Source of the DNA: Massilia timonae CCUG 45783
GTDB lineage: Bacteria; Pseudomonadota; Gammaproteobacteria; Burkholderiales; Burkholderiaceae_D
DNA: 64,000 nucleotides
NCBI RefSeq assembly: GCF_000315425.1
Contig: NZ_JH992925.1
Span: forward strand, 455,128-519,127
Reading direction: 5' to 3'
Positions 1 to 64,000 of the stretch are shown piece by piece; the stretch's first letter is position 1; every line of letters starts with the position of its first letter. The notes under the pieces were generated by a model. That model made no database searches. It saw nothing but the letters and a program-made list of their open reading frames with translations, and was not told the origin of the DNA. A program made the position numbers and the translations under genes.

Positions 1-626
1 CCGCGCCCGCGCCACGCAAGCCGGCGGCGCCCGCCGTCGTGGGCGGCCGCAGCGAGACGGCGGCGCAGCGCACCGAGAACACCTACCGGCGCGCGTTGCT
101 GGCGCTGGAAGACGGCCGCGTCACCGAGGCGATCGCGACCCTGCAGGCCGCCCTGAAGCTCGATCCGCGCCATGAGGCGTCGCGGCAAACGCTGGTGGGC
201 CTCCTGATCGAGGCCAGGCGGCCGGACGAGGCGATGCGCCAGCTGCAGGCGGCGCTGGCCCTCGATGCGCGCCAGCCTTCGCTGGCGATGTTGCTGGCGC
301 GCCTGCAGCTGGAGCGGGGCGGCCCTGCGCTCGACACCTTGACGCGCACCCTGCCGCATGCGGCAGGCAATGGCGAGTACCACGCCTTCCTGGCCGGCGT
401 GCTGCAGCGCGAAGGCCGTCATCGCGAAGCGGCCGGGCATTACCAGGCCGCGCTGCGCACCGCGCCGGGCAATGGCGTGTGGTGGATGGGCCTGGGCATC
501 TCGCTGCAGGCCGAGAAGCGCGATCCGGAAGCGGTGGCGGCGTTCTGGCAGGCGCTGGGCAGCGGGACGCTGTCGCCCGAACTGACGGCCTTCGTCGAGC
601 GCCGCCTGGGACAGCTCGAGCGCTAG
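1..626 (+). CDS. mshN: MshN-like TPR protein, MSHA pilus biogenesis (C-terminal part)
   Basis: The reading frame is open from position 3, so the gene starts upstream of the window. What is visible begins with an Ala/Pro-rich linker and continues into about 190 residues of tetratricopeptide repeats (pattern of A, L, Y and P at TPR positions, e.g. AIATLQAALKLDPRHEA and AAGHYQAALRTAPGN). The phrase WWMGLGISLQAEKR near the C terminus is typical of MshN, a periplasm-facing TPR protein of MSHA-type IV pilus assembly. The product is probably inner-membrane anchored by a segment outside the window. No other msh gene follows, so this would be the last gene of such a cluster. Another TPR scaffold protein is possible. 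Confidence 0.7.
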   Translation, partial: APAPRKPAAPAVVGGRSETAAQRTENTYRRALLALEDGRVTEAIATLQAALKLDPRHEASRQTLVGLLIEARRPDEAMRQLQAALALDARQPSLAMLLARLQLERGGPALDTLTRTLPHAAGNGEYHAFLAGVLQREGRHREAAGHYQAALRTAPGNGVWWMGLGISLQAEKRDPEAVAAFWQALGSGTLSPELTAFVERRLGQLER

Positions 627-687
627 CGGCCGGCCATTCATGTTGTTGTGATAGCATCGCCGGGTTCGTTTCATCCCTGGCATTTAT

Positions 688-1965
688 TTGCAAACTCACG
701 TGGCCACATCGACGCAGTTCGTCCCTCCAGCGGCGCCATGGCGCATGCGCATGGCGTTAGCGCTGTCCGTGCTGCTTCATGTGCTGTTATTGGGCATTCC
801 CATGGAAGGGGAAGTCTTCGGGCTGTCCGGCCTGCGCTTCCCGTGGGAAGAGCGGCGGCTGGCGGCGCGCGATCTGCAGATCGTGCTGGCGCCCGCGGCG
901 CCCGCTGCCGCGCCAGCGCCGATCCCGGCGCCTCCGACACCATCCGCCCCTGTTCCACGCAAGCCGGCGGCGGCTGCGCTGCCAGCAAGCGCGCCGGTCC
1001 CGCCGCCGGCAGCCGAGCCCCCCGCCCCAGCGCCATCCCGCAGCGACGCCATTGCAAGGGTGGCAGCCGATCCCGAACCCGAACCCGAACCCGAACCCGA
1101 ACCCGAACCCGATCGCGACGCCGCGGAGCAGGCGCGCGAGGTCGAGCTGATCGCGCTCGCGCGTGAGCAGGCCGAACGCGAGGCGAGCGCGCGCGTGGAG
1201 GCCGAACGGATCGCAGCGCGTCGGCGGGAAGAGGCGCGTCTCGAAGCCGAGCGTCTCGAAGCCTTGCAGCAGGCGCAGAAGGCGGAACAGGAGGCGGCGG
1301 CGCAGCGCGAGGCCGCGCGCCAGGAAGCAATCCAGCAAGAGCAGGCGCGGCAGGAACAAGCTAGGCAGGAACAAGCGAGGCAGGAACAAGCGAGGCTTGA
1401 CCAAGCGCAGCGCGAACAGGAACGTGCAAGCGAGGCCCAGGCCCAGGCCAGCCAGGCGGCGGCGCAACAGGGGCCGGGCGATCGGGGCCCTCCCGCGCAA
1501 CTGGCGCCACGCGCCGAACGGCTGCGCGCGATCGCCGAACAGCTCTCACGCGAAGCCGCCGGGCGCGACCGTGCGGGCAGTGCGCCGGGTGTGCCGCCAC
1601 CCACGGTCAGCGGCCTGCGCCGTGGCTGGCTGTTCGGACGCGCCGACCCCAACCAGGACCTGGTCCTGTATGCGCAAGCCATGGGCCGCAAGATCGAATT
1701 GAACCGGACGCTGGACATGGTGCGCGAAGCGGTGAAGCAGCCGCATACGCAGCCGGTCGTGACGGTGGCGGTACGCGCCGACGGTTCGGTGGAGAAGGTC
1801 ACGTTCGAGACGTCGAGCGGGGTGCCGGCGATCGACGACGGCATCCGCAGGATCATCGCGAGCCAGGCGCCATACGGTCCGTTCCCGCCGGCGCTGGCGC
1901 GGCAGTACGACGTGGTCGAGATCCGGCGCACCTGGCTGTTCGACGTCGCCGTACGCTTGCAATAA
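688..1965 (+). CDS. TonB/TolA-like protein with EP and QEQAR repeats
   Basis: A protein of 425 residues. An N-terminal hydrophobic segment (about residues 19-37) is followed by a Pro/Ala-rich stretch, six EP dipeptides (about 129-141), a long charged E/A/Q/R coiled coil (about 145-260) and a C-terminal TonB-type domain (about 350-425) with VTVAVRADGSVEKVTFETSS. This is the layout of an envelope-spanning energy transducer, between TonB (Pro-rich) and TolA (long helix). No exbBD or tolQR genes are adjacent, so the partner motor is unknown. The start is uncertain: TTG at 688 is the longest, GTG at 700 is an alternative, and neither has a strong ribosome-binding site. It follows the mshN-like gene by 61 bases. 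Confidence 0.7.
   Translation: MQTHVATSTQFVPPAAPWRMRMALALSVLLHVLLLGIPMEGEVFGLSGLRFPWEERRLAARDLQIVLAPAAPAAAPAPIPAPPTPSAPVPRKPAAAALPASAPVPPPAAEPPAPAPSRSDAIARVAADPEPEPEPEPEPEPDRDAAEQAREVELIALAREQAEREASARVEAERIAARRREEARLEAERLEALQQAQKAEQEAAAQREAARQEAIQQEQARQEQARQEQARQEQARLDQAQREQERASEAQAQASQAAAQQGPGDRGPPAQLAPRAERLRAIAEQLSREAAGRDRAGSAPGVPPPTVSGLRRGWLFGRADPNQDLVLYAQAMGRKIELNRTLDMVREAVKQPHTQPVVTVAVRADGSVEKVTFETSSGVPAIDDGIRRIIASQAPYGPFPPALARQYDVVEIRRTWLFDVAVRLQ
1075..1110 (+). repeat. 6 x GAACCC tandem repeat
   Basis: Six exact copies of the hexamer GAACCC encode six Glu-Pro dipeptides in the TonB-like protein. The unit is a multiple of three, so slippage would change spacer length without a frameshift. 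Confidence 0.95.
1351..1395 (+). repeat. 3 x 15-bp tandem repeat encoding QEQAR
   Basis: Three near-identical 15-bp units of CAGGAACAAGCGAGG (one T/G variant) lie inside the coiled-coil part of the TonB-like gene. Flanking degenerate copies extend the QEQAR/REQER pattern on both sides. The repeat keeps the reading frame. Confidence 0.9.
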
Positions 1966-1980
1966 ATGTCATAAAGTTGC

Positions 1981-2020
1981 TTGACAAGAACTCGTCGTGA
2001 TCCTAAAGTGATATCACTTT
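1981..2020 (+). promoter_or_regulatory. Promoter with 16-bp palindromic operator for the SPFH operon
   Basis: TTGACA at 1981-1986 is followed after 17 bases by TAAAGT at 2004-2009, a sigma70-type promoter with a consensus -35. The perfect palindrome AAAGTGATATCACTTT (2005-2020) overlaps the -10 box and the likely transcription start. A repressor bound there would block initiation. A good ribosome-binding site (GAGGAG, 2035-2040) precedes the ATG at 2047. The regulator is not identifiable from this window. Confidence 0.75.
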
Positions 2021-2046
2021 GATGTTATTTACACGAGGAGACAAGC

Positions 2047-2943
2047 ATGCACGCAGCACATACGCGCCGTGAATCGGCGTTTTCGTCGGCAAATGGCTAT
2101 CTGGCGGCCTGCGCCGGGATCGTCCTGCTGCTGTTGTCCGCCTATCTCTTCAAGAGGATGGCCGAGTCGTCGGACGGCTTGTGGTTCCTGCTCGCCAGCG
2201 TGGTGGTCGGCATCGGGGGCCTGTTGCTCCTGAGCGGCCTCTACATGCTGCAGCCGAACGAGAGCGCGATCCTGACCCTGTTCGGCAAGTACATCGGCAC
2301 CGACCGCAGCGAAGGGTTGCGCTGGGCCTTCCCGTTCTACGTCAAGCGCCGCCTGTCGCTGCGCGCCCGCAACTTCAATGCGCCGACGCTCAAGGTCAAC
2401 GACAAGCGCGGCAACCCGGTCGAGATCAGCGCGGCGGTGGTCTGGCGCGTGCGCGACACCGCCCAGGCCGTGTTCGAGGTGGACGACTTCGAGCGCTATG
2501 TGTCGATCCAGGCCGAAGCAGCGCTGCGCCACCTGGCGTCGCAGTATGCCTACGACGAAGGCGAAGACCTGGCCCCGGGCGAGACCACCTTGCGCGCCGG
2601 CATGGACGTGGTGGCCGATACGCTCAAGGGCGAGCTGCAGGCGCGCTTCGAGGCGGCCGGCGTCGAGGTGCTCGACGCCAAGCTGACGCACCTGGCCTAT
2701 GCCGCCGAGATCGCGCAGGTCATGCTGCGCCGCCAGCAGGCCGAAGCCATCATCAGCGCCCGCGCTAAAATCGTGCATGGCGCCGTGAGCATGGTGGAGA
2801 CGGCCCTGAAAGGCCTGTCCGAGCGCGGCATCGTCGAGCTCGACGACGAGCGCAAGGCGGCGATGGTCAGCAATCTGCTCGTCGTGCTGTGCTCGGACAA
2901 GGAAACCCAGCCGATCGTGAATACCGGCACCCTGTACAACTAG
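2047..2943 (+). CDS. SPFH/Band 7 domain membrane protein
   Basis: A protein of 298 residues. Two hydrophobic segments (about 19-36 and 46-67) anchor it in the membrane. A Band 7 domain follows from [19 protein letters not shown] to about residue 240, including [20 protein letters not shown] and the helical [18 protein letters not shown] region typical of slipin/stomatin-like proteins. SPFH proteins form membrane-associated oligomers and often organise membrane proteins or proteases. No NfeD-type partner gene is present. A ribbon-helix-helix gene follows after 12 bases, so the two are probably cotranscribed from the palindrome-bearing promoter at 1981. The biological role here is unknown. Confidence 0.88.
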
Positions 2944-2955
2944 CAGCGAAACGGC

Positions 2956-3147
2956 ATGGCAAGTCCCGGCAAAAAAGCGTTCCCCCTGCGGATCGATCCA
3001 GCCCTGTGGGAGGAACTGCAGCGTCTCGCGGCGCGCGACCTGCGCAGCGTGAACGCGCAGATCGAGTTCCTGCTGCGCGAGAGCCTGGCCCGCCGCGGCG
3101 TGAAAGTCGGGGAAGCAAAGACCAGAAGTGGTGAAGATGAAACGTAG
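2956..3147 (+). CDS. Arc-like ribbon-helix-helix protein
   Basis: A small protein of 63 residues. The pattern FPLRIDPALWEELQRLAARD followed by LRSVNAQIEFLLRESLARR matches the Arc/MetJ ribbon-helix-helix fold: one beta strand (FPLRID) and two helices, with the conserved S-x-N-x-x-I start of helix B. Such proteins are usually dimeric DNA-binding repressors or antitoxins. It sits 12 bases after the SPFH gene and overlaps the next gene by 11 bases. It could regulate this operon, but a homodimer binding the 16-bp palindrome is only a guess. No toxin gene is recognisable beside it. Confidence 0.8.
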   Translation: MASPGKKAFPLRIDPALWEELQRLAARDLRSVNAQIEFLLRESLARRGVKVGEAKTRSGEDET

Positions 3148-3493
3148 TTCGAGCGGTGGCCTGGTCTATTCCACCGAGAGCGGGCGCATGTGCCCCGACT
3201 GCCGGCAGCCGGTCGCCGCCTGCGCCTGCTCGGCCGCGGCGCGTGTGGTCGGGGACGGCGTGGTGCGCGTCTCGCGCCAGTCGAAAGGGCGGGGCGGCAA
3301 GACGGTCACGCTGGTCAAGGGCGTGGCGCTCGATCCGGTTGCGCTGGCGCTGCTGGGCAAGCAGCTGCGCACGGCCTGCGGTTCGGGCGGCACCGTCAAG
3401 GATGGCGTGATCGAAGTCCAGGGCGACCATTGCGAGCTGGTGATGGATACGTTGACCAGGCTGGGTCACGCGCCGAAACGGGCCGGGGGCTGA
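3137..3493 (+). CDS. yciH: SUI1-family translation factor, YciH-like
   Basis: A protein of 118 residues from the ATG at 3137; GTG codons at 3128 and 3131 are in-frame alternatives. The N terminus carries the LVYST-x-x-GRMCP-x-C signature with four cysteines (MCPDCRQPVAACAC), which could bind zinc. The C-terminal two thirds is a SUI1/eIF1 fold: QSKGRGGKTVTLVKG, a central helix, GTVKDGVIEVQGDH. Bacterial YciH is reported to influence start-codon selection. The gene overlaps the ribbon-helix-helix gene by 11 bases, implying translational coupling. Confidence 0.88.
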   Translation: MKRSSSGGLVYSTESGRMCPDCRQPVAACACSAAARVVGDGVVRVSRQSKGRGGKTVTLVKGVALDPVALALLGKQLRTACGSGGTVKDGVIEVQGDHCELVMDTLTRLGHAPKRAGG

Positions 3494-3667
3494 GCTGCGG
3501 CGGCGGCCCGCCCGCCGGGCAAGAGCGGTCAAGAGGGCAGCCATGTGCTAAAGTGACATGATTGCTGGTTGCGGACGCGACCGGCACGCCTTGATCCGCG
3601 CATGGCGGACGAGGCGGCGCGTATTCCCCCGGTCAAAGCGACCCAAATAATAAACCCCGGGTGTCCC

Positions 3668-4999
3668 ATGAATCTGTTCGAACATTTGGCTGTCCTGGCG
3701 CTGCTGGTGCTGGCGGCCGGCTTCCTGTCGTTGACCGAGATCGCGCTCGCCGGCGCACGCAAGATCAAGCTGAAACTGCTGGCCGAGGCCGGCGACGAGC
3801 GGGCCCAGAAGGTGATGTCGCTGCAGGCCCAGTCGGCCGACTTTTTCGCCGCGTCGCAACTTGGCCTGAACGCCATCGCCATCCTCGGCGGCATCCTGGG
3901 CGAGGGCGCCCTGCGGCCGTTCTTCCTCGACTGGCTGTCGCTGTTCTACAGCGGCCCGGGCCGCGACAACGTGGCCTTCGCGCTCTCTTTCGTGTTCGTC
4001 ACGACCCTGTTCGTGCTGTTCTCGGACCTGATGCCCAAGCGCCTGGCGATGATCGCCCCCGAGGCCACGGCGATGGCCGTGATCCGCCCGGTGCTGTTCG
4101 TGATCCGCCTGTTCCGGCCATTTTCCTGGGCGCTGAACAAGATCGCCAATATGCTGTTCCGCCTGTTCGGGGTCGACATGACGCGCGAAGACCGCATCAC
4201 CTTCGACGAGATCTCGGCCGTCGTCGAAGCCGGCGCCCAGGCCGGTGTGTTGCAGAAGCAGGAGCAGCACTTCATCGAGAACGTGTTCGAGCTCGAATCG
4301 CGCACGGTCACCTCGACCATGACGACGCGCGAGAACGTCGTGTTCTTCGACCTGACCGAGCCCGAGGAAAGCATCCGCCAGAAGATCGCCAATCACTCGC
4401 TGTCGAAGTTCCCGGTGTGCGACGGCGTGATCGACCGCGTGGTCGGCTATGTCGACACGCGCGACATCCTGGTGCGCCTGCTGAGCAAGCAGACCAGGTT
4501 CCAGCTGAGCGAACTGACCATCCGCACGGCCCTGATCATCCCGGACACGCTGACCCTGTCCGAGATGCTCGACCGCTTCAGGTCGAGCAAGGAAACCTTC
4601 GCCATCGTCATCAACGAATACGCCTTCGTGGTCGGCGTGATCACGCTGAGCGACATCATGGTCACCGTCATGGGCCGCTGGGGCAGCCCGCTCGAAGCCG
4701 ACCAGCAGACCTTGCAGCGCGACGACGGCTCGTGGCTGATCGACGGCAGCACGCCGGTGGCCGACATGAAGCGGGTGCTCGACCTGCAGTCGCTGCCCGA
4801 GGAAGAACGCTACGAAACGGCGGCCGGCTTCATGATGTACATGCTGCGCAAGGTGCCCAAGCCGACCGACAGCGTCGAGCATGAGGGCATGCGCTTCGAG
4901 GTGGTCGACGTCGACCACTACCGGATCGACCAGTTGCTGGTGAAGCGCCTGGAACGCGCCGACACGTCGCCCCTGTCGGTGGGTTCGCTGACCGACTAG
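3668..4999 (+). CDS. CNNM/CBS-domain membrane protein (YtfL/CorC-HlyC family)
   Basis: A protein of 443 residues from the ATG at 3668; the longer in-frame extension upstream has no hydrophobic or family-like character. An N-terminal DUF21/CNNM membrane domain (about 1-190, starting MNLFEHLAVLALLVLAAG) includes the typical GFLSLTEIALAGAR. A CBS pair spans roughly 215-340 (MTTRENVVFFDL; FAIVINEYAFVVGVITLSDIM). A CorC/HlyC C-terminal domain spans about 350-435 (DGSWLIDGSTPVADMKRVL). Family members are implicated in Mg2+/Co2+ efflux or polyamine export; the substrate cannot be told from sequence. Older annotations call it hemolysin, which is probably misleading. Monocistronic by spacing. Confidence 0.9.
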   Translation: MNLFEHLAVLALLVLAAGFLSLTEIALAGARKIKLKLLAEAGDERAQKVMSLQAQSADFFAASQLGLNAIAILGGILGEGALRPFFLDWLSLFYSGPGRDNVAFALSFVFVTTLFVLFSDLMPKRLAMIAPEATAMAVIRPVLFVIRLFRPFSWALNKIANMLFRLFGVDMTREDRITFDEISAVVEAGAQAGVLQKQEQHFIENVFELESRTVTSTMTTRENVVFFDLTEPEESIRQKIANHSLSKFPVCDGVIDRVVGYVDTRDILVRLLSKQTRFQLSELTIRTALIIPDTLTLSEMLDRFRSSKETFAIVINEYAFVVGVITLSDIMVTVMGRWGSPLEADQQTLQRDDGSWLIDGSTPVADMKRVLDLQSLPEEERYETAAGFMMYMLRKVPKPTDSVEHEGMRFEVVDVDHYRIDQLLVKRLERADTSPLSVGSLTD

Positions 5000-5115
5000 G
5001 CAGGGGCGCCGGCGTCACGGCTGAGCCGTGCGTCAATATATCGCGCGCTTTGGTAGCCTGAGCTGGTCCGGCTCGCACGTGGATGCGGGCCGCCACCAAC
5101 CACAGGAGCCCTTAC

Positions 5116-5592
5116 ATGTCTATCCGCAACCTGCTTTCTTCGATCCTGATCGGCGCCGTCGCCAGCGCGCGCTCGATGACGCCCATGGCCACCATCGCCA
5201 CCGCGCGCCTGGCCGGCCGCGGCACCTCGGGCGACCTGTTCCTGCTGGACCGCCCGACCTTCAAGTATGGCGCGCTGGCGATGGGCGTCGGCGAGCTGCT
5301 CGGCGACAAGATGAAGAGCGCGCCCGACCGCACTGTCTTTCTCGGCCTGCTGGCGCGCGTGATGAGCGCGGGGATCGCCGGCGCGGCCTTGGCGCCGAAA
5401 GGCAGGGAAAAGGCGGGCGCCGCGGCCGCGGTGGCCACCGCCGTGCCGCTGGCCTACCTGACCCTGGCCGGGCGCAAGCAGGCGATGGCGCGCATCGGCC
5501 AGACCAAGAGCGGCTTGATCGAGGACGCGCTGGTCGTGGCCGCCGGCGCCGCGATCGTGGCGATGGCCACCAAGCCGCAGCGCGGCTACTGA
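5116..5592 (+). CDS. DUF4126 family membrane protein
   Basis: A protein of 158 residues starting at ATG 5116, 7 bases after an AGGAG ribosome-binding site (5104-5108). The sequence SILIGAVASARSMTPMA and repeated Gly/Ala-rich hydrophobic helices (around 75-95, 100-115, 138-150) match DUF4126, a family of small inner-membrane proteins of unknown function. It ends 3 bases before the convergent aminotransferase gene. Confidence 0.8.
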   Translation: MSIRNLLSSILIGAVASARSMTPMATIATARLAGRGTSGDLFLLDRPTFKYGALAMGVGELLGDKMKSAPDRTVFLGLLARVMSAGIAGAALAPKGREKAGAAAAVATAVPLAYLTLAGRKQAMARIGQTKSGLIEDALVVAAGAAIVAMATKPQRGY

Positions 5593-5595
5593 GTC

Positions 5596-6753
5596 CTACA
5601 GGCGGCCGAGGCGCTCCAGCGCCAGTTGCAGCGTCGCGTCCTTCTTCGCGAAGCAGAAACGCACCACCCGCGATTCCTTCGCCTGGCCGTAGAAGGCCGA
5701 CACCGGAATCGCCGCCACCTTGATCTCGGTGGTCAGCCAGCGCGCGAAATCCGCCTCGGACAGGTCGGACACGGCGTCATAGCGCACGCACTGGAAATAC
5801 GTCCCATCCGACGGCAGCAGGGTGAAGCGCGAGCCGGCCAGCCCGGCGCGGAACAGGTCGCGCTTGGCCTGGTAGAAGGCGGGCAGGTCGCGCCATGGCG
5901 CCGGGTCTTGCAGGTAGGCCGCGATCGCATGCTGCATCGGCGCCGTGACGCAGAATACGTTGTACTGGTGGACCTTGCGGAACTCGGTCATCAATGCCGC
6001 CGGCGCCGCCACGTGGCCGATCTTCCAGCCGGTGACGTGGAAGGCCTTGCCGAAGCTCGACACCACGAAGGCGCGTTCGGCCAGCCTCGGGTCACGCGAC
6101 ACCGACGCATGCGGCTCGCCGTCGTACACCATGTGCTCATAGACCTCGTCGGACAGCACCAGGATGGAAGTGCCGTCGACGATCGCCGCCAACGCATCGA
6201 GGTCGGCCTGGCGCAGGATGGTCCCGGTCGGGTTGTGCGGCGTGTTCACCACGATCATGCGCGTGCGCGGCGTGACCGCGGCGGCTACCTCATCCCACGG
6301 CACGCTGAATCCGGCCTCGTCGAAGCGCATCGCCACCGGCGCCACCACGCCGCCGGCCAGTGCGATTGCCGGCGCATAGCAGTCGTAGGCCGGCTCGATG
6401 ACGATCACCTCGTCGCCCGGATGCACGACCGCGAGGATCGCCGTGTGGATGGCCTGGCTGGCGCCGACCGTGACGGTGATCTCGGTGTTGGCGTCGTAGC
6501 GGTGGCCGTAGGTCGCCTCGATCTTGGCGGCGATCGCCTGGCGCAGCACCGGCATGCCGGTCATGGGCGCGTACTGGTTATGGCCGGCGCGCATCGCCTC
6601 GGCCACCAGTTCGACCAGCTTCGGGTCGCAGGCGAAGTCGGGGAAGCCCTGGCCGAGGTTGACGGCGTCATGCTCGAGCGCCAGTTGCGACATCTGGGTG
6701 AACACGGTGGTGCCCACTTGGGGCAGGCGGGAGACCAGGGGAGGGAGGCTCAT
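5596..6753 (-). CDS. Pyridoxal-phosphate aminotransferase, YbdL-like methionine/kynurenine type
   Basis: A fold-type I aminotransferase of 385 residues, the full family length. It carries NLGQGFPDF near residue 32, YAPMTGMPVLRQAIA at 61, the NTPHNPTGT motif at 170, SDEVYEHMVYD at 201 and the PLP lysine K236 in SSFGKAFHVTGWKIGH. The N-terminal and lysine motifs are those of YbdL-type methionine aminotransferases and kynurenine aminotransferases (class I/II). The likely reaction is transamination of methionine, aromatic amino acids or kynurenine with a 2-oxo acid. Substrate choice is uncertain. Confidence 0.88.
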   Translation of the reverse strand: MSLPPLVSRLPQVGTTVFTQMSQLALEHDAVNLGQGFPDFACDPKLVELVAEAMRAGHNQYAPMTGMPVLRQAIAAKIEATYGHRYDANTEITVTVGASQAIHTAILAVVHPGDEVIVIEPAYDCYAPAIALAGGVVAPVAMRFDEAGFSVPWDEVAAAVTPRTRMIVVNTPHNPTGTILRQADLDALAAIVDGTSILVLSDEVYEHMVYDGEPHASVSRDPRLAERAFVVSSFGKAFHVTGWKIGHVAAPAALMTEFRKVHQYNVFCVTAPMQHAIAAYLQDPAPWRDLPAFYQAKRDLFRAGLAGSRFTLLPSDGTYFQCVRYDAVSDLSEADFARWLTTEIKVAAIPVSAFYGQAKESRVVRFCFAKKDATLQLALERLGRL

Positions 6754-6789
6754 GGGCGTAGGCGGGTGGTGATGATGATGTTGGATAGC

Positions 6790-7245
6790 TTATTCTAGCT
6801 TGCCTTCGGCTCTGGCCTTGAGCCAGGCCTCGGGCAGCATGATGCGAAACAGGCCGGCCTGCGCCGTCTTGCGGCCCAGCTTGAGCAAGGCCTTGTCCTT
6901 GCTGATCAGGACCGCAGCGCCGGCGTCGCGCGCCAGTTCCATGAATTTCTGGTCGTCGCGGTCGGTGCACACCGGCAGGCGGATCGGCTTCGCTTCCGGC
7001 GCGACCAGGCGCAGCAGGGCGTCGAAGCGGGCCGCGGCCCGTTCGCGGCCGGCCTCGTCCAGCGGCAGATGCGGGTAGCGCAGCACGGCGAGGTATTCAT
7101 CGCGGCATTCGGCGCGCGTGATCGCGTCGACCTGCTTCGTCTCGATGGCCGCCAGCAGCTCGGCCCAGCGCGGATCGTGGAACACGAACAGGTCGAGCAA
7201 GACGTTGGTGTCGATGACGATGGATTCTGCTGGAGCGGTTATCAT
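6790..7245 (-). CDS. PIN-domain protein, putative VapC-type toxin (COG1569-like)
   Basis: A protein of 151 residues with PIN nuclease features: [12 protein letters not shown] (acidic residue D12), [16 protein letters not shown] in the middle (conserved E), and a C-terminal pair in [32 protein letters not shown] (D...D). These acidic residues would bind Mg2+/Mn2+ for RNA cleavage. It belongs to the family annotated as toxin component of TA systems, but no antitoxin gene is seen next to it, so a stand-alone PIN protein is equally likely. It lies 36 bases upstream of the aminotransferase start, same strand, possibly cotranscribed. Confidence 0.8.
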
Positions 7246-7281
7246 GTAGCTTGTTTATTTGCGGAAAATTTTTGTTCGTTC

Positions 7282-8052
7282 ATGCTGATTGTCCTGTCCC
7301 CCGCCAAGTCGCTCGATCTCGAATCGCCCCTGACCACCAAGCAACATACCACTCCCGACTTCATCCCGCAGGCCGCGGAACTGATCGAGGTGCTGCGCGA
7401 TTATTCGCCGGCCCGGATCAGCGAGCTGATGGACCTGTCGGATGCCCTCTCGGTGCTGAACGTCGGCCGCTACGCCCACTGGCAGCCCGACCATGCCGAG
7501 GCGCGCCCGGCCATCATGTCGTTCAACGGCGACGTGTACACCGGCTTCGACGCCCCGAGCCTGGACGCGCAAGGGCTCAAGTACGTGCAGCGCCATGTGC
7601 GCATCCTGTCGGGCCTGTACGGCCTGCTGCGGCCGCTGGACCAGATGCATCCTTACCGCCTCGAGATGGGCACCAAGCTGGCCAACGCGCGTGGCAAGGA
7701 TCTGTATGCGTTCTGGGGCGAGACCATCACCCGGGCGCTGAACCGCCAGCTGGCCGAGACCCGGTCCACGGCGCTGGTCAACCTGGCCTCGACCGAGTAC
7801 TTCAAGTCGGTCAAGCCGAAGCTGCTCGATGCGCCGGTGATCGAGCCGGTGTTCCAGGACTGGAAGAACGGCCAGTACAAGATCATTTCGTTCTTCGCCA
7901 AGCGCGCCCGCGGCATGATGGCGCGCTATGCGGCCGATCGCGGCATCACCGATCCGGAGCAGCTCAAGGAATTCGACGTCGACGGCTATGCCTATGAGCC
8001 GGGCGCTTCGAAGGAGCGCGCGTGGGTGTTCCGCCGCCGGATCGACGCCTGA
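7282..8052 (+). CDS. yaaA: Peroxide stress protein YaaA
   Basis: A protein of 256 residues from ATG 7282, starting [17 protein letters not shown], the signature of YaaA/DUF328. Further family motifs are [50 protein letters not shown] and the C-terminal [18 protein letters not shown]. In E. coli YaaA is induced by OxyR and limits iron-dependent DNA damage during H2O2 stress. The gene is divergent from the PIN gene with only 36 bases between starts. No OxyR site was evident by eye. Confidence 0.95.
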
Positions 8053-8074
8053 GCGAGGCCCGGGCCGAAAGGAC

Positions 8075-8098
8075 CGCCGGCGCTGGACGGCGCCGGCG
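8075..8098. terminator. GC-rich hairpin between yaaA and bamD
   Basis: CGCCGGCGC (8075-8083) and GCGCCGGCG (8090-8098) form a 9-bp stem with a 6-nt loop between convergent genes. There is no strong U tract, so it may only be a weak or factor-assisted terminator. Confidence 0.45.
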
Positions 8099-8106
8099 CT
8101 GTGATC

Positions 8107-8946
8107 TTATTCGACCGCGTCCTTCGGCGATGGCTTCGGCCCGCTCTTGGCCCAGAACTTCCACCATGGCGCCTCGCCGCGCGCGTTCGGATTGATGAAG
8201 TAGCTGTTCGGATAGTTGAGCAGGAACACGCGCTGGGTATCGTCGCGCAGCAGCGGCATGCCGAGCTTGTCGTAGCTGCGCATCATGATGAACAGCGCTT
8301 CTTCGCGCGCCGGCGCGTCGCTGTAGTTGGTCACCGCATCCTGGGCGCGGTTGAGCGCCGCCAGGTAGGCGCCGCGGCGATAGTAGTAATTGGCGACGTG
8401 CACTTCGTACTGCGCCATCGCGTTGATCAGGTAGCTCATGCGCTCGATCGAGTCTTGCGCATATTTGCTGTTCGGGAACTTGTCGACCAGGGCCTTGAAG
8501 GCGGCGAAGGCTTCGCGCGTCGCGCGCGGATCGCGTTCGGTCGGGTCTTGTTCGTAGACGAAGCTGAAGAAGCCGAGCTGGTCGTTGAAGTTGACCAGGC
8601 CGCGCAGGTAATACATATAGTCGACCTGGGCGTGGTTCGGGTGCAGCTTGATGAAACGCTCGACCGCGGCCAGCGCCTCGGCCTGGTCGCCCGCTTTGTA
8701 GTGGGCGTAGGCGATCTCCATCTGCGCCTGCGTTGCATAGACGCCAAACGGGAAGTTGGTTTCGAGCCGCTGGAACAGCGGAATTGCGGCTTCGTAGTGC
8801 CCGCCGGCCATCTCATCGCGCGCCTCAGCGTATAATTTCTCCGCCGACCAGTTTTTGGATTCGTCGGCAGGCTTCGGCAGAACACTGCATGCCGAGAGGC
8901 CGACGAGGGCGCAAGTTGCGACCAACACAGACAATTTTTTTTGCAT
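8107..8946 (-). CDS. bamD: Outer-membrane assembly lipoprotein BamD
   Basis: A protein of 279 residues from the ATG at 8946. A lipoprotein signal peptide ends in the lipobox LSAC with acylated C20. Five TPR-like repeats follow (WSAEKLYAEARDEMAGGHYEAA, PFGVYATQAQMEIAYAHYK, VDYMYYLRGLVNF, FPNSKYAQDSIERM, HVANYYYRRGAYLAA), the BamD/ComL fold. BamD is the essential partner of BamA in beta-barrel insertion. It is transcribed away from rluD, as in many proteobacteria. A consensus -10 box lies 44 bases upstream. Open frame continues upstream of 8946 but without a signal peptide, so this start is preferred. Confidence 0.95.
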   Translation of the reverse strand: MQKKLSVLVATCALVGLSACSVLPKPADESKNWSAEKLYAEARDEMAGGHYEAAIPLFQRLETNFPFGVYATQAQMEIAYAHYKAGDQAEALAAVERFIKLHPNHAQVDYMYYLRGLVNFNDQLGFFSFVYEQDPTERDPRATREAFAAFKALVDKFPNSKYAQDSIERMSYLINAMAQYEVHVANYYYRRGAYLAALNRAQDAVTNYSDAPAREEALFIMMRSYDKLGMPLLRDDTQRVFLLNYPNSYFINPNARGEAPWWKFWAKSGPKPSPKDAVE

Positions 8947-8989
8947 AGCTTTTTGCAGAGAAGTTTTACCTAGATTCAACGAACGGCTG

Positions 8990-8995
8990 ATTATA
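8990..8995 (-). promoter_or_regulatory. bamD -10 box
   Basis: A perfect TATAAT on the minus strand lies 44 bases upstream of the bamD ATG, with GGC before it. The expected -35 region has no good match, so this is a -10 call only. It lies inside the intergenic region shared with rluD. Confidence 0.5.
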
Positions 8996-9010
8996 GCCGA
9001 TGGGACTGAC

Positions 9011-10105
9011 GTGATATTAACTCCTGCGCCGGATTCGGCGGATTTACCTATTGACCCTGACTTTGACGATGAACTGGAGGCCGGGTTCGCCCCCGCGCCC
9101 GGCATCGACCTGTCGCCGATCACGCTGGCGCTGCAAGAGGAACACTGCGGCCAGCGCCTCGACAAGGTGGTGGCCGGCCTCGTGCCCCAGTTCTCGCGCA
9201 GCCGCCTGCAGCAATGGTTCGAAAGCGGCCACATCACGGTTGACGGCAAGCCGGCGCGCGGCAAGGACACGGCCTATGGCGACGAGACGATCGTCGTCGA
9301 ACCGCAGGCCGCGCCCGAGGACACGGCGTTCGCGCCGGAGCCGATGGACCTGAACATCGTCCACGAGGACGACGACATCATCGTCATCAACAAGCCGGCC
9401 GGCCTGGTCGTGCATCCCGGCTCGGGCAACTGGAGCGGCACCTTGCTCAACGGCCTGCTGCATCACTGCCCGCAACTGGTGGGCGTGCCGCGCGCCGGCA
9501 TCGTGCACCGCCTGGACAAGGATACCAGCGGCTTGATGGTGGTCGGCAAGACCCTGGCCGCCCAGACCGACCTGGTGCGCCAGCTGCAGGCGCGCACCGT
9601 CAAGCGCGAATACTTCGCGCTGGTCTGGGGCACGCCGCGCGCCTCGGGCACCATCGACAGCCCGATGGGGCGCGACGCCAAGGACCGCGTCAAGATGGCG
9701 GTCTCGAACAGCCCGTTCGCCAAGCCGGCGATCACCCATTACGAGCGCGTCGTCACCGGCGAGCTCGATCGTCGTCCGGTGTCGCTGGTGCGCTGCCGCC
9801 TCGAGACCGGCCGCACCCACCAGATCCGCGTCCATATGCAGTCGCTGGGCTTCGCGCTGGTGGGCGACGCCGTCTATGGCAAGCGCCACCTGACGCCGGT
9901 CTTCCACCGCCAGGCGCTGCAGGCGCGCCGCCTCGGCCTGGTGCATCCGGGCACCGGCGAGCAATGCGAATGGACGGTGCCGCTGGCCGACGACTTCGCC
10001 GCGCTGATCGCCCAGGCGGGCATCGAGGAGCCGCAGGACGGCGACGTCAAGAACGAGATCGACGACGAGGATGACGACGACGGCGTCGTCACCTACCGCG
10101 TATGA
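9011..10105 (+). CDS. rluD: 23S rRNA pseudouridine synthase RluD
   Basis: A protein of 364 residues from GTG 9011; the open frame upstream runs into the bamD promoter region, so a later start is preferred. An acidic N-terminal extension (1-35) precedes an S4 RNA-binding domain (about 45-105). The RsuA/RluA catalytic domain has INKPAGLVVHPGSG and HRLDKDTSGLMVVGK, with catalytic D169. RluD converts U1911, U1915 and U1917 (E. coli numbering) of helix 69 to pseudouridine. The stop overlaps the start of pgeF by 4 bases, the usual rluD-yfiH pairing. RluA/C paralogues are alternatives, but bamD and pgeF neighbours favour RluD. Confidence 0.92.
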   Translation: MILTPAPDSADLPIDPDFDDELEAGFAPAPGIDLSPITLALQEEHCGQRLDKVVAGLVPQFSRSRLQQWFESGHITVDGKPARGKDTAYGDETIVVEPQAAPEDTAFAPEPMDLNIVHEDDDIIVINKPAGLVVHPGSGNWSGTLLNGLLHHCPQLVGVPRAGIVHRLDKDTSGLMVVGKTLAAQTDLVRQLQARTVKREYFALVWGTPRASGTIDSPMGRDAKDRVKMAVSNSPFAKPAITHYERVVTGELDRRPVSLVRCRLETGRTHQIRVHMQSLGFALVGDAVYGKRHLTPVFHRQALQARRLGLVHPGTGEQCEWTVPLADDFAALIAQAGIEEPQDGDVKNEIDDEDDDDGVVTYRV

Positions 10106-10893
10106 CGCATCGAGCGCTTGGCGCCGCCGACCTGGTATGGCCGGACTGGCCCGACCTGCCGGCCTCGATCGGGGCGCTGGCCACCAGTCGCGATGGCGGC
10201 ATCAGCGCCGCGCCGTATGACGACGGCAAGGGCGGCGGTGGCCTGAACCTGGGCCTGCACGTGAACGACGACCCGGACGCCGTGCGCGCCAACCGCGAGC
10301 GCCTGCAAGCCTGGCTGCCTGGTCGTCCGGCCTGGATCGCCCAGGTGCATGGCGCCGACGTGGTCGATGCCGTGAAGGTGGGGCCGGAGCGGCCGGTGTG
10401 TACCGGCGACGCCAGCACGGCGACGGCGCCGGGCATCGTGTGCGCGATCCTGACCGCCGACTGCCTGCCGGTGCTGTTCGCCGACCTCGATGGCAAGGTG
10501 GTGGGCGCGGCCCACGCCGGCTGGCGCGGCCTGGCCGGCGGCGTGCTGGGCGCGACCGTGAGCGCCATGCGCGCGGCCGGCGCCGGCGAAATCACCGCCT
10601 GGATGGGTCCGGCCATCGGTCCCGACGCCTTCGAGGTGGGGCAGGACGTGGTGGACGCCTTCGTGGCGGCGATCCCGGGGGAGGCCACGCGCGCCTGCTT
10701 CCGTGACTATCCTGACCGTCCGGGTAAATACCTGGCCGATATGTTCACCCTGGCGCGCCTGATGCTGGCGCGCGACGGCGTCGAACGCGTCCATGGCGGC
10801 GGCTTGTGCACCGCCAGCGCGCCCGAGCGCTTCTATTCCTACCGCCGCGACGGCGTCACCGGCCGTCAGGCCAGTTTGATCTGGATCAAGTGA
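10102..10893 (+). CDS. pgeF: Peptidoglycan editing factor PgeF / YfiH (LACC1-type)
   Basis: A protein of 263 residues of the multicopper-polyphenol-oxidase/LACC1 family. Metal-site motifs are visible: QVHGADVV (His), TADCLPVLFAD (Cys) and GAAHAGWRGLAGGVL (His). C-terminal YSYRRDGVTGRQASLIW is typical. E. coli YfiH prevents incorporation of serine in place of alanine into peptidoglycan precursors; family members also show purine-nucleoside phosphorylase and adenosine deaminase activity. It is translationally coupled to rluD by an ATGA overlap. Confidence 0.92.
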   Translation: MTHRALGAADLVWPDWPDLPASIGALATSRDGGISAAPYDDGKGGGGLNLGLHVNDDPDAVRANRERLQAWLPGRPAWIAQVHGADVVDAVKVGPERPVCTGDASTATAPGIVCAILTADCLPVLFADLDGKVVGAAHAGWRGLAGGVLGATVSAMRAAGAGEITAWMGPAIGPDAFEVGQDVVDAFVAAIPGEATRACFRDYPDRPGKYLADMFTLARLMLARDGVERVHGGGLCTASAPERFYSYRRDGVTGRQASLIWIK

Positions 10894-10919
10894 CAGATCG
10901 GCATCCTGGCCGATACTGC

Positions 10920-11171
10920 TCAGTCGCCGTCACCATCCGCATCCGATGGGGCGGCGGCATCCCCGGTTCCACCGTTCTCCCCCGGTTTGCGCGGGCCCTG
11001 CGCCGCCGTTCGGCTACGCTGCCGACGCCGCTTTGCGCCAGTGAGATAAAAAAGAATGGATAATGGCACTGCGCAATAAAAAACGAAGGTCATGATCCCG
11101 CCGACCACCGTCGGTTCGGTCGCCGCCATGAGCACGACAACATATATCCAGGCGATGGCGACGATCCACAT
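10920..11171 (-). CDS. Small hypothetical membrane protein, 83 residues
   Basis: Starts at ATG 11171 with MWIVAIAWIYVVVLMAATEP. Two transmembrane segments (about 2-18 and 24-43) are followed by a basic and then acidic, disordered tail rich in Arg, Gly and Asp (KRRRQRS...SDADGDGD). Two helices with a short loop and a charged tail suggest an inner-membrane protein. It is divergent from phaC, with 52 bases between start codons, so the two may share a control region. No function is assigned. Confidence 0.65.
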   Translation of the reverse strand: MWIVAIAWIYVVVLMAATEPTVVGGIMTFVFYCAVPLSILFYLTGAKRRRQRSRTAAQGPRKPGENGGTGDAAAPSDADGDGD

Positions 11172-11223
11172 GATGTTCTGTTTTTTTGGTTGAAGAGACG
11201 AGATTCTAACAACGGATGCCCAC

Positions 11224-12990
11224 ATGAACATGCCTGACCCGCAAGCTGTCGCCGCAACCTGGCTGTCCCAATTCACCGATCCCAAGGCCTGGGAGGGCTG
11301 GATGAAGATGGCGCCCATGACGCCGCCGCCGGCCTCGGCCAATCCGCTAACCGGTTTCCTGAAAGACGTCGGCGCCGGCATCGACCCGCTCAAGCTCGAA
11401 TCGATCCGCGACGACTATCTCAAAAAGGGCGCCCAGCTGTGGCAAGATTTTGTGTCGGGCAAGACGCCCGAACTGCATGACAGGCGCTTCTCGGCTTCCG
11501 AATGGACGGCGCATCCGCTGTCGGCATTCTCGGCCGCCTCCTATCTGCTCAATTCCGAGTTCATGCTGGCGCTGGCCGACGCGGTCGAGGCCGGCCCACG
11601 CGAGCGCCAGAAGATCCGGTTCGCGGTCCAGCAAATGGTCGACGCCATGTCGCCCGCCAATTTCTTCGCGACGAATCCGGAAGCGCAGAAGAAGATGATC
11701 GACACCAAGGGCGAGAGCCTGACCAAGGGCATGGCGAATATGCTGGCCGACCTGCAGAAGGGCCGCATCTCGCAATCGGACGAATCCGCCTTCGAGGTCG
11801 GCCGCAACGTCGGCAACACGCCAGGCCAGGTGGTGTTCGAGAACGAGCTGTTCCAGCTGATCCAGTACACCCCTGGCACGCCGACCGTGCGCAGCGTGCC
11901 GCTGCTGATGATCCCGCCGTGCATCAACAAGTTCTACATCCTCGACCTGCAGCCCGAGAATTCGCTGGTGCGCTACGCGGTGGAGCAGGGCAATACCGTG
12001 TTCATGGTGTCCTGGCGTAATCCGGACCGCAGCCAGGCGAACCTGCGCTGGGACGATTACGTCGAAACCGGCGCGATCCGCGCGCTGGACGTGGTGGGCG
12101 ACATCACCGGGCAAGAAAAGGCCCATGTGTTCGGCTTCTGCGTCGGCGGCACGATCGCCGCCACCGCGCTGGCGGTGCTGGCCGCGCGCGGCCGCCAGCC
12201 GGCCGCCAGCCTGACGCTGCTCACGACCTTGCTCGATTTTTCCGATACCGGCGTGCTCGAAGTGTTCGTCGACGAGGCCCAGGTGGCGCTGCGCGAACAG
12301 ACCCTGGGCGGCGGCGGCCTGATGCCGGGACGCGACCTGGCGACAACGTTCTCGGCCCTGCGTCCAAACGACCTGGTATGGAACTATGTGCAGCAAAACT
12401 ATTTGAAGGGCAAGGAACCGCCGGCCTTCGACCTGCTGTACTGGAATGCCGACAGCACCAACCTGCCGGGGCCGATGTTCTGCTGGTACCTGCGCAACAC
12501 CTACCTGGAAAACAAGCTCAAGAATCCGGGCGCATTGACGGTGTGCGGCGTGCCGGTCGACCTCGGCAAGATCGATGCGCCGGTGTTCATGTACGGCTCG
12601 AAGGAAGACCATATCGTGCCATGGCAGGCGGCGTATGCCTCGATGGGGCTGCTCAATCCGAAGAAGCCGAAGGCGAACCGTTTCGTGCTGGGCGCGTCGG
12701 GCCATATCGCCGGCGTCATCAATCCGGCGGCGAAGAACAAGCGCAGCTACTGGGTCAACGACGAGGTTGGCAAAGCGGGCGGAAAAGCCGGCGGAAAGTC
12801 GCGACCCAGGGACGATGCCGCCTGGTTCGACGGCGCGGTCGAGCACAAGGGGAGCTGGTGGCCGGAGTGGGCAAAATTCCTGGCGCAACACGGCGGCGCC
12901 GAGGTGCCGGCGCCAGAGACGCCCGGCAATGCGCAATACACGGCGCTGGAACCGGCGCCCGGCCGCTACGTCAAGGCGCGTGCCGATTGA
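11224..12990 (+). CDS. phaC: Class I poly(3-hydroxyalkanoate) synthase PhaC
   Basis: A protein of 588 residues, the usual length of a class I synthase. An N-terminal PhaC_N domain (about 85-250) is followed by an alpha/beta hydrolase fold. The lipase-like box GFCVGGT gives catalytic C306; the Asp lies in YGSKEDHIVPW and the His in GASGHIAGVINPAAKNKRSYW. The enzyme polymerises 3-hydroxyacyl-CoA on the surface of PHA granules. Class I enzymes act without PhaE or PhaR-type subunits. phaA/phaB are not in the window, but the repressor phaR follows, as in Cupriavidus-type loci. Confidence 0.97.
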   Translation: MNMPDPQAVAATWLSQFTDPKAWEGWMKMAPMTPPPASANPLTGFLKDVGAGIDPLKLESIRDDYLKKGAQLWQDFVSGKTPELHDRRFSASEWTAHPLSAFSAASYLLNSEFMLALADAVEAGPRERQKIRFAVQQMVDAMSPANFFATNPEAQKKMIDTKGESLTKGMANMLADLQKGRISQSDESAFEVGRNVGNTPGQVVFENELFQLIQYTPGTPTVRSVPLLMIPPCINKFYILDLQPENSLVRYAVEQGNTVFMVSWRNPDRSQANLRWDDYVETGAIRALDVVGDITGQEKAHVFGFCVGGTIAATALAVLAARGRQPAASLTLLTTLLDFSDTGVLEVFVDEAQVALREQTLGGGGLMPGRDLATTFSALRPNDLVWNYVQQNYLKGKEPPAFDLLYWNADSTNLPGPMFCWYLRNTYLENKLKNPGALTVCGVPVDLGKIDAPVFMYGSKEDHIVPWQAAYASMGLLNPKKPKANRFVLGASGHIAGVINPAAKNKRSYWVNDEVGKAGGKAGGKSRPRDDAAWFDGAVEHKGSWWPEWAKFLAQHGGAEVPAPETPGNAQYTALEPAPGRYVKARAD

Positions 12991-13197
12991 CGGCGGGAGT
13001 GGTTTGTTGACAGAAAAGCTAATACAGTGAATAAACTGGTAATTGCTGCACCTGCGTCAATTGCATGGTATGGTGTCTGCTGTCCGTTTACTGCCGACCT
13101 GGCAGCGGGGGGGGGCAGGAGACGAACCGGCCATGCCGGCGCACACAATTCTAAGTACGAGGCTCACGAAGCCGCGGCGCAACCTATGGAACGAGAG
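12991..13197 (+). promoter_or_regulatory. phaC-phaR intergenic region, candidate phaR promoter and leader
   Basis: This 207-base gap has a TTGACA hexamer at 13007-13012, though no convincing -10 at 17 bases. Two TGC/GCA-containing sites follow (TTGCTGCA at 13043, TTGCATG near 13060), of the general kind reported for PhaR autoregulation. A run of nine G (13107-13115) lies further down. A purine-rich GAGAG precedes the phaR ATG. Promoter placement is uncertain. Confidence 0.35.
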
Positions 13198-13764
13198 ATG
13201 AGCAGTGTGAAGAAAAGTACGGAACGCCTGATCAAGAAATACCCGAACCGTCGCCTGTACGACACGCAGACCAGTTCATACATTACGCTTTCCGACGTCA
13301 AACAGCTCGTGCTCGACGCCGACGAGTTCACCGTGGTCGATGCCAAGAGCAATGAAGACCTGACCCGCAGCATCCTGCTGCAGATCATCCTCGAAGAGGA
13401 AGCCAACGGCGTCCCGATGTTCTCGAGCTCGGTCCTGGCCCAGATCATCCGCTATTACGGCCACGCGATGCAGGGCATGATGGGTTCTTACCTGGAAAAG
13501 AACGTGCAAGCCTTCACCGACATCCAGAACAAGTTCACCAGCAACGCCGCCGGCGCCCTCGAAGGCAAGCCGTTCAGCCCCGAGATGTGGACCCAGTTCA
13601 TGAACGTCCAGGGCCCGATGATGCAGGGCATGATGAACAACTACATCGACCAGAGCAAGAACCTGTTCCTGCAGATGCAGGAGCAGATGCAGAACCAGAG
13701 CAAGGCAATGTTCGGCGCTTTCCCGTTCCCGGGCATGCCGACCAATCCGACCGACAAGAAGTAA
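13198..13764 (+). CDS. phaR: PHA synthesis repressor PhaR
   Basis: A protein of 188 residues. The N-terminal PHB/PHA accumulation DNA-binding domain is unmistakable: [22 protein letters not shown] followed by [32 protein letters not shown]. The C-terminal half is Met/Gln-rich ([27 protein letters not shown]), the part thought to bind PHA granules. PhaR represses phasin genes and itself and is titrated away by nascent polymer. ATG 13198 gives MSSVKK; ATG 13186 is an in-frame alternative four codons earlier. The repressor is distinct from the Bacillus PhaR synthase subunit. Confidence 0.95.
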
Positions 13765-13861
13765 GCGTCGCTCAGCGCTGCAACACGCCGGCCCGGCGCT
13801 CCCACCGGGTCCCCGGGTTCAGGTACAATCGCGGATTGCCCAAATCATTTGTCGTCCGCCC

Positions 13862-15310
13862 ATGCCTGAACTCCGTCGTAATCCTTCTGCCAACTCCAGC
13901 AGCATCGCGGCCGCCGCGAAAGCCCCAGCCATCGTCATCCCGACGCCAGCCGCGGGTGTGACTGCGCCGAAGGTCGGCTTCGTCTCGCTCGGCTGCCCGA
14001 AGGCGCTGGTCGATTCCGAGCAGATCCTGACCCAGCTGCGCGCCGAAGGCTACCAGACCGCCAAGTCGTACGACGGCGCCGACCTGGTGATCGTCAACAC
14101 CTGCGGCTTCATCGACGCCGCGGTGCAGGAGTCGCTCGACGCGATCGGCGAGGCGCTGGCCGAGAATGGCAAGGTGATCGTCACCGGCTGCCTGGGCGCC
14201 AAGAAGGATGCCGCGGGCGACGACATCATCACCAAGGTGCACCCGAAGGTGCTGGCCGTGACCGGCCCGCACGCCGTGACCGAGGTGATGGAATCGGTGC
14301 ACCTGCACCTGCCGAAACCGCACGACCCGTTCATCGACCTGGTGCCGGACCACGGCGTCAAGCTCACGCCCAAGCACTACGCCTACCTGAAGATTTCCGA
14401 AGGCTGCAACCACCGCTGCAGCTTCTGCATCATCCCGTCGATGCGCGGCGACCTGGTGTCGCGCCGCATCGACGAGGTGCTGCTCGAGGCCGAGAACCTG
14501 TTCAAGGCCGGCGTCAAGGAACTGCTGGTGATCTCGCAGGACACGTCCGCCTACGGCGTCGACGTCAAGTTCCGCACCGGCTTCTGGAACGGCCGTCCGA
14601 TCAAGACCCACATGACGCAGCTGGTCGAAGCGCTGGGCCAGCTGGCGCGCCAGTACGATGCGTGGGTGCGCCTGCACTACGTCTATCCTTACCCGCACGT
14701 CGACCAGGCGATCCCGTTCATGGGCGACGGCCATGTGCTGCCTTACCTCGACATCCCGATGCAGCATGCGCATCCCGATGTGTTGAAGCGCATGAAGCGC
14801 CCGGCCAGCGGCGAGAAGAACCTCGAGCGCATCCTCAACTGGCGCAAGATGAACCCGGACCTGACGATCCGCTCGACCTTTATTGCCGGCTTCCCGGGCG
14901 AGACCGAGGCCGAGTTCGAATACCTGCTGGACTTCCTGAAGGAAGCGCAGATCGACCGCCTGGGCTGCTTCGCCTATTCGCCGGTCGAAGGCGCGACCGC
15001 CAACGAGCTGGCCAATCCGGTGCCCGAAGAAGTGCGCGAGGAGCGCCGCGCGCGCGTGATGCTGCTGCAAGAGGAAATCTCGGCCAAGCGCCTGCAGGCG
15101 AAGGTCGGCAAGACCTTGCGCGTGCTGGTCGACGAAGTCGTCCCGCGCGAAGCGATCGGTCGCTCGGCCGCAGATGCGCCGGAAATCGACGGCGTGGTCC
15201 ACATCAAGCGTCCGCTGGTGCCGGGCAAGCAGAAGCTGGCGGTCGGCCAGTTCGCCGACGTGGTCGTGACCCGCGCCGATGCCCACGACCTGTGGGCCAA
15301 CCCGCTCTGA
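13862..15310 (+). CDS. rimO: Ribosomal protein S12 methylthiotransferase RimO
   Basis: A radical-SAM methylthiotransferase of 482 residues. The N-terminal UPF0004 domain has three cluster cysteines (C45 in [13 protein letters not shown]81 in NTCGF, C110 in VTGCLG). The radical-SAM CxxxCxxC is C182/C186/C189 in [17 protein letters not shown], and a C-terminal TRAM domain begins near residue 415. [12 protein letters not shown] with the S12-type spacing separates RimO from MiaB. It adds a methylthio group to Asp88 of S12. An Ala-rich extension of about 35 residues precedes the family start. GGTACAAT at 13822 may be the -10 region. Confidence 0.95.
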
Positions 15311-15342
15311 AGCATTCATCACAACCCCGGCGCGCGAGTCCT

Positions 15343-16506
15343 ATGAACGAGAAGTCGATCCAGACCACCCTGATCCATAGCGACTACGTCGCGCCGAGCG
15401 GCTTCGATGCCTTCCCGCCCGGCATCCACCGCGCGTCGACGGTGCTGTTTCCGAACACCGCGGCGATGCGCTCGACCGAGTGGCGCGACAAGCAGGCGTA
15501 TACCTATGGCCTGCACGGCACGCCGACCACGTTTACGCTCGAGGCCAAGCTGGCCGAGATCGAAGGCGGCGCGCATTGCTTGCTGACGCCCTCGGGCCTG
15601 GCGGCGATCGCGATGGTCGACTTCGCCTTGCTCAAGAGCGGCGACGACGTCCTGCTGCCGGATAACGTCTACAACCCGAACCGCGAGCTGGGACGCTGGC
15701 TGACCCAGGACTTCGGCGTGTCGGCGCGCTACTACGACCCCATGATCGGGGCCGGCATCGCGGAGCTGATCCGGCCGAACACGAAGTTGCTGTGGACCGA
15801 GGCGCCGGGATCGGTGTCGATGGAAGTGCCGGACCTGCCGGCCCTGTGCCAGGCGGCCCATGCGCGCGGCGTGGTCGTCGCGCTGGACAACACCTGGGCG
15901 GCCGGGCTGGCCCTGCGCGGCTTCGACCACGGCGTCGACATCGTCATGCATGCGCTGACCAAGTACCAGTCGGGCGGCGCGGACCTCTTGATGGGCGCCG
16001 TGATCACGCGCGACAAGGCGCTGAACGACCGCATCGCCCAGGCGCATATGCGGCTCGGGATGGGCGTGAGCCCGGACGACGCCTACCTGGTGCAGCGCGG
16101 CCTGCCGACGATGAAGCTGCGCTTCGAGCGCCACGACGCCAGCGCGCGCGAGTTGGCGGCCTGGTTCAAGGCGCGGCCTGAAGTGAGCAAGGTGTTGCAT
16201 CCGGCGTTCGAGGATTGCCCCGGCCACGCATTGTGGAAACGCGATTTCAAGGGAGCCGGTGGACTGTTCTCGGTCGTGTTCGATCCGCGCTACGATGAAG
16301 CCCAGGTCGACCGCATGGTCGACGCCTTGCGCCTGTTCGGCATCGGCTACAGCTGGGGCGGACCGAACAGCCTGGTGATGCCGTACCGGATCAAGAGTCT
16401 GCGCGACAAGTGGATCGATCCCGGCGTGCTGGTGCGCTTCAATGTCGGGCTGGAAGAGCCAGGCGACCTGATCGCCGACCTGGAACGGGCATTCGGCCAG
16501 CTGTAA
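15343..16506 (+). CDS. metC: Cystathionine beta-lyase MetC
   Basis: A Cys/Met-metabolism PLP enzyme of 387 residues starting MNEKSIQTTLIHSD at ATG 15343. Typical motifs are YTYGLHGTPTTFTLEAKLAEIEGG, LLTPSGLAAIAM, LDNTWAAGLALRGF and the PLP lysine K207 in HALTKYQSGGADLLMG. Cystathionine beta-lyase cleaves cystathionine to homocysteine, pyruvate and ammonia. The C-terminal GIGYSWGGPNSLVMPY is of MetC type. The gene starts 32 bases after rimO and a strong terminator follows, so rimO-metC probably form one unit. Confidence 0.93.
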   Translation: MNEKSIQTTLIHSDYVAPSGFDAFPPGIHRASTVLFPNTAAMRSTEWRDKQAYTYGLHGTPTTFTLEAKLAEIEGGAHCLLTPSGLAAIAMVDFALLKSGDDVLLPDNVYNPNRELGRWLTQDFGVSARYYDPMIGAGIAELIRPNTKLLWTEAPGSVSMEVPDLPALCQAAHARGVVVALDNTWAAGLALRGFDHGVDIVMHALTKYQSGGADLLMGAVITRDKALNDRIAQAHMRLGMGVSPDDAYLVQRGLPTMKLRFERHDASARELAAWFKARPEVSKVLHPAFEDCPGHALWKRDFKGAGGLFSVVFDPRYDEAQVDRMVDALRLFGIGYSWGGPNSLVMPYRIKSLRDKWIDPGVLVRFNVGLEEPGDLIADLERAFGQL

Positions 16507-16512
16507 ACTGAA

Positions 16513-16542
16513 AATGGGGCCTCGTCGGCCCCATTCGTTTTT
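16513..16542. terminator. Bidirectional intrinsic terminator after metC
   Basis: AATGGGGCC (16513-16521) pairs with GGCCCCATT (16527-16535) across a 5-nt loop, followed by CGTTTTT. On the minus strand it is followed by TTTTC, so it can serve both convergent genes. Confidence 0.85.
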
Positions 16543-16903
16543 AAACCGGCATCGCCCGGTTACTGTTCAGGTCGAGGAAGCCGCGCACCAGGCGGTAGGC
16601 CTTCCACACCCAGACCACGAACCAGAGCAGGTAGGCGATCGGAATGCCGATCACGGTCATGAACAGCACGCCGCCGACCGCCATCCAGGCCACGTACCAC
16701 CAGAACGAGCGGATCATCCAGGTGTGATGGCTGTGGACCATCGTTCCCGCGGTTTCCGGGCGCTTGATGTAGTTGATGATCACCGGGACGATCGACAGCA
16801 TCCCGAGCGAAAAGAAGAACGTCAGCGCGTGGATGACGTACAGGATGCGCGCCCACTGCTTGTTGTCCTCGACGCCTCGTTCCAAAACCAGTTCTTGCGA
16901 CAT
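16541..16903 (-). CDS. DUF4870-like membrane protein
   Basis: A protein of 120 residues with three hydrophobic segments: ARILYVIHALTFFFSLGMLSIVPVI (about 18-43), FWWYVAWMAVGGVLFMTVIGIP and AYLLWFVVWVWKAYRL. The sequence VIINYIKRPETAGT and the terminal YRLVRGFLDL are as in the DUF4870/Tic20-like family of small inner-membrane proteins of unknown function. It is convergent with metC. Confidence 0.7.
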   Translation of the reverse strand: MSQELVLERGVEDNKQWARILYVIHALTFFFSLGMLSIVPVIINYIKRPETAGTMVHSHHTWMIRSFWWYVAWMAVGGVLFMTVIGIPIAYLLWFVVWVWKAYRLVRGFLDLNSNRAMPV

Positions 16904-17001
16904 AATGGCTCCTCATAAGGACGGGATCGGCCCCGTTCGTTGCCATTGTAGCAGCGTCGATCGCGCAGGCCCGGGTCATGCCGGCCCGAATCACGAAGGA
17001 T

Positions 17002-17439
17002 TCAACCTACATGTTGCTGGACCCAGGCCGCGAGCCGCCCCGCATCCATGGCGCCCGACTGGCGCGCGATCTCGCGTCCGCCCTTGAACAGCGCGAGCGT
17101 CGGGATGCTGCGGATCGCGAAGCGTGCGGACAGGTCCTGCGAGCGCTCGGTATCGACCTTCAGCAGGCGCACCTGCGGCTCCAGTCGCTGGGCGGCCTGG
17201 GCATACGCCGGCGCCATCATCTTGCACGGACCGCACCATTCGGCCCAGAAGTCGACCAGCACCGGGATGTCGTTGCGCCCCACGTGGCGCTCGAAGCGGG
17301 CGCTGTCGACGTCCAGCGGACGGCCGCTGAAGATGGCTTGCGAACATTTGCCGCAAGTAGGGGCGTCCTGCAGGCGCGCCTGCGGCATGCGGTTGACCGC
17401 ATCGCAGTGTGGGCAGACGACGTGGAGCGGGTCGCTCAT
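17002..17439 (-). CDS. trxC: Thioredoxin TrxC (thioredoxin 2)
   Basis: A protein of 145 residues from ATG 17439. An N-terminal zinc ribbon (C9, C12, C29, C32 in VCPHCDAV and TCGKC) precedes a thioredoxin fold with active site WCGPC (C69, C72) and the cis-Pro loop SIPTLALFKGG. This zinc-binding N terminus distinguishes TrxC from TrxA. In E. coli trxC is under OxyR control and reduces protein disulfides in the cytoplasm. A GGAGAA ribosome-binding site lies just upstream of the start. Confidence 0.95.
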   Translation of the reverse strand: MSDPLHVVCPHCDAVNRMPQARLQDAPTCGKCSQAIFSGRPLDVDSARFERHVGRNDIPVLVDFWAEWCGPCKMMAPAYAQAAQRLEPQVRLLKVDTERSQDLSARFAIRSIPTLALFKGGREIARQSGAMDAGRLAAWVQQHVG

Positions 17440-17569
17440 GGGGTTCTCCTTCGGTGTGCGATGACGGTATTGTAAGCGGCGCCGCGCAATGGCGTCGCCG
17501 CCCCAGCCATGCGCCGCGCCCGGCCCGACTTGCATAGAATTGTGGAAACGACACGACCACGATAGTCCC

Positions 17570-18307
17570 ATGCCTCAATCCGAATCGCCCGCGCGCCTGC
17601 TCGTCGGCTGCGCCGGCTGGAGCCTGCCCAAGGCTTGCGCCGACGCTTTTCCCGTCGAGGGAAGCCACCTGGAACGCTATGCCGCCGTTTTCCCCACGGT
17701 GGAAATCAATTCCTCGTTCTACAAGCCGCACAAGCCGGAAACCTATGCCCGCTGGGCCGCGAGCGTCCCGGACGACTTTCGCTTCGCCGTCAAGGTGCCG
17801 CGCGCCATGACGCATGAGGCGCGCCTGCTCGAGGTCGACGAGCAGCTCGACCGCTTCCAGCGCGAAGCCTGCATGCTGGGCGACAAGCTCGGCTGCCTGC
17901 TGGTGCAGCTGCCGCCGCGCTTCGGCTTCACCGACGCGCCGGCGCACGCCTTCTTCGATGGCCTGCGCGCGCGCTTTGCCTGCAGCATCGCCTTCGAGGC
18001 GCGCCATGCGAGCTGGTTCTCGCAGCCGGCCACGGACTTGCTGCGCGAGTGCGGCGTGATCCGCGTGATCGCCGATCCGGCCGCCGGCCAGCCGGGACCG
18101 CACGAGCCCACCAGCGACAGCGAGGTCTACGTGCGCCTGCACGGCACGCCGCGCATCTATTACTCGCGCTATCCGCAACAAGAGATCGCACGCTGGCGCG
18201 CCGAATTCGATGCGCTGGTTTCCCAGGGGCGCAAAGTATGGTGCATCTTCGACAATACGGCGGAAGGCGCGTCCGTCCCGAATGCGTTGGAATTGATGCA
18301 CGGATAG
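17570..18307 (+). CDS. DUF72 family protein (YecE-like)
   Basis: A protein of 245 residues from ATG 17570. It has the DUF72 TIM-barrel pattern: LLVGCAGWSLP at the N terminus, YAAVFPTVEINSSFYKPHKPETYARWA, FRFAVKVPRAMTH, LGCLLVQLPPRFGF, IAFEARHASWF, VYVRLHGTPRIYYSRY and VWCIFDNTAEGASVPNALEL. The biochemical function is unknown. It is divergent from trxC with 130 bases between starts. Confidence 0.9.
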   Translation: MPQSESPARLLVGCAGWSLPKACADAFPVEGSHLERYAAVFPTVEINSSFYKPHKPETYARWAASVPDDFRFAVKVPRAMTHEARLLEVDEQLDRFQREACMLGDKLGCLLVQLPPRFGFTDAPAHAFFDGLRARFACSIAFEARHASWFSQPATDLLRECGVIRVIADPAAGQPGPHEPTSDSEVYVRLHGTPRIYYSRYPQQEIARWRAEFDALVSQGRKVWCIFDNTAEGASVPNALELMHG

Positions 18308-18348
18308 GTTGTGCAGGTAATCCAGGATTTTGCGATACTGCCGGCATC

Positions 18349-19167
18349 ATGGTGACCGCGACTTTTCGTTTCTATCAGGAACTAAGCGAGTTCCTGCCGC
18401 GCGAGCGGCGCGGCCGTACCTTCGCCGCCGATTGCGCGCGCCGGTCGACCACCAAGCACATGATCGAGGCGCTCGGCGTGCCGCATACAGAGGTCGAGAT
18501 GGTGCTGGTCAATGGGGCCGAAAGCGGATTCGACCGGATGCTGGAAGATGGCGACCACGTTGCCGTGTATTCGCGCTTCGCGCTGCTGGAAGTCGGCCCG
18601 CATGGCGGCGTGGGGCCGGAGCGGCTGCGCGAGCGCGCGCGCGAGCGCATGCGCTTCGTCGCCGACGCGCACCTGGGCGGCCTGGCGCGCCTGCTGCGCA
18701 TGGCCGGCTACGACACGCTGTATGACAACCATTACCACGACGACGACGTCGCGGACCTGGCCGAAAACGACGACCGCATCGTCCTGACGCGCGATCGCGA
18801 GCTGCTCAAGCGGCGCTCGATCGTGCACGGCTGCTATATCCACGCCCTCGATCCGCCGCAGCAGCTGCGCGAGCTGTTCGGGCGGCTCGACCTGGCCGGC
18901 GGCGCGCGCCCGTTCTCGCTCTGCCTGCACTGCAACCTGCCGCTGCGCGCGGTCGACAAGGCGAGCGTGCTCGATCGCCTGCCGGCGTCGGTGCGCGCGC
19001 TGCACGACAGCTTCACCACCTGCGACAACTGCCTGCGGGTCTACTGGAAGGGTTCGCACTACCAGCGCATGGCGGCGCTGCTGGCGGCGCTCGGCCAGCG
19101 CAGCGAAGGCCCCCTGGACGACTTTGCCGATGTAGAATCGCCGGAGGAATCCGACTTCCATCCGTGA
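18349..19167 (+). CDS. Mut7-C RNase-domain protein with ubiquitin-like N terminus
   Basis: A protein of 272 residues. The N-terminal 85 residues (TATFRFYQELSEFLPRERRG ... VNGAESGFDRMLEDGDHVAVYS) look like a Mut7-C ubiquitin/MoaD-like domain. The C-terminal Mut7-C PIN-like RNase domain (about 95-250) has FVADAHLGGLARLLRMAGYDT, IVLTRDRELLKR, and a zinc ribbon with CLHC and CDNC pairs. The combination is widespread but its RNA target is unknown. A 148-residue Cys-containing protein overlaps it by 4 bases and is probably cotranslated. Confidence 0.85.
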   Translation: MVTATFRFYQELSEFLPRERRGRTFAADCARRSTTKHMIEALGVPHTEVEMVLVNGAESGFDRMLEDGDHVAVYSRFALLEVGPHGGVGPERLRERARERMRFVADAHLGGLARLLRMAGYDTLYDNHYHDDDVADLAENDDRIVLTRDRELLKRRSIVHGCYIHALDPPQQLRELFGRLDLAGGARPFSLCLHCNLPLRAVDKASVLDRLPASVRALHDSFTTCDNCLRVYWKGSHYQRMAALLAALGQRSEGPLDDFADVESPEESDFHP

Positions 19168-19610
19168 GCGTGACTACCTCTGCCGCAGCCTCATCCCATT
19201 CTCCGGCGTTGACCGCCGGCATGCCCCTGCGGGTCGAATGCCCGCCGGGCGCCTGCGTGTGCGAGCGCGAACGGGTGCTGGCCGACCCGGCGGCCGACCA
19301 GCGTCCCCTCCTGATCACGCGCCAGCAAGAGCAAAAGCTGATCGAGCGCATCGAACGCGTCGACAGCTATGCCGACCTGCGGCACGTGCAAAACCTGATC
19401 CGCAAGAACGTCGGCAGCGAGCTGCGCATCGCGCCCGGCCCCAACGAGGTGCGCACCGTGCGCGGCATCCTGATCGTGCTCGAGGAGCGTCCGGGCCTGT
19501 GCAAGAAGCTGCGCCAGTCGGTGCCGGCGGCGGTGCGGCGGCGCCTGGCCGAGCGGCCCGAGATCGCCTGGGCGGTCCTCGATGCCCATGACCTGTTTGG
19601 CGCAGGCTGA
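19164..19610 (+). CDS. Conserved hypothetical protein with CxxxxCxC motif
   Basis: A protein of 148 residues from GTG 19164, overlapping the previous stop by 4 bases. After a Ser/Ala-rich leader, residues VECPPGACVCERERVLADP hold three closely spaced cysteines that may bind metal. Further conserved-looking stretches are RQQEQKLIERIERVDSYADL, RIAPGPNEVRTVRGILIVLEERPGLCKK and RRRLAERPEIAWAVLDAHDLFG. No catalytic motif or membrane segment is visible. Coupling to the Mut7-C gene suggests a shared role in RNA metabolism, which is inference only. Confidence 0.65.
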   Translation: MSVTTSAAASSHSPALTAGMPLRVECPPGACVCERERVLADPAADQRPLLITRQQEQKLIERIERVDSYADLRHVQNLIRKNVGSELRIAPGPNEVRTVRGILIVLEERPGLCKKLRQSVPAAVRRRLAERPEIAWAVLDAHDLFGAG

Positions 19611-19747
19611 CGCGCAATGGGTGCGCTGCGGGCCTGGCCTGTACGCGAACCGTCCGGCTCTTATACAATCGATGACAGAGCGGCATCGGCCGCCCGTGAA
19701 CCACCGCGCGCGGTTTTGTTCCTGCGCGCAGCATCCTGGAGAATCCC

Positions 19748-20134
19748 ATGTCGGGCTATAGCATCAATATTGAAGAAAAAACGCTTGCAGGAAACAACTT
19801 CCGCGAAGTGCTGTACACCACCAAGCGCAGCCAGCTGGTCATCATGACGCTGCAGCCGGGCGAGGAGATCGGCCTCGAGCACCACGATGGCCACGACCAG
19901 TTCATCCGCGTCGAAGCGGGCGAGGGTGTGGCGCTGCTGGACGGCGAAGAGCACAAGCTGGAAGACGGCGTCGCCGTGGTGATTCCGGCCGGCACCGAGC
20001 ACAACGTCATCAATACCTCGAAGACCGAGCCGATGCGTCTGTACACCCTGTACACCCCGCCGGAGCATCCGGATGGCATCATCCACGCCACCAAGGCCGA
20101 AGCCGACGAGTACGAGCGCCAGCACGGGCATTGA
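19748..20134 (+). CDS. Cupin-domain protein
   Basis: A single-domain cupin of 128 residues. The metal-binding cupin motif 1 is visible (EIGLEHHDGHDQFIRVEAGEG: His, His, Glu-like) and motif 2 contains VVIPAGTEHNVINTS. It resembles mannose-6-phosphate isomerase-like small cupins. The substrate is unknown. A TACAAT at 19664-19669 may be its -10 box, without a clear -35. Confidence 0.85.
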   Translation: MSGYSINIEEKTLAGNNFREVLYTTKRSQLVIMTLQPGEEIGLEHHDGHDQFIRVEAGEGVALLDGEEHKLEDGVAVVIPAGTEHNVINTSKTEPMRLYTLYTPPEHPDGIIHATKAEADEYERQHGH

Positions 20135-20155
20135 TGCTCAGTAGGCGACAGAACA

Positions 20156-20181
20156 CCGGGAGGGCAGCGAGCCGCTCCCGG
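20156..20181. terminator. Possible hairpin between convergent genes
   Basis: CCGGGAG (20156-20162) can pair with CTCCCGG (20175-20181) over a 12-nt loop. It lies between the cupin gene and the convergent small membrane protein gene. There is no U tract, so termination is uncertain. Confidence 0.3.
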
Positions 20182-20196
20182 CGCTCGCCCTCGTCG

Positions 20197-20433
20197 TCAT
20201 GACAGGCCCAGGTCCAGACTGAGCCTGGTGACAATGACGTAGGTGAGAAGTGCCAGCCCCAGCAGCGACAGCACGAAGATGGCGGCTACCTTGGCCGCCG
20301 CGCGCAGCACCGCGCGCCTCTCCTCGATCTTCCCTTTCTTCCCCTGGTCGTAATGCCACTTGATGGCGAAGAACATGCCCGTGCCCAGCACGAGTCCCTT
20401 GAAGATGACGAAGACGACAGGGATCCATTCCAT
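20197..20433 (-). CDS. Small membrane protein, 78 residues, divergent from MocR gene
   Basis: Starts MEWIPVVFVIFKGLVLGTGMF at ATG 20433. Two transmembrane helices (about 4-23 and 45-70) flank a strongly basic middle (KWHYDQGKKGKIEERRAVLR). No family is recognised. The gene faces away from a MocR-type regulator with 134 bases between starts. MocR regulators often control the divergent gene, so this protein is a candidate target. Confidence 0.65.
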   Translation of the reverse strand: MEWIPVVFVIFKGLVLGTGMFFAIKWHYDQGKKGKIEERRAVLRAAAKVAAIFVLSLLGLALLTYVIVTRLSLDLGLS

Positions 20434-20567
20434 GATGTTGAGTACTTCCCGGCTATTTACTTGACACTGAATCGAGGAACGCGGCCTCGGGTCGTTGATT
20501 TGTATGGCGTAGGTGCCAGCATGTTGAGGCATACTACTTGAAAGCAATCTCCATACATCGAGACAAA

Positions 20568-21968
20568 ATGTCCCAGTTGAAAGCCATACAAGATGATCAG
20601 GCGCCAGGCTGGTTGCCGCGCCTGGCCGTGCACGGCGGACCCCGGTTCTTACAGATTGCCGATGCCTTGCAGGCGGCGCTGGTGGATGGATCGCTGAAGC
20701 CGGGCGATCGTCTACCGCCGCAGCGCCAGCTGGCAGCGCAGTTGCACGTCGATTTGACGACGATCACGCGCGCCTACGATGAAGCCAGGCGCCGCAACTT
20801 GCTGGAAGGTCGGGGCGCCCGGGGCACGTATGTCGCGGCGCCGAAAGTCGAACTGAACCCGATCCTCGACCTGAGCATGAACACGCCGCCGCCGCCGGCT
20901 GGCGTGGACTTCGACGATTTGATGAAGCAAGGTTTGTCCCAGGTGTTGATGAGTGCGGACAGTGAATTGCTGATGACGTATCACCTTGGCGGGGGCAGCG
21001 ACGCCGACCGCAAGGCCGGCGCGACATGGCTCGCACCGATGTTTGGACAGCTGGATCCCGGCCAGCTCGTCGTCTGTCCGGGCGCGCAAGCGGCCATCGC
21101 CGCCGCCATCCTGGCACTGACGGAGCCCGGCGCCGTCATCCTGGCGGAGCCGACGACGTATCCCGGCTTGCGCGCCGCCGCGACCCAGTTCGGCCGCCGA
21201 ATCGTCGCAGTCGAAGCGGACCGGCACGGGATGGTGCCCGGGATGCTCGAGGAGGCGTGCCGTCGGCATCGGCCCGGGCTGGTCTACCTCAATCCCACGC
21301 TGCAGAATCCGACCGCCATCACCATGCCGGAACGCCGGCGCAAGGAACTCGCCGCGATCGCGCAGCGCTGCAATGTGCGCATCCTCGAGGACGATCCCTA
21401 CTGGCTCCTGGCCGACGCTGCGCCACCGCCTGTCGCCACATTCGCCCCGCAACAGGTGGTCTACGTCTCGACCCTGTCGAAATGCCTGACGCCCGGCTTG
21501 CGTGTCGCTTTCGTGCTGATTCGCGATCCGCACGAACGTGAACGTTTCCTGGCCGCGCTGAGATCATTCGCGCTGATGGTCGGCCCCTTGAGCGCCGCGC
21601 TGGCGACCCAGTGGATCCTCGACGGTTCGGCCGAGGGATTGATGCACGGCGTGCGTAACGAGGCGCGCCTGCGCCAGCGGATGGCGCGGGATATCCTGGC
21701 GGGGCGCGATCGCGGCCTCGGTGACGGCCTGCACGTCTGGCTCGAGTTGCCGGCGTACTGGAGCTCCTCGCAGCTGGCGCGGGCGGCCGACAGCGAGGGC
21801 ATCGCGGTCACGCCGGCGGAAACATTCGCCACCGGCGGCGCAGCCGTGAACGCGATCCGCATTTCCCTGGGCAGCATCAAGGACCGTGGACGTTTGCAGG
21901 CGGGTCTTCAACGGCTGTCTCATCTGCTTGCGCGGCGGCCGGAGTCGTTCAGCGCTGCCGTGGTTTGA
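20568..21968 (+). CDS. MocR-family transcriptional regulator (GntR-HTH + aminotransferase)
   Basis: A protein of 466 residues from ATG 20568. An N-terminal GntR winged helix (about 25-95) has LQAALVDGSLKPGDRLPPQRQLAAQL and TTITRAYDEARRRNLLEGRGARGTYV. A fold-type I aminotransferase domain (about 100-460) follows, with AGATWLAPMFGQLDPGQLVVCPGAQAAIAA-like core, YLNPTLQNPTA, LEDDPYWLLA and the PLP lysine in VSTLSKCLTPGLRVAF. MocR proteins sense PLP or PLP-amino acid adducts. Unlike PdxR regulators there is no pdxST neighbour. The divergent small membrane protein is the only obvious candidate target. Confidence 0.88.
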   Translation: MSQLKAIQDDQAPGWLPRLAVHGGPRFLQIADALQAALVDGSLKPGDRLPPQRQLAAQLHVDLTTITRAYDEARRRNLLEGRGARGTYVAAPKVELNPILDLSMNTPPPPAGVDFDDLMKQGLSQVLMSADSELLMTYHLGGGSDADRKAGATWLAPMFGQLDPGQLVVCPGAQAAIAAAILALTEPGAVILAEPTTYPGLRAAATQFGRRIVAVEADRHGMVPGMLEEACRRHRPGLVYLNPTLQNPTAITMPERRRKELAAIAQRCNVRILEDDPYWLLADAAPPPVATFAPQQVVYVSTLSKCLTPGLRVAFVLIRDPHERERFLAALRSFALMVGPLSAALATQWILDGSAEGLMHGVRNEARLRQRMARDILAGRDRGLGDGLHVWLELPAYWSSSQLARAADSEGIAVTPAETFATGGAAVNAIRISLGSIKDRGRLQAGLQRLSHLLARRPESFSAAVV

Positions 21969-22009
21969 CTGCCCAGGCAACAACGATCATTGAGCCGGGC
22001 ATAAAGGCG

Positions 22010-22035
22010 ACAAAGCCGGCATGCGCCGGCTTTGT
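22010..22035. terminator. Bidirectional terminator
   Basis: ACAAAGCCGGC (22010-22020) pairs perfectly with GCCGGCTTTGT (22025-22035) across a 4-nt loop, followed by TTCTTCTTTG. It lies between the MocR gene and the convergent lipoprotein gene. Confidence 0.85.
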
Positions 22036-22049
22036 TTCTTCTTTGTTGC

Positions 22050-22514
22050 TTACCAGCCGTAAGGCCAGCGCGTCCCGATACTCGCACCCCAGCCACGATG
22101 GCGGTGACCATGCCAGCTGCTGCGGCCGAAGTCGAAGCCCAGGCCGATCGAGATCGGCGGATACCAGTAGCGCGGCTGCTCGACGACCACCGGCTGCGGC
22201 ACATAGACCGGCGGCTGCTGCACCCACACCGGTTGTTGCTGCACGACCACCGGTTGCTGGGTGCGATAGACCGGCGTCACCGACGTCGTCGTCCAGCCCG
22301 AGCCTGGCGCCGCAGTGGCGATCGGCGTCGAGGTGACGACCCCGCCCTGGCCGGAGGCCGCGACCTGGGCGCCGGTGCCGACCGGCACCGGGGTGACGGA
22401 CACGACCCGCCATTGGCTGGGATCGGACGGTTGCGCGTAGGTATACGTCGGGCCGGGCGCGGCGCAGCCGGCCAGCAGGCCGAGTGACCCGAGAATGATG
22501 GCGATATTTTTCAT
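22050..22514 (-). CDS. Putative lipoprotein, Gln/Pro/Val-rich
   Basis: A protein of 154 residues. The signal peptide ends in the lipobox LLAGC with acylated C17. The mature part is low-complexity: VVVQQQPVWVQQPPVYVPQPVVVEQP, then an aromatic Gly/His/Trp-rich tail (FDFGRSSWHGHRHRGWGAS). Such proteins are likely outer-membrane lipoproteins of unknown role. An AGGAGG ribosome-binding site precedes the ATG. Confidence 0.75.
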   Translation of the reverse strand: MKNIAIILGSLGLLAGCAAPGPTYTYAQPSDPSQWRVVSVTPVPVGTGAQVAASGQGGVVTSTPIATAAPGSGWTTTSVTPVYRTQQPVVVQQQPVWVQQPPVYVPQPVVVEQPRYWYPPISIGLGFDFGRSSWHGHRHRGWGASIGTRWPYGW

Positions 22515-22608
22515 GGCGGTCCTCCTGATGTTGCCATCATACGGGCTACCCTGGCAGTGTGCTTATGCAATTACACCCTGTTACATGGCGCCCCGTCGCG
22601 GCAGGGCG

Positions 22609-23928
22609 CTAGGCGCCCATCAGCGACGACAGCGCCGCCAGCGGCACCGCCGCGGCCAGCGCCTCGTACCCGACGTCGTTCGGGTGCAGGCGGTCGCCGC
22701 TGTCGTACGCGGCGCGCAGCCGCTGCGGATCGTTCGGATCGCGCAGCGCCAGGTCGACGTCGGCCAGCAGGTCGAACGGCAGCGCGCTGCGCATCCAGGC
22801 ATTGGCCGCCTGCCGCACCGCCTCGCGCGCCGGGGTGTAGTAGACGAAGCCGAGGAAGGGCGGCAAGGTCGCGCCGAGCACCGGGATGCCATGCAGGTGG
22901 GCGCGCGCCACCAGCTGCAAGTAGCCGGCAATCAGGTCGTCGACCGGGATCGGCGCCGACGACGGGCTGTAGACGATGTCGTTGATGCCGATCAGCACCG
23001 CCAGCCCGCCTACGCCGGCGGTGGACAGCACGTCGCGGTCGAAACGCTCCAGCAAGTCCTTGCCGGCCAACAGGGCGGTGGGCGTATCGGCCAGCATGCG
23101 GTTGGCCGAGATGCCGCGGTTGACGACGCCGATGCGATTGCTGCCGAGCTCCAGCTGGATGCGGCGCGCCAGGAAGTCGGGCCAGCGCCGGTTGCCGTTC
23201 GAGGTGCTGCCCACGCCGTCGGTGACGGAGTCGCCCACCGCCACCAGCACCGGCGCGGCGCGGTCGACGTCGACTTCGGTGAGGAAGGGCCAGGAGGCGA
23301 AGGCGCGCTGGACCGGGAGCGAGGCCTGGGCGCCGAAGTCGCCCGTGGTCGAGGCATAGCTGGCCTGGTAGGCGGCGTTATGGATCGTGCTCGCCTGCAC
23401 CGTGCCGGGGAAATACAGGCTGATCGCGAGGTCGGTGAGCGGCGCCACCGGCAGCGAGACCGGATCGGACACCACCGGCGCGCCGGCTGGAATCGTGACC
23501 GCGGTGCGCCCGCCGAAGGTGAGCTGGCGGCTGGTGCCGGCGGTGACGACGGCGCCGCCGGCGCGCAGGCCGACGTGGGCCCCGGTCAGCCGCAACGCGG
23601 TATCGCCCATCTCGTTCGACAGCCGGATGCGGATGCGGTTGCCGCCGAGGCTGGTGCGCACGATCAGGCGCAAGGTCTGGTTGGTGAAGGTCAGCAGCGA
23701 GGCGGACGGCGGCGGGCCGGCCGGCGCGCAGCCCCAGCACGCGCTCCAGCGCTCGGGCAGGCCCGCCTGGGCCTGCACGTCGGCCATCGGCGCGGCCAGC
23801 GCGCCCGCCAGGGCCGGCGCGCCGAGCAGGATGCGTCGTCGGCTCTGGTCGACGCCATGGCCGGCCTCGAGCTGCGACGGGGAAGGAGTGACAGGGGAGT
23901 CGGAAGCACTGGAATCCGGAAGGGACAT
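22609..23928 (-). CDS. Tat-exported SGNH/GDSL hydrolase
   Basis: A protein of 439 residues. A twin-arginine-like signal (SRRRILLGAPALAGALAAP, about 29-47) suggests folded export. A beta-rich N-terminal half (residues about 80-210) precedes an SGNH hydrolase domain with block I VAVGDSVTDGVGS (Ser), block II NRGISANRML, block III LIGINDIVY and block V DRLHPNDVGYEA (Asp and His). These enzymes deacetylate or cleave esters in polysaccharides or lipids. The substrate is unknown. It is distinct from the second SGNH protein at 28978, which has a different N-terminal domain. Confidence 0.88.
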   Translation of the reverse strand: MSLPDSSASDSPVTPSPSQLEAGHGVDQSRRRILLGAPALAGALAAPMADVQAQAGLPERWSACWGCAPAGPPPSASLLTFTNQTLRLIVRTSLGGNRIRIRLSNEMGDTALRLTGAHVGLRAGGAVVTAGTSRQLTFGGRTAVTIPAGAPVVSDPVSLPVAPLTDLAISLYFPGTVQASTIHNAAYQASYASTTGDFGAQASLPVQRAFASWPFLTEVDVDRAAPVLVAVGDSVTDGVGSTSNGNRRWPDFLARRIQLELGSNRIGVVNRGISANRMLADTPTALLAGKDLLERFDRDVLSTAGVGGLAVLIGINDIVYSPSSAPIPVDDLIAGYLQLVARAHLHGIPVLGATLPPFLGFVYYTPAREAVRQAANAWMRSALPFDLLADVDLALRDPNDPQRLRAAYDSGDRLHPNDVGYEALAAAVPLAALSSLMGA

Positions 23929-24112
23929 GGCGGGCTCCTGAGTAAGGTCGAGAACTGGCGGTCGCGGTACGCGCGCCAGTCCACGATAGCGCAGAGCGCA
24001 TGCGACGCGGGTACGGTCGCTTATATTGTTTGCGCTGCGTCGTGCGGATTTCTGATGGGCAGGGTTGCCAGCTAAAAATCAGCAGATGCCCAGGAACAGC
24101 AATGCAGAAAGG

Positions 24113-24961
24113 TCAGGCGAGAATGTTCAGCAAGCCGTCCAGGCCCGAGAAATTGAGGGCGACATTGGCCTGCTCGCGCACCACCGGCTTGGCGCGGAAG
24201 GCCACCGACAGGCCGGCGACGCCCATCATCCTGAGGTCGTTGGCGCCGTCGCCCATGACGATCGCCTGCGCTGGATCGATGCCGAGTTCCGCGCACACGC
24301 GCAGCACCGTGCGCTTCTTTTCCTCGGCGTCGACGATGCCGCCTAGCACGCGGCCGCTCAGCCTGCCGTCGATGACTTCGAGCACGTTGGCGTGGGTGTG
24401 GTCCAGGCCCAGGCGCGGCTTGAGACGGTCGGTGAAGAAGGTGAAGCCGCCCGACACCAGCAGGGTCTTGAGGCCGGCCGCCTGCACCGCCTGCAGCATC
24501 GCTTCGCCGCCCATCGAGATGCGCAGGCGTTCGTCGTAGACGCGCTGCAGCGCGCCCGCGTCCAGGCCCTCGAGCAAGGCGACGCGCCGCGTCAGGCTCT
24601 CCGAAAAATCGAGCTCGCCGCGCATCGCGGCCTCGGTGATCGCGGCCACCTGCGGCTTGAGGCCCTGCATGTCGGCGATCTCGTCGATGCACTCGATGGT
24701 GATCAGGGTGGAATCCATGTCCATCGCCACCAGCCTGAAGTCGGCCAATGTGCGGCCGGCCGCGATGAAGGTGGCGTCGACGCCGGCCTCGAAGGCGGCG
24801 GCGTCGATCTCCTGCTTGAGCGCGGCGCTGTATTCGACGCCTTCGGCGCGCAGGCAGCGCGCGCCGAGCGCGGTCAATCGTTGCGGCTTGGCCAGCCGCG
24901 CCAGGCGTTCGAGAGTCTGTTGGTCAGCCTGCGGTCCTTGCAGCACCAGGTTCGTGGTCAT
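24113..24961 (-). CDS. serB: Phosphoserine phosphatase SerB
   Basis: A HAD-superfamily protein of 282 residues from ATG 24961. The N-terminal 75 residues form a small ACT-like regulatory region. The catalytic DxDxT is in AMDMDSTLITIECIDEIADM, motif II in LLVSGGFTFFTDRLKPRLGLD, and motifs III/IV in KKRTVLRVCAELG and VMGDGANDLRMMGVAG. SerB performs the last step of serine synthesis, hydrolysing O-phosphoserine. It follows mfd by 14 bases and is probably in the same transcript. Confidence 0.95.
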   Translation of the reverse strand: MTTNLVLQGPQADQQTLERLARLAKPQRLTALGARCLRAEGVEYSAALKQEIDAAAFEAGVDATFIAAGRTLADFRLVAMDMDSTLITIECIDEIADMQGLKPQVAAITEAAMRGELDFSESLTRRVALLEGLDAGALQRVYDERLRISMGGEAMLQAVQAAGLKTLLVSGGFTFFTDRLKPRLGLDHTHANVLEVIDGRLSGRVLGGIVDAEEKKRTVLRVCAELGIDPAQAIVMGDGANDLRMMGVAGLSVAFRAKPVVREQANVALNFSGLDGLLNILA

Positions 24962-24975
24962 GAATGTCGTTCTCG

Positions 24976-27900
24976 TCAGGCGAGCAGTTGTTTGATGGTC
25001 TGTTTGATCTGGTTCACGCGCGCCGCCAGGTCGGGCATGCTGGCCGTGATGCGCAGCTTGTCCTGGCCGGCCAGCTTGACCTGGCGGTTCTTCTGGATCA
25101 GCGTGATGATCTTGATCGGGTCGATCGGCGGCTGTTCCATGAACTGCAGGCTGGCCGCCTCGCCATGGGCGTCGATCTTGACGATGCCCACGCTCTTGGC
25201 CGCGATGCGCAGGCGGTGCGTCTCGACCAGCGCCTTCACCGCATCCGGCATCTTGCCGAAGCGGTCGATCAACTCCTCTTGCATGCCGTCGATGCGGTCC
25301 TGGCTCTCGCAATTGGCCAGGCGCTTGTAGATCGACAGCCGCTCGTGCACGTCGCCGCAGTAGTCGGCGGGCAGCAGGGCCGGCACGTGCAGGTTGATCT
25401 CGGTGGTCGACGACAGCGGCGCCGCCAGGTCCGGCTCCTTGCCGGCCTTGAGCGCGCGCACTGCCTCGTTGAGCATGTCGGAATACAGCTGGAAGCCCAC
25501 TTCGAGCATCTCGCCGGACTGGTTCTCGCCCAGCACCTCGCCGGCGCCGCGGATTTCCAGGTCGTGCATGGCGAGGTAGAAGCCGCTGCCCAGTTCTTCC
25601 ATCTGCTGGATCGCGTCCAGGCGGCGCTGCGACTGCTTGGTCAGGTTCGACAGGTCGTTCACCAGGAGGTAGGCATAGGCCTGGTGGTGCGAACGGCCGA
25701 CGCGGCCGCGCAGCTGGTGCAGCTGGGCCAGGCCGAACTTGTCGGCGCGGTGCATGATGATCGTGTTCGCGGTCGGCACGTCGATGCCGGTCTCGATGAT
25801 GGTCGTGCACAGCAGGATGTTGAAGCGCTGCGCCACGAAGTCGCGCATGACCTTCTCGAGGTCGCGCTCGTGCATCTGGCCGTGGGCCACGCCGATGCGC
25901 GCCTCCGGGAGCAGCTCTTGCAGCATCGCGCGGCGGTTCTCGATGGTGTCGACTTCGTTGTGCAGGAAGTAGATCTGGCCGCCGCGCTTCAGTTCGCGCA
26001 GGCAGGCTTCGCGGATGATCGAGCCGTCTTCGCTGCGCACGAACGTCTTGATCGCCAGGCGCTTCTGCGGCGCGGTGGCGATGATCGAGAAATCGCGCAA
26101 GCCTTCCAGCGCCATGCCCAGGGTGCGCGGGATGGGCGTGGCGGTCAGCGTCAGCACGTCGACCTCGGCGCGCAGGGCCTTGAGCGCCTCTTTCTGGCGC
26201 ACGCCGAAGCGGTGTTCCTCGTCGATGATCACCAGCCCGAGGCGCGTGAATTTCACGTCAGGCGACAGCAGTTTATGGGTGCCGATCACGATGTCGAGCG
26301 TGCCGTCGGCCATGCCCTTGATCGCGTTGTTGATCTCCTTGCCGGTGCGGAAACGCGACAGCTCGGCGATCTTGACCGGCCAGTCGGCGAAGCGGTCGGC
26401 GAAGGTCTGGGCGTGCTGCTCGGCCAGCAGGGTGGTCGGGGCCAGGATCGCGACCTGCTTGCCGCCCATGACGGCGATGAAGGCGGCGCGCAGCGCGACC
26501 TCGGTCTTGCCGAAGCCGACGTCGCCGCACACCAGGCGGTCCATCGGCCGGCCCGAGGTCATGTCCTTGATGACGTTGTTGATCGCCTCCGCCTGGTCCG
26601 GGGTCTCGTCGAAGCCGAAGCTCTGGGCGAAGTTCTCGTAGTCGATGCTCGAGTACTCGAACGAGTGGCCCTGGCGCGCGGCGCGCCGCGCGTACAGGTT
26701 CAGGAGTTCGGCGGCGGTGTCGCGCACCTGCTCGGCGGCCTTGCGCTTGGCCTTTTCCCATTGGCCCGAGCCGAGCGTATGCAGCGGCGCGTCCTCGGGC
26801 GAGGTGCCGGAATAGCGCGAGATCACGTGCAGCTGCGAGACCGGCACGTAGAGCTTCGTGTCCTTGGCGTATTCCAGGTGCAGGAACTCGGTCTCGCCTT
26901 CGCCCAGGTCCATGCTGGTCAGACCCATGTAGCGGCCGATGCCATGGTTGATGTGGACCACCGGATCGCCGATCTTGAGCTCCGACAGGTCGCGCACCAT
27001 CGACTCGACCTGGCTGGTCGCTTCCTGCTTCTTCTTGCCGGCGCGCCGACCCGAACCCGCATACAGCTCGGTCTCGGTGATGAAGACCAGGTGGCCCGAT
27101 TCGGCGTCGAGCAGCTCGAAGCCGGCCTGCAGCGGCGCCACGCCCAGCGCGAGTCTGGCGTCGCTCTGGCGGAAGCCTTCGAAGCCCTCGACCGGCGCCA
27201 GCTCCAGCCGGTATTCGCCGAAGTACTGCTGCAAGGTTTCGCGGCGGCCGGCCGAATCGGCGCAGATCATCACGCGGGTGTCGCTGCGCTGCAGGTAGGC
27301 GCGCAGATTGGTCAGCGGATCGTCCAGGCGGCGGTTGACGGCGATGTCGGGGATCGGCGCCGACAGCTCCGAGGCTGGGGCGGCCGGGTCGCGCGCGATA
27401 TTCCAGCGGCCATGCGGCTTGATGCAGGTGAAGAACTGCTCGGCGCCCAGGAACAGCTCATGCGGCTCCAGGATCGGCCGTTCGCGGTCGCTCTTGAGGA
27501 AGCGGTAGCGCGACTCGGTGTCGAGCCAGAAGCGCTGGATCGCCGCGTCGATGTCGCCCACCAGGGCCACTGGAGCATCGCCCGGCAGGTAGTCGAACAG
27601 GTTGGCCGTCTCTTCGAAGAACAGCGGCAGGTAGTATTCGATGCCGGCCGAGGCGATGCCGTTGCCGATGTCGCGGTAGATCGGCGAGCGGGTCGGGTCG
27701 CCCTCGAACCGCTCGCGCCAGCGGCCGCGGAAGGCGGTGCGGGCCGCGTCGTCCATCGGGAACTCGCGGCCCGGCAGCAGGCGCACCTCTTTCACCGGAT
27801 ACAGCGAGCGCTGGGTGTCGGCGTCGAAGGTGCGGATCGATTCGATCTCGTCGCCGAACAGGTCGAGCCGGTACGGCAGCACGGAACCCATCGGGAACAG

Positions 27901-28422
27901 GTCGATCAGGCCGCCGCGCACCGAGTACTCGCCGGGCGACATCACTTGCGACACGTGGGTATAGCCCGCCAGCGTCAGCTGGGCCTTGAGCTTCGCCTCG
28001 TCCAGGCGTTCGCCCTGGCGGAAGAAGAAGGTGTAAGCGGCCAGGAACGAGGGCGGCGCCAGGCGCACCAGCGCCGTGGTGGCCGGCGCCACCAGCACGT
28101 CGCACTGGCCGTTGCGGATCTCGTGCAGGGTGGCCAGCCGTTCCGACACCAGGTCCTGGTGCGGCGAGAACGCGTCGTAAGGCAGCGTTTCCCAGTCGGG
28201 CAGCAGGTGGCAGGACAGCTTGCCGTCGGCAAACCAGGGGATTTCGTCGAGCAGGCGCTGGCCGTCGCTCGCATTGGCGACGACGACGGTGAGCATCTGG
28301 CCGTTGGCCTTCAGGGCCAGCGCGGCGGTGGCGAGGGCATAGGCGTCGGACGAGCCGTGCGCCAGCGGCAGGACGAAACGGTGACCTGGCTTGGGGAGGT
28401 GCTTCTTGAGATCGAAGGGCAT
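24976..28422 (-). CDS. mfd: Transcription-repair coupling factor Mfd
   Basis: A protein of 1148 residues from ATG 28422 (MPFDLKKHLPKPG), the normal length. It has an N-terminal UvrB-like module (YALATAALALKANGQMLTVV, LPDWETLPYDAFSPHQDLVSERLATL), a CarD-type RNA-polymerase interaction domain (LKIGDPVVHINHGIGRYMG), and a RecG-like motor with Walker A GDVGFGKTEVALRAAF, IIDEEHRFGVRQKE and LTATPIPRTLGMAL. A C-terminal TRCF domain follows. Mfd removes RNA polymerase stalled at lesions and recruits UvrA. It is followed by serB. Confidence 0.98.
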   Translation of the reverse strand: MPFDLKKHLPKPGHRFVLPLAHGSSDAYALATAALALKANGQMLTVVVANASDGQRLLDEIPWFADGKLSCHLLPDWETLPYDAFSPHQDLVSERLATLHEIRNGQCDVLVAPATTALVRLAPPSFLAAYTFFFRQGERLDEAKLKAQLTLAGYTHVSQVMSPGEYSVRGGLIDLFPMGSVLPYRLDLFGDEIESIRTFDADTQRSLYPVKEVRLLPGREFPMDDAARTAFRGRWRERFEGDPTRSPIYRDIGNGIASAGIEYYLPLFFEETANLFDYLPGDAPVALVGDIDAAIQRFWLDTESRYRFLKSDRERPILEPHELFLGAEQFFTCIKPHGRWNIARDPAAPASELSAPIPDIAVNRRLDDPLTNLRAYLQRSDTRVMICADSAGRRETLQQYFGEYRLELAPVEGFEGFRQSDARLALGVAPLQAGFELLDAESGHLVFITETELYAGSGRRAGKKKQEATSQVESMVRDLSELKIGDPVVHINHGIGRYMGLTSMDLGEGETEFLHLEYAKDTKLYVPVSQLHVISRYSGTSPEDAPLHTLGSGQWEKAKRKAAEQVRDTAAELLNLYARRAARQGHSFEYSSIDYENFAQSFGFDETPDQAEAINNVIKDMTSGRPMDRLVCGDVGFGKTEVALRAAFIAVMGGKQVAILAPTTLLAEQHAQTFADRFADWPVKIAELSRFRTGKEINNAIKGMADGTLDIVIGTHKLLSPDVKFTRLGLVIIDEEHRFGVRQKEALKALRAEVDVLTLTATPIPRTLGMALEGLRDFSIIATAPQKRLAIKTFVRSEDGSIIREACLRELKRGGQIYFLHNEVDTIENRRAMLQELLPEARIGVAHGQMHERDLEKVMRDFVAQRFNILLCTTIIETGIDVPTANTIIMHRADKFGLAQLHQLRGRVGRSHHQAYAYLLVNDLSNLTKQSQRRLDAIQQMEELGSGFYLAMHDLEIRGAGEVLGENQSGEMLEVGFQLYSDMLNEAVRALKAGKEPDLAAPLSSTTEINLHVPALLPADYCGDVHERLSIYKRLANCESQDRIDGMQEELIDRFGKMPDAVKALVETHRLRIAAKSVGIVKIDAHGEAASLQFMEQPPIDPIKIITLIQKNRQVKLAGQDKLRITASMPDLAARVNQIKQTIKQLLA

Positions 28423-28566
28423 GCAGCGTGCTGTTACGTTCGCGTCAAAAGTAGGCGTCAATTATAGACGAAGGCGCAATGGATCGCCTTCACGTGCGCC
28501 CCGACGCTTGCATCGACCCCGTTAACGTAATATTCTAAGTTACGAAAAAGCCCGATAAGGAATCCA

Positions 28567-28902
28567 ATGTCCCATTTTCACGATCCGGCGATGGTGGCGC
28601 GCTACCACGAAGGCCCGCCGAAATTCGTCCCCGGCTTCGCCGACATGCAGCGCATGGCGCGGGTCCTGCTGGCCGAGCGCGCGCCGTTTGATGCGCGGGT
28701 GCTGGTGCTGGACGCCGGCGGCGGCCTGGAACTGAAGGCGTTCGCGGACGGCCAGCCGGCGTGGACCTTCGACGGCGTCGATCCGTCGGCCGCGATGATC
28801 GAGCTGGCGCGGCAACTGGTCGCGGCGCACGGCGACCGGGTGCGCCAGCCTGGCGGTGCTGGCCTCGGGGGCGTGCTCCGCGGCTGGATCTGCCGCGCCT
28901 GA
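28567..28902 (+). pseudogene. Truncated class I SAM methyltransferase
   Basis: An open frame of 111 residues starting MSHFHDPAMVARYHEGPPKF. It has methyltransferase motif I (VLVLDAGGGLELKAFA) and motif II (FDGVDPSAAMIELARQL), typical of class I SAM enzymes of about 200-230 residues. Family-like sequence stops near residue 95; the last 18 residues are a Gly-rich out-of-family tail and the gene then ends. The remaining half is absent before the next gene at 28978. TTGCAT (28508) and TATTCT (28531) form a possible promoter. A remnant left by a deletion or frameshift is the best reading; a short functional protein cannot be excluded. Confidence 0.6.
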
Positions 28903-28977
28903 AGAAGCGCAGTGGTTGTGGTCGGGCTGAAAGTCGCGCATGATCCTGTTTCCACAAAATAAATACAGGAGACCTTC

Positions 28978-30297
28978 ATGCGCGCAGGCCTGGCCGCCGT
29001 ATCCCTATCGATCGCATCCATGCTGCCCGCGCTGGCGCATGCGGCGCCGCCCGTCGACCTGGTCTTGTTCGACGGCGCGCCGCGTCAGGGCGTGACCATA
29101 TCGGCGGTCGCTCCCGATACCGAGCATGTCCTGCTGGGCGAACGCGTCGACGCCGCTGCGGGCATCCGCGACACATTCCCCGGCAGCGCGATCGAACTGG
29201 CGCGCGGCGAAGGGCCGGGCGGCGGCAAGGCCTTGACCCTGCGCTGGAACAGGATCTGGAAAAGCGGCGTGCGCTTTGCCGGTCCGCCGTTCGACCTGCG
29301 GCCCTACCTGGCGGCCGGCACCCTGGCCTTCGACCTCAAGGTCGATGCGCTGGACCAGGGCGGGATCCTGTTCCGGGTCGGTTGCGGCGACGACTGCGAG
29401 CGCCACGTGTCCTACGTGTTGCCGGGACGCGCGGCCCAGGGCAAGGGCTGGCAGCGCATCGTGCTGTCGATGTCGTGCTTCGCGCGCGACGGCGACGATT
29501 TCCGGTCGGTGACGCGCCCCTTCCTGCTGGAGGGCACCGGCAGCGGCCAGGTCGGCGTCGCCAATGTGGCGTTCTCCCGGGCCGGCACGCCCAATACCCC
29601 ATGCCCCGACTGGCGCACGGTGGCCGTCACGCCCGACACCCTCAACGAATCGTGGTCGACCGACTGGTGGCTGCCGCGCCACCGCCAGAAGCTGGACGAG
29701 GCCAGGCGCATGGTCTTCGAAGGCCGCAGCCCGCAGCTGGTCTTCATCGGCGATTCGATCACCCAGGGCTGGGAAAAAGAGGGCGCGCAGGTGTGGCAGC
29801 AGAACTATGCGCGCCACCATGCGCTGGCCCTCGGCTTCGGGGGCGATCGCACCGAGAACGTGTTGTGGCGCCTGCAGCACGGCGAAGTGGATGGCATCGA
29901 TCCGAAGGTGGCGGTGCTCCTGATCGGCACCAACAACACGGGGCATCGGCGCGACTTCCCCGCCATCACGGCGGCCGGCATCGCGCGCAATCTGGAAGAA
30001 CTCAAGAAGCGCCTGCCGCGCACCCGCATCCTGCTGCTGGCGATCTTCCCGCGCGATGCAAAGGCGGACGGCCCGCTGCGCCGCCTGAATGAACAGGTCA
30101 ATGCGCGCCTACCGGCGCTGGCCGACGGACGCCAGGTGTTCTACCTCGACGTGAACAAGGCGTTCCTGGCGCCGGACGGCAGCCTGCCGGCGAACGCGAT
30201 GCCGGACTGGCTGCACCCGAACGAGGCCGGCTATGCCATCTGGGCCAGGGCTATGCAGCCGGAGCTGGAGCGCCTGCTGGCGTTGCCCCGGCTGTAG
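28978..30297 (+). CDS. Secreted SGNH esterase with ExoP-like galactose-binding domain
   Basis: A protein of 439 residues with a Sec signal peptide (cleavage after AHA, near residue 22). Residues about 25-205 look like the C-terminal galactose-binding domain of ExoP-type GH3 glucosidases: LTLRWNRIWKSGVRFAG, ALDQGGILFRVGCGDDC and QRIVLSMSCFARDG...RPFLLE. Residues 220-435 form a PAF-acetylhydrolase-like SGNH domain with FIGDSITQGWEKEG (Ser), LIGTNNTGHR and DWLHPNEAGYAIWA (Asp/His). Such enzymes deacylate polysaccharides or lipids in the periplasm or outside. Its 3' end overlaps the convergent nucleotidase gene by 47 bases. Confidence 0.85.
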   Translation: MRAGLAAVSLSIASMLPALAHAAPPVDLVLFDGAPRQGVTISAVAPDTEHVLLGERVDAAAGIRDTFPGSAIELARGEGPGGGKALTLRWNRIWKSGVRFAGPPFDLRPYLAAGTLAFDLKVDALDQGGILFRVGCGDDCERHVSYVLPGRAAQGKGWQRIVLSMSCFARDGDDFRSVTRPFLLEGTGSGQVGVANVAFSRAGTPNTPCPDWRTVAVTPDTLNESWSTDWWLPRHRQKLDEARRMVFEGRSPQLVFIGDSITQGWEKEGAQVWQQNYARHHALALGFGGDRTENVLWRLQHGEVDGIDPKVAVLLIGTNNTGHRRDFPAITAAGIARNLEELKKRLPRTRILLLAIFPRDAKADGPLRRLNEQVNARLPALADGRQVFYLDVNKAFLAPDGSLPANAMPDWLHPNEAGYAIWARAMQPELERLLALPRL

Positions 30298-31249
30298 GCG
30301 CTGCGGACACCGTATCGGCCGCGCGCCGGTTCGCGATCCCGAACGGCACGTGCACCATCGGGATCGTGGCGCCGGGTCCGGAGTCGAGGTGGGCGAGCTG
30401 GTCGTCGAAGAAGATATGCGGCTTGAACACCGACAGCACGCGGCTCTTGTCCATCCCACCCAGGAAGAAGGTCTCGTCGGCCGACACGCCCCAGCTGCCC
30501 AGGGTGGTGACGACGCGCTCGTGCGCCGGCGCGCTGCGCGCCGTGATGATGGCGATGCGCACGATGCGGCGGTAGTCCGGATCGTCGCGCTCGGCGTCTT
30601 TTTCGAGCTGCTGCAGCATGGCCAGCTTGCGGAACATGCCGGCCAGCGGGCCGGGCTGGTGAGGGCGCGCCACGTGCAGCGTTTCGTGGGCGTGGAACTC
30701 GCCCAGGCCGTCGCGCTTGTAAACCGTCTCGGATTCGTCGTCGGCCAGCACGCCGTCGAAGTCGAAGGCCACCCGCAGTTCGATGTCGTCTTCCTCGTCG
30801 GCGATGCGCGAGGGCAGCACCAGGCCGGCCGGATAGTCGACCTCGATCGCGCTCTTGACGTCTTCCTCGTTCGCGCTCAGGAACAGCGCGGCGTTGAAGG
30901 CCGGCAGGTAGGGGTAGGGCGATTTGCCGGTCATGAACACCGCGCGCGAGATATCGAGCCCGTAGTGGGCGATCGAGCGCATCACGCGCAGCCCCGTCTC
31001 GGGCGAGTTGCGCGAGAACAGGACGACTTCGACCGGCGCCTGCTGCGGGAAGCACTTGTTGATGCTGAGGAAGCGCCGGATGAAGGGAAAGGCCACGCCG
31101 CGCGCCAGCACGACGTCGCGCTGGCGTTCCTGGTAGGCGCGGTACTCGTCGGGCCCGTGTTCGAGATAGACCTGGTGCGATTCGGACAGGTCGAACAGCG
31201 CGCTGGAGGCGACGCCGATCACGAGTTTTTCTTCGATGGGAAAGGGCAT
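30251..31249 (-). CDS. 5'-nucleotidase, cN-I-like (PF06189 family)
   Basis: A protein of 332 residues. Family features include VIGVASSALFDLSESHQVY at the start, RNSPETGLRVMRSIAHYGLDI, FMTGKSPYPYLPAFNAALFLS, a HAD-like RVAFDFDGVLADDESE and ITARSAPAHERVVTTL...WGVSADETFFLGGMDK. This is the cytosolic 5'-nucleotidase family that dephosphorylates nucleoside monophosphates. A disordered Ala/Pro tail (about 308-332) overlaps the 3' end of the SGNH gene on the other strand. It directly abuts the HDOD gene upstream (no gap), so the two share a transcript. Confidence 0.88.
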   Translation of the reverse strand: MPFPIEEKLVIGVASSALFDLSESHQVYLEHGPDEYRAYQERQRDVVLARGVAFPFIRRFLSINKCFPQQAPVEVVLFSRNSPETGLRVMRSIAHYGLDISRAVFMTGKSPYPYLPAFNAALFLSANEEDVKSAIEVDYPAGLVLPSRIADEEDDIELRVAFDFDGVLADDESETVYKRDGLGEFHAHETLHVARPHQPGPLAGMFRKLAMLQQLEKDAERDDPDYRRIVRIAIITARSAPAHERVVTTLGSWGVSADETFFLGGMDKSRVLSVFKPHIFFDDQLAHLDSGPGATIPMVHVPFGIANRRAADTVSAAPTAGATPAGAPAPAA

Positions 31250-32233
31250 TCAGGCGTCCTGTCGGTCGGATTGTTCGAGGAGTCGGTCGTAGACGTGGCG
31301 CGCCTCGGGCGCCAGCGCGAGCACGGCGCGCACGAACAGGGGCTGGCCGCCCATGGCCAGCATCTGCAGCTTGGCCAGCCGGTCGGCGTCTTGCAGCAGG
31401 GTCGGCAGGGCGCCGGCGTCGCCCGGGTGCGCGATCGCGTGGCCGATCGCCGGCGGCAGTTCCCACTCGCCGGCGATACGGGCCGAGATCAGGCGCGCCG
31501 CCGCCAGCAGGCGCGCGCCGAAGTCATCGGCGTCGGGCAGGGCGCCCGGCGGCACCAGCTGCTCGACCACGCGAAAGGCCACCATCAGCCCGACGTTGTG
31601 CATCAGGCCCGCCAGATAGGCCTCGAAGGGATCGGCCCCGTGACGCGGCGCCAGCAGGCCGGCCGCCTGCGCGCACAGTTCGGACTGGCGCCACAGTGGC
31701 GGCGCCAGCAGCCGCAGCAGCGGTCCGGCCTGCTGGCTGATGATCGGTCGAAAGGCGACCCGCGCCAGCAGCATGCGCAAGCCGTTCTGCCCCAGCAGCA
31801 GCACCGCGCCTTCGAGGCTGCGGATGGGGGACGCGGGCTGGTAATAAGGGCTGTTCACCTCGCGGATCACCTCGGCGACCAGCACCGGGTCCTGGGCCAC
31901 CTGGCGCGCCAGCGCGCCGGCGCCCGTCGCGCCCTCGCGCAGGCTGCGCAGCAGTTGCGGAATCACGGCGGGCACCCGCGGCACCAGCGCCGCCGCGCCG
32001 TGCGGATCGCGCGCCAGGCGCGCCAGCTCGTCGAGCACCGGGCCGTCGGGGGCGGGACGCCCTGTCACGTGCGGGCCGGCGAGCCAGTGGAAGAAAGCGA
32101 GATCGAGGTCGAATTGCGCCAGTGTCGGATCGTCGGCGGCGGCGCCGGGACGATTTCCTGCGATGTCGGCAGGAACGGCGATCGGTACGCCCGCTTCGCG
32201 CGTGCCGAACAGGCGGGCGAGCCAGCGTTTCAT
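31250..32233 (-). CDS. HDOD-domain protein
   Basis: A protein of 327 residues from ATG 32233. The HDOD domain (about 85-275) is seen in LVPRVPAVIPQLLRSL, VAQDPVLVAEVIREVNSPYYQ, IRSLEGAVLLLGQNGLRMLLARVAFRP, and AYLAGLMHNVGLMVAFRVVEQL (H and N where HD-domain proteins hold HD). HDOD proteins are non-catalytic relatives of HD phosphohydrolases and commonly act in signalling, often with c-di-GMP or two-component proteins. The stop codon directly abuts the start of the nucleotidase gene. Confidence 0.85.
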   Translation of the reverse strand: MKRWLARLFGTREAGVPIAVPADIAGNRPGAAADDPTLAQFDLDLAFFHWLAGPHVTGRPAPDGPVLDELARLARDPHGAAALVPRVPAVIPQLLRSLREGATGAGALARQVAQDPVLVAEVIREVNSPYYQPASPIRSLEGAVLLLGQNGLRMLLARVAFRPIISQQAGPLLRLLAPPLWRQSELCAQAAGLLAPRHGADPFEAYLAGLMHNVGLMVAFRVVEQLVPPGALPDADDFGARLLAAARLISARIAGEWELPPAIGHAIAHPGDAGALPTLLQDADRLAKLQMLAMGGQPLFVRAVLALAPEARHVYDRLLEQSDRQDA

Positions 32234-32285
32234 GGGCGTGCGAAGTTCAGCGAAGAGGGCATGGTTCCATTCTACAGCGAACAGC

Positions 32286-32324
32286 AAACGGCCCGGCCGC
32301 CGCTTGCGCGGCGCCGGGCCGTTT
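32286..32324 (-). terminator. Hairpin downstream of small lipoprotein gene
   Basis: AAACGGCCCGGC (32286-32297) pairs with GCCGGGCCGTTT (32313-32324). The loop can form a further stem. It begins 14 bases after the stop of the 88-residue lipoprotein gene. The following T tract is short (GTTTGCTGTT), so efficiency is uncertain. Confidence 0.6.
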
Positions 32325-32337
32325 GCCGTGACAGCGC

Positions 32338-32604
32338 TTACTGGCCGTTGTTCGAGCCGGTGGTCGTGTGACCGGTATTGGTCGGGGTCGAGGCACTGCC
32401 GGTGGCGTTGGCCGGACCGGTATTCTGCACGTCGTTCGGGCTGATGCCCATCTGTGCATCGACGGTCGGGTTGCCGGTCGAACCAGCCTGGGTCGTGCCC
32501 ATGGACGAGGAACCGCTGGTGGTGCCGGTCGAGTCGGTGGTGTTGCAGGCGGCCAGGGCAAAGGCCATCACGCCGCCCAGCAGTACGGTCTGGATCGTCT
32601 TCAT
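32338..32604 (-). CDS. Small Thr/Ser/Gly-rich lipoprotein (paralogue A)
   Basis: A protein of 88 residues. The signal peptide ends in lipobox LAAC with acylated C20, followed by NTTDSTGTTSGSSSMGTT and a Gly/Asn/Thr-rich, probably disordered tail. It is closely similar in layout to the protein encoded at 32731, including MAFALAACNTTD versus MAFGLAACNTTD. Function unknown. A GGAGAA ribosome-binding site precedes the ATG. Confidence 0.75.
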   Translation of the reverse strand: MKTIQTVLLGGVMAFALAACNTTDSTGTTSGSSSMGTTQAGSTGNPTVDAQMGISPNDVQNTGPANATGSASTPTNTGHTTTGSNNGQ

Positions 32605-32730
32605 CGTGCTTCTCCTTGATTGGTGAGGTTGCTCATCATGCGAGGTCAGCCGTACACATGAAATAGGAAGACAACGTCAATACCTGTAGGATCAGGCTCA
32701 CGCATAGTAAGCCGATTCAGGCGCCGCGAC

Positions 32731-32994
32731 TCAGCGGCTGACGGGCATATCCGTGGTTTGCTGGTTGTTGCTGGTGGTGCCCGCGGCGGCATTGACGCCG
32801 CTGGCGCCGTTCGCGCCCGTATTCCAGCTGTTTGCGCCGCCGTTGGTGCTCGGGGTTTGCACCCCGCTGCCGGTGGTCGCGCCGGTGCCGGTGCTGCCGC
32901 GCATCGAATCGGTCGTGGTGTCGGTCGTGTTGCAGGCGGCCAGGCCAAATGCCATCATGCCGGCGAGAACTGCGCTTTGAACGGTGCGTTTCAT
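32731..32994 (-). CDS. Small Thr/Ser/Gly-rich lipoprotein (paralogue B)
   Basis: A protein of 87 residues with lipobox LAAC and acylated C21, then NTTDTTTDSMRGSTGTG and a Gly/Asn/Ala-rich tail ending QQTTDMPVSR. It is a tandem paralogue of the gene at 32338, 126 bases away. The coding sequence starts with MKRTVQSAVLAGMMAFGLAAC. Upstream is a GGAGAA ribosome-binding site. Such secreted low-complexity lipoproteins may be stress-related, but nothing in the sequence proves a role. Confidence 0.75.
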   Translation of the reverse strand: MKRTVQSAVLAGMMAFGLAACNTTDTTTDSMRGSTGTGATTGSGVQTPSTNGGANSWNTGANGASGVNAAAGTTSNNQQTTDMPVSR

Positions 32995-33091
32995 GGTGTT
33001 CTCCTTGGGTACTTGAATGTTTGTATTCTCGCGACGACGCCGCTACGCGAGAATAGGAACACATCGGATACCCCTGTAGGAATCCACCCTA

Positions 33092-34864
33092 TCAGGCCGT
33101 GGCTGTTTCCATGGCGAGCCAGTCGAGCAGTTCCGCCGCCGGCAATGGCCGGCTGAAATAATATCCCTGCACCTTGTCGCAGCGCTGTTCGCGCACCACG
33201 TCGAGCTGCGAGCGGGTTTCGATGCCTTCGGCCACAGTCTTCATGCCCAGGCTCTGGGCGACCTTCACGGTGGCCTCGATCAGCACCCGGTGGTGCGAGC
33301 TGGTGTCGGCCTGGCACACGAAGGAGCGGTCGATCTTGACCGTGTCCACCGGCAGCAGGTGCAGGCTCGACAGCGACGAGTAGCCGGTGCCGAAGTCGTC
33401 CAGCGCGAGCTTGACGCCGAGCGCCTTGAGCTCGTGCAGGCGCAGTTGCGTGTCCTGGTCCTGGGCCGCGAGGCTTTCGGTGACTTCGAGCTGCAGGCTG
33501 GCGGCCGGCATGCCGGTCGCGGCCAGCACGGCGGCGACGCTGTCGACCCAGCCGGCCTGGCCGAGCTGGGCGCGTGACAGGTTGACCGCCATCAGGCCCG
33601 GCGCCGCGGCGCCAAGGCGGGCCTGCCAGTCCATGAAGTCGCGGCAGGCGCGCGCCAGCACGAAGTCGCCCAGCGCGCCGATCAAGCCGCACTCTTCCGC
33701 CACCTGGATGAATTCGATCGGCGGCACGATGCCGCGCTGCGGATGGCGCCAGCGCACCAGCGCCTCGACGCCGGCGGCGCGATCGACGCCGCCGTCCGGC
33801 AGCAGGCGCACCACCGGCTGGTAGACCACGAACAGCTGTTCCTCGGCCAGGGCCTGGCGCAGGTCGGCCTCGATGTCGGCGCGCCGCGCCGCGCGCTCGC
33901 GCATGCAGGCTTCGAACACGGCATGGCGGTTGCCGCCGGCGCGCTTGGCCTCGACCATCGCGATGCCGGCGTCGCGCAGCAGGCTGTCGGGATCATGCTC
34001 ATCGCGCATATCGAGCGCCGCCGCATCCGGCCCCCAGGCCAGCCCCAGGCTGGCGCTGCACACGATCTCGTGGCCGCCGATCACATAGGGATGGGCGAGT
34101 GCTTCCAGCAGGCGCAGCGCGACCCGCTCGGCGTCGTGCCGCGCGCGCAGGCCGTCCAGCACCACGACGAATTCGTCGCCGCCGATGCGCGCCGCGAGCT
34201 GGCCGCTGCGGGCGGCAGGCTCGATCATCGTGGTGGGCGGGCGCAGGGCGCCGCGCAGGCGGTCGGCGATGTGCATCAACAGCTGGTCGCCGCCGGCCTG
34301 GCCCAGGCTGTCGTTGAGCTGGCGGAAGCGATCGCAGTTCAGGGTGAGCACCGCGAAGCCGAGTCCGTCCTGCGGCCGTGCCAGCAGGCGTTGCAGCTCG
34401 TCGCGCACCGCCGCGCGGTTGGGCATGCGGGTCAGGCTGTCGGTGCGGGCGGCGCTGCGCAGGCGGCGCGACAGCATCTCTTGCTCGCGCTGGACTTCGA
34501 AGGTGGCGTCGGCCACGGTGGCCATCAGGCGCTCGGGGTCGAGCTTCGTCAGGTTCAGCGATAGCACCTGCAGCGAGCCGCTGGCGGCGTGGTGCACGCC
34601 GACCGGCAGGCGCAGGCCTTCGCAGATCATGCCGGAAGGTTCGATGAAGGCCTCGACCATCGCCGGCAGCTGCGGCGCGACCGGCGCCAGCAGGTCGAAC
34701 AAGTTGTCCAGGCCGGCGTCGGTGGCGAGCGGCATCAGGAGGTTCGAGGCCATCGGATTGAGCATCTCGACCGTGCCGTCGAGCGTGGTCTGCGCCAGGC
34801 CGATCGGGGCCCGGTACAGGAACTGCACCAGCGTTTCATACGCGTCGCCTGGCTCATGCTGCAT
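33092..34864 (-). CDS. PAS-GGDEF-EAL cyclic-di-GMP enzyme
   Basis: A protein of 590 residues. An N-terminal PAS-like module (about 8-130) is homologous to the one in the gene just upstream. The GGDEF domain (about 140-325) has the intact motif GGDEF at 228-232 and the metal-binding NCDRF; the RxxD inhibitory site is absent (RSGQ before it). The EAL domain (about 340-585) has EAL at 367-369, MAVNLSRAQL, LEVTES, LDDFGTGYSSL, VKIDRSFV, AEGIETRSQ and VQGYYFSRP, so all catalytic and Mg-binding positions look present. It could make or degrade c-di-GMP; many such enzymes act mainly as phosphodiesterases. It overlaps the upstream PAS gene by 11 bases. Confidence 0.93.
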   Translation of the reverse strand: MQHEPGDAYETLVQFLYRAPIGLAQTTLDGTVEMLNPMASNLLMPLATDAGLDNLFDLLAPVAPQLPAMVEAFIEPSGMICEGLRLPVGVHHAASGSLQVLSLNLTKLDPERLMATVADATFEVQREQEMLSRRLRSAARTDSLTRMPNRAAVRDELQRLLARPQDGLGFAVLTLNCDRFRQLNDSLGQAGGDQLLMHIADRLRGALRPPTTMIEPAARSGQLAARIGGDEFVVVLDGLRARHDAERVALRLLEALAHPYVIGGHEIVCSASLGLAWGPDAAALDMRDEHDPDSLLRDAGIAMVEAKRAGGNRHAVFEACMRERAARRADIEADLRQALAEEQLFVVYQPVVRLLPDGGVDRAAGVEALVRWRHPQRGIVPPIEFIQVAEECGLIGALGDFVLARACRDFMDWQARLGAAAPGLMAVNLSRAQLGQAGWVDSVAAVLAATGMPAASLQLEVTESLAAQDQDTQLRLHELKALGVKLALDDFGTGYSSLSSLHLLPVDTVKIDRSFVCQADTSSHHRVLIEATVKVAQSLGMKTVAEGIETRSQLDVVREQRCDKVQGYYFSRPLPAAELLDWLAMETATA

Positions 34865-35684
34865 GGGCGTTCTCCTGGCGGCGTGCAGCCGTGTCTTGTG
34901 GTTTGCCGAGATCGCGCAGAATCAGGCAATAGGCGGGGCAGCAGGCGGCGCCATCGAGCTCGCCGGGCAGCGGCTCGCGCTCGGGCAGCGGCGCCACCAG
35001 CGTGCTGCCCCAGAACACGGCGCCGTCGGCGCGCAGGCGGCGGCCCTCGTCGAACGACCAGCCGCTGGCGTCGGCTTCGCGCAGGCGGTCCTGGCGGTAT
35101 TCGAGCGCGATCGTGTCAGGCGGGTAGAAGATCGTGAACGGCCGGCCGACGGCCTCGGGGCCGAAACCGGTGACGCGTCCGACACTCGCGTTCCAGTCGC
35201 ACAGCCGGCCCTGCAGGTCCAGACTCGCCAGAGCGTAATCCTGGACCCCGGCCAGGATGGCGCTCAGCCAGGCGTCGTTCTGGCGCAGCCGGCGCTCGCG
35301 CCGCACCTGTTCGGTGATGTCGTTGATCACCGCCATCACGCGTTCGGGATCGAGCTTGAGCAGGGTGAGCGCCAGGATCTGCGGCGCGCGCCTGGCGCCG
35401 GCGCCGGCTTCCAGGTAGACGTGCAGGCCGTCGCAAATCTTGCCGTAGGGTTCGCCATGCTGGGCAGTGCGCTCGCGCAGCTCGGGCGCCACCCGGGCCA
35501 GTGCCGTGAACAGGTTGTCCAGGCCGCCGTCGTGCGACAGCGGCATCAGGAGCTGGGCCGCGACCGGGTTCATCATGGTGACGTCGCCCTGGACGTTCGT
35601 CTGCACCAGGCCCACCGGCGCCAGGTACAGGAACTGGATCAGCGCCTCGTGCTCGGCGCCGAAATCGGGTGCATCGCGGCTCAT
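34854..35684 (-). CDS. Double-PAS sensor protein
   Basis: A protein of 276 residues with no output domain. The first PAS-like module (about 10-125: LIQFLYLAPVGLVQTNVQGDVTMMNP ... ALTLLKLDPERVMAVINDITEQV) matches the N terminus of the adjacent GGDEF-EAL protein. A second PAS domain (about 135-260) has ALASLDLQGRLCDWNASVGRVTGFGPEAVGRPF, FDEGRRLRADGAVFWGSTLVAPL and a PAS-core end CLILRDLGK. It may relay a signal between the PYP and the c-di-GMP enzyme by protein contact. It lies 6 bases downstream of the PYP gene and overlaps the next gene by 11 bases. Confidence 0.82.
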   Translation of the reverse strand: MSRDAPDFGAEHEALIQFLYLAPVGLVQTNVQGDVTMMNPVAAQLLMPLSHDGGLDNLFTALARVAPELRERTAQHGEPYGKICDGLHVYLEAGAGARRAPQILALTLLKLDPERVMAVINDITEQVRRERRLRQNDAWLSAILAGVQDYALASLDLQGRLCDWNASVGRVTGFGPEAVGRPFTIFYPPDTIALEYRQDRLREADASGWSFDEGRRLRADGAVFWGSTLVAPLPEREPLPGELDGAACCPAYCLILRDLGKPQDTAARRQENAHAA

Positions 35685-35690
35685 CCAGGC

Positions 35691-36083
35691 TTACCGTGGC
35701 TGGCGCTGGACCAGCACGTAGCGCCGGCTCCCGCCCGGGTTCGACAGCAGGCGCAGCGCGACCTTGACCGGACGCATGCGCAGGGTCAGGACGTAGTCGA
35801 TCGTGGCGTCCAGCACGCTGTTGTCTTCCTGGGCGTCTTCGAAACGCTGCGCCACCATGAAATTGTTCATGCAGGGCGCGACGTTCGTGAACAGGGGCTG
35901 GCCCAGCACCCGCTGGGGCGACAGGCCGGCCGCCTGGGATTCGAAGGCGTTGTACAGCGTGACGTTGGTGTCGGCGCCGAAGCCGATGACGCCGAAGTCG
36001 AGCGCGTCGAGTTGTTCCGGCGTGCATTGGTCGAGGCGCGCAGCCAGGTCGGGCGCGTCGAACGCGAGGGGCGTAACGGTCAT
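35691..36083 (-). CDS. pyp: Photoactive yellow protein (PYP) homologue
   Basis: A PAS-fold protein of 130 residues from ATG 36083; the classical PYP of Halorhodospira has 125. It aligns almost without gaps. The chromophore cysteine (C69) is C71 in FTNVAPC. Y42 and E46, which hydrogen-bond the p-coumaryl phenolate, are Y44 and E48 in YNAFES. M100 is kept in LRMRPVKV. T50 and R52 are replaced by A52 and L54, so the photocycle may be tuned differently. PYP binds p-coumaric acid as thioester and senses blue light. Genes for tyrosine ammonia lyase and p-coumaroyl-CoA ligase are not in the window. It heads a three-gene operon with PAS and GGDEF-EAL proteins. Confidence 0.85.
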   Translation of the reverse strand: MTVTPLAFDAPDLAARLDQCTPEQLDALDFGVIGFGADTNVTLYNAFESQAAGLSPQRVLGQPLFTNVAPCMNNFMVAQRFEDAQEDNSVLDATIDYVLTLRMRPVKVALRLLSNPGGSRRYVLVQRQPR

Positions 36084-36125
36084 GGTGTCGGAAGCCGCGA
36101 CGCGGCTATTGAATATGAGAAACAG

Positions 36126-36155
36126 ATGTTGGCATGTGAAAAGGCGCGGTGTCAA
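36126..36155 (-). promoter_or_regulatory. Candidate promoter of the PYP operon
   Basis: A perfect TTGACA on the minus strand (36150-36155) is followed after 18 bases by CAACAT (36126-36131), a weak -10. It lies about 45-70 bases upstream of the PYP ATG and supports the ATG at 36083 over longer in-frame starts. Confidence 0.5.
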
Positions 36156-36216
36156 TCGTGCGCGCCTTCGTCGCGTCACATTTTCGGTTGGTGTGCCGTT
36201 CCGACACACCCGGTAC

Positions 36217-36576
36217 TTACAGATCGACCAGGTTGTCGAATCCGCCGAAGAACATGCGCTTGCCGTCGAAGGGCACGCCGCCCGGCTTCATCATGTCGGC
36301 CATGCGCGGGTCTTGCATCACTTTTTCCAGCACGGCGTCGCGGTGGCTGCGCGATTCATACACCGCCCAGGCCAGGATGACGGTCTCGCCGTCCTCCAGC
36401 TTGACGCTCTGCGGGAACGAGGTGTGTTCGCCCGGCATGACGTCGTCCGCGATCCATTCGCGGTATTCGAGCGCGCCGTGGTCGCGCCATACGCTGCCCG
36501 ACAGCTCGGCCTGGGCCCGGTACTGGTCGAGTTTCGATTTGGGAAGGGGAAGAACAAAACCGTCGACATACGCCAT
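36217..36576 (-). CDS. DUF1428 family protein (YbaA-like)
   Basis: A protein of 119 residues with the family pattern MAYVDGFVLPLPKSKLDQYR, VWRDHGALEYREWIADDV, FPQSVKLEDGETVILAWAVYESRSHRDAV, and PFDGKRMFFGGFDNLVDL. The fold is a ferredoxin-like dimeric barrel of unknown function. The start codon is only 25 bases from the tnpB stop of the IS607 element, so the insertion probably replaced its native promoter region. Confidence 0.9.
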   Translation of the reverse strand: MAYVDGFVLPLPKSKLDQYRAQAELSGSVWRDHGALEYREWIADDVMPGEHTSFPQSVKLEDGETVILAWAVYESRSHRDAVLEKVMQDPRMADMMKPGGVPFDGKRMFFGGFDNLVDL

Positions 36577-36589
36577 GATGATCTGCTAT

Positions 36590-36720
36590 CGAAAAGGTGC
36601 CTAAACGTGCGCACCGTTCTCTTCCTGCCCCGAGCCGTCCTGTTGACCGTGCTCGTACCTGACAGGCGTGACTTTCCCGCCTGCCGCTGGAACCGCTCCA
36701 GCGGCAGTGCCATGCGTTGC
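36590..36720 (-). ncRNA. Presumed omega RNA at the tnpB 3' end
   Basis: In IS605/IS607 elements the guide scaffold is transcribed from the 3' end of tnpB to the right end of the element, with the guide taken from flanking DNA. The C-terminal codons of this tnpB are outside the conserved nuclease fold and are of the type shared between such elements. Extent is inferred by analogy; no structure was calculated. Confidence 0.35.
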
Positions 36721-37944
36721 CGCATGACTCGCCTCGGGTAGCGCCGTTCTCACCACGAGGGCGTCGGTGGCGAGCCGTTGCAGATTGATCGCGGCGTTCA
36801 CATCACGGTCGTGACGGACACCGCAGGCGCAAATCCAATTGCGCTCACCGAGTTTCAACCCGGTGTAATGCGCGCCGCATGTCGAACACAGTTTGCTGGA
36901 TGGATACCAGCGATCCGCCAGCACCAATAACGTGTCGTAACGTTGCGCCTTGTACTGGAGCTGACGCCGGATCTCGTAAAATCCAACGTCGGCGATCGCA
37001 CGCGCCAGCCGATGGTTGGCCAGCATGCCGCTCACGTTCAGGTCCTCGATCGCTATCGCTTGGTTTTCGCGGCACAGTCGAGTAGTGAGCTTATGGATGA
37101 AATCGGTGCGTACGTGCGTGATGTGCGCATTTAGGCGCGCCAGCGCATGCGCATCCTTTTGTCGGTTGCGCGACACCGGCAAACGTACCCCTTTCGGGAT
37201 CGCGCCCGTGATCCCGGCACCGGCCTTCGCTGCTTTCAGCTTGCGTGCATGGCGCCGCGAGCGGATGCGCAGGCGCCGCTGGCTTGCACGTAGCGGCCGT
37301 GGGGCCGCGATCTTCTCGCCGCTGGACAGAACGGCCGCGGCGCTCACGCCAAGATCGACCCCAACCACGCCATCGCCCTGACGCTGCAGACGGGCCAGTT
37401 GCTCCGGTAGCTTGACCTGCACGGCCAGATACCAATGGTCGGCTTCGCGCGACACGCAGGCGCCCATGATCTTGCCGGGGAGCCGTAGAACCTCGGTCAG
37501 CAAAACCTCGCCGATCTTTGGCAGCACGGCGCACTTGCCCTCAAAACGAATCTTGTCGTTGGCAATATAAAACGCGTCCCGGCAGCGACCTTTCCGTTTA
37601 AACGTCGGTGGATAGGCTTTCTTGCCGGCTTGCCGTTGCTCGACGTAGCGACGCCAAGCTCGCTGAAGATGCGCGAAAGGCTGTGCATGCGCATCGCGGT
37701 GGATTGTTCGCAACCACGGTTTGCCTTCGGCGTCGAGCCAGTCCGGGTGGGCATACTTGATCCCATTGAATTGCTTCTTGAGTTTCATGGCATCCGGCCG
37801 CTGGCCCAGCGCGGTTTGCCGCTGCCACTCTGCCAGCGCCCAGTTCCAGACCTTGCGCGCCGTCCCTGCCGCACGTGCGAAATAGTCGCGCTGCTCGGAT
37901 GTAGCTTCAAGCCGGATGCGATGTGACAGCAACATTGCGCACAT
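36601..37944 (-). CDS. tnpB: TnpB RNA-guided endonuclease (IS607 family)
   Basis: A protein of 447 residues. An N-terminal helix-turn-helix/OrfB region (about 1-60) is followed by a wedge-like part and the split RuvC nuclease: D197 in VGVDLGVSAAA, E300 in AIAIEDLNVSGM and D380 in HDRDVNAAINLQ. A zinc finger lies between (CSTCG at 352-356, CACG at 371-374). All three catalytic acids are kept, so it should be active. TnpB cuts DNA guided by omega RNA made from the element's right end. Its last ~55 codons (ending GQEENGAHV) are low-complexity and probably double as omega-RNA template. It overlaps tnpA by 38 bases. Confidence 0.93.
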   Translation of the reverse strand: MCAMLLSHRIRLEATSEQRDYFARAAGTARKVWNWALAEWQRQTALGQRPDAMKLKKQFNGIKYAHPDWLDAEGKPWLRTIHRDAHAQPFAHLQRAWRRYVEQRQAGKKAYPPTFKRKGRCRDAFYIANDKIRFEGKCAVLPKIGEVLLTEVLRLPGKIMGACVSREADHWYLAVQVKLPEQLARLQRQGDGVVGVDLGVSAAAVLSSGEKIAAPRPLRASQRRLRIRSRRHARKLKAAKAGAGITGAIPKGVRLPVSRNRQKDAHALARLNAHITHVRTDFIHKLTTRLCRENQAIAIEDLNVSGMLANHRLARAIADVGFYEIRRQLQYKAQRYDTLLVLADRWYPSSKLCSTCGAHYTGLKLGERNWICACGVRHDRDVNAAINLQRLATDALVVRTALPEASHAATHGTAAGAVPAAGGKVTPVRYEHGQQDGSGQEENGAHV

Positions 37945-38548
37945 CCTTGTTCAATGCAACATCCAACTGGCGGCGATAGTTGCGCAGCCCATCTAAACGA
38001 CTTGAAAAGCAATGCACGATGGTCATCATGTCTTGCACCATTTCCTGCTCGGGGGACAGGCGCTCCTGATTCAGTACGAGAAGCTCGCAGCCATGCACGT
38101 GCGCTATGTGTTCGAACCATTCGTACCCGAAGCGCGTCAGGCGATCCCGATGCGCCAGCACCAGGGTGCGGACCTCGCCTCGCCCGATCGCGTCGGTCAG
38201 CTCCAGCAAGCGCGGGCGCTTGAAATTGAGCCCGCCGCCGATCTCTTTGATGAACTCGACATTTGCCAGTCCACGGGCTGTGCAAAATTCTTCCAGAACC
38301 CGGCGCTGATTGCGTAAATCAGGCTTTTGCGCAGCGCTAGACACCCTACAGTAAGCGATGATCCGGTATGGCACCGGGCGTGACTGCAAGCCGATCCGCT
38401 CAGCAATCTGCGTTTCGCTATAGAGGCGCAGGCCGGTTGGGCTGCGCGCTAATGGAGAGAACGTGCCACAGCGATCCCAGCGTTGCAACGTCTTGGGTGT
38501 CACGCCAAGCCGGCGCGCTGCCGCGCCGGTCTTCAGCATCATTTCCAT
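37907..38548 (-). CDS. tnpA: IS607-family serine recombinase TnpA
   Basis: A protein of 213 residues. The N-terminal MerR-like helix-turn-helix (about 4-50: LKTGAAARRLGVTPKTLQRWDR) binds DNA. The serine recombinase domain has IIAYCRVSSAAQKPDLRNQ with nucleophile Ser70, and LVLAHRDRLTRFGYEWFEHI with conserved arginines. The order of DNA-binding domain before catalytic domain is specific to IS607 enzymes. It catalyses transposition through a circular intermediate with little target specificity. It starts 226 bases before the PBP1A stop. Confidence 0.93.
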   Translation of the reverse strand: MEMMLKTGAAARRLGVTPKTLQRWDRCGTFSPLARSPTGLRLYSETQIAERIGLQSRPVPYRIIAYCRVSSAAQKPDLRNQRRVLEEFCTARGLANVEFIKEIGGGLNFKRPRLLELTDAIGRGEVRTLVLAHRDRLTRFGYEWFEHIAHVHGCELLVLNQERLSPEQEMVQDMMTIVHCFSSRLDGLRNYRRQLDVALNKDVRNVAVTSHPA

Positions 38549-38641
38549 GGTGTTCTCGCATGTACGCTTACGTAGATTCAGACACCATCATTGTGACTAG
38601 AGTTCCGCTCCTGTGAGGTGATGCATGAAGTGATGCGTGAG

Positions 38642-38683
38642 GTGTTGCTGAGAGAGTGTTGCTGAGAAGGTGTTGCTGAGAAA
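38642..38683 (-). repeat. 3 x 14-bp direct repeats at IS607 left flank
   Basis: GTGTTGCTGAGA occurs at 38642, 38656 and 38670, a strict 14-bp period with two variable bases per unit. Just before it GTGATGCRTGA-like copies occur (about 38617-38640). Such iterated sites beside tnpA may be recombinase-binding sites at the element's end. Confidence 0.8.
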
Positions 38684-38736
38684 TTGTGCGAACCGCACCC
38701 GTGCCGGCCGTCGGACTGCTGGCCGGGAACTGGTGA

Positions 38737-38784
38737 GATTACCACATGGATTACCACATGGATTACCACATGGATTACCACATG
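38737..38784 (-). repeat. 4 x 12-bp tandem repeat across the PBP1A stop codon
   Basis: Four exact copies of GATTACCACATG. On the minus strand the unit CATGTGGTAATC supplies the last two codons (Met, Trp) and the TAA stop of the penicillin-binding protein gene. Copy number does not affect the protein because each copy has the stop in frame. Confidence 0.95.
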
Positions 38785-41249
38785 GGGTTTTGCGCGGGTG
38801 GTGGATTTGACGGCGCTGGCCCGGCCGCTGGCGCAGGGGCCGGCGCCAGCGGCGGACCTACCTGCGGCGCCACCTGCGGCAGAGCCTCGATGGCCGGCCG
38901 TTCGTCGAACGGCGAGGCGTCGGGCGGCACTTCCTGGCTGCCGGGCGGGATGTCCAGCGGCTGCTCGACGGGCGCCTGCTCGATGTCGATCGTGCGCGTC
39001 TCGCCGGCGTCGATGAATTCCGGGTAGATCCAGTCCTCGCCGTCGTGCACCACGTCCTCGGGCGGGGTGCGTTCCACGGGCGGCGCCTTGGCCAGCGCCG
39101 CCCGCATGTAGTCGATCCAGATCGGCATGGCGAGCGTCGAGCCGAACTCGCGCCCGCCCAGCGAACGCGGTTCGTCATAGCCCATCCACGACACCGCCAC
39201 CACATTGCCCGCATAGCCGGCGAACCAGCCGTCGACGGCGTCGTTGGTGGTGCCGGTCTTGCCGGCCAGGTCTTGCCGGCCCAGCTGTCTGGTGGCGCCG
39301 GCGGCGGTGCCGAAGCGGGCCACGTCGCGCAGCATGCTGTCGACCACGAAGGCGTTGCGCGCGGTGATTGCGCGGTTGGCTTCGTTCTTCGCTTGCGGCG
39401 GCGCGGTCGCGAGGATGACGGCGCCATTGCCATCCTGGATGCGCGAGATCAGGTAGGGCTTGACCCGGTAGCCGCCGTTGGCGAACACCGCATAGCCGCC
39501 AGCCAGCTGCAGCGGCGTGACGGCGCCGGTGCCGAGCGCCATCGTGTAGTTCTTTGGGTGGCGCGCCAGGTCGAAGCCGAAGTGCTCCAGGTACTGATGG
39601 GCGAAGTCGACCGACACGGCGCGCAGCACGCGCACCGTCGGCACGTTCTTCGATTTCACCAGCGCCTGGCGCAGCGTGACCTCGCCGTCGAACACGCCGT
39701 CGTCGTTCTGCGGCGTCCAGGGCGTGTCGAGCGTGGCGCCGGGCAGCTCGATCGGCTCGTCCAGGATGCGGGTGGTCGGCGAATAGCCTTTTTCCAGCGC
39801 CGCCGAATACACGAAGGGCTTGATGCTCGATCCCGGCTGGCGCCACGCCTGGGTCACGTGGTTGAACTTCTGCAGGTTGTAGTCGAAGCCGCCCACCAGC
39901 GCATGGTAGGCCCCGGTGTCGGCGTCGATCGCGACGAAGGCCGCGGCCACCTGCGGCACCTGGGTGATGGCCCAGTCGCCATCCTTGCCTTTGCTGATGC
40001 GGACGATGGCGCCCGGGGTGATCCTGACGTTCTCGCGCGCCTTGGCGGACAAGGCATTGGCCGCGAATCTGAGCCCGGCGCCGCGGATGGCGACTTCTTC
40101 GCCCTCCAGCGTATCGACCAGCACTTCCTGCGCGCTCGCCTCGAGCACGACGGCCGGCAGCAGGCCGTCGCTGCCGGGGCGCTTCTGCAGCGCGTCGACG
40201 ATCGCTTCCTCGCGTTCCTCGGCTTCGAGCGGCAACACGATGCGCGCTTCCGGGCCGCGGTAGCCATGGCGCTGGTCGTAGGCCAGCACGTTGCGCCGCA
40301 CCGAGTCGTAGGCGGCGTTCTGCTCGGCCGCCAGGATGGTGGTGGTGACGGTGATGCCGCGCGTGTACGACTCTTCGCCGAACTGCTGGTAGACCGCCTG
40401 GCGCGCCAGTTCGGCCACGTATTCGGCGCGGGTGTCGAAGGATTGGCCGGCGTCGTGCTTGACGCGCAGCGGTTCGGCCAGGGCCTGGCGGTACCGGGCT
40501 TCATCGATCTCGCCCAGTTCCAGCAGGCGCTTGAGGATGGCGTGCTGGCGCGCCTGCGCGCGCTTGGGATTGGACACCGGATTGGTGCGCGCCGGGTTCT
40601 GGGGCAGGCCGGCCAGCATCGCGGTCTCGGCCAGCGTGAGCTGGTCGAGCGTCTTGCCGAAATAGCTGCGCGCCGCGCTCGAGAAGCCGTAGGAGCGCTG
40701 GCCCAGGTAGATCTGGTTCATGTACAGCTCGAGGATCTGGTCCTTGGTGAGCGAGTCCTCGATCTTGTAGGCCAGCGCGATCTCGGTGAGCTTGCGTGCG
40801 ATGGTCTTCTCGTTGGTGAGGAAGAAGTTGCGCGCCACCTGCATCGTGATGGTCGACGCGCCTTGCCGGAAGCCGCCGCGCAGGTTGGCGCGCGCCGCGC
40901 CCAGCGCGCGGATGAAGTCGATGCCGCCGTGTTCATAGAAACGCGTGTCCTCGATCGCCAGCACGGCGGACTTCATCATGGGAGGGATCTTCGCGATCGG
41001 CACGAAGTCGCGGTGCTCGACGCCGAACTGGCCGATCAGCACATTGTCGGCCGTGTAGATGCGCAGCGGGATCTTGGGACGGTAGTCGGTCACGGCGTCG
41101 ATCGGCGGCACCTTGGGCAGGATCGCCGTCATCACGTAGACCGCGGCGCCGGCGCCGGCCAGCAGCACGGTTGCCAGCACGATCAGGATGAACGCACGAA
41201 GGTGTTTCATGCGGATTGGGTGTCCGGACTTCTTGTTGGTGTCGCTCAC
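38775..41249 (-). CDS. mrcA: Penicillin-binding protein 1A (bifunctional class A)
   Basis: A protein of 824 residues. A transmembrane anchor (about 17-43) is followed by the glycosyltransferase domain with E100 in IEDTRFYEHGGID, GASTITMQVARNFFL and KIEDSLTKDQILELYMNQIYLG. An OB-like linker follows. The transpeptidase has S474-S-I-K477 (PGSSIKPFVY), KSKN and the KTG box in DLAGKTGTTND. The C terminus (about 760-824) is Pro/Ala-rich. It polymerises glycan strands and cross-links them in the periplasm. It is divergent from the OPT transporter gene. The alternative start M14 would shorten the cytoplasmic tail. Confidence 0.96.
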   Translation of the reverse strand: MSDTNKKSGHPIRMKHLRAFILIVLATVLLAGAGAAVYVMTAILPKVPPIDAVTDYRPKIPLRIYTADNVLIGQFGVEHRDFVPIAKIPPMMKSAVLAIEDTRFYEHGGIDFIRALGAARANLRGGFRQGASTITMQVARNFFLTNEKTIARKLTEIALAYKIEDSLTKDQILELYMNQIYLGQRSYGFSSAARSYFGKTLDQLTLAETAMLAGLPQNPARTNPVSNPKRAQARQHAILKRLLELGEIDEARYRQALAEPLRVKHDAGQSFDTRAEYVAELARQAVYQQFGEESYTRGITVTTTILAAEQNAAYDSVRRNVLAYDQRHGYRGPEARIVLPLEAEEREEAIVDALQKRPGSDGLLPAVVLEASAQEVLVDTLEGEEVAIRGAGLRFAANALSAKARENVRITPGAIVRISKGKDGDWAITQVPQVAAAFVAIDADTGAYHALVGGFDYNLQKFNHVTQAWRQPGSSIKPFVYSAALEKGYSPTTRILDEPIELPGATLDTPWTPQNDDGVFDGEVTLRQALVKSKNVPTVRVLRAVSVDFAHQYLEHFGFDLARHPKNYTMALGTGAVTPLQLAGGYAVFANGGYRVKPYLISRIQDGNGAVILATAPPQAKNEANRAITARNAFVVDSMLRDVARFGTAAGATRQLGRQDLAGKTGTTNDAVDGWFAGYAGNVVAVSWMGYDEPRSLGGREFGSTLAMPIWIDYMRAALAKAPPVERTPPEDVVHDGEDWIYPEFIDAGETRTIDIEQAPVEQPLDIPPGSQEVPPDASPFDERPAIEALPQVAPQVGPPLAPAPAPAAGPAPSNPPPAQNPMW

Positions 41250-41295
41250 TGCCTTACTCTCGCTATTGCGCCATATTTACGGCCATGAGCGGGCG

Positions 41296-41303
41296 ATTAT
41301 AAT
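41296..41303. promoter_or_regulatory. Overlapping -10 boxes in PBP1A/OPT intergenic region
   Basis: The palindrome GATTATAATC carries TATAAT on both strands: 41298-41303 plus, 41296-41301 minus. They sit 47 bases upstream of the PBP1A ATG and about 100 upstream of the OPT ATG. Neither has a good -35, so actual use is unproven. Confidence 0.4.
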
Positions 41304-41402
41304 CGCTTTCAATCGGCGCTTTCTTTCCGTTCGTGCATGTGCGATATTCTCGCTTTGGTCCGCCGCCGGCACGGCGGGCCGCATCCGTAACGAAGGAATT
41401 CC

Positions 41403-43673
41403 ATGCCATTCGACTCGAAACCGGTGGGCTTCAAGCCCTACATCCCCGCCACCGCCCAGCTGCCCGAAATGACGCCGCGCGCCCTGATCATGGGCGTCAT
41501 CCTGGGCATGATCTTCGGCGCGTCCTCGCTCTACCTGGTGCTGAAGGTGGGCCTGACGGTCAGCGCCTCGATCCCGGTGGCGGTGATCGCGATCACCCTG
41601 TTCGGCATGGCGAAGAAGCTTGGCGCGCGCGAATCGACGATCCTCGAGAACAGCGTGGCCCAGACCGCCGGTTCGGCCGGCGAATCGCTGGCCTTCGGCC
41701 TGGGCGTGACCATGCCGGCCATCATGATCCTCGGTTTCGACCTCGAGATCTCGCGCGTGATGCTGGTCGGCGTGCTGGGCGGCCTGCTCGGCATCCTGAT
41801 GATGATCCCGCTGCGCCGCACGCTGATCGTCGACCAGCACCGCGAACTGAAATACCCGGAAGGCACGGCCTGCGCCGAGGTGCTCAAGGCCGCCGCCACC
41901 GACGTCTCGCGCGAGGCTGCCGGCGAAGTGCGCGATTCGGCGAGCGCGGAAGGCAGCGAGGCCATGAAGACGGCGAAACGGCGCGCGATGCTGATCTTCG
42001 GCGGCTTCGGCATCGGCATCCTGTACAAGACCCTGAGCGTGTCGTTCAAGGGCTGGCGCGACACCATCAACTTCGAGTTCGGCGCGCCGCTCAAGACCGG
42101 CAGCATCGGCGCCGAAGTCTCGCCCGAACTGGTGGGCGTCGGCTACATCATCGGCCCGCGCATCGCCTACACGATGGCGGCCGGCGGCGTGCTGGCCTCG
42201 CTCCTGCTGGTCCCGATGATCAAGTTCTTCGGCGAGCTGGCGACCGTGCCGCTGTCGCCGGCCACGATCCCGATCCGCGACATGACGGGCGACGACATCC
42301 GCGCCTCGTACATCCTGTATATCGGCGCCGGCGCGGTGGCGGCCGGCGGCCTGATCTCGCTGGCGCGCTCGCTGCCGACGATCTGGAACGGCCTGCGCGG
42401 CGGCCTGGCGGGCGTGAGGCAGGGTTCGAAAGGCGACGAGTCGCTGCGCACCGACCGCGACATTCCGATGAAGTGGGTGATGATCGGCTGCCTGGCCATC
42501 ATCGCCATCATCTCGCTGGCCGCGCCGCTGCACATGAACGTGCTGGGCGCGGTGCTGATCCTGGTGTTCGGCTTCCTGTTTGCCACCGTCTCGTCGCGCC
42601 TGACCGGCGAGATCGGCTCGTCGTCGAACCCGATCTCGGGCATGGCCGTGGCGACCCTGCTGTTCACCTGCCTGATCTTCCTGGTGATGGGCTGGACCGG
42701 CGGCCAGTACTACGTGACCGCGCTGTCGGTCGGCGCCATCGTCTGCATCGCCGCCAGCAATGCCGGCACCACCTCGCAAGACCTCAAGACCGGCTACCTG
42801 GTCGGCTCCACGCCGCGCATGCAGCAATATGCGATCCTGTGCGGCGCCTTCGCCTCGGCCCTGATCCTGGGACCGATCCTGCTCAAGCTGAACGAAGCCG
42901 GCACCGTCTACGTGCCGGCGGCGCAGGTGGCGCCCGGCCTCACGGTCGACGCCTCCAAACTGACCGACACCGCGCAACTGCAGGGCCCGCAGGCCAAGGA
43001 CGACCCTAACACCTATAAGGTCTGGCACAAGACGGACACCGTGGGCGGCCCGGCCGGCAAGTACTTCGTCGACGCGGCGGGCAAGGTGGTGTACCTGGTC
43101 GACCCGGGCATCAACGGCCACCACAGCACGCGTCCGGACGGCACCGAGGTGAAGAAATACGATGCGCCGAAGGCGGTCTTGATGTCCTACATCATCAAGG
43201 GCATCCTGGACCAGGAACTGCCGTGGACGCTGGTGCTGTTCGGCGTGATGATCGCGATCGTGCTGGAGATGGCGGGCATCGCCTCGCTGGCGTTCTCGGT
43301 CGGCGTCTACCTGCCGCTGGTGGCGACCCTGCCGATCGCGATCGGCGGCACCGTGCGCTGGCTGGCCGATCGCCGCAACAACAAGCTGCCGCAGAATGCG
43401 CACCTGAACGAAGAAGAGCGCCAGGAGGCGGGCGACCGCAGCGCGGGCGTGCTGCTGGCCTCGGGCTATATCGCCGGCGGCGCGCTGGCGGGCATCATCA
43501 TCGCCATCACGGCCGGCGTGTTCACCGACTTCGACGCCGCGATCGGCGCCTGGGCCCAGGCCTCGAACCCGTTCTTCGCCGGAGAGAGCGCGAACTGGCT
43601 CAGCATGATTCCGTATGGCGCCATCGTGCTGCTGCTGTGGTGGGTGGCGCGCGAGAAGGTGAAGAAAGCCTGA
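41403..43673 (+). CDS. OPT-family oligopeptide transporter
   Basis: An integral membrane protein of 756 residues with about 14-16 hydrophobic segments. OPT signatures include MTPRALIMGVILGMIFGASSLYLVLKVGLTVSASIP near the start, FGLGVTMPAIMILGF, ELKYPEGTACAEVLKAA and NPISGMAVATLLF. A periplasmic or cytosolic loop of about 120 residues (about 510-600) contains KVWHKTDTVGG and QAKDDPNTY. OPT proteins are proton-coupled importers of peptides or metal chelates. A strong terminator follows at 43684. Confidence 0.92.
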   Translation: MPFDSKPVGFKPYIPATAQLPEMTPRALIMGVILGMIFGASSLYLVLKVGLTVSASIPVAVIAITLFGMAKKLGARESTILENSVAQTAGSAGESLAFGLGVTMPAIMILGFDLEISRVMLVGVLGGLLGILMMIPLRRTLIVDQHRELKYPEGTACAEVLKAAATDVSREAAGEVRDSASAEGSEAMKTAKRRAMLIFGGFGIGILYKTLSVSFKGWRDTINFEFGAPLKTGSIGAEVSPELVGVGYIIGPRIAYTMAAGGVLASLLLVPMIKFFGELATVPLSPATIPIRDMTGDDIRASYILYIGAGAVAAGGLISLARSLPTIWNGLRGGLAGVRQGSKGDESLRTDRDIPMKWVMIGCLAIIAIISLAAPLHMNVLGAVLILVFGFLFATVSSRLTGEIGSSSNPISGMAVATLLFTCLIFLVMGWTGGQYYVTALSVGAIVCIAASNAGTTSQDLKTGYLVGSTPRMQQYAILCGAFASALILGPILLKLNEAGTVYVPAAQVAPGLTVDASKLTDTAQLQGPQAKDDPNTYKVWHKTDTVGGPAGKYFVDAAGKVVYLVDPGINGHHSTRPDGTEVKKYDAPKAVLMSYIIKGILDQELPWTLVLFGVMIAIVLEMAGIASLAFSVGVYLPLVATLPIAIGGTVRWLADRRNNKLPQNAHLNEEERQEAGDRSAGVLLASGYIAGGALAGIIIAITAGVFTDFDAAIGAWAQASNPFFAGESANWLSMIPYGAIVLLLWWVAREKVKKA

Positions 43674-43683
43674 ACCCGAAACG

Positions 43684-43716
43684 ACAACGCCGGCTTCGCG
43701 CCGGCGTTGTTTTTGG
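43684..43716. terminator. Intrinsic terminator after OPT gene
   Basis: ACAACGCCGGC (43684-43694) pairs with GCCGGCGTTGT (43700-43710) across 5 nt, followed by TTTTT. It serves the OPT gene and possibly the convergent epimerase-like gene. Confidence 0.9.
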
Positions 43717-43727
43717 AGGTCAGTCGA

Positions 43728-44639
43728 TCAGACGTAGGCCAGGTCGTGTTGGCGGATCGCGCTGTCGATCCAGTCGTCGGCATGGCTGAAGCGGTAGCCG
43801 AGTTCTGTTGCGCGGCCGGTGTCGAGCGTCAGCGGCGTGAGCAGGTCGAACGGCGACGGACTGCCCGCGGCGACCTTGCGTGTGCGCGCCGCGACGCCCA
43901 GCGCCGCCGCCACGCGGCCATGCAGCTCGTAGGCCGAGAATGCGCCGTCGGACGCCGCGTTTACCGGCCCCGTGAAGTCCTGGGCGCCGGCCCAGACCAG
44001 GAAGTCGGCCGCCTCGCGCGCCTCCAGGAAGGAGGTGCGCGCCCTGGCGCTGGTGTACTGCAGCACGGCGCCCTGGCGCACCAGGTCGACATAATGGGCC
44101 AGGCGGCCGGTGAAATCGTCCGGCCCCCCCAGCACGTGACCGAGGCGCGCGCTCACCACCGGCATGCTGCCGGCGCGGTACAGATAGGCCTCGGCCTGCA
44201 CCTTGCCGGCGACATAGCTGCCCGTCGCGTGCGCCGGATCGTGCCATGGATAGGCGGTATCGATCGGCTGGGCGTCGACGTGCAGCGATTCCTCGTCGAA
44301 GGCCTGCGACTGCGGTTCCAGCGCGCGGTAGACGTCGATGGTCGAGGTCATGACGTAGCGCCCGACGTTGCCGCCGAAGACGCGGCTCGAGATCGCCGCG
44401 TCGAGCGGCGAATAGCACATCTGGTCATAGACGATGTCGAACTTCACGCCGCCAAAGGCGGCGCGCATGGCGTGTTCGTTGCGGCGGTCGACCCGGACGC
44501 GCGTGATGCGCGCGCCAAAGGGATCCGGCGCGTAGCCGCGGGTGGCGATGGTGACGTGGTGGCCGGCCCGGACCAGGCGCTGCACCAGCAGCTTGCCGAA
44601 AAACCGGGTTCCACCGATCACGAGAATATTCTTGGGCAT
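43728..44639 (-). CDS. NAD-dependent epimerase/dehydratase family protein
   Basis: A short-chain dehydrogenase-type protein of 303 residues from ATG 44639. The Rossmann N terminus MPKNILVIGGTRFFGKLLVQRLV has a GGxxFxGK nucleotide site. VYDQMCYSPLDAA, VMTSTIDVYRA, GSYVAGKVQAEAYL (Y-x-x-x-K) and VSARLGHVLGG follow. The FFG form resembles atypical extended SDRs that may bind NADP. Substrate unknown. It is divergent from a LysR regulator, which may control it. Confidence 0.85.
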   Translation of the reverse strand: MPKNILVIGGTRFFGKLLVQRLVRAGHHVTIATRGYAPDPFGARITRVRVDRRNEHAMRAAFGGVKFDIVYDQMCYSPLDAAISSRVFGGNVGRYVMTSTIDVYRALEPQSQAFDEESLHVDAQPIDTAYPWHDPAHATGSYVAGKVQAEAYLYRAGSMPVVSARLGHVLGGPDDFTGRLAHYVDLVRQGAVLQYTSARARTSFLEAREAADFLVWAGAQDFTGPVNAASDGAFSAYELHGRVAAALGVAARTRKVAAGSPSPFDLLTPLTLDTGRATELGYRFSHADDWIDSAIRQHDLAYV

Positions 44640-44744
44640 GGCGCTTCCTTGTGTGATCACCACTATTTTCCTAGCGGCAGTACAATTCATCAAACGAGAA
44701 AAAGACAGGTCAATGAATAAGAAAAACTTAGTCATGGAAGCCAA

Positions 44745-45644
44745 ATGAAGGCCTTACGCAGTCTTTCCGGCCTGATCGACTTCGAATGCGCCGCGCGCTG
44801 GGGCAGTTTCAAGCTGGCCGCGCACGAGTTGCACAAGACCCCGGCCGCGGTCAGCCTCCAGGTCAAGCAGCTGGAAGAAACCATTGGGTTTGCTCTGTTC
44901 GTGCGGCATCCACGCCACATCGCGCTGACCGAAAAGGGGCAGGAACTGGCGATCGCCACCGCCCGCATGCTGGGCGAGCTGCGCGCCAAGGTCACCGCCT
45001 TGCAGAGCGGCGACGAGGAGGCGGTGCTGCGCATCGCCACCACCCACTCGTTCGCGATCAAGTGGCTGGTGCCGCGCATGCACCGTTTCACCAAGCTGTA
45101 TCCGGAACTCGACATCCGGCTCGATTCGAACGACGCCCCGGTCGACCTGCAGGCCGACAGCACCGACGTCGCGATCCGTTATGGACCCGTGACCGACGGC
45201 GATCCGACGGTGCTGTTCCGCGAGCGGCTGGTGCCGGCCTACAGCCCGGAGCTGCTGGCGCCCGGCCAGGCGGCGCTGACCTTGGCCGACCTCACCGAGC
45301 ATCGCCTGTTGATCGTGCACTCGCCCGAAGCCTGGCTGCAGCTGCTCAACGAGAACCGCGCGCTCAAGGGAGAGTATGATTTCTCGCGCGCCTACAGCCA
45401 CTGGGGCGTGCTGGTGCAGGCCGCGGTGGCCGGGCAGGGCGTGGCCCTGGTGCCGTACGGGATCGCGTTCCAGGACATCGCTTCCGGCGCGCTGCGCCTG
45501 ATCCCCTGCCGCAGCGTGCCGTTCGCGAACGGCTACCGCTTTCTCGCCAATCCGCACAAGGAACACATGCTCAAGGTGCGGCGTTTCCGCGAGTGGATGG
45601 TGGCCGAGATGGCGGCCATGAGCGCGCATCTCGATTACCGATAA
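44745..45644 (+). CDS. LysR-family regulator (GcvA-like)
   Basis: A protein of 299 residues from ATG 44745. An N-terminal winged HTH (about 1-62) has LIDFECAARWGSFKLAAHELHKTPAAVSLQVKQLEETIGFALFVR. The C-terminal substrate-binding domain has IATTHSFAIKWLVPRMHRFTKLYPELDIRL, DVAIRYGPV, YSHWGVLVQAAVAGQGVALVPY, as in the GcvA-type subgroup. It most likely regulates the divergent epimerase-like gene. TACAAT at 44681-44686 is a possible -10 box for this gene. Confidence 0.9.
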   Translation: MKALRSLSGLIDFECAARWGSFKLAAHELHKTPAAVSLQVKQLEETIGFALFVRHPRHIALTEKGQELAIATARMLGELRAKVTALQSGDEEAVLRIATTHSFAIKWLVPRMHRFTKLYPELDIRLDSNDAPVDLQADSTDVAIRYGPVTDGDPTVLFRERLVPAYSPELLAPGQAALTLADLTEHRLLIVHSPEAWLQLLNENRALKGEYDFSRAYSHWGVLVQAAVAGQGVALVPYGIAFQDIASGALRLIPCRSVPFANGYRFLANPHKEHMLKVRRFREWMVAEMAAMSAHLDYR

Positions 45645-45660
45645 GCGGCTTGGAATGCAA

Positions 45661-45690
45661 AACGGCGGCCCGCGGGCCGCCGTTTTCAAT
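45661..45690. terminator. Bidirectional terminator
   Basis: AACGGCGGCCCG (45661-45672) and CGGGCCGCCGTT (45673-45684) form a perfect self-complementary palindrome followed by TTTC. It lies between the LysR and convergent POT transporter genes. Confidence 0.85.
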
Positions 45691-45704
45691 GAAGCATGAC
45701 GCGC

Positions 45705-47210
45705 TTACTTCACGCCGTGCATCAGTTTCTGGATCACCGGCGCCAGCAGCAGCAGCAGCACGCCGCCGCCCAGCAGCGACCAGAAGCCGAAGCTGTAGCC
45801 GCCCAGTGCCGACGCGACCGACATGCCGGATTCGCCCGAGACGTGCGAGGCGAAGATGCCCGACAGGTTGTTGCCGATGCCGGTCGACAGGAACCAGCCG
45901 CCCATGCCGAGGCCCACCAGGCGGGTCGGGGCCAGCTTGGTCACCATCGACAGGCCGATCGGCGACAGGCACAGCTCACCGATCGACTGGATCACGTAGA
46001 CCGCGAACAGGGTCCAGAACGGGATCTTGCCGTTGTCGTTGATCAGCTGCGACAGCGCGTACATCAGGAGGCCGAAGGCCAGCGCGTTGAACACCAGGCC
46101 GAGACCGAACTTGCGCGGAATCGACGGGTTCGCGTTGCGCTTGCCCAGCATCACCCAGATCGCGGCGATGATCGGCGCGAACACGATGATGGCGACCGAG
46201 TTCACTGACTGGAACCAGGCGACCGGGAAGATCCAGCCACCGAAGTCGCGGTCGACGATATTATCGGCCAGGAAGGTGAACGAGCTGCCGGCCTGCTCGA
46301 AGAAGCACCAGAACAGGATGTTGAAGAAGAAGATGATCATCATGGCCCAGGTCTTGTCGCGCGCGACCTTGCCTTCGCGGATGCCTTCCATGACCAGCAT
46401 CGCGGCCAGGCCGACGAACAGGACGGTCAGGAGGATCTGCAGGTTGTTGGCGCCGGCCTGCAGCAGCAGGTACATGACCGGGATGACGACCAGCGCGCCG
46501 ACGACCGTGAAGATCAGGCGCTTCGGATTGGCCAGGTCGCCGATCGGCGCGCCGATGCCCTTCAGGGACTTGCGGCCGATGTAGAACCAGACCAGCGAGA
46601 TCAGCATGCCGATGCCCGAGGCCAGGAACACGATCTTGTACGACGGCATGGCCTGGGTGCCGAACACCTTCTCGGCCAGGATCTGGGTCAGGATCGGCGC
46701 GAAGAAGGCGCCGACGTTGATGCCCATGTAGAAGATGGTGAAGCCCGAATCGCGGCGGGTGTCGTTCAGCGCATACAGCTGGCCGACCATGGTCGAGATG
46801 TTCGGTTTGAACAGGCCGTTGCCGACGATGATGGTCGCCAGGCCCAGCTTGAAGACGTCATGGTTCGGGATCGAAATCATGAACAGGCCGGCCGCCATGA
46901 AGATGGCGCCGACCAGGATCGAACGCTGGTAGCCGATGATGCGGTCGGCGACATAGCCGCCGAAGACGGCGCCGGCATACACCAGCGCGAGGTAGGAACC
47001 GTAGGTCAGGTTGGCGTCGGCCTGGCCGGCCGCGTCGCCGCCGTAGAACTGGGCGACGATGTAAAGGACGAGTGCCCAACGAATGCCGTAGAAAGCGAAG
47101 CGCTCCCAGAATTCGGTCATGAACAGCATCCACAGCGGTGCTGGGTGGCCCATGATCTGCTTGAATTCTGGAAGAGGTCGGCTGGCGGGTGTAGTAGCTG
47201 CACCGCTCAT
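45705..47210 (-). CDS. POT/PTR-family proton-dependent peptide transporter
   Basis: A protein of 501 residues with about 14 hydrophobic segments. The E-x-x-E-R proton site is in TEFWERFAFYGIRWALVLYI, and PTR signatures GGYVADRIIGYQRSILVGAIF and FTIFYMGINVGAFFAPIL are present. SIGELCLSPIGLSMVTKLAP is typical of the C-terminal half. POT proteins import di- and tripeptides using the proton gradient. The OPT importer is about 2 kb away on the other strand. ATG 47210 is followed by a hydrophilic N terminus. Confidence 0.93.
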   Translation of the reverse strand: MSGAATTPASRPLPEFKQIMGHPAPLWMLFMTEFWERFAFYGIRWALVLYIVAQFYGGDAAGQADANLTYGSYLALVYAGAVFGGYVADRIIGYQRSILVGAIFMAAGLFMISIPNHDVFKLGLATIIVGNGLFKPNISTMVGQLYALNDTRRDSGFTIFYMGINVGAFFAPILTQILAEKVFGTQAMPSYKIVFLASGIGMLISLVWFYIGRKSLKGIGAPIGDLANPKRLIFTVVGALVVIPVMYLLLQAGANNLQILLTVLFVGLAAMLVMEGIREGKVARDKTWAMMIIFFFNILFWCFFEQAGSSFTFLADNIVDRDFGGWIFPVAWFQSVNSVAIIVFAPIIAAIWVMLGKRNANPSIPRKFGLGLVFNALAFGLLMYALSQLINDNGKIPFWTLFAVYVIQSIGELCLSPIGLSMVTKLAPTRLVGLGMGGWFLSTGIGNNLSGIFASHVSGESGMSVASALGGYSFGFWSLLGGGVLLLLLAPVIQKLMHGVK

Positions 47211-47476
47211 GCGGTTCCTCCCGAAAATGTAATGACTGAGTAATAGTTATATGGAGCGATTCGAAGGTCGAACATTCCAATAGGCACGCATTCTAGTGCA
47301 TATTCTTCATCACAAGAAAACTTTTTCCGGATGTGTTAATACGGTTCGAAGATGGTGCGCCGCACTGTGCACGCCTCACGATTTTGGGGCGTGCAGCGAG
47401 CACGAACCGCGGCGGTTTGGCGTATATTGCTGTAAAGGCCGTAACGTTTCTAAGAAGAGAAGAGGAAAACCCGACC

Positions 47477-48883
47477 ATGACCCACGACGTAGTCGATACA
47501 CTCGTTTCACCCGAAAGCCTGCAACTGGTCGATACCCTGATTTCGCCCCAGGGACGGCTGGAAGTCCTGTCGAAGGCCGAGGTGGCCAAGTTGCTCGAGA
47601 CCGGCAAGGCCGGCCTGTACGATGTCTTCCGCAAATGCGCGCTGGCGGTGCTCAATACCGGCAGCGACATCGACGACGGCAAGGAGCTGCTGGAGCGCTA
47701 CGCCTCCTTCGACATCAGCATCCTGCAGCGCGAGCGCGGCATCAAGCTCGACATCCGCAACGCGCCGGGCAATGCCTTCGTCGACGGCAAGATGATCCGC
47801 GGCATCCACGAGCACCTGTTCTCGGTGCTGCGCGACATCGTGTTCGTCAATTTCGACGTCACCGACAATCCCAAATTCGACCTGACCCGCAGCGAGGGCA
47901 TCACCGACGCCGTCTTCCACATCCTGCGCAACGCCAACGTGCTGCAGCCGCAGCGCAATCCCAACCTGGTGGTGTGCTGGGGCGGCCACTCGATCAGCCG
48001 CATCGAGTACAACTACACCAAGAAGGTCGGCTATGCGCTCGGCCTGCGCGAGATGGACATCTGCACCGGTTGCGGTCCGGGCGCCATGAAAGGCCCGATG
48101 AAGGGCGCCACCATCGGCCACTCCAAGCAGCGCCTTGGCAGTGGGCGTTACCTGGGCATCTCGGAGCCGGGCATCATCGCGGCCGAGTCGCCGAACCCGA
48201 TCGTCAACGACCTGGTGATCATGCCGGACATCGAGAAGCGCCTCGAGGCCTTCGTGCGCACCGGCCACGGCATCGTCGTGTTCCCGGGCGGGGCCGGCAC
48301 CGCCGAAGAGATCCTGTACATCCTGGGCATCCTGCTCCATCCGGACAATGCCGAGATCCCATTCCCGCTGGTGTTCACGGGGCCGGCGTCCGCGCGCGAT
48401 TACTTCACCCAGATCGATCAATTCATCGGCGTGACCCTGGGCGAACAGGCGCAGCGGCGCTACCAGATCATCATCGACGACCCGGATGCGGTGGCGCGCG
48501 CGATGCAGGCCGGCGTGCAAGAGGTGCGCGCCTTCCGCAAGGCGCATAGCGACGCCTATTACTACAATTGGCGGCTCAAGATCGACCACGAGTTCCAGAA
48601 ACCGTTCAAGCCGACGCACGAGAACATGCGCAACCTCGACCTGCACCGCGGCATCCCGACGCACCTGCTGGCGGCCAATCTGCGCCGCGCCTTCTCGGGC
48701 GTGGTGGCGGGGAACGTGAAGGAAGAGGGGATTCGCGCGATCGAGCAGTACGGCAAGTACGAGATTCAAGGAGAGGCCGAGATCATGGGGCCGATGGATG
48801 CGCTGCTTGCGTCATTCGTCGAGCAGAGCCGCATGAAATTGCCGGGCAAGGCGTATACGCCTTGCTATACGATCGTGCAGTAA
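47477..48883 (+). CDS. ppnN: Nucleotide 5'-monophosphate nucleosidase PpnN (YgdH)
   Basis: A protein of 468 residues from ATG 47477. It has a DUF4478 N-terminal domain (about 1-120), a central LOG Rossmann fold (VVCWGGHSISRIEYNYTKKVGY, DICTGCGPGAMKGPMKGA, catalytic GIVVFPGGAGTAEEILYI) and a DUF3412 C-terminal domain (AYYYNWRLKIDHEFQKPF). PpnN cleaves purine and pyrimidine nucleoside monophosphates to base and ribose 5-phosphate. In E. coli it binds (p)ppGpp and links persistence with growth. TATATT at 47423-47428 may be its -10 box. Confidence 0.95.
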   Translation: MTHDVVDTLVSPESLQLVDTLISPQGRLEVLSKAEVAKLLETGKAGLYDVFRKCALAVLNTGSDIDDGKELLERYASFDISILQRERGIKLDIRNAPGNAFVDGKMIRGIHEHLFSVLRDIVFVNFDVTDNPKFDLTRSEGITDAVFHILRNANVLQPQRNPNLVVCWGGHSISRIEYNYTKKVGYALGLREMDICTGCGPGAMKGPMKGATIGHSKQRLGSGRYLGISEPGIIAAESPNPIVNDLVIMPDIEKRLEAFVRTGHGIVVFPGGAGTAEEILYILGILLHPDNAEIPFPLVFTGPASARDYFTQIDQFIGVTLGEQAQRRYQIIIDDPDAVARAMQAGVQEVRAFRKAHSDAYYYNWRLKIDHEFQKPFKPTHENMRNLDLHRGIPTHLLAANLRRAFSGVVAGNVKEEGIRAIEQYGKYEIQGEAEIMGPMDALLASFVEQSRMKLPGKAYTPCYTIVQ

Positions 48884-48895
48884 CGGTGGCATATC

Positions 48896-49000
48896 CGTGG
48901 GGTGGATGGCTTGCCGTCCACGCGTTCAACCGGCGTCGATTGACCGAGCATCCTTCAAACGATGTTTGAACGCGTGGACGGGAGACCCGTCCACCCCACG
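48896..49000. repeat. REP-like long palindrome
   Basis: A 34-base left arm (48896-48929) is complementary, with a few mismatches, to a 35-base right arm (48966-49000). The left arm carries CGTGGGGTGGA and CCGTCCACGCGTTCAA. The middle holds a second hairpin, TTCAAAC-GAT-GTTTGAA (48954-48970). It lies between convergent ppnN and lysS. The shape suits a repetitive extragenic palindrome or small MITE. It occurs once in this window. Confidence 0.7.
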
Positions 49001-49017
49001 ACATCGCCACAAACAAA

Positions 49018-49039
49018 AAAGCCGCCTTTCGGCGGCTTT
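49018..49039 (-). terminator. Intrinsic terminator of lysS
   Basis: AAAGCCGCC (49018-49026) pairs with GGCGGCTTT (49031-49039) over TTTC. On the minus strand it is followed by a run of T (TTTTTTT in the first arm), 7 bases after the lysS stop. Confidence 0.85.
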
Positions 49040-49045
49040 CATCCA

Positions 49046-50584
49046 TCAGTCTTCCTTGCGCAAGTGCGGGAACAGCAGCACGTCGCGGATATTCGGCGAG
49101 TCGGTGATCAGCATCATCAGGCGGTCGATGCCGATGCCGCAGCCGCCGGCCGGCGGCATGCCGTATTCCAGCGCGCGGATGTAGTCGGCGTCGTAGAACA
49201 TCGCCTCGTCGTCGCCCGCATCCTTGGCGGCCACCTGGGCCAGGAAGCGCGCGGCCTGGTCTTCCGGATCGTTCAGCTCCGAGAAGCCGTTGGCGATCTC
49301 GCGGCCCACCATGAACAGCTCGAAACGCTCGGTCACGCCTTCGCGGGTGTCCGAAGCGCGCGCCAGCGGCGAGACTTCGGCCGGATAGTCGACGATGAAG
49401 GTCGGCTCCCACAGCAGCGCTTCGGCGGTCTCTTCGAACAGCGCCAGCTGCAGCGCGCCCAGGCCGGCGGTGGCGAACGGCTTGACGCCGAATTTGGTCT
49501 TCAGTTCAGTCTTGATGAACTCGGCGTCGTTCAGCTGTTCCGGCGTATAGCCCGGCGCGTACTTGTCGATCGCCTCGACGATGGTCAGGCGCTGGAACGG
49601 CTTCGACAGGTCGAGCTCGCGGCCGCCGTAGCTCAGCACCGCGCTGCCCTGGGCATCGATCGCGGCCTGGCGGATCACCTGTTCGGTGAAGTCCATGATC
49701 CACTTGTAGTCGGTATAGGCCGCGTAGAATTCCATCATCGTGAATTCCGGGTTGTGACGGACCGACACGCCTTCGTTGCGGAAGTTGCGGTTGATCTCGA
49801 ACACGCGGTCGAAGCCGCCCACGACCAGGCGCTTCAAGTACAGTTCCGGCGCGATGCGCAGGTACATTTCCATGTCCAGCGCATTGTGGTGGGTGATGAA
49901 GGGCTTGGCCGCGGCGCCGCCCGGGATCGGGTGCAGCATCGGGGTCTCGACTTCCATGAAGCCGTTCTTTTCCATGAAGCGGCGCATCGACGACATCGCG
50001 GCGGTGCGCGCCTTGAAGGTGCGGCGCGTCTCTTCGTTCATGATCAGGTCGACGTAGCGCTGGCGGTACTTGGTCTCCTGGTCGGCCAGGCCGTGGAATT
50101 TGTCCGGCAGCGGGCGGATCGCCTTGGTGATCAGGCGCAGCGCGGTCACCTTGACGGTCAGCTCGTCGGTCTTGGTCTTGAACAGCGTGCCTTCGACGCC
50201 CAGGATGTCGCCCAGGTCGTAGCTGCGCAGCGCTTCCATGGCTTCCTCGCCGGCGTTGTCGAGGGCGATGTACACCTGGATGCGGCCCGATGCCGCCGGG
50301 CCGGAACTATCCTGCAGGGTGGCGAAGGCGGCTTTCTTGCCCGCTTCGCGGCGCAGCATCATGCGGCCGGCCAGCACGACGGCGACCGGTTCGGCTTCCA
50401 GCTCTTCGCGGGTCTTGCCGCCATAGATTTCGACCAGGTCGGCCGCCTTGTGCTGCGGGACGAAATCGTTGGGGAAGGCGACGCCTTTCTCGCGGATCGC
50501 ACCCAGCTTGGCGCGGCGCTCGGCCATGATCTTGTTTTCGTCGGCCGCCAGCAGTGGAGCCTGTTCTTGGTTTTCGGTGTTCAT
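49046..50584 (-). CDS. lysS: Lysyl-tRNA synthetase, class II
   Basis: A protein of 512 residues. An N-terminal OB-fold anticodon-binding domain (about 70-180) precedes a class II catalytic core: motif 2 [24 protein letters not shown] and motif 3 [12 protein letters not shown] (about 480-495). [20 protein letters not shown] is characteristic. The enzyme charges tRNA-Lys. It is the last gene of prfB-HAD-lysS, each gap being under 30 bases. Confidence 0.97.
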
Positions 50585-50610
50585 GTAATTTGATTCTAGT
50601 TTTGGTTGGT

Positions 50611-51276
50611 TCAGGCCAGCAGCGTCTCAACGTCCAGCTGCGTGAAATCGTTGACGACGGCGATCACGTTGTCGAACTCGGCGAAGGCCTGGGCCGGCAG
50701 GGTGGTGGTGAGCACCACCGCGCGCATGCCGGCGCGGCGCGCCGCTTCCACGCCCAGCGGCGCGTCCTCGAACACGATGCACCCGGCCGGCATCGTCTCG
50801 CAGCGGTCGGCCGCCTTCAGGAAGACGTCCGGATGCGGCTTGCCGCGCGGGACGTCGACCGTGCCGACGACCACCGCGTCGAAGCGGGGGCGCAAGTCCA
50901 TCTCGTCGAGGATGAAGCGCGCGCTGCCCGGCGAAGCCGAGGTGGCCACCGCCAGTTTCCAGCCGCGGGCGCGGCCGGCCTCGATGAAGGCATCGAAGCC
51001 GGGGAGGGTCGCGCGGTGCGGGCCGTACAGCTCGCGGTACAGATCTTCCTTCTCGTGGTTCAGCGTCGCCAGCTCGTCGTCGGTGAGGTCTTCGCGGATG
51101 TAGTGGCGCAGGATTTCCTTGCCCTGGCGGCCGGCCGTGTCGCGAAAGAAGGCATCGGGCTCGATGACTTTCCCGCGCCGCGCGAAGAAGGTGATCCACG
51201 CCTTGGTGTGGAAGTCCATATTGTCGACGATGGTGCCATCCATGTCGAAGATCAGCGCGCGGGCGGGAGTGGTCAT
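50611..51276 (-). CDS. HAD-family hydrolase, beta-phosphoglucomutase-like
   Basis: A protein of 221 residues. Motif I is [20 protein letters not shown] (nucleophile Asp), motif [16 protein letters not shown], motif [17 protein letters not shown] and [18 protein letters not shown]. The DxDGT plus helical cap is of the phosphatase/phosphomutase subfamily I. The substrate is unknown. It lies between prfB (15 bases) and lysS (26 bases), same strand, hence one operon. Confidence 0.9.
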
Positions 51277-51291
51277 CGGGGCTCTACCTTA

Positions 51292-52396
51292 TTAAACGTT
51301 CTGCTTGAGGGATGCGGAGATGAAATCGTCCAGATCGCCGTCGAGCACGTTCTTGGTATTGCCCGTCTCGAAGCCGGTACGCAGGTCCTTGATGCGCGAC
51401 TGGTCGAGCACATAGGAGCGGATCTGGTGGCCCCAGCCGACGTCGGTCTTGGAGTCTTCCAGTTTCTGCTGCTCGCTCATGCGGTTACGCAGTTCGAGCT
51501 CGTACAGCTTCGCACGCAGCATGTCCCAGGCCTCGGCCTTGTTGCGGTGCTGCGAACGGTCATTCTGGCACTGGACCACGATACCCGATGGGGCGTGCGT
51601 CAGGCGCACCGCAGAATCGGTCTTGTTGATGTGCTGACCGCCGGCGCCCGATGCGCGGTAGGTGTCGATGCGCACGTCGGCCGGGTTGATCTCGATCTCG
51701 ATCGAGTCATCCACTTCCGGATACACGAACAGCGAGGTAAACGAGGTATGGCGGCCGTTGGCCGAGTCGAACGGCGACTTGCGCACCAGGCGGTGCACGC
51801 CGGTCTCGGTGCGCAGGTGGCCATAGGCATACTCGCCGTCGACCTTGATGGTGGCGGTCTTGATGCCCGCGACCTCGCCCTCGGACTGTTCGAGGATCTC
51901 GGCCTTGAAGCCCTTGCGTTCGCAGTAGCGCAGGTATTGACGCAGCAGCATGGAGGCCCAGTCCTGGGCTTCGGTGCCGCCGGCGCCGGCCTGGATGTCG
52001 ATGAAGCAGTTCGCATGGTCCATCGGATTGCTGAACATGCGGCGGAATTCCATCGCCTCGATGACTTTCTGCACTTCATCGAGGTCGCCCGACACCGCTT
52101 CGATGGTGTCGTCGTCGCCTTCTTCGCGCGCCATGTCGAACAGGTCGCGAGCGTCGGCCAGGTCGCCCTTGGCCTTTTCGAGGACGAGGACGACGCCTTC
52201 CAGCGCCTTCTTCTCTTTGCCCATTTCCTGGGCTTTCTTCGGGTCGTTCCAGATCGATGGGTCTTCCATCTCCTGGTTGACCTGTTCTAGTTTCTCCGAC
52301 TTCTTATCGAAGTCAAAGATACCTCCGAAGTTCGGCCTCACGACCGGTCAGGTCGTTCAGCAGGGCGGAAATGGCGTTGATGCGTTCGGCTTCCAT
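51292..52396 (-). CDS. prfB: Peptide chain release factor 2 with programmed +1 frameshift
   Basis: Translation starts at ATG 52396 ([10 protein letters not shown]). After 26 more codons it reaches an in-frame TGA (52315-52313). Shifting +1 at CTT-TGA-C continues in the second frame from 52314 to 51292, giving about 367 residues, the normal RF2 length. The RF2 specificity tripeptide SPF is in [13 protein letters not shown] and the peptidyl-hydrolysis GGQ in [12 protein letters not shown]2 releases chains at UAA and UGA. The internal TGA makes synthesis autoregulated by RF2 levels. A perfect TATAAT lies 41 bases upstream. It heads the prfB-HAD-lysS operon. Confidence 0.98.
52312..52327 (-). other. 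Programmed +1 frameshift site of prfB
   Basis: The minus-strand sequence CGGAGGTATCTTTGAC contains an internal Shine-Dalgarno-like GGAGG three bases before the slip codon CTT and the weak stop TGA followed by C. This is the classic RF2 arrangement. Confidence 0.95.
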
Positions 52397-52436
52397 GGTC
52401 TCGGCAGTCTCATTGGTTGGTTGAATCGAACCGGGG

Positions 52437-52442
52437 ATTATA
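52437..52442 (-). promoter_or_regulatory. prfB -10 box
   Basis: Perfect TATAAT on the minus strand, preceded by GG, 41 bases upstream of the prfB ATG. No clear -35 at 16-18 bases. Confidence 0.5.
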
Positions 52443-52461
52443 CCTGACGTGGCCGTATGGA

Positions 52462-52491
52462 TTGCCATGGGAGTCGCCGCTGCCGTATCAT
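52462..52491 (+). promoter_or_regulatory. cpdB promoter
   Basis: TTGCCA (52462-52467, 5/6 of consensus), 18-base spacer, TATCAT (52486-52491, 5/6). The cpdB ATG follows 28 bases later. It lies in the short region shared with divergent prfB. Confidence 0.6.
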
Positions 52492-52519
52492 CGGCCCCGT
52501 CTAGTTTCCCGGATTCCCC

Positions 52520-54532
52520 ATGAACCGCATTTTGCGTTACCAGATTGGCATGGCCTTCGCGCCGCTGCTGCTCATCCTTCCCGTCCACGCCACCCAGGCT
52601 CCGAGCGGTGCGACCGCCGTGCTGGCCGTGCTCGAGACGTCCGACCTGCATTCGAACGTGGTCGGCTACGATTACTACAAGCTGGCGCCGGACGCCTCCA
52701 TCGGCTTCGATCGCACCGCCACGCTGATCCGGCAGGCGCGCAAGGAATTCGCCAACACGCTGTTGCTCGACAATGGCGACACGATCCAGGGCACGGCTTT
52801 CGCCGACTACCAGGCGCTGGTCAAGCCGCCGGCCTGCGACCAGGTGCTGGGCATCTATAAAATCATGAACGCGCTCGGCTACGAGGGCGGTACCGTGGGT
52901 AACCATGAGTTCAACTATGGCCTGCCATTCCTGAACCAGGTCACGGGCAGCAGCTTCCAGGTCAAGGACGTCGCGCCGCAGGCCAAGCCCTGCGCCGGCC
53001 CGAACTTCCCGATCGTGCTGGCCAATATCCACAGCCTGCAGACCGACCAGCCGCTGTTCGCGCCCTACAAGATCATCGACAAGAAGATCGTCGCGACCGG
53101 CAAGGACGGCAAGCAGGTCGAGAGCACCGTCAAGGTGGGCATCATCGGCTTCACGCCGCCCGAGATCATGGCCTGGGACAAGCGCTGGCTCGAGGGCCGC
53201 GTCAAGCCGGTCGACGTCAAGGCCAGCGCCGAGCGCTACATCCCCGAGATGCGCAACAAGGGCGCGGAACTGGTGGTGGTGCTGGGCCATTCGGGCCTCG
53301 ACGACGCGGCCTATTCGCCGAAGATGGAACACACCAACTGGCACCTGGCCAAGGTGCCGGGCGTCGACGTGGTGCTGATGGGCCACTCGCACCAGCTGTT
53401 CCCGAACAAGGACAGCAGCGTGCCCCAGTTCAACCTGCCAGGCGTGGACAAGGCGCGCGGCCTGGTGCACGGTGTGCCCGCCGTGATGCCGAGCCAGTGG
53501 GGCAAGCATCTGGGCGTGGTCCAGCTGCACCTGAAGTCGGACGGCAAGCACTGGACGGTCGAGAAGGACAAGACCGTGGTCGAGGCGCGTTCGACCCAGA
53601 CCGCGCCGAAGACCTTCGTCGCGCCGGACCCTGAAGTGACGGCGCTGGTGCGCGCCGAGCACGAGGCGACCATCGCCTACGTCAAGACGCCGGTCGGCAG
53701 GTCGGCGTTTCGCATGACGACCTATTTCGCCGACGTCGGCGATCCATCGGCGCTGGAAGTGGTCAACCGCGCCCAGGCCGAGTATGTCCGCAAGTACGTC
53801 CAGGCCAACCTGCCGCAGTACGCGAAGCTGCCGGTGCTGTCGGTGACGGCGCCATTCAAGGCCGGTTTTCCGACCGTGGCCGACTACACCGACGTGCCGG
53901 CCGGCGACCTGGCCCTGAACAACGCGGCCGACCTGTACCTGTTCCCGAATTCGCTGTATGCGGTGAAGGTCGACGGCGCGGGCCTGAAGGCGTGGCTGGA
54001 AACGGCGGCGGGGCGTTTCAACACCATCGATCCTGCGAAGCGAGAGGCGCAGGAGCTGGTCAACAGCCGCTTCCCGAGCTTTAACTTCGACACCATCACC
54101 TCGCCCGACGTGAGCTACGAGATCGACGTGACGCGCGCGCCGGGTGAGCGCATCCGCAAACTGTCCTACCAGGGCAAGCCGGTCGAGGCCAATCAGGAAT
54201 TCCTGGTGGCGACCAATAACTACCGCGCCAGCGGCGGCGGCGATTTCCCGGGCCTGGATGGCAGCAATGTGGTGCTGGCTTCGCCCGACAATAACCGCGA
54301 CATCCTGATCGACTACATCCGCAATGCCAGGGAACTGAGCCGCAAGGCGCAGGGCGCGGCGCGCAGCTGGCGCTTTGCCCAGGTGAAGACCGCCGGGCCG
54401 GTGGTGTTCCATTCGGCGCCTGAGCTGGTCGCGCTGGCGCGGGAGGCGGGGATCGACAACGTCAGCCAGTTGAAGGCCGACGATGGCAGCGGCAAGGGCA
54501 CGGCCTTGTACGCGGTGGACCTGTCGAAGTAA
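52520..54532 (+). CDS. cpdB: 2',3'-cyclic-nucleotide phosphodiesterase/3'-nucleotidase CpdB
   Basis: A protein of 670 residues. A Sec signal peptide ends near HATQA (residue 26). The metallophosphoesterase domain has VLETSDLHSNVVGYDYYK, LLLDNGDTIQGT, TVGNHEFNYGLPF, VVLGHSGLDD and LMGHSHQLFP. The C-terminal 5'-nucleotidase domain has SVTAPFKAGFPTVADYTDV, GDLALNNAADLYLFPNSLYAV and ATNNYRASGGGDFPGL. Periplasmic CpdB hydrolyses 2',3'-cyclic nucleotides and 3'-nucleotides to salvage nucleosides and phosphate. A strong terminator follows. The promoter at 52462 is well placed. Confidence 0.95.
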   Translation: MNRILRYQIGMAFAPLLLILPVHATQAPSGATAVLAVLETSDLHSNVVGYDYYKLAPDASIGFDRTATLIRQARKEFANTLLLDNGDTIQGTAFADYQALVKPPACDQVLGIYKIMNALGYEGGTVGNHEFNYGLPFLNQVTGSSFQVKDVAPQAKPCAGPNFPIVLANIHSLQTDQPLFAPYKIIDKKIVATGKDGKQVESTVKVGIIGFTPPEIMAWDKRWLEGRVKPVDVKASAERYIPEMRNKGAELVVVLGHSGLDDAAYSPKMEHTNWHLAKVPGVDVVLMGHSHQLFPNKDSSVPQFNLPGVDKARGLVHGVPAVMPSQWGKHLGVVQLHLKSDGKHWTVEKDKTVVEARSTQTAPKTFVAPDPEVTALVRAEHEATIAYVKTPVGRSAFRMTTYFADVGDPSALEVVNRAQAEYVRKYVQANLPQYAKLPVLSVTAPFKAGFPTVADYTDVPAGDLALNNAADLYLFPNSLYAVKVDGAGLKAWLETAAGRFNTIDPAKREAQELVNSRFPSFNFDTITSPDVSYEIDVTRAPGERIRKLSYQGKPVEANQEFLVATNNYRASGGGDFPGLDGSNVVLASPDNNRDILIDYIRNARELSRKAQGAARSWRFAQVKTAGPVVFHSAPELVALAREAGIDNVSQLKADDGSGKGTALYAVDLSK

Positions 54533-54556
54533 GCGAAGCAACAACGTGAAGCAAAG

Positions 54557-54582
54557 ACGCCGGCGACTGCCGGCGTTTTTTT
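54557..54582 (+). terminator. Intrinsic terminator of cpdB
   Basis: ACGCCGGC (54557-54564) pairs with GCCGGCGT (54569-54576) over GACT, followed by seven T (54576-54582). It overlaps the last codon of the convergent DUF2288 gene. Confidence 0.9.
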
Positions 54583-54901
54583 AATGCAGCTGCTTTTTCT
54601 CGGGCTGCACCAGCACGAACGGGCTCACCACCGACGCCCACAAGACCTCGTCGGCCTCCGACCAGGCCTGCGCCTGCGCATCGCTGACCTTGGCCACACT
54701 GCCCTCGTTCATCCAGCGCGTCACGCTGTCGCGGTCGTCGTGGGCGATGCGCAGGGCGACGTCGATCAGGTCCAGCGCTTCGCTGACCCAGATCACCGAG
54801 CCGCTGGCGAAGTGGCGTTCCAGCTCGCTCCACTTGATGCGGCCGGTCTCGCGGTTGATCTTGTCGTGCAGTTCGGTGTCTTTCTCGGGTTTGGTTTTCA
54901 T
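54581..54901 (-). CDS. DUF2288 family protein
   Basis: A protein of 106 residues from ATG 54901. It has the family pattern LHDKINRETGRIKWSELERHFASGSVIWVSEALDLIDVALRIAHDD, followed by VTRWMNEGSVAKVSDAQAQAWSEADEVLWASVVSPFVLVQ. No catalytic residues are known; function is unknown. It follows the RES toxin gene by 11 bases and could be in the same transcript, though no link is known. Confidence 0.82.
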   Translation of the reverse strand: MKTKPEKDTELHDKINRETGRIKWSELERHFASGSVIWVSEALDLIDVALRIAHDDRDSVTRWMNEGSVAKVSDAQAQAWSEADEVLWASVVSPFVLVQPEKKQLH

Positions 54902-54912
54902 CGTGAATCTGT

Positions 54913-55599
54913 TCAAAGAATCTCGACCGCAGGATGCGGCGAACCCGCCCATGTTAACCGATAGGTCTGCGCCTTGCGCACATTGCCGACCAGCGCCGGC
55001 CGGAAGCAGGCCAGGCAGGTGCCGCCCGTGTACCGCACGCTGGGGTAGATGACGCCCATCGATCCGCCGTCGAGGAGTTCGCTGGCCAGCGCCTGCGAAG
55101 CGACGTAGCTGCCCGGGTCGAGACAGTCCTCGTAGGCGGCGATGCCGCGCACGTCATGGAAGCTGGCGCTGAAATCGGCCAGCAGGCACTGGTAGGTGAC
55201 GCTGTCGTCGAAGCGGTCGATCTCGGCGTATTCCACCGTCTTGTGAAAGATCACCTCGGCCAGCGACGTCTCGGCATCGAAGCCGCAATACCAGGCGCCA
55301 CGGTCGCCGTCATTGAAGCGGCTGCCCTCGGGCCGCGCATAGGTAAAGGCGGCATTGATGATGCGGAAGTTCGGCACGCCGAACACCAGCTCGTCCACGC
55401 CGATGCCCGGCAACAGCCCGGACTCGCCGCGCAGGCGGTCGTTGGTGGCGTTATCGAGGTCGAACAGGTCCCGCAGCACGTCGTCGCCCTCGGCCAGCGG
55501 CGCCAGCACCGAGTCTTCCATGTCGGCGAAGCGCGAGGGGATCAGGCGGCAGGTATCGTTCTGGCGGAGCAGGGTCAGGCGTGGCCGTAGATTGCCCAT
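54913..55599 (-). CDS. RES-domain toxin
   Basis: A protein of 228 residues. RES features are SRFNDGDRGAWYCGFDAETSLAEVIFHKTVEY (R, E and surrounding residues) and GGSMGVIYPSVRYTGGTCLACF (conserved Ser and the hydrophobic end). RES toxins degrade or modify NAD+. It starts 3 bases after the stop of the antitoxin gene, as in type II RES-Xre modules. The N-terminal 90 residues extend beyond the minimal RES domain. Confidence 0.9.
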   Translation of the reverse strand: MGNLRPRLTLLRQNDTCRLIPSRFADMEDSVLAPLAEGDDVLRDLFDLDNATNDRLRGESGLLPGIGVDELVFGVPNFRIINAAFTYARPEGSRFNDGDRGAWYCGFDAETSLAEVIFHKTVEYAEIDRFDDSVTYQCLLADFSASFHDVRGIAAYEDCLDPGSYVASQALASELLDGGSMGVIYPSVRYTGGTCLACFRPALVGNVRKAQTYRLTWAGSPHPAVEIL

Positions 55600-55602
55600 C
55601 GT

Positions 55603-56040
55603 TTACAGGCCGCCGCGACGGGCGTCGAGCAGGCGGCGCACGCTCTGCATCGCGAGCAGGCCGCCGCCGAGCATGAAGGCAAGCGGCGTGCGGCCGGCGA
55701 AGATGGGGTTGGTGTTGGGCAGCTGGACCCATTCGTCGGCCAGCTTGTCGCCGTACAGGATGTGCAGGCTTTTATAGATGCCGAGCAGGTAAGAAATGCG
55801 GGTGATGCGGTCGACTTCGAGCACCCGGTCGGGGTTCTTCTTCCAGTCGTAGAACGCCGAGGACGACAGGCCGCCGAGCAGTTCGCGCGCATCGTCGTCG
55901 CGCAGGTTCCAGGCCGTCGCCAGCCGGAAGAAACCCTTCAGCGCCGACTGCGACAAGCGCTCGCGCTCGGCCCGCGAGTGGAGGTCGACCAGGGTTGCCG
56001 GCTCGAAGCGGCTCTTGGGGTAGGCGTAGGCTAGGCTCAT
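55603..56040 (-). CDS. Xre-family antitoxin with MbcA/ParS toxin-binding domain
   Basis: A protein of 145 residues. The middle has SQSALKGFFRLATAWNLRDDDARELLGGLSSSAFYDWKKNPDR (HTH-like), and the C-terminal toxin-binding part has RITRISYLLGIYKSLHILYGDKLADEWVQLPNTNPIFAGRTPLAFMLGGGLLAMQSVRRLLDARR, the conserved P-x-F-x-G-x-x-P-L pattern of the MbcA/ParS domain. It should neutralise the RES toxin and repress its own promoter. A GGAGG ribosome-binding site precedes the ATG. Confidence 0.92.
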   Translation of the reverse strand: MSLAYAYPKSRFEPATLVDLHSRAERERLSQSALKGFFRLATAWNLRDDDARELLGGLSSSAFYDWKKNPDRVLEVDRITRISYLLGIYKSLHILYGDKLADEWVQLPNTNPIFAGRTPLAFMLGGGLLAMQSVRRLLDARRGGL

Positions 56041-56055
56041 GATTCCTCCGATCGT

Positions 56056-56090
56056 GGAGTGTTTATACTCCGTTTCAGGATAGCGTGCAA
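56056..56090 (-). promoter_or_regulatory. Promoter and operator of the RES-Xre module
   Basis: On the minus strand TTGCAC (-35, 56085-56090) and TATAAA (-10, 56062-56067) are separated by exactly 17 bases. The -10 box lies in an inverted repeat GGAGT-N6-ACTCC (56056-56071), a good candidate operator for antitoxin autorepression. The antitoxin ATG follows at 56040. Confidence 0.8.
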
Positions 56091-56164
56091 GGAGCGGTTG
56101 TCAAGCGGGCCGCCCCGTGACAGAATCGCTCAATTGCCAAATAGCAAAGTTTCGACCTCGCGGA

Positions 56165-56608
56165 ATGCGCCTCAGCTCGCTATCATTGATCGTCGTCTGC
56201 CTGGTGGCCGCCATCGCCGCCGGCCGTGCGCGTGTTTCGCACGACGATTTGCGCAACCAGGTGATGGCGCACGAGCGCGCCTTCGCTGCCACCATGGCGG
56301 GGCGCGACTTCGAGGGCTTTGGCCGTTACCTGTCGCGCGAGGCGGTGTTCATGACGGGCAGCGACGCCCAGCGCGGCAAGGACGCGGTGCTGAAAGCCTG
56401 GCGCCGCTACTACGACGGCCAGCAGCCGCCGTTCTCGTGGGAACCCGAGCAGGTGGAAGTGGTCGAGTCGGGCACGCTGGCCTACAGCAGCGGTCCGATC
56501 CGCGATGCGGCCGGCCGCCGCATCGGCAGCTTCAACACGGTGTGGCGGCTGGAAGCGCCGGGGAGATGGGCGGTCGTGTTCGACCGCGGGTGCGACTGCA
56601 GGAAGTAG
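56165..56608 (+). CDS. SnoaL/DUF4440-like secreted protein
   Basis: A protein of 147 residues from ATG 56165 (MRLSSLSLIVVCLVAAIAAG), a plausible Sec signal or N-terminal anchor. The rest resembles the NTF2-like SnoaL/DUF4440 fold: LRNQVMAHERAFAATMAGRDFEGFGRYLSREAVFM, GKDAVLKAWRRYY, PFSWEPEQVEVVESGTLAYSSGPIRD, GSFNTVWRLEAPGRWAVVFDRGC. Many such proteins bind small ligands. GTG 56117 is an in-frame alternative lacking the signal at the start. Function unknown. Confidence 0.75.
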   Translation: MRLSSLSLIVVCLVAAIAAGRARVSHDDLRNQVMAHERAFAATMAGRDFEGFGRYLSREAVFMTGSDAQRGKDAVLKAWRRYYDGQQPPFSWEPEQVEVVESGTLAYSSGPIRDAAGRRIGSFNTVWRLEAPGRWAVVFDRGCDCRK

Positions 56609-56654
56609 TCGTGAGGATAAGTTGGGGCGACGCGTGCGCCGCCCCGTTGACGCT

Positions 56655-57476
56655 TTAGTCTGCGCCCAGGCCCGTGGCGATGGCCGCATCGGCGCCGGCG
56701 CCCGCGCTGAGCATCCAGCCGGTCATCAGGAGATAGAACATCAGCAGCGTGAACAGCACCGACACGCGGCGCGCGTTGATGCCTTCGAACAGCGGTTTCT
56801 TGCCATAGGCGACGCCGACGAAATAGGCGCCGAACACGGTGGCCATGTAATGCACCGCGCCGAAGGTCTCGCCCAGCTCGCCCTTGCGTGGATGGTCGAC
56901 CAGCAGGTGCGACAGGATCACCAGGATCAGGTACGGCACCGACGCGGCCAGCGGCGGCAGGTACAGGCCGAAGCGCTCGACGAAGGCGCGGATCGCCGGA
57001 CGCTTGAGCGCCAGCAGCGGCAGGAACAGGTTGTGGATCAGGCCGGTGATGACGATGACCTTCAGCAGCACGGCCTTGTGCAGGCTTTCCTTGCCAAAGC
57101 CCAGGTTGTGCAGATTGGTCTCGGCCTGGCGGTTATTTTGCAGGAACCATTCCGGCGACTGGATCTGCAGGATGCGCTGGAACCAGCTGATTTCTTCCAG
57201 CGCGGCCAGGGCGACCAGGCCGGTCAGGCCGGCCAGCACCAGCACGCCGAGATTGAAGCCCTCGGTCTTCCAGCGGTCGATCGCGACATAGCCGAGCAGG
57301 CCGGAGGTCAGCGAAAATGCCAGGAACTGCATCCATTCGACGATGCCGTCTTCCACCAGCAGGCGCGACAGCTCATGCGGGTTGTTGGCCCAGATCAGGG
57401 CCAGCAGCAGGCAGAACGCGTTGATGATGCTGGCCGAGATGATCACCGGATGCTTGTACCATTTGTTATGTACCAC
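56655..57476 (-). CDS. Polytopic membrane protein with EEISWFQR motif
   Basis: A protein of 273 residues with about seven hydrophobic segments. A conserved-looking segment, LEEISWFQRILQIQSPEWF followed by NNRQAETNLHNLGFG (about 93-127), lies between the third and fourth. The acidic pair in a membrane-flanking position plus QAETNLHN may form a catalytic or binding site. The family is not assigned. It is the last gene of a three-gene unit with a 236-residue membrane protein (4-base gap) and a sialidase-like protein. Confidence 0.7.
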   Translation of the reverse strand: MVHNKWYKHPVIISASIINAFCLLLALIWANNPHELSRLLVEDGIVEWMQFLAFSLTSGLLGYVAIDRWKTEGFNLGVLVLAGLTGLVALAALEEISWFQRILQIQSPEWFLQNNRQAETNLHNLGFGKESLHKAVLLKVIVITGLIHNLFLPLLALKRPAIRAFVERFGLYLPPLAASVPYLILVILSHLLVDHPRKGELGETFGAVHYMATVFGAYFVGVAYGKKPLFEGINARRVSVLFTLLMFYLLMTGWMLSAGAGADAAIATGLGAD

Positions 57477-57480
57477 TAAA

Positions 57481-58191
57481 TTACTCCTTCAAAGACGAAA
57501 AATGTTCGGCCGCCAGCGGCCGCAGTCCTGGCGCCGGGACCGGATCGGGCTCGGGTTCCGCCAGGCGGTCGGAAGCGCGGCGTCCGGTGCGGCGCAGCGC
57601 GGCGGCCAGCAGGACGGCCACGGCCCAGGCCCACAGCAGCGGGTCGATCAGGGCATCCCACAGGTTGCCGGTCGGCAGGCGCAGCAGGGCGAAGAGGGCG
57701 AGCGCGCCGAGCAGGCTCGCCGCCGGCCCGCGCGCATGGCCACGCATGATGGCCACGACACAGACGATGGCGGCGGCGATGCCGAGCAGCGGCGCGGCGG
57801 CCTGGCCGAAGCCGGCATAATAAAAACCGCGCGCCAGGAAGCCGACGGCGTCGAGATACAGCAGGGCGCCGCTGACGACCAGCACGCCGGCCAGCGCCTG
57901 CGGCATCACCTGGCTGCGGCGGATGCCATGCCAGCGCTCGGCCAGGCGCAGCAGGCAGCAGCCGACCAGCAGGCCGCTCGGATACTGGAAGGCCAGGCCC
58001 AGCCACCAGGCCGGCGACAGTTCGCCCGGCAGGGCCATCGCCGCCAGCGCGAGCGCCAGCACCGCGGCCAGCGCCACGCGCGACATCGGCGCCGAGCGGC
58101 GCCACAGCGCGCACGCCAGGGTGGCGAGGACGATCGCCCAGCCGAGGCGGCCGTACAGCATTTGCAGCGAGAGATCTGGCAGGTTCATCAA
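57481..58191 (-). CDS. Polytopic membrane protein, 236 residues
   Basis: About six to seven hydrophobic helices spread over residues 10-200, with a hydrophilic C-terminal tail rich in Pro and Glu (RLAEPEPDPVPAPG). Aromatic residues are frequent (WWLGLAFQYPSG, FYYAGFGQ, LWAWAVAV). No family is recognised. Its start overlaps the stop of the sialidase-like gene by 4 bases, so the two are translationally coupled. The partner genes suggest a role in envelope or glycan processing, which is inference only. Confidence 0.7.
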   Translation of the reverse strand: MMNLPDLSLQMLYGRLGWAIVLATLACALWRRSAPMSRVALAAVLALALAAMALPGELSPAWWLGLAFQYPSGLLVGCCLLRLAERWHGIRRSQVMPQALAGVLVVSGALLYLDAVGFLARGFYYAGFGQAAAPLLGIAAAIVCVVAIMRGHARGPAASLLGALALFALLRLPTGNLWDALIDPLLWAWAVAVLLAAALRRTGRRASDRLAEPEPDPVPAPGLRPLAAEHFSSLKE

Positions 58192-59351
58192 ATCAGTCCT
58201 CCGGCGTTGATGCGATAGCGGTGGTGGGCGATCGCCTGGCGCTGCCAGGTGTAGGTCACATGCAGTTCGTCGCCGACCTGCTGCAGGGTCGGATACGAGA
58301 ATTCGTCGCCGGCCTTGCCCTTGGCGATGTCGGCCACCGTGCGCCAGGTGCGCATATCGTCGGAAATCGACAGGCGCAACCTGCTCCGCGCCGAGGCGTC
58401 GTCGGCGGCGTGGTTGTGCAGCATCAGGAACTGGCCGCTGGACAGGCGAATGGCCGCCATCGAGGTATTGTGGTTGGGCAGGTCGAGCGCCGGCAGGTCT
58501 TGCCAGCTGGCGCCGCCGTCGAGGCTGGCCGCGTGCTGCATGCGGCGCGCGTCGCTGTCGTCGCGCAGCAGGGCGCGCACCTCGGTCTTCGACACCGCCA
58601 CGATCGCCGGTTGCAGGGTCGAGGTGCTTTGGCCGATGCGCGCCAGCGAGGTCGGGTTGCCCTGGGCGTCGAACGCCATCAGCATCGGATACTTGTTGCC
58701 GATCTCAAAATAGACGGGCAGCCACCAGCCGCCGTCGCTGAGCGCCAGCGGCGAGGTGCGCACCAGCGCGCTGGTGTTGAACAGCGGCGAGGTCGGCAGC
58801 ACGCGGCGCACGCGGAAGCTGGCGCCCTGGTCGTTCGACACGATGTGGGCGATGCGCGACGCCGCCCAGCCGCCCAGGCCGGTGGCGACGACGTACAGGT
58901 GGATCTTGCCGTCGCGGTCGGTCCAGGCGACCGGATTGCCGATGCGGCGCACCCCGAAACCGAGCGCGGCGCCGAGCGACTCGCGGCTGGCGACCATCCA
59001 CGGCGCGCTCCAGGCGCCATTGGCCCAGGTCGAGGCATACACCTTGACGTCGGGACCGCTCTCGCGGCTGCCGGCCCACCAGAAGGCCAGCATGCGGTTG
59101 CCCGGCAGCGGCGTCATCGAGCTGGCGTGGGCCGACGGCATGCCCTGCGGCGCGGGAATATGGGTGCTCGACAGTTCGGTGAGCGTGACCGGGCCGCCGC
59201 GCATGGCGCCGGCCAGGCTCGGCTGGCCGGCGGCGTGGGCGCTGCGGCTCCAGCGCAGGCCCTCGGCGCCGATCATGAGCAGCACGAGCAGCACACAGCC
59301 GAGCAAGACGAGATTGCGGGGGCGCGGCTGAGGGATCTGGGGATTCTCCAT
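58188..59351 (-). CDS. Membrane-anchored sialidase-like (BNR beta-propeller) protein
   Basis: A protein of 387 residues from ATG 59351, with a GGAAG ribosome-binding site. An N-terminal helix (about 12-32) anchors it. The rest is a beta-propeller with Asp-box-like repeats: SNDQGASFRVRRV, SLDGGASWQDLPAL, SDDMRTWRTVA. FWWAGSRESGPDVKVYAST and EFSYPTLQQVGDELHVTYTW are typical of the exo-alpha-sialidase/BNR_2 family. No full set of sialidase catalytic residues was verified, so the substrate is open. A longer start at 59468 is possible. It leads a three-gene unit with two membrane proteins. Confidence 0.8.
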   Translation of the reverse strand: MENPQIPQPRPRNLVLLGCVLLVLLMIGAEGLRWSRSAHAAGQPSLAGAMRGGPVTLTELSSTHIPAPQGMPSAHASSMTPLPGNRMLAFWWAGSRESGPDVKVYASTWANGAWSAPWMVASRESLGAALGFGVRRIGNPVAWTDRDGKIHLYVVATGLGGWAASRIAHIVSNDQGASFRVRRVLPTSPLFNTSALVRTSPLALSDGGWWLPVYFEIGNKYPMLMAFDAQGNPTSLARIGQSTSTLQPAIVAVSKTEVRALLRDDSDARRMQHAASLDGGASWQDLPALDLPNHNTSMAAIRLSSGQFLMLHNHAADDASARSRLRLSISDDMRTWRTVADIAKGKAGDEFSYPTLQQVGDELHVTYTWQRQAIAHHRYRINAGGLI

Positions 59352-59689
59352 TCGCTTCCAGTAGAGGGAACCCAGCTTTGCGTCCTGCACCGCGGGTTCG
59401 AGCATTGAACGTCCCGGGAGGCGAGGATGTCGCTGCGGGGTTGCTAGCGCTAAATGGCCAGCCAGCAAAAGGCGCTATCGTACCGGAAAGCCACGGAAAA
59501 CACATCAGTCAGAGGCGATATCGGTCCGAAATCGATGCCTGGACAGGCGTCATGACACGCTGGATACCGCCAGGTAAGGGCAGATCATGGCAAGCTTGCC
59601 AAGTTATCGGCAATTTCTCGATAACAAGGCCACAACTCCGCCTGCAACTGCCCCTATACTTGCGTTTTCGACAGCCCGGACTCTGCTGC
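59352..59689. other. 338-base gene-free region between divergent genes
   Basis: The region between the sialidase-like unit and the NAPE-PLD-like gene holds no convincing small gene. TATACT at 59655-59660 is a possible -10 for the plus-strand gene and TACGAT (minus, 59477-59482) for the sialidase-like gene, both without clear -35. An inverted repeat GTTATCG-N9-CGATAAC (59603-59625) overlaps a second one (TTGCC/GGCAA), possibly an operator. Confidence 0.4.
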
Positions 59690-60778
59690 ATGCGTACTTT
59701 ACCCGTACTACTCATCCTGATCCTTGTCTTGCTTGGGGCTGGGTGTGCGAACCAACATCCTTATTTCGACTCCAGCAAGCCGCACCACCGGCCCGAAGGT
59801 TTCGCCAACAACTACCCGAACAACCCCGCCTACCAGCGCCCGACACTCGGCTTCTTCGAGGGCTGGGCGGCGCGCATCAGGAACTGGACCGAGGACGCAT
59901 CCGTGCGCGCCCCGAGCGCGCCGATTCCGACGGTGGCGCCCGACCTGGCCTTCATCCACGCCAACCGCGGCACCCCGGCGCTGACCTGGATCGGCCATGC
60001 GACCTTCCTGTTCCAGACCGGGACGGGCGTGAACCTGCTGTTCGATCCGGTGTTCGACGAACGCGCCTCGCCGCTGTCCTTCGCCGGGCCGAAGCGTCAC
60101 CAGCCGCCGGGCGTGTCGCTCGCCGACCTGCCGCGCATCGACGTGGTCCTGATCAGCCACTCGCACTACGACCACCTGTCGCGCGACTCGCTGCGCCGGC
60201 TGTACCGCCAGGCCGGCGGCCCGCCGCTGCTAGTGGCGCCGCTGGGCGTGGACCTGTGGCTGGAAAAGAACGTCACCGGCGGCGACCGCTCTCGCATCGT
60301 CAAGCTGGACTGGTGGGACAAGACCGTCTACCAGGGGCTCGAACTGCACCTGCTGCCGGTGCATCACTGGTCGGCGCGCTCGCTGTGGGACCGCAACGAG
60401 ACCCTGTGGGGCGGCTTCGCGGTGACGCGCCCGGGGCATTCTTTCTTCTTCTCGGGCGACCTGGGGTACTCGAAAGACATCCAGGACATCGCGGCGCGCT
60501 TCGACGGCTTCGACCTGGCGGCGATCGGCATCGGCGCCTACCAGCCGGTCTGGTACCGCAATTCGCACGTGAGCCCGGACGAAGCGGTGCGCATCCACCG
60601 CGAGCTGCGCGTCAAACGCAGCGTCGGCATGCACTGGGGGACGTATCCGATGGGGCAGGAGAGGCTGGACCAGGCCGCGATCGACCTGGCCACCGCGCGC
60701 AAGGCGCAGGGCGTGGCCGATGACGAATTCTTCGTCATGAAGATCGGCGAGACCTACCGCGCGTCGGGCCCGCGCTGA
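59690..60778 (+). CDS. NAPE-PLD-like metallo-beta-lactamase-fold lipoprotein
   Basis: A protein of 362 residues from ATG 59690. The signal peptide ends in a lipobox-like LGAGC with C19. The MBL fold has LTWIGHATFLFQTGTGVNLLFDPVFDERASPLSF, the metal motif SHSHYDHLS, LLPVHHWSARSLWDRNETLWGGF and FFFSGDLGYSKD. The HWS-x-R and G-x-YEPRWF-like (GAYQPVWY) elements match NAPE-hydrolysing phospholipase D-type enzymes. It may cleave a phosphodiester or lactone substrate at the outer membrane. The substrate is unknown. Confidence 0.82.
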   Translation: MRTLPVLLILILVLLGAGCANQHPYFDSSKPHHRPEGFANNYPNNPAYQRPTLGFFEGWAARIRNWTEDASVRAPSAPIPTVAPDLAFIHANRGTPALTWIGHATFLFQTGTGVNLLFDPVFDERASPLSFAGPKRHQPPGVSLADLPRIDVVLISHSHYDHLSRDSLRRLYRQAGGPPLLVAPLGVDLWLEKNVTGGDRSRIVKLDWWDKTVYQGLELHLLPVHHWSARSLWDRNETLWGGFAVTRPGHSFFFSGDLGYSKDIQDIAARFDGFDLAAIGIGAYQPVWYRNSHVSPDEAVRIHRELRVKRSVGMHWGTYPMGQERLDQAAIDLATARKAQGVADDEFFVMKIGETYRASGPR

Positions 60779-60781
60779 CAC

Positions 60782-61894
60782 TCACGGTTGCGGCGCGCGC
60801 AGGGTCAGCTTGAGGATCTCGCCCGGTTGCCACAGCCGCATGCGCGGCCCCCAGCCGCCGGCCCCGCGGCTGATCACCAGCTGCATGTCGCCTTCGCGGT
60901 GCAGTCCGACCAGGTGCGGGAATTCGCGCTTGACCAGATAGCTGAACGGCCAGATCTGGCCGCCGTGGGTATGGCCGGACAGCATCAGGCTCACGCCTTC
61001 GCGCGCCGCGCGTTCGACCAGGCCGGGCGCCGGGATGTGCGCCAGCAGGATGGTGGCGCCCTGCGCGCGGCTCGGAATCGTGCGCTCCAGTCCGGCGTAA
61101 ATATCACCGCCGCCGCGCATGGCGCGCCCGATGTCGTCCAGCCCCGCCAGGTGCAGGCCGGGCGCGATCTCGACCCGCTCGTCGCGCAGCCATTGCACGC
61201 CGCCGGCGGAGAATTCCTCGATCGTGCCGCCGGCGTCGCCGTAGTATTCGTGGTTGCCCGTCACCGCCCACACGCCCAGCGGCGCGCGCAGGCGTTTGAG
61301 CACCGGCGCCAACTGGTCGTCGTTGATCGGCTCGTCCTCGACCTGGTCGCCCAGCATCACGACCGCGGCCGGTTCCAGGGCATTGATCTGGTCGACCCGC
61401 TTGCCGAGCCAGGCGGCGCGGCGCTGGGCGCCGAGGTGGGTGTCGCTGATCGCGACCAGGGTCGTGCCGTCGAGCGCTTGCGGCAGTCCGGCCAGCGTCA
61501 ATTCGTGCTCGACGATGCCGGGCGCGCGCACCGCCTGGAAGATGGCGAAGGCGCTGACCGACACGCCGGCGATGGCGCCGGCCGCCAGGATCCCTGGCGC
61601 CCACTGGCGCAGCCATAGCCCGAAGCCGGTCGCCAGGTCGGCCAGCAGCAGGTATTGCGTCATCACGAACAGGATGCCGAGCCAGGTCATGGCGAACTGA
61701 CCCGGCCACCAGCGCCAGTCGAGGGCGGCGTCGCCCAGGCGCACGCCGAGCAGGTAGACGGCCCAGACCACCACGGCGCCGAGCCACCACCAGCGCGCCT
61801 TGACGCGCGTGCGTATCGGCGCCAGCGCATACAGGCGATGCGCCACGTAGAAATGCATCAGTGTGCCGATGCCGTTGAGGATGAGTGAAAACAT
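60782..61894 (-). CDS. Membrane metallophosphoesterase (YkuE-like)
   Basis: A protein of 370 residues. Four N-terminal hydrophobic helices (about 3-22, 35-52, 65-90, 98-120) precede a calcineurin-like phosphoesterase with LVAISDTHLGAQ, VVMLGDQVEDEP, VTGNHEYYGDAGG, LLAHIPAP and LSGHTHGGQIWPFSYL. All five metal-binding motifs are intact. YkuE-type enzymes act on cell-wall or lipid phosphates. The gene is convergent with the MBL lipoprotein gene (3-base gap). Confidence 0.9.
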   Translation of the reverse strand: MFSLILNGIGTLMHFYVAHRLYALAPIRTRVKARWWWLGAVVVWAVYLLGVRLGDAALDWRWWPGQFAMTWLGILFVMTQYLLLADLATGFGLWLRQWAPGILAAGAIAGVSVSAFAIFQAVRAPGIVEHELTLAGLPQALDGTTLVAISDTHLGAQRRAAWLGKRVDQINALEPAAVVMLGDQVEDEPINDDQLAPVLKRLRAPLGVWAVTGNHEYYGDAGGTIEEFSAGGVQWLRDERVEIAPGLHLAGLDDIGRAMRGGGDIYAGLERTIPSRAQGATILLAHIPAPGLVERAAREGVSLMLSGHTHGGQIWPFSYLVKREFPHLVGLHREGDMQLVISRGAGGWGPRMRLWQPGEILKLTLRAPQP

Positions 61895-62039
61895 GCGTAC
61901 TTACACCGGTTCGGGCCGGCGAGCGTAGTCCAGAACCGGGCAATCATAGCGGGAATGCAATCTGCATGTCGCCAGGAATTATCCTTAGGTCAGTGTCGGG
62001 TTTATACTGCGTTGTTCCCGTTCATGAACCATCGCCCCA

Positions 62040-62798
62040 GTGACAGAACTGCTTAACGCGGTCGCGCGCAACCTGATCCTTCCTCCCGCCAGCCTGCTCC
62101 TCCTGATCGCGATCGGCCTGCTGCTGCGCCACCGCTGGCGCCGTGCCGGCGGCATCGTCGCCGGCGCGGCGCTGGCGTTGCTGGTCTTCTTGTCGAGCGG
62201 CGCCGGCGCGGGCTTCCTGGTCCGGCCGCTGGAAGCGATGGCGACCCCGCTGCGCGAGCCGGAAAAGGCCGGGGCGCAGGCGATCGTGGTGCTGGCGGCC
62301 GGCCGCCTGCGGGCGGCGCCGGAATACGGCGACCGCGACATCCCCGACCATATCGCGCTGGCGCGCCTGCGCTACGCGGCGCACCTGCACCGGCGCACCG
62401 GGCTGCCGATCCTGGTCAGCGGCGGCGCGCCAGGTCCAGGCGCCATGAGCCTCGCCGATGCGATGGCCGCCGCGTTGCGCGAGGACTTCGGGGTTCCGGT
62501 ACGCTGGGTCGAGGGACGCTCGCGCAATACGGCCGAGAATGCGATGTTCAGCGCCGCGCTGCTGCGTCCCGAGAAGGTCGGACGCGTGCTGCTGGTGACC
62601 GATGCGATGCACATGGAGCGCGCCCGCACCGTATTCCAGCGCGGCGGGCTGCAGGTGACGGATGCGCCGACCATGTTCTTCGGCGAGCAGGCGCGCGGCG
62701 CGGGCGCCTGGGCGCCGAGTGCCGAAGGCATGCGGCGCGCGTGGTATGCCTCGTATGAGCTGATCGGGATTGCCTGGTACCGGCTGAAGTCGAGCTAG
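62040..62798 (+). CDS. YdcF/ElyC-family membrane protein (DUF218)
   Basis: A protein of 252 residues from GTG 62040. Two hydrophobic helices (about 13-30 and 35-55) are followed by the DUF218 domain: AIVVLAAGRLRAAPEYGD, ARLRYAAHLHRRTGLPILVSGG, WVEGRSRNTAENAMFSA, VLLVTDAMHMERARTVFQRGGL. ElyC in E. coli affects envelope biogenesis and peptidoglycan at low temperature. The last 4 bases overlap the convergent recJ gene. Gene name left open because the family has several paralogues. Confidence 0.88.
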   Translation: MTELLNAVARNLILPPASLLLLIAIGLLLRHRWRRAGGIVAGAALALLVFLSSGAGAGFLVRPLEAMATPLREPEKAGAQAIVVLAAGRLRAAPEYGDRDIPDHIALARLRYAAHLHRRTGLPILVSGGAPGPGAMSLADAMAAALREDFGVPVRWVEGRSRNTAENAMFSAALLRPEKVGRVLLVTDAMHMERARTVFQRGGLQVTDAPTMFFGEQARGAGAWAPSAEGMRRAWYASYELIGIAWYRLKSS

Positions 62799-64000
62799 GC
62801 CGCTTCGGCATGCTCCACCAGCAACTGCACCTTGGTCACCCCATTGTATTCATTCGCATCGAGCCTGAACGCCACCCGCGCGCGCTCGGGCAGGCTGTCG
62901 GGATGCCCGAACCAGATCGCATCGTAACGGCGGCCGTTTTTCTCCAGCAGCAGTTTCAAATGGCGCTCCTTCAGGACGCGCTGGCTGATCACGCGGAACT
63001 CGTCGCAGAACACCGGCGGCGCGAAGCCCTGGCCCCAGACCTGGCCATCCATCAGTTCGATGAACTGGGTCGAGTAGAACTCATCTTCCAGCGGCCCGTC
63101 GGTCTCGACGATGCGCTCGAGCTGGGCCTCGGTCAGCCAGGCCTGGCCGACCGCCTCGAAGGCCTGGCAAAAATGCTCGAAGGCGTCGTGGCGGATCGAC
63201 AGGCCGGCCGCCATTGAATGGCCGCCGAACTTGTCGATCAGGCCCGGCACGCGCTTGGACACCAGGTCGAGCGCATCGCGCAAGTGAAAGCCCGGGATCG
63301 AGCGGCCCGAGCCCTTGATCCAGCCGTCGCCGGCCGGGGCGAAGGTGATCGTCGGCCGATAGAATTTTTCCTTCAGGCGCGAGGCCACGATGCCGATCAC
63401 GCCCTGGTGCCAGCCTTCGTCGAACACGGCGATGGTGCTGGCGCTGGTGGGCTCGAAGGTATCCAGGTGCAGCAGGGCGGTGTCCTGCATCTCGGCCTCG
63501 ATCTCGCGCCGCTTGAGGTTGATCTCGTTGAGCTGCTGGGCGATGGCCCAGGCGCGGCCCTCGTCGTCGGTGGTCAGGCACTCGATGCCGAGCGCCATGT
63601 CTTCCAGCCGGCCGGCGGCGTTCAGGCGCGGGCCGACGGCAAAGCCCAGGTCGAACGGCGAGGCGCAGCGCGCTTCGCGGCCGGCCACGCGGAACAGGGC
63701 GGCCACGCCCGGATGCATGCGGCCGGCGCGCATGCGCTTGAGGCCTTGCGCGACCAGGATGCGGTTGTTGGCATCGAGCTTGACCACGTCGGCCACGGTG
63801 CCCAGCGCAACCAGGTCGAGCAGGCTGTCGAGTTTGGGCTGGGTCTGGGCGTCGAACACGCCGCGCCGGCGCAGCTCGGCGCGCAGGGCCAGCAGCACGT
63901 AGAACACCACGCCGACGCCGGCCAGGTTCTTGCTGGGGAAGCCGCATTCGGGCTGGTTCGGATTGACGATCACGCGCGCCGGGGGCAGCGTGTCGCCCGG
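62795..64000 (-). CDS. recJ: Single-stranded-DNA-specific exonuclease RecJ (C-terminal part)
   Basis: The frame is open to the right edge of the window, so the N-terminal DHH domain (metal-binding motifs) lies outside. The visible ~400 residues hold the end of the DHH core (PNQPECGFPSKNLAGVGVVFYVLLAL, LGTVADVVKLDANNRILVAQGL) and the DHHA1 domain (FDEGWHQGVIGIVASRLKEKFYRPTITF, IKGSGRSIPGFHLRDAL, KFGGHSMAAGLSI). The OB-fold end is VAFRLDANEYNG. RecJ is a 5'-3' exonuclease acting in recombination and mismatch repair. prfB, usually close downstream of recJ in many proteobacteria, is here 10 kb away. Confidence 0.95.
   Translation of the reverse strand, partial: PGDTLPPARVIVNPNQPECGFPSKNLAGVGVVFYVLLALRAELRRRGVFDAQTQPKLDSLLDLVALGTVADVVKLDANNRILVAQGLKRMRAGRMHPGVAALFRVAGREARCASPFDLGFAVGPRLNAAGRLEDMALGIECLTTDDEGRAWAIAQQLNEINLKRREIEAEMQDTALLHLDTFEPTSASTIAVFDEGWHQGVIGIVASRLKEKFYRPTITFAPAGDGWIKGSGRSIPGFHLRDALDLVSKRVPGLIDKFGGHSMAAGLSIRHDAFEHFCQAFEAVGQAWLTEAQLERIVETDGPLEDEFYSTQFIELMDGQVWGQGFAPPVFCDEFRVISQRVLKERHLKLLLEKNGRRYDAIWFGHPDSLPERARVAFRLDANEYNGVTKVQLLVEHAEAA

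Follow-up and report, generated by a model that had tools for sequence, protein, structure and literature searches.

A clade C-type photoactive yellow protein of Massilia timonae and PASN, a candidate partner PAS domain on its co-encoded c-di-GMP enzymes

Described PYP systems and the Massilia locus

The photoactive yellow protein (PYP) family is defined by Cys69 together with Tyr42 and Glu46, according to the available text of PMC9664959, which also states that no representative of clade C has been characterised. Clade C pyp genes linked with GGDEF/EAL genes have been described before (PMC9664959, PMC12826048; 2022 and 2025), and, as far as the accessible text of these papers goes, such loci resemble the one studied here in the clade marks of the PYP, in the linkage to c-di-GMP enzymes and in the proposed control of biofilm. 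The PYP of Idiomarina loihiensis has been linked to biofilm (van der Horst 2009, as cited in the available text of PMC9664959 and PMC12826048); there, likewise, a PYP of a single domain is proposed to work in trans through a neighbouring GGDEF protein, but that PYP is placed in clade A (PMC9664959), unlike the clade C-type protein of this locus. The way in which a free PYP transmits its signal is described as an important gap in the accessible part of PMC12826048, and that of PMC13250908 (2026) states that the H. halophila PYP has as yet no identified partner. Ppr and Ppd similarly combine a PYP input with a kinase or c-di-GMP output; in them, however, PYP and phytochrome are fused to the histidine kinase or GGDEF/EAL domains in one chain, whereas the PYP of this locus is made as a protein by itself and its outputs bear a PAS domain of their own, which we call PASN.

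The three genes lie on the minus strand of the window, i.e., the whole 64,000-nucleotide stretch of M. timonae CCUG 45783 DNA that was analysed: pyp at 35691..36083 (130 aa), the middle gene at 34854..35684 (276 aa) and the third gene at 33092..34864 (590 aa). Both spacings reported in an earlier note on this DNA, a gap of 6 bases and an overlap of 11, are exact by the ORF coordinates, and pyp adjoins GGDEF/EAL genes on one strand, as a pyp-GGDEF/EAL operon. The shared promoter that the note had proposed was recovered as one sigma-70-like candidate upstream of pyp (36112..36140, minus strand, read from 36140 to 36112), which is weak and a consensus match only (9 of 12 positions), shuffles of the region being expected to yield 0.4 such matches. 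An Rfam scan of the window returned no match above the gathering scores.

The pyp product matched the solved PYPs (phmmer, best E 9e-15) and the NCBIfam model TIGR02373 (E 7e-21), its score of 74.5 bits lying below the equivalog cut-off of 143 bits. The family-defining Tyr42, Glu46 and Cys69 of the chromophore site are kept in it and were invariant in all 81 aligned PYPs (the window and 80 relatives); Tyr42 is Phe in two Caballeronia SBC plasmids. The marks of clade C were also found, in that Phe92, Phe96 and Trp119 are lost (to Ile, Leu and Tyr) and Met100 is kept, the assignment being read from aligned residues rather than from a tree that includes the reference clades. Residues 70-84 and 96-112 (window numbering) were the most conserved among the stretches compared, with mean entropies of 0.29 and 0.36 bits, respectively, against 1.24 overall. 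As the earlier note had it, this photoreceptor has no output domain and shares its operon with c-di-GMP enzymes, and it probably acts in trans.

The PASN domain and its association with PYP

Both the middle and the third gene begin with a PAS domain, PASN (35289..35663, about residues 8-132, and 34478..34852, about residues 5-129, respectively, both on the minus strand), the two copies being 50% identical. Structure prediction assigned PASN the PAS topology, and one Cys in it is nearly invariant. None of 59 members matched Pfam or NCBIfam at E 0.001 or better, and PASN had no match among PDB sequences. The outputs joined to it are a cyclase, a phosphodiesterase or a histidine kinase. In Foldseek, the best matches of the middle protein were the tandem PAS domains of DosP and FixL (E about 1e-11), with TM scores of only 0.33-0.35, a consequence of the differing arrangement of the domains. 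These folds resemble the middle protein, but DosP and FixL are haem sensors in one chain with or without an output, whereas the output domain of the middle protein is gone.

Genomes were searched with a PASN profile built from PYP-linked loci, only the best first-look candidates of each genome being scored, and the two domains were found together with few exceptions. In the family sample of 284 genomes, 58 had PASN, 58 had PYP and 57 had both, i.e., PASN occurred in 57 of 58 PYP-positive but in 1 of 226 PYP-negative genomes, and 105 of the 112 PASN places were at most 2.5 kb downstream of PYP. A downstream PASN accompanied 60 of 62 clade C-like PYPs and none of 14 over-cut-off (clade A-like) PYPs, two weaker PYP pieces being set aside in these counts. 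All 11 PASN genomes of the order sample (399 genomes) had PYP, which adjoined 21 of the 23 PASN places; in an order sample of 195 genomes searched at E 0.1, the PASN scores were bimodal, with values of at least 77.6 bits and then of at most 25.7. Among 195 Myxococcota genomes, PASN was found at four places in three genomes, each directly downstream of PYP, and among 72,556 plasmid records it was found in 11 (13 places), each of the 11 having a clade C-type PYP directly upstream of a PASN-PAS-GGDEF gene. Of the 80 loci retained after searching with the PYP of the window, every one has a PASN-bearing gene following PYP, far above chance. The linkage in relatives on which the earlier note had hung its proposal is therefore conserved, PYP and c-di-GMP enzyme genes occurring together in Massilia, Duganella and far beyond; the PYP-PASN association itself spans Beta- and Alphaproteobacteria, Myxococcota and one Gemmatimonadota assembly. 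The exceptions comprise an orphan PASN gene in G461, a genome with no PYP match, six PASN genes away from any PYP in PYP-bearing genomes, and two more in G164, one of which adjoins a truncated PYP-like fragment. PYP with no downstream PASN was seen on a Comamonadaceae plasmid (clade C-like), in two fragmentary matches of G473 and in four cases in G125.

The best reading of these co-occurrences is that PASN may act as the receiver of clade C PYPs. An AlphaFold prediction of PYP with the middle protein reached a pTM of 0.57, which was counted against this explanation; the confidence over PASN was higher with PYP than for the middle protein alone, a comparison in which the alignments differed and which shows no interface. 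PASN is a concrete candidate for the partner domain of an entire PYP clade. The H. halophila case is not solved by it, since the over-cut-off (clade A-like) PYPs have no PASN downstream. If the binding is true, PASN would further provide a compact optogenetic module of two parts. The belief of the earlier note that the system is undescribed holds for this domain, a PAS domain with no sequence match in Pfam, NCBIfam or PDB, but not for PYP genes beside GGDEF/EAL genes. The accessible text of PMC9664959 and PMC12826048 makes no mention of a shared partner PAS, a cyclase/phosphodiesterase pair with one receiver, cyclase-domain loss or fusions, although the three-gene layout may be drawn in their figures or supplements. 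A literature search found no paper that joins photoactive yellow protein and Massilia, and the titles and abstract openings it covered named no PYP-partner PAS domain.

Predicted opposed enzymes behind one proposed receiver domain

In the middle gene, PASN is followed by a second PAS domain of the S-box type (34899..35285, minus strand, about residues 134-262; TIGR00229 and PF00989). When 68 middle genes were compared (those of 65 loci and of the window, plus two fused forms), a GGDEF domain was present in 63, with motifs intact in 62 of these 63 and degenerate in that of L080; it was absent from the window, L002 and L026 and present in the remaining 63 of 66 rows. Judged by these domains and motifs, the relatives' middle gene is a PAS-PAS-GGDEF diguanylate cyclase, and the adaptor-like double PAS that the earlier note had taken for the design of the system is the product of a secondary loss; a purpose-built three-part relay as the general design is ruled out by the full cyclase of the relatives. 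The alignment indicates that the cyclase domain is lost by one clean deletion common to the window strain, Massilia sp. HP4 and M. arenae, with a junction at approximately 34848..34870 (minus strand) that spans the 11-base overlap with the next gene. In each of these strains the shortened frame has stayed open, and the overlap is kept. In four of six PAS-domain comparisons of the truncated gene, dN/dS was 0.15-0.36, while PASN comparisons with the HP4 gene gave 0.47 and 0.73 (all being point estimates); the shortened protein thus appears to be mostly under purifying selection, and the dN/dS values and open frames disfavour a pseudogene. Natural fusions of the form PASN-PAS-PASN-GGDEF-EAL, lacking the middle GGDEF, occur in L023 and L037 on separate branches, i.e., a cyclase-less PASN-PAS was joined to the EAL enzyme in two other lineages. 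Elsewhere, the middle gene of G623 is split by a frameshift and that of L070 is only a 60-aa stump.

The earlier note had described the third gene as an enzyme with intact GGDEF and EAL motifs, and the motif letters are indeed intact. In its GGDEF domain (33926..34447, minus strand, residues 140-313), however, the first Asp of DxD, presumably a metal-binding residue, is Asn176; the three best-matching GGDEF relatives of known structure show Asp at this position, and Asn occupies it in 61 of 65 rows. The domain therefore has the GGDEF motif but not the DxD Asp of an active cyclase. In the EAL domain (33146..33868, minus strand, residues 333-573), all 15 positions checked, which we take to be the catalytic residues, are intact as in an active EAL, and 14 of them were invariant across the 65 rows, one Gln missing in one row. 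Since the EAL is intact and the GGDEF lacks the putative metal-binding Asp, the third protein is most likely a phosphodiesterase; a two-way cyclase/phosphodiesterase is disfavoured by the Asp-to-Asn change.

Our main reading, to which we give a probability of roughly 0.57 on sequence evidence, is that clade C PYP acts in trans by docking on the PASN of output enzymes, and that the shortened middle protein tunes the phosphodiesterase. The free single-domain PYP would sense blue light, its chromophore being presumably supplied, and would bind PASN as the dedicated partner PAS at the N-terminus of these enzymes. In most relatives it would act on two outputs of opposite effect that share one receiver domain, namely the diguanylate cyclase of the middle gene and the EAL phosphodiesterase, with degenerate GGDEF, of the third. 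In the window lineage, where the cyclase domain is deleted, the PASN-PAS protein has most likely retained PYP binding, or pairs with the PASN of the third protein, or does both, and would in this way tune the phosphodiesterase. The expected net effect, direction included, would be light-dependent breakdown of c-di-GMP. On the broader view, which we favour at slightly better than even odds, clade C PYP would be a soluble plug-in sensor for PASN, a dedicated and hitherto unrecognised receiver that places cyclases, phosphodiesterases or histidine kinases each under blue light, the pared-down PASN-PAS of the window modulating its sister enzyme.

Alternative readings and chromophore supply

It is rather unlikely that the direct target of PYP is the phosphodiesterase's own PASN and that the middle gene is a decaying cyclase remnant with no present role. 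The loss of the cyclase domain in three strains would fit such decay, as would the split gene of G623, the stump of L070, the degenerate GGDEF of L080 and the higher dN/dS values with HP4; yet the open frames, the lower values in the other four comparisons, the retained overlap and the PASN-PAS unit that L023 and L037 retain fused to the enzyme all speak against it. A serial relay as envisaged in the earlier note, in which PYP binds only the double PAS and the double PAS then switches the enzyme, draws on the position of the middle gene between the other two and on the same fusions, but is clearly unlikely, since the enzyme has its own PASN and some loci have PYP with only a PASN-GGDEF-EAL-type gene (e.g., L034, L076 and L028) or only a PASN histidine kinase (L066 and L077), which means that the middle protein is not needed in general. 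The least probable alternative is that PASN and PYP merely travel together as an operon, PASN sensing a ligand of its own and the proteins never touching. The association is itself a genetic one, and the nearly invariant Cys of PASN could serve a ligand; nevertheless, the association persists across the bacterial groups named above and for each of three kinds of output, even as the accompanying domains vary, and PASN is lacking beside the over-cut-off PYPs of the same genomes.

It is quite improbable that PYP is no light sensor here, i.e., that it is apo in the absence of a tyrosine ammonia lyase (TAL), or senses p-coumarate, another plant phenolic or redox, which the operon would couple to c-di-GMP. 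In its favour, the only aromatic ammonia lyase of the window genome is HutH-like and sits within a hut-like cluster, and no ligase scored above the TIGR02372 cut-off; TAL and pCL were thus found neither in the operon nor in the genome, the families searched being aromatic lyase and TIGR02372 only. Of the 23 genomes examined in which every PYP is clade C-like, 11 had a single lyase. In a separate comparison, no ORF of the 80 loci was hit at E 1e-15 with three ligase-like proteins from the window genome as queries, which may be too distant. Against it stand the invariance of Tyr42, Glu46 and Cys69 in all 81 sequences, the Phe of the two Caballeronia plasmids notwithstanding, and the finding that TAL is present in only 5% of pyp operons, as given in the available text of PMC12826048. 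Related loci also speak against it: aromatic-lyase homologues occur in the flanks of 6 of the 80 loci, and on plasmids the PYP-cyclase pair is followed by a 4-coumarate-CoA ligase gene in Rhizobium tumorigenes and by an AMP-binding gene in Methylobacterium and Sphingomonas.

The PYP gene and a proposed partner PAS domain

The three minus-strand genes are indeed placed as the earlier note had them, i.e., pyp (36083-35691), a second gene (35684-34854) and a PAS-GGDEF-EAL gene (34864-33092); 6 bases separate the first two, and the last two overlap by 11. The first product (130 aa) matched solved photoactive yellow proteins (PYPs) best (best E 9e-15), and has the chromophore Cys, Tyr and Glu. It scored 74.5 bits against TIGR02373, below the 143-bit cut-off of a model that the text of PMC9664959 describes as narrow. 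In alignments, Ile, Leu and Tyr replace Phe92, Phe96 and Trp119, respectively, and Met100 is retained; by the marks in that text, read from alignments rather than from a reference-clade tree, the protein is assigned to clade C.

The second and third genes share an N-terminal PAS domain, here called PASN, the two window copies being 50% identical. Its predicted model has PAS topology (residues 25-122; ten-residue blocks mostly at pLDDT 84-92, one at 56), and Foldseek matched tandem-PAS DosP and FixL (E about 1e-11). At E 0.001, neither Pfam nor NCBIfam matched any row of a 59-row PASN alignment, and the PASN profile found no PDB chain at E 1; this may be why the domain was left unnamed in published neighborhood studies. 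It has been reported that clade C PYPs often adjoin GGDEF genes, with a proposed role in biofilms (PMC9664959), and that 29 pyp operons contain GGDEF genes and 22 contain EAL genes (PMC12826048). Thus, the view that this layout was undescribed cannot be kept for the adjacency of pyp to GGDEF/EAL genes; it may still hold for the proposed common partner PAS, the cyclase loss and the fusions described below, no mention of which was found in the text of these two papers, figures and supplements aside.

A scan for relatives of the PYP gave 102 confirmed candidates, and in all of the best 80, retained as loci (L-numbers), at least one PASN-bearing ORF, in some cases a fragment (e.g., L058, L070), was found on the same strand within 4.5 kb downstream, a PYP-PAS linkage that the earlier note proposed to look for. 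Genomes were then searched with a PASN profile, whose scores were bimodal, at 77.6 bits or above and then 25.7 or below (E 0.1, 195 genomes of the order). A caveat to these searches is that the profile derives from PYP loci and that scoring was limited to the top first-look candidates of each genome. In the order sample (399 genomes), PASN was found in 11 genomes and PYP in 14, and all 11 PASN genomes had PYP (Fisher 4e-19; it is to be noted that relatedness of the genomes makes the p-values too small). The PYP genomes lacking PASN were G024 and G190, where the matches are weak, partial and in frames of over 1000 aa, and G125, with four PYPs. PASN was within 2.5 kb downstream of PYP in 21 of 23 places; the other two are in a fragmented assembly (G164), one of them adjoining a truncated PYP-like piece (L104). 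The overlapping family sample (284 genomes) had PASN in 58 genomes and PYP in 58, with 57 in common, and 105 of 112 PASN places were within the same distance downstream of a PYP; six of the remaining seven are in genomes with PYP elsewhere. The unpaired genomes were G486, with a weak partial PYP match in a 687-aa frame, and G461, where an orphan PASN-PAS-GGDEF gene (L123, 4488-5879) occurs without any PYP match at E 1e-6, and thus offers an opportunity to see PASN function without PYP. When two weak matches (46 and 37 bits) of the 78 PYP matches in this sample were set aside, PASN was downstream of 60 of 62 clade C-like PYPs (55-120 bits, typically 64-91), as opposed to 0 of 14 PYPs over the TIGR02373 cut-off. 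This contrast between two PYP types within the same genomes stands despite relatedness.

Among 195 genomes of Myxococcota, PYP was found in 48 (seven weak) and PASN in three. All four PASN places in these three lie just downstream of a PYP, and a frameshift splits one of them. In 72,556 plasmid records, PASN occurred in 11 records (13 places), and in each of the 11 a PASN-PAS-GGDEF gene comes directly after that of a clade C-type PYP; the hosts were Caballeronia, Rhizobium, Methylobacterium, Sphingomonas, Polymorphobacter and Indioceanicola. The annotation given to PYP in these records is ‘phosphonate transporter’, ‘PAS domain-containing’ protein or ‘hypothetical’ protein. Two of the 13 PYP-bearing plasmids were without PASN, from Comamonadaceae (PYP 65% identical) and Niveispirillum (29%). 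On the former (L149, CP099603.1, 4001-8366), the clade C-type PYP gene is convergent with that of a large PAS-domain protein, possibly reflecting a change of partner.

Cyclase loss in the middle gene

The earlier note regarded the second gene as an adaptor-like double PAS, but in relatives this gene normally encodes PASN-PAS-GGDEF of ~440 aa. A GGDEF domain is present in 63 of 66 aligned middle genes (65 loci and the window), with DxD and GG(D/E)EF intact in 62 (L080 is degenerate), and absent only from the window, Massilia sp. HP4 (L002) and M. arenae (L026), which cluster in the PASN tree (SH-aLRT 91). DNA alignment with four relatives revealed a single clean loss of ~0.5 kb, after which the shortened gene overlaps the next one. 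Its frame is open in all three strains, and dN/dS, calculated without a significance test throughout, was 0.15-0.36 in four of six PASN or second-PAS comparisons; the other two, of PASN with HP4, gave 0.47 and 0.73, and PASN in four pairs of intact relatives gave 0.39-0.46. In Massilia eurypsychrophila (L023) and Pseudoduganella flava (L037), on other branches of the tree, a GGDEF-less PASN-PAS is fused to PASN-GGDEF-EAL in one open frame. The ‘adaptor’ is thus a cyclase pared down to PASN-PAS, a unit whose coupling to the enzyme has been retained in separate lineages. In another family genome (G623, with a single PASN match), a frameshift splits the middle gene between PAS and GGDEF (L124, 3960-5682), representing either a further cyclase loss or a sequencing error. 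Middle-gene and third-gene PASN copies fall mostly in separate groups of the tree, so the duplication is old; many forks of this tree are unresolved (125 columns).

Outputs and a possible docking mechanism

The third gene was thought to encode an enzyme with intact GGDEF and EAL motifs, and the letters of both are indeed present. All 15 checked EAL positions are intact in the window; 14 of them do not vary across 65 rows, and a single row lacks one Gln. The full GGDEF motif occurs in the window and in 51 of 65 rows; the other 14 differ at one or both Gly, but every row has D, E and F. The exception lies in the first Asp of DxD, retained in the three best solved GGDEF relatives: here it is Asn in 61 rows, Ser in one, and Asp in three (L049, L060, L075) that carry other changes. 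The protein is therefore best read as a predicted phosphodiesterase with a regulatory GGDEF. As the middle gene is usually a cyclase, the photoreceptor in the usual operon would be accompanied by two enzymes, cyclase and phosphodiesterase, with one receiver domain in common; in the window, only the predicted phosphodiesterase of this pair remains.

We propose that PYP docks in trans on PASN, and would thereby alter the state of whichever output PASN carries, a partner-domain hypothesis of real interest. These outputs include GGDEF, GGDEF-EAL, HisKA-HATPase (L049, L060, L066, L090, L091, L130) and HisKA-HATPase-receiver (L077, L132). In L049 (8131-9549) and L060 (8130-9518), the PASN histidine kinase is the third operon gene, following PYP and PASN-GGDEF-EAL, so that one PYP may feed c-di-GMP and a phosphorelay together. 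As a supporting detail, clade C PYP residues 70-84 (the chromophore Cys and those right behind it) and 96-112 (surrounding the equivalent of Met100), numbered as in the window protein, averaged 0.29 and 0.36 in entropy over 51 sequences thinned to 80% identity, the overall mean being 1.24, making them a natural candidate docking face; since they also line the chromophore, docking is one possible reason for conservation and not the sole one. A model of PYP and adaptor as one read-through chain (pLDDT 86, pTM 0.57; adaptor alone, 77 and 0.52) hints weakly at such docking.

Chromophore supply and operon flanks

The window genome contains one aromatic ammonia lyase, whose flanking genes we take, from their sequences, to be urocanase-like and N-formylglutamate-hydrolase-like, making the lyase HutH-like; no TIGR02372-type coumarate ligase was found above cut-off in this genome. 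Among the 23 genomes examined in which all PYP is clade C-like, 11 had one lyase and 12 had two, and lyase homologs (HAL or TAL) flank 6 of the 80 clade C loci; in genomes with over-cut-off PYP, a lyase was within ~3 kb of PYP in 6 of 14. On plasmids of R. tumorigenes, Methylobacterium and Sphingomonas, the gene immediately after the PYP-cyclase pair is a 4-coumarate-CoA ligase or AMP-binding gene. With such genes near related loci but a single HutH-like lyase here, the clade probably uses p-coumarate, although the window strain may need an external supply.

Approximately 0.5 kb upstream of pyp, adjoining a DUF1428 gene, lies an element that is presumably IS607-like (36580-38863, with surroundings), encoding a MerR-resolvase protein (37907-38548) and a TnpB with a Cas12f1-like domain (36601-37944). 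The aligned flanks are ~0.2 and ~0.6 kb apart in L026 and L002, respectively, against 2.3 kb in the window, so the insertion is a recent one. Downstream of the operon are two similar, tandem lipoprotein-like ORFs of 88 aa (32338-32604) and 87 aa (32731-32994). Each has an LAAC stretch close to its N-terminus, and Pfam gave no match for either. The neighborhood that follows (30251-32287), encoding an HDOD protein and a 5'-nucleotidase family protein, aligns fully or partly in L026, L002, L003 and L009.
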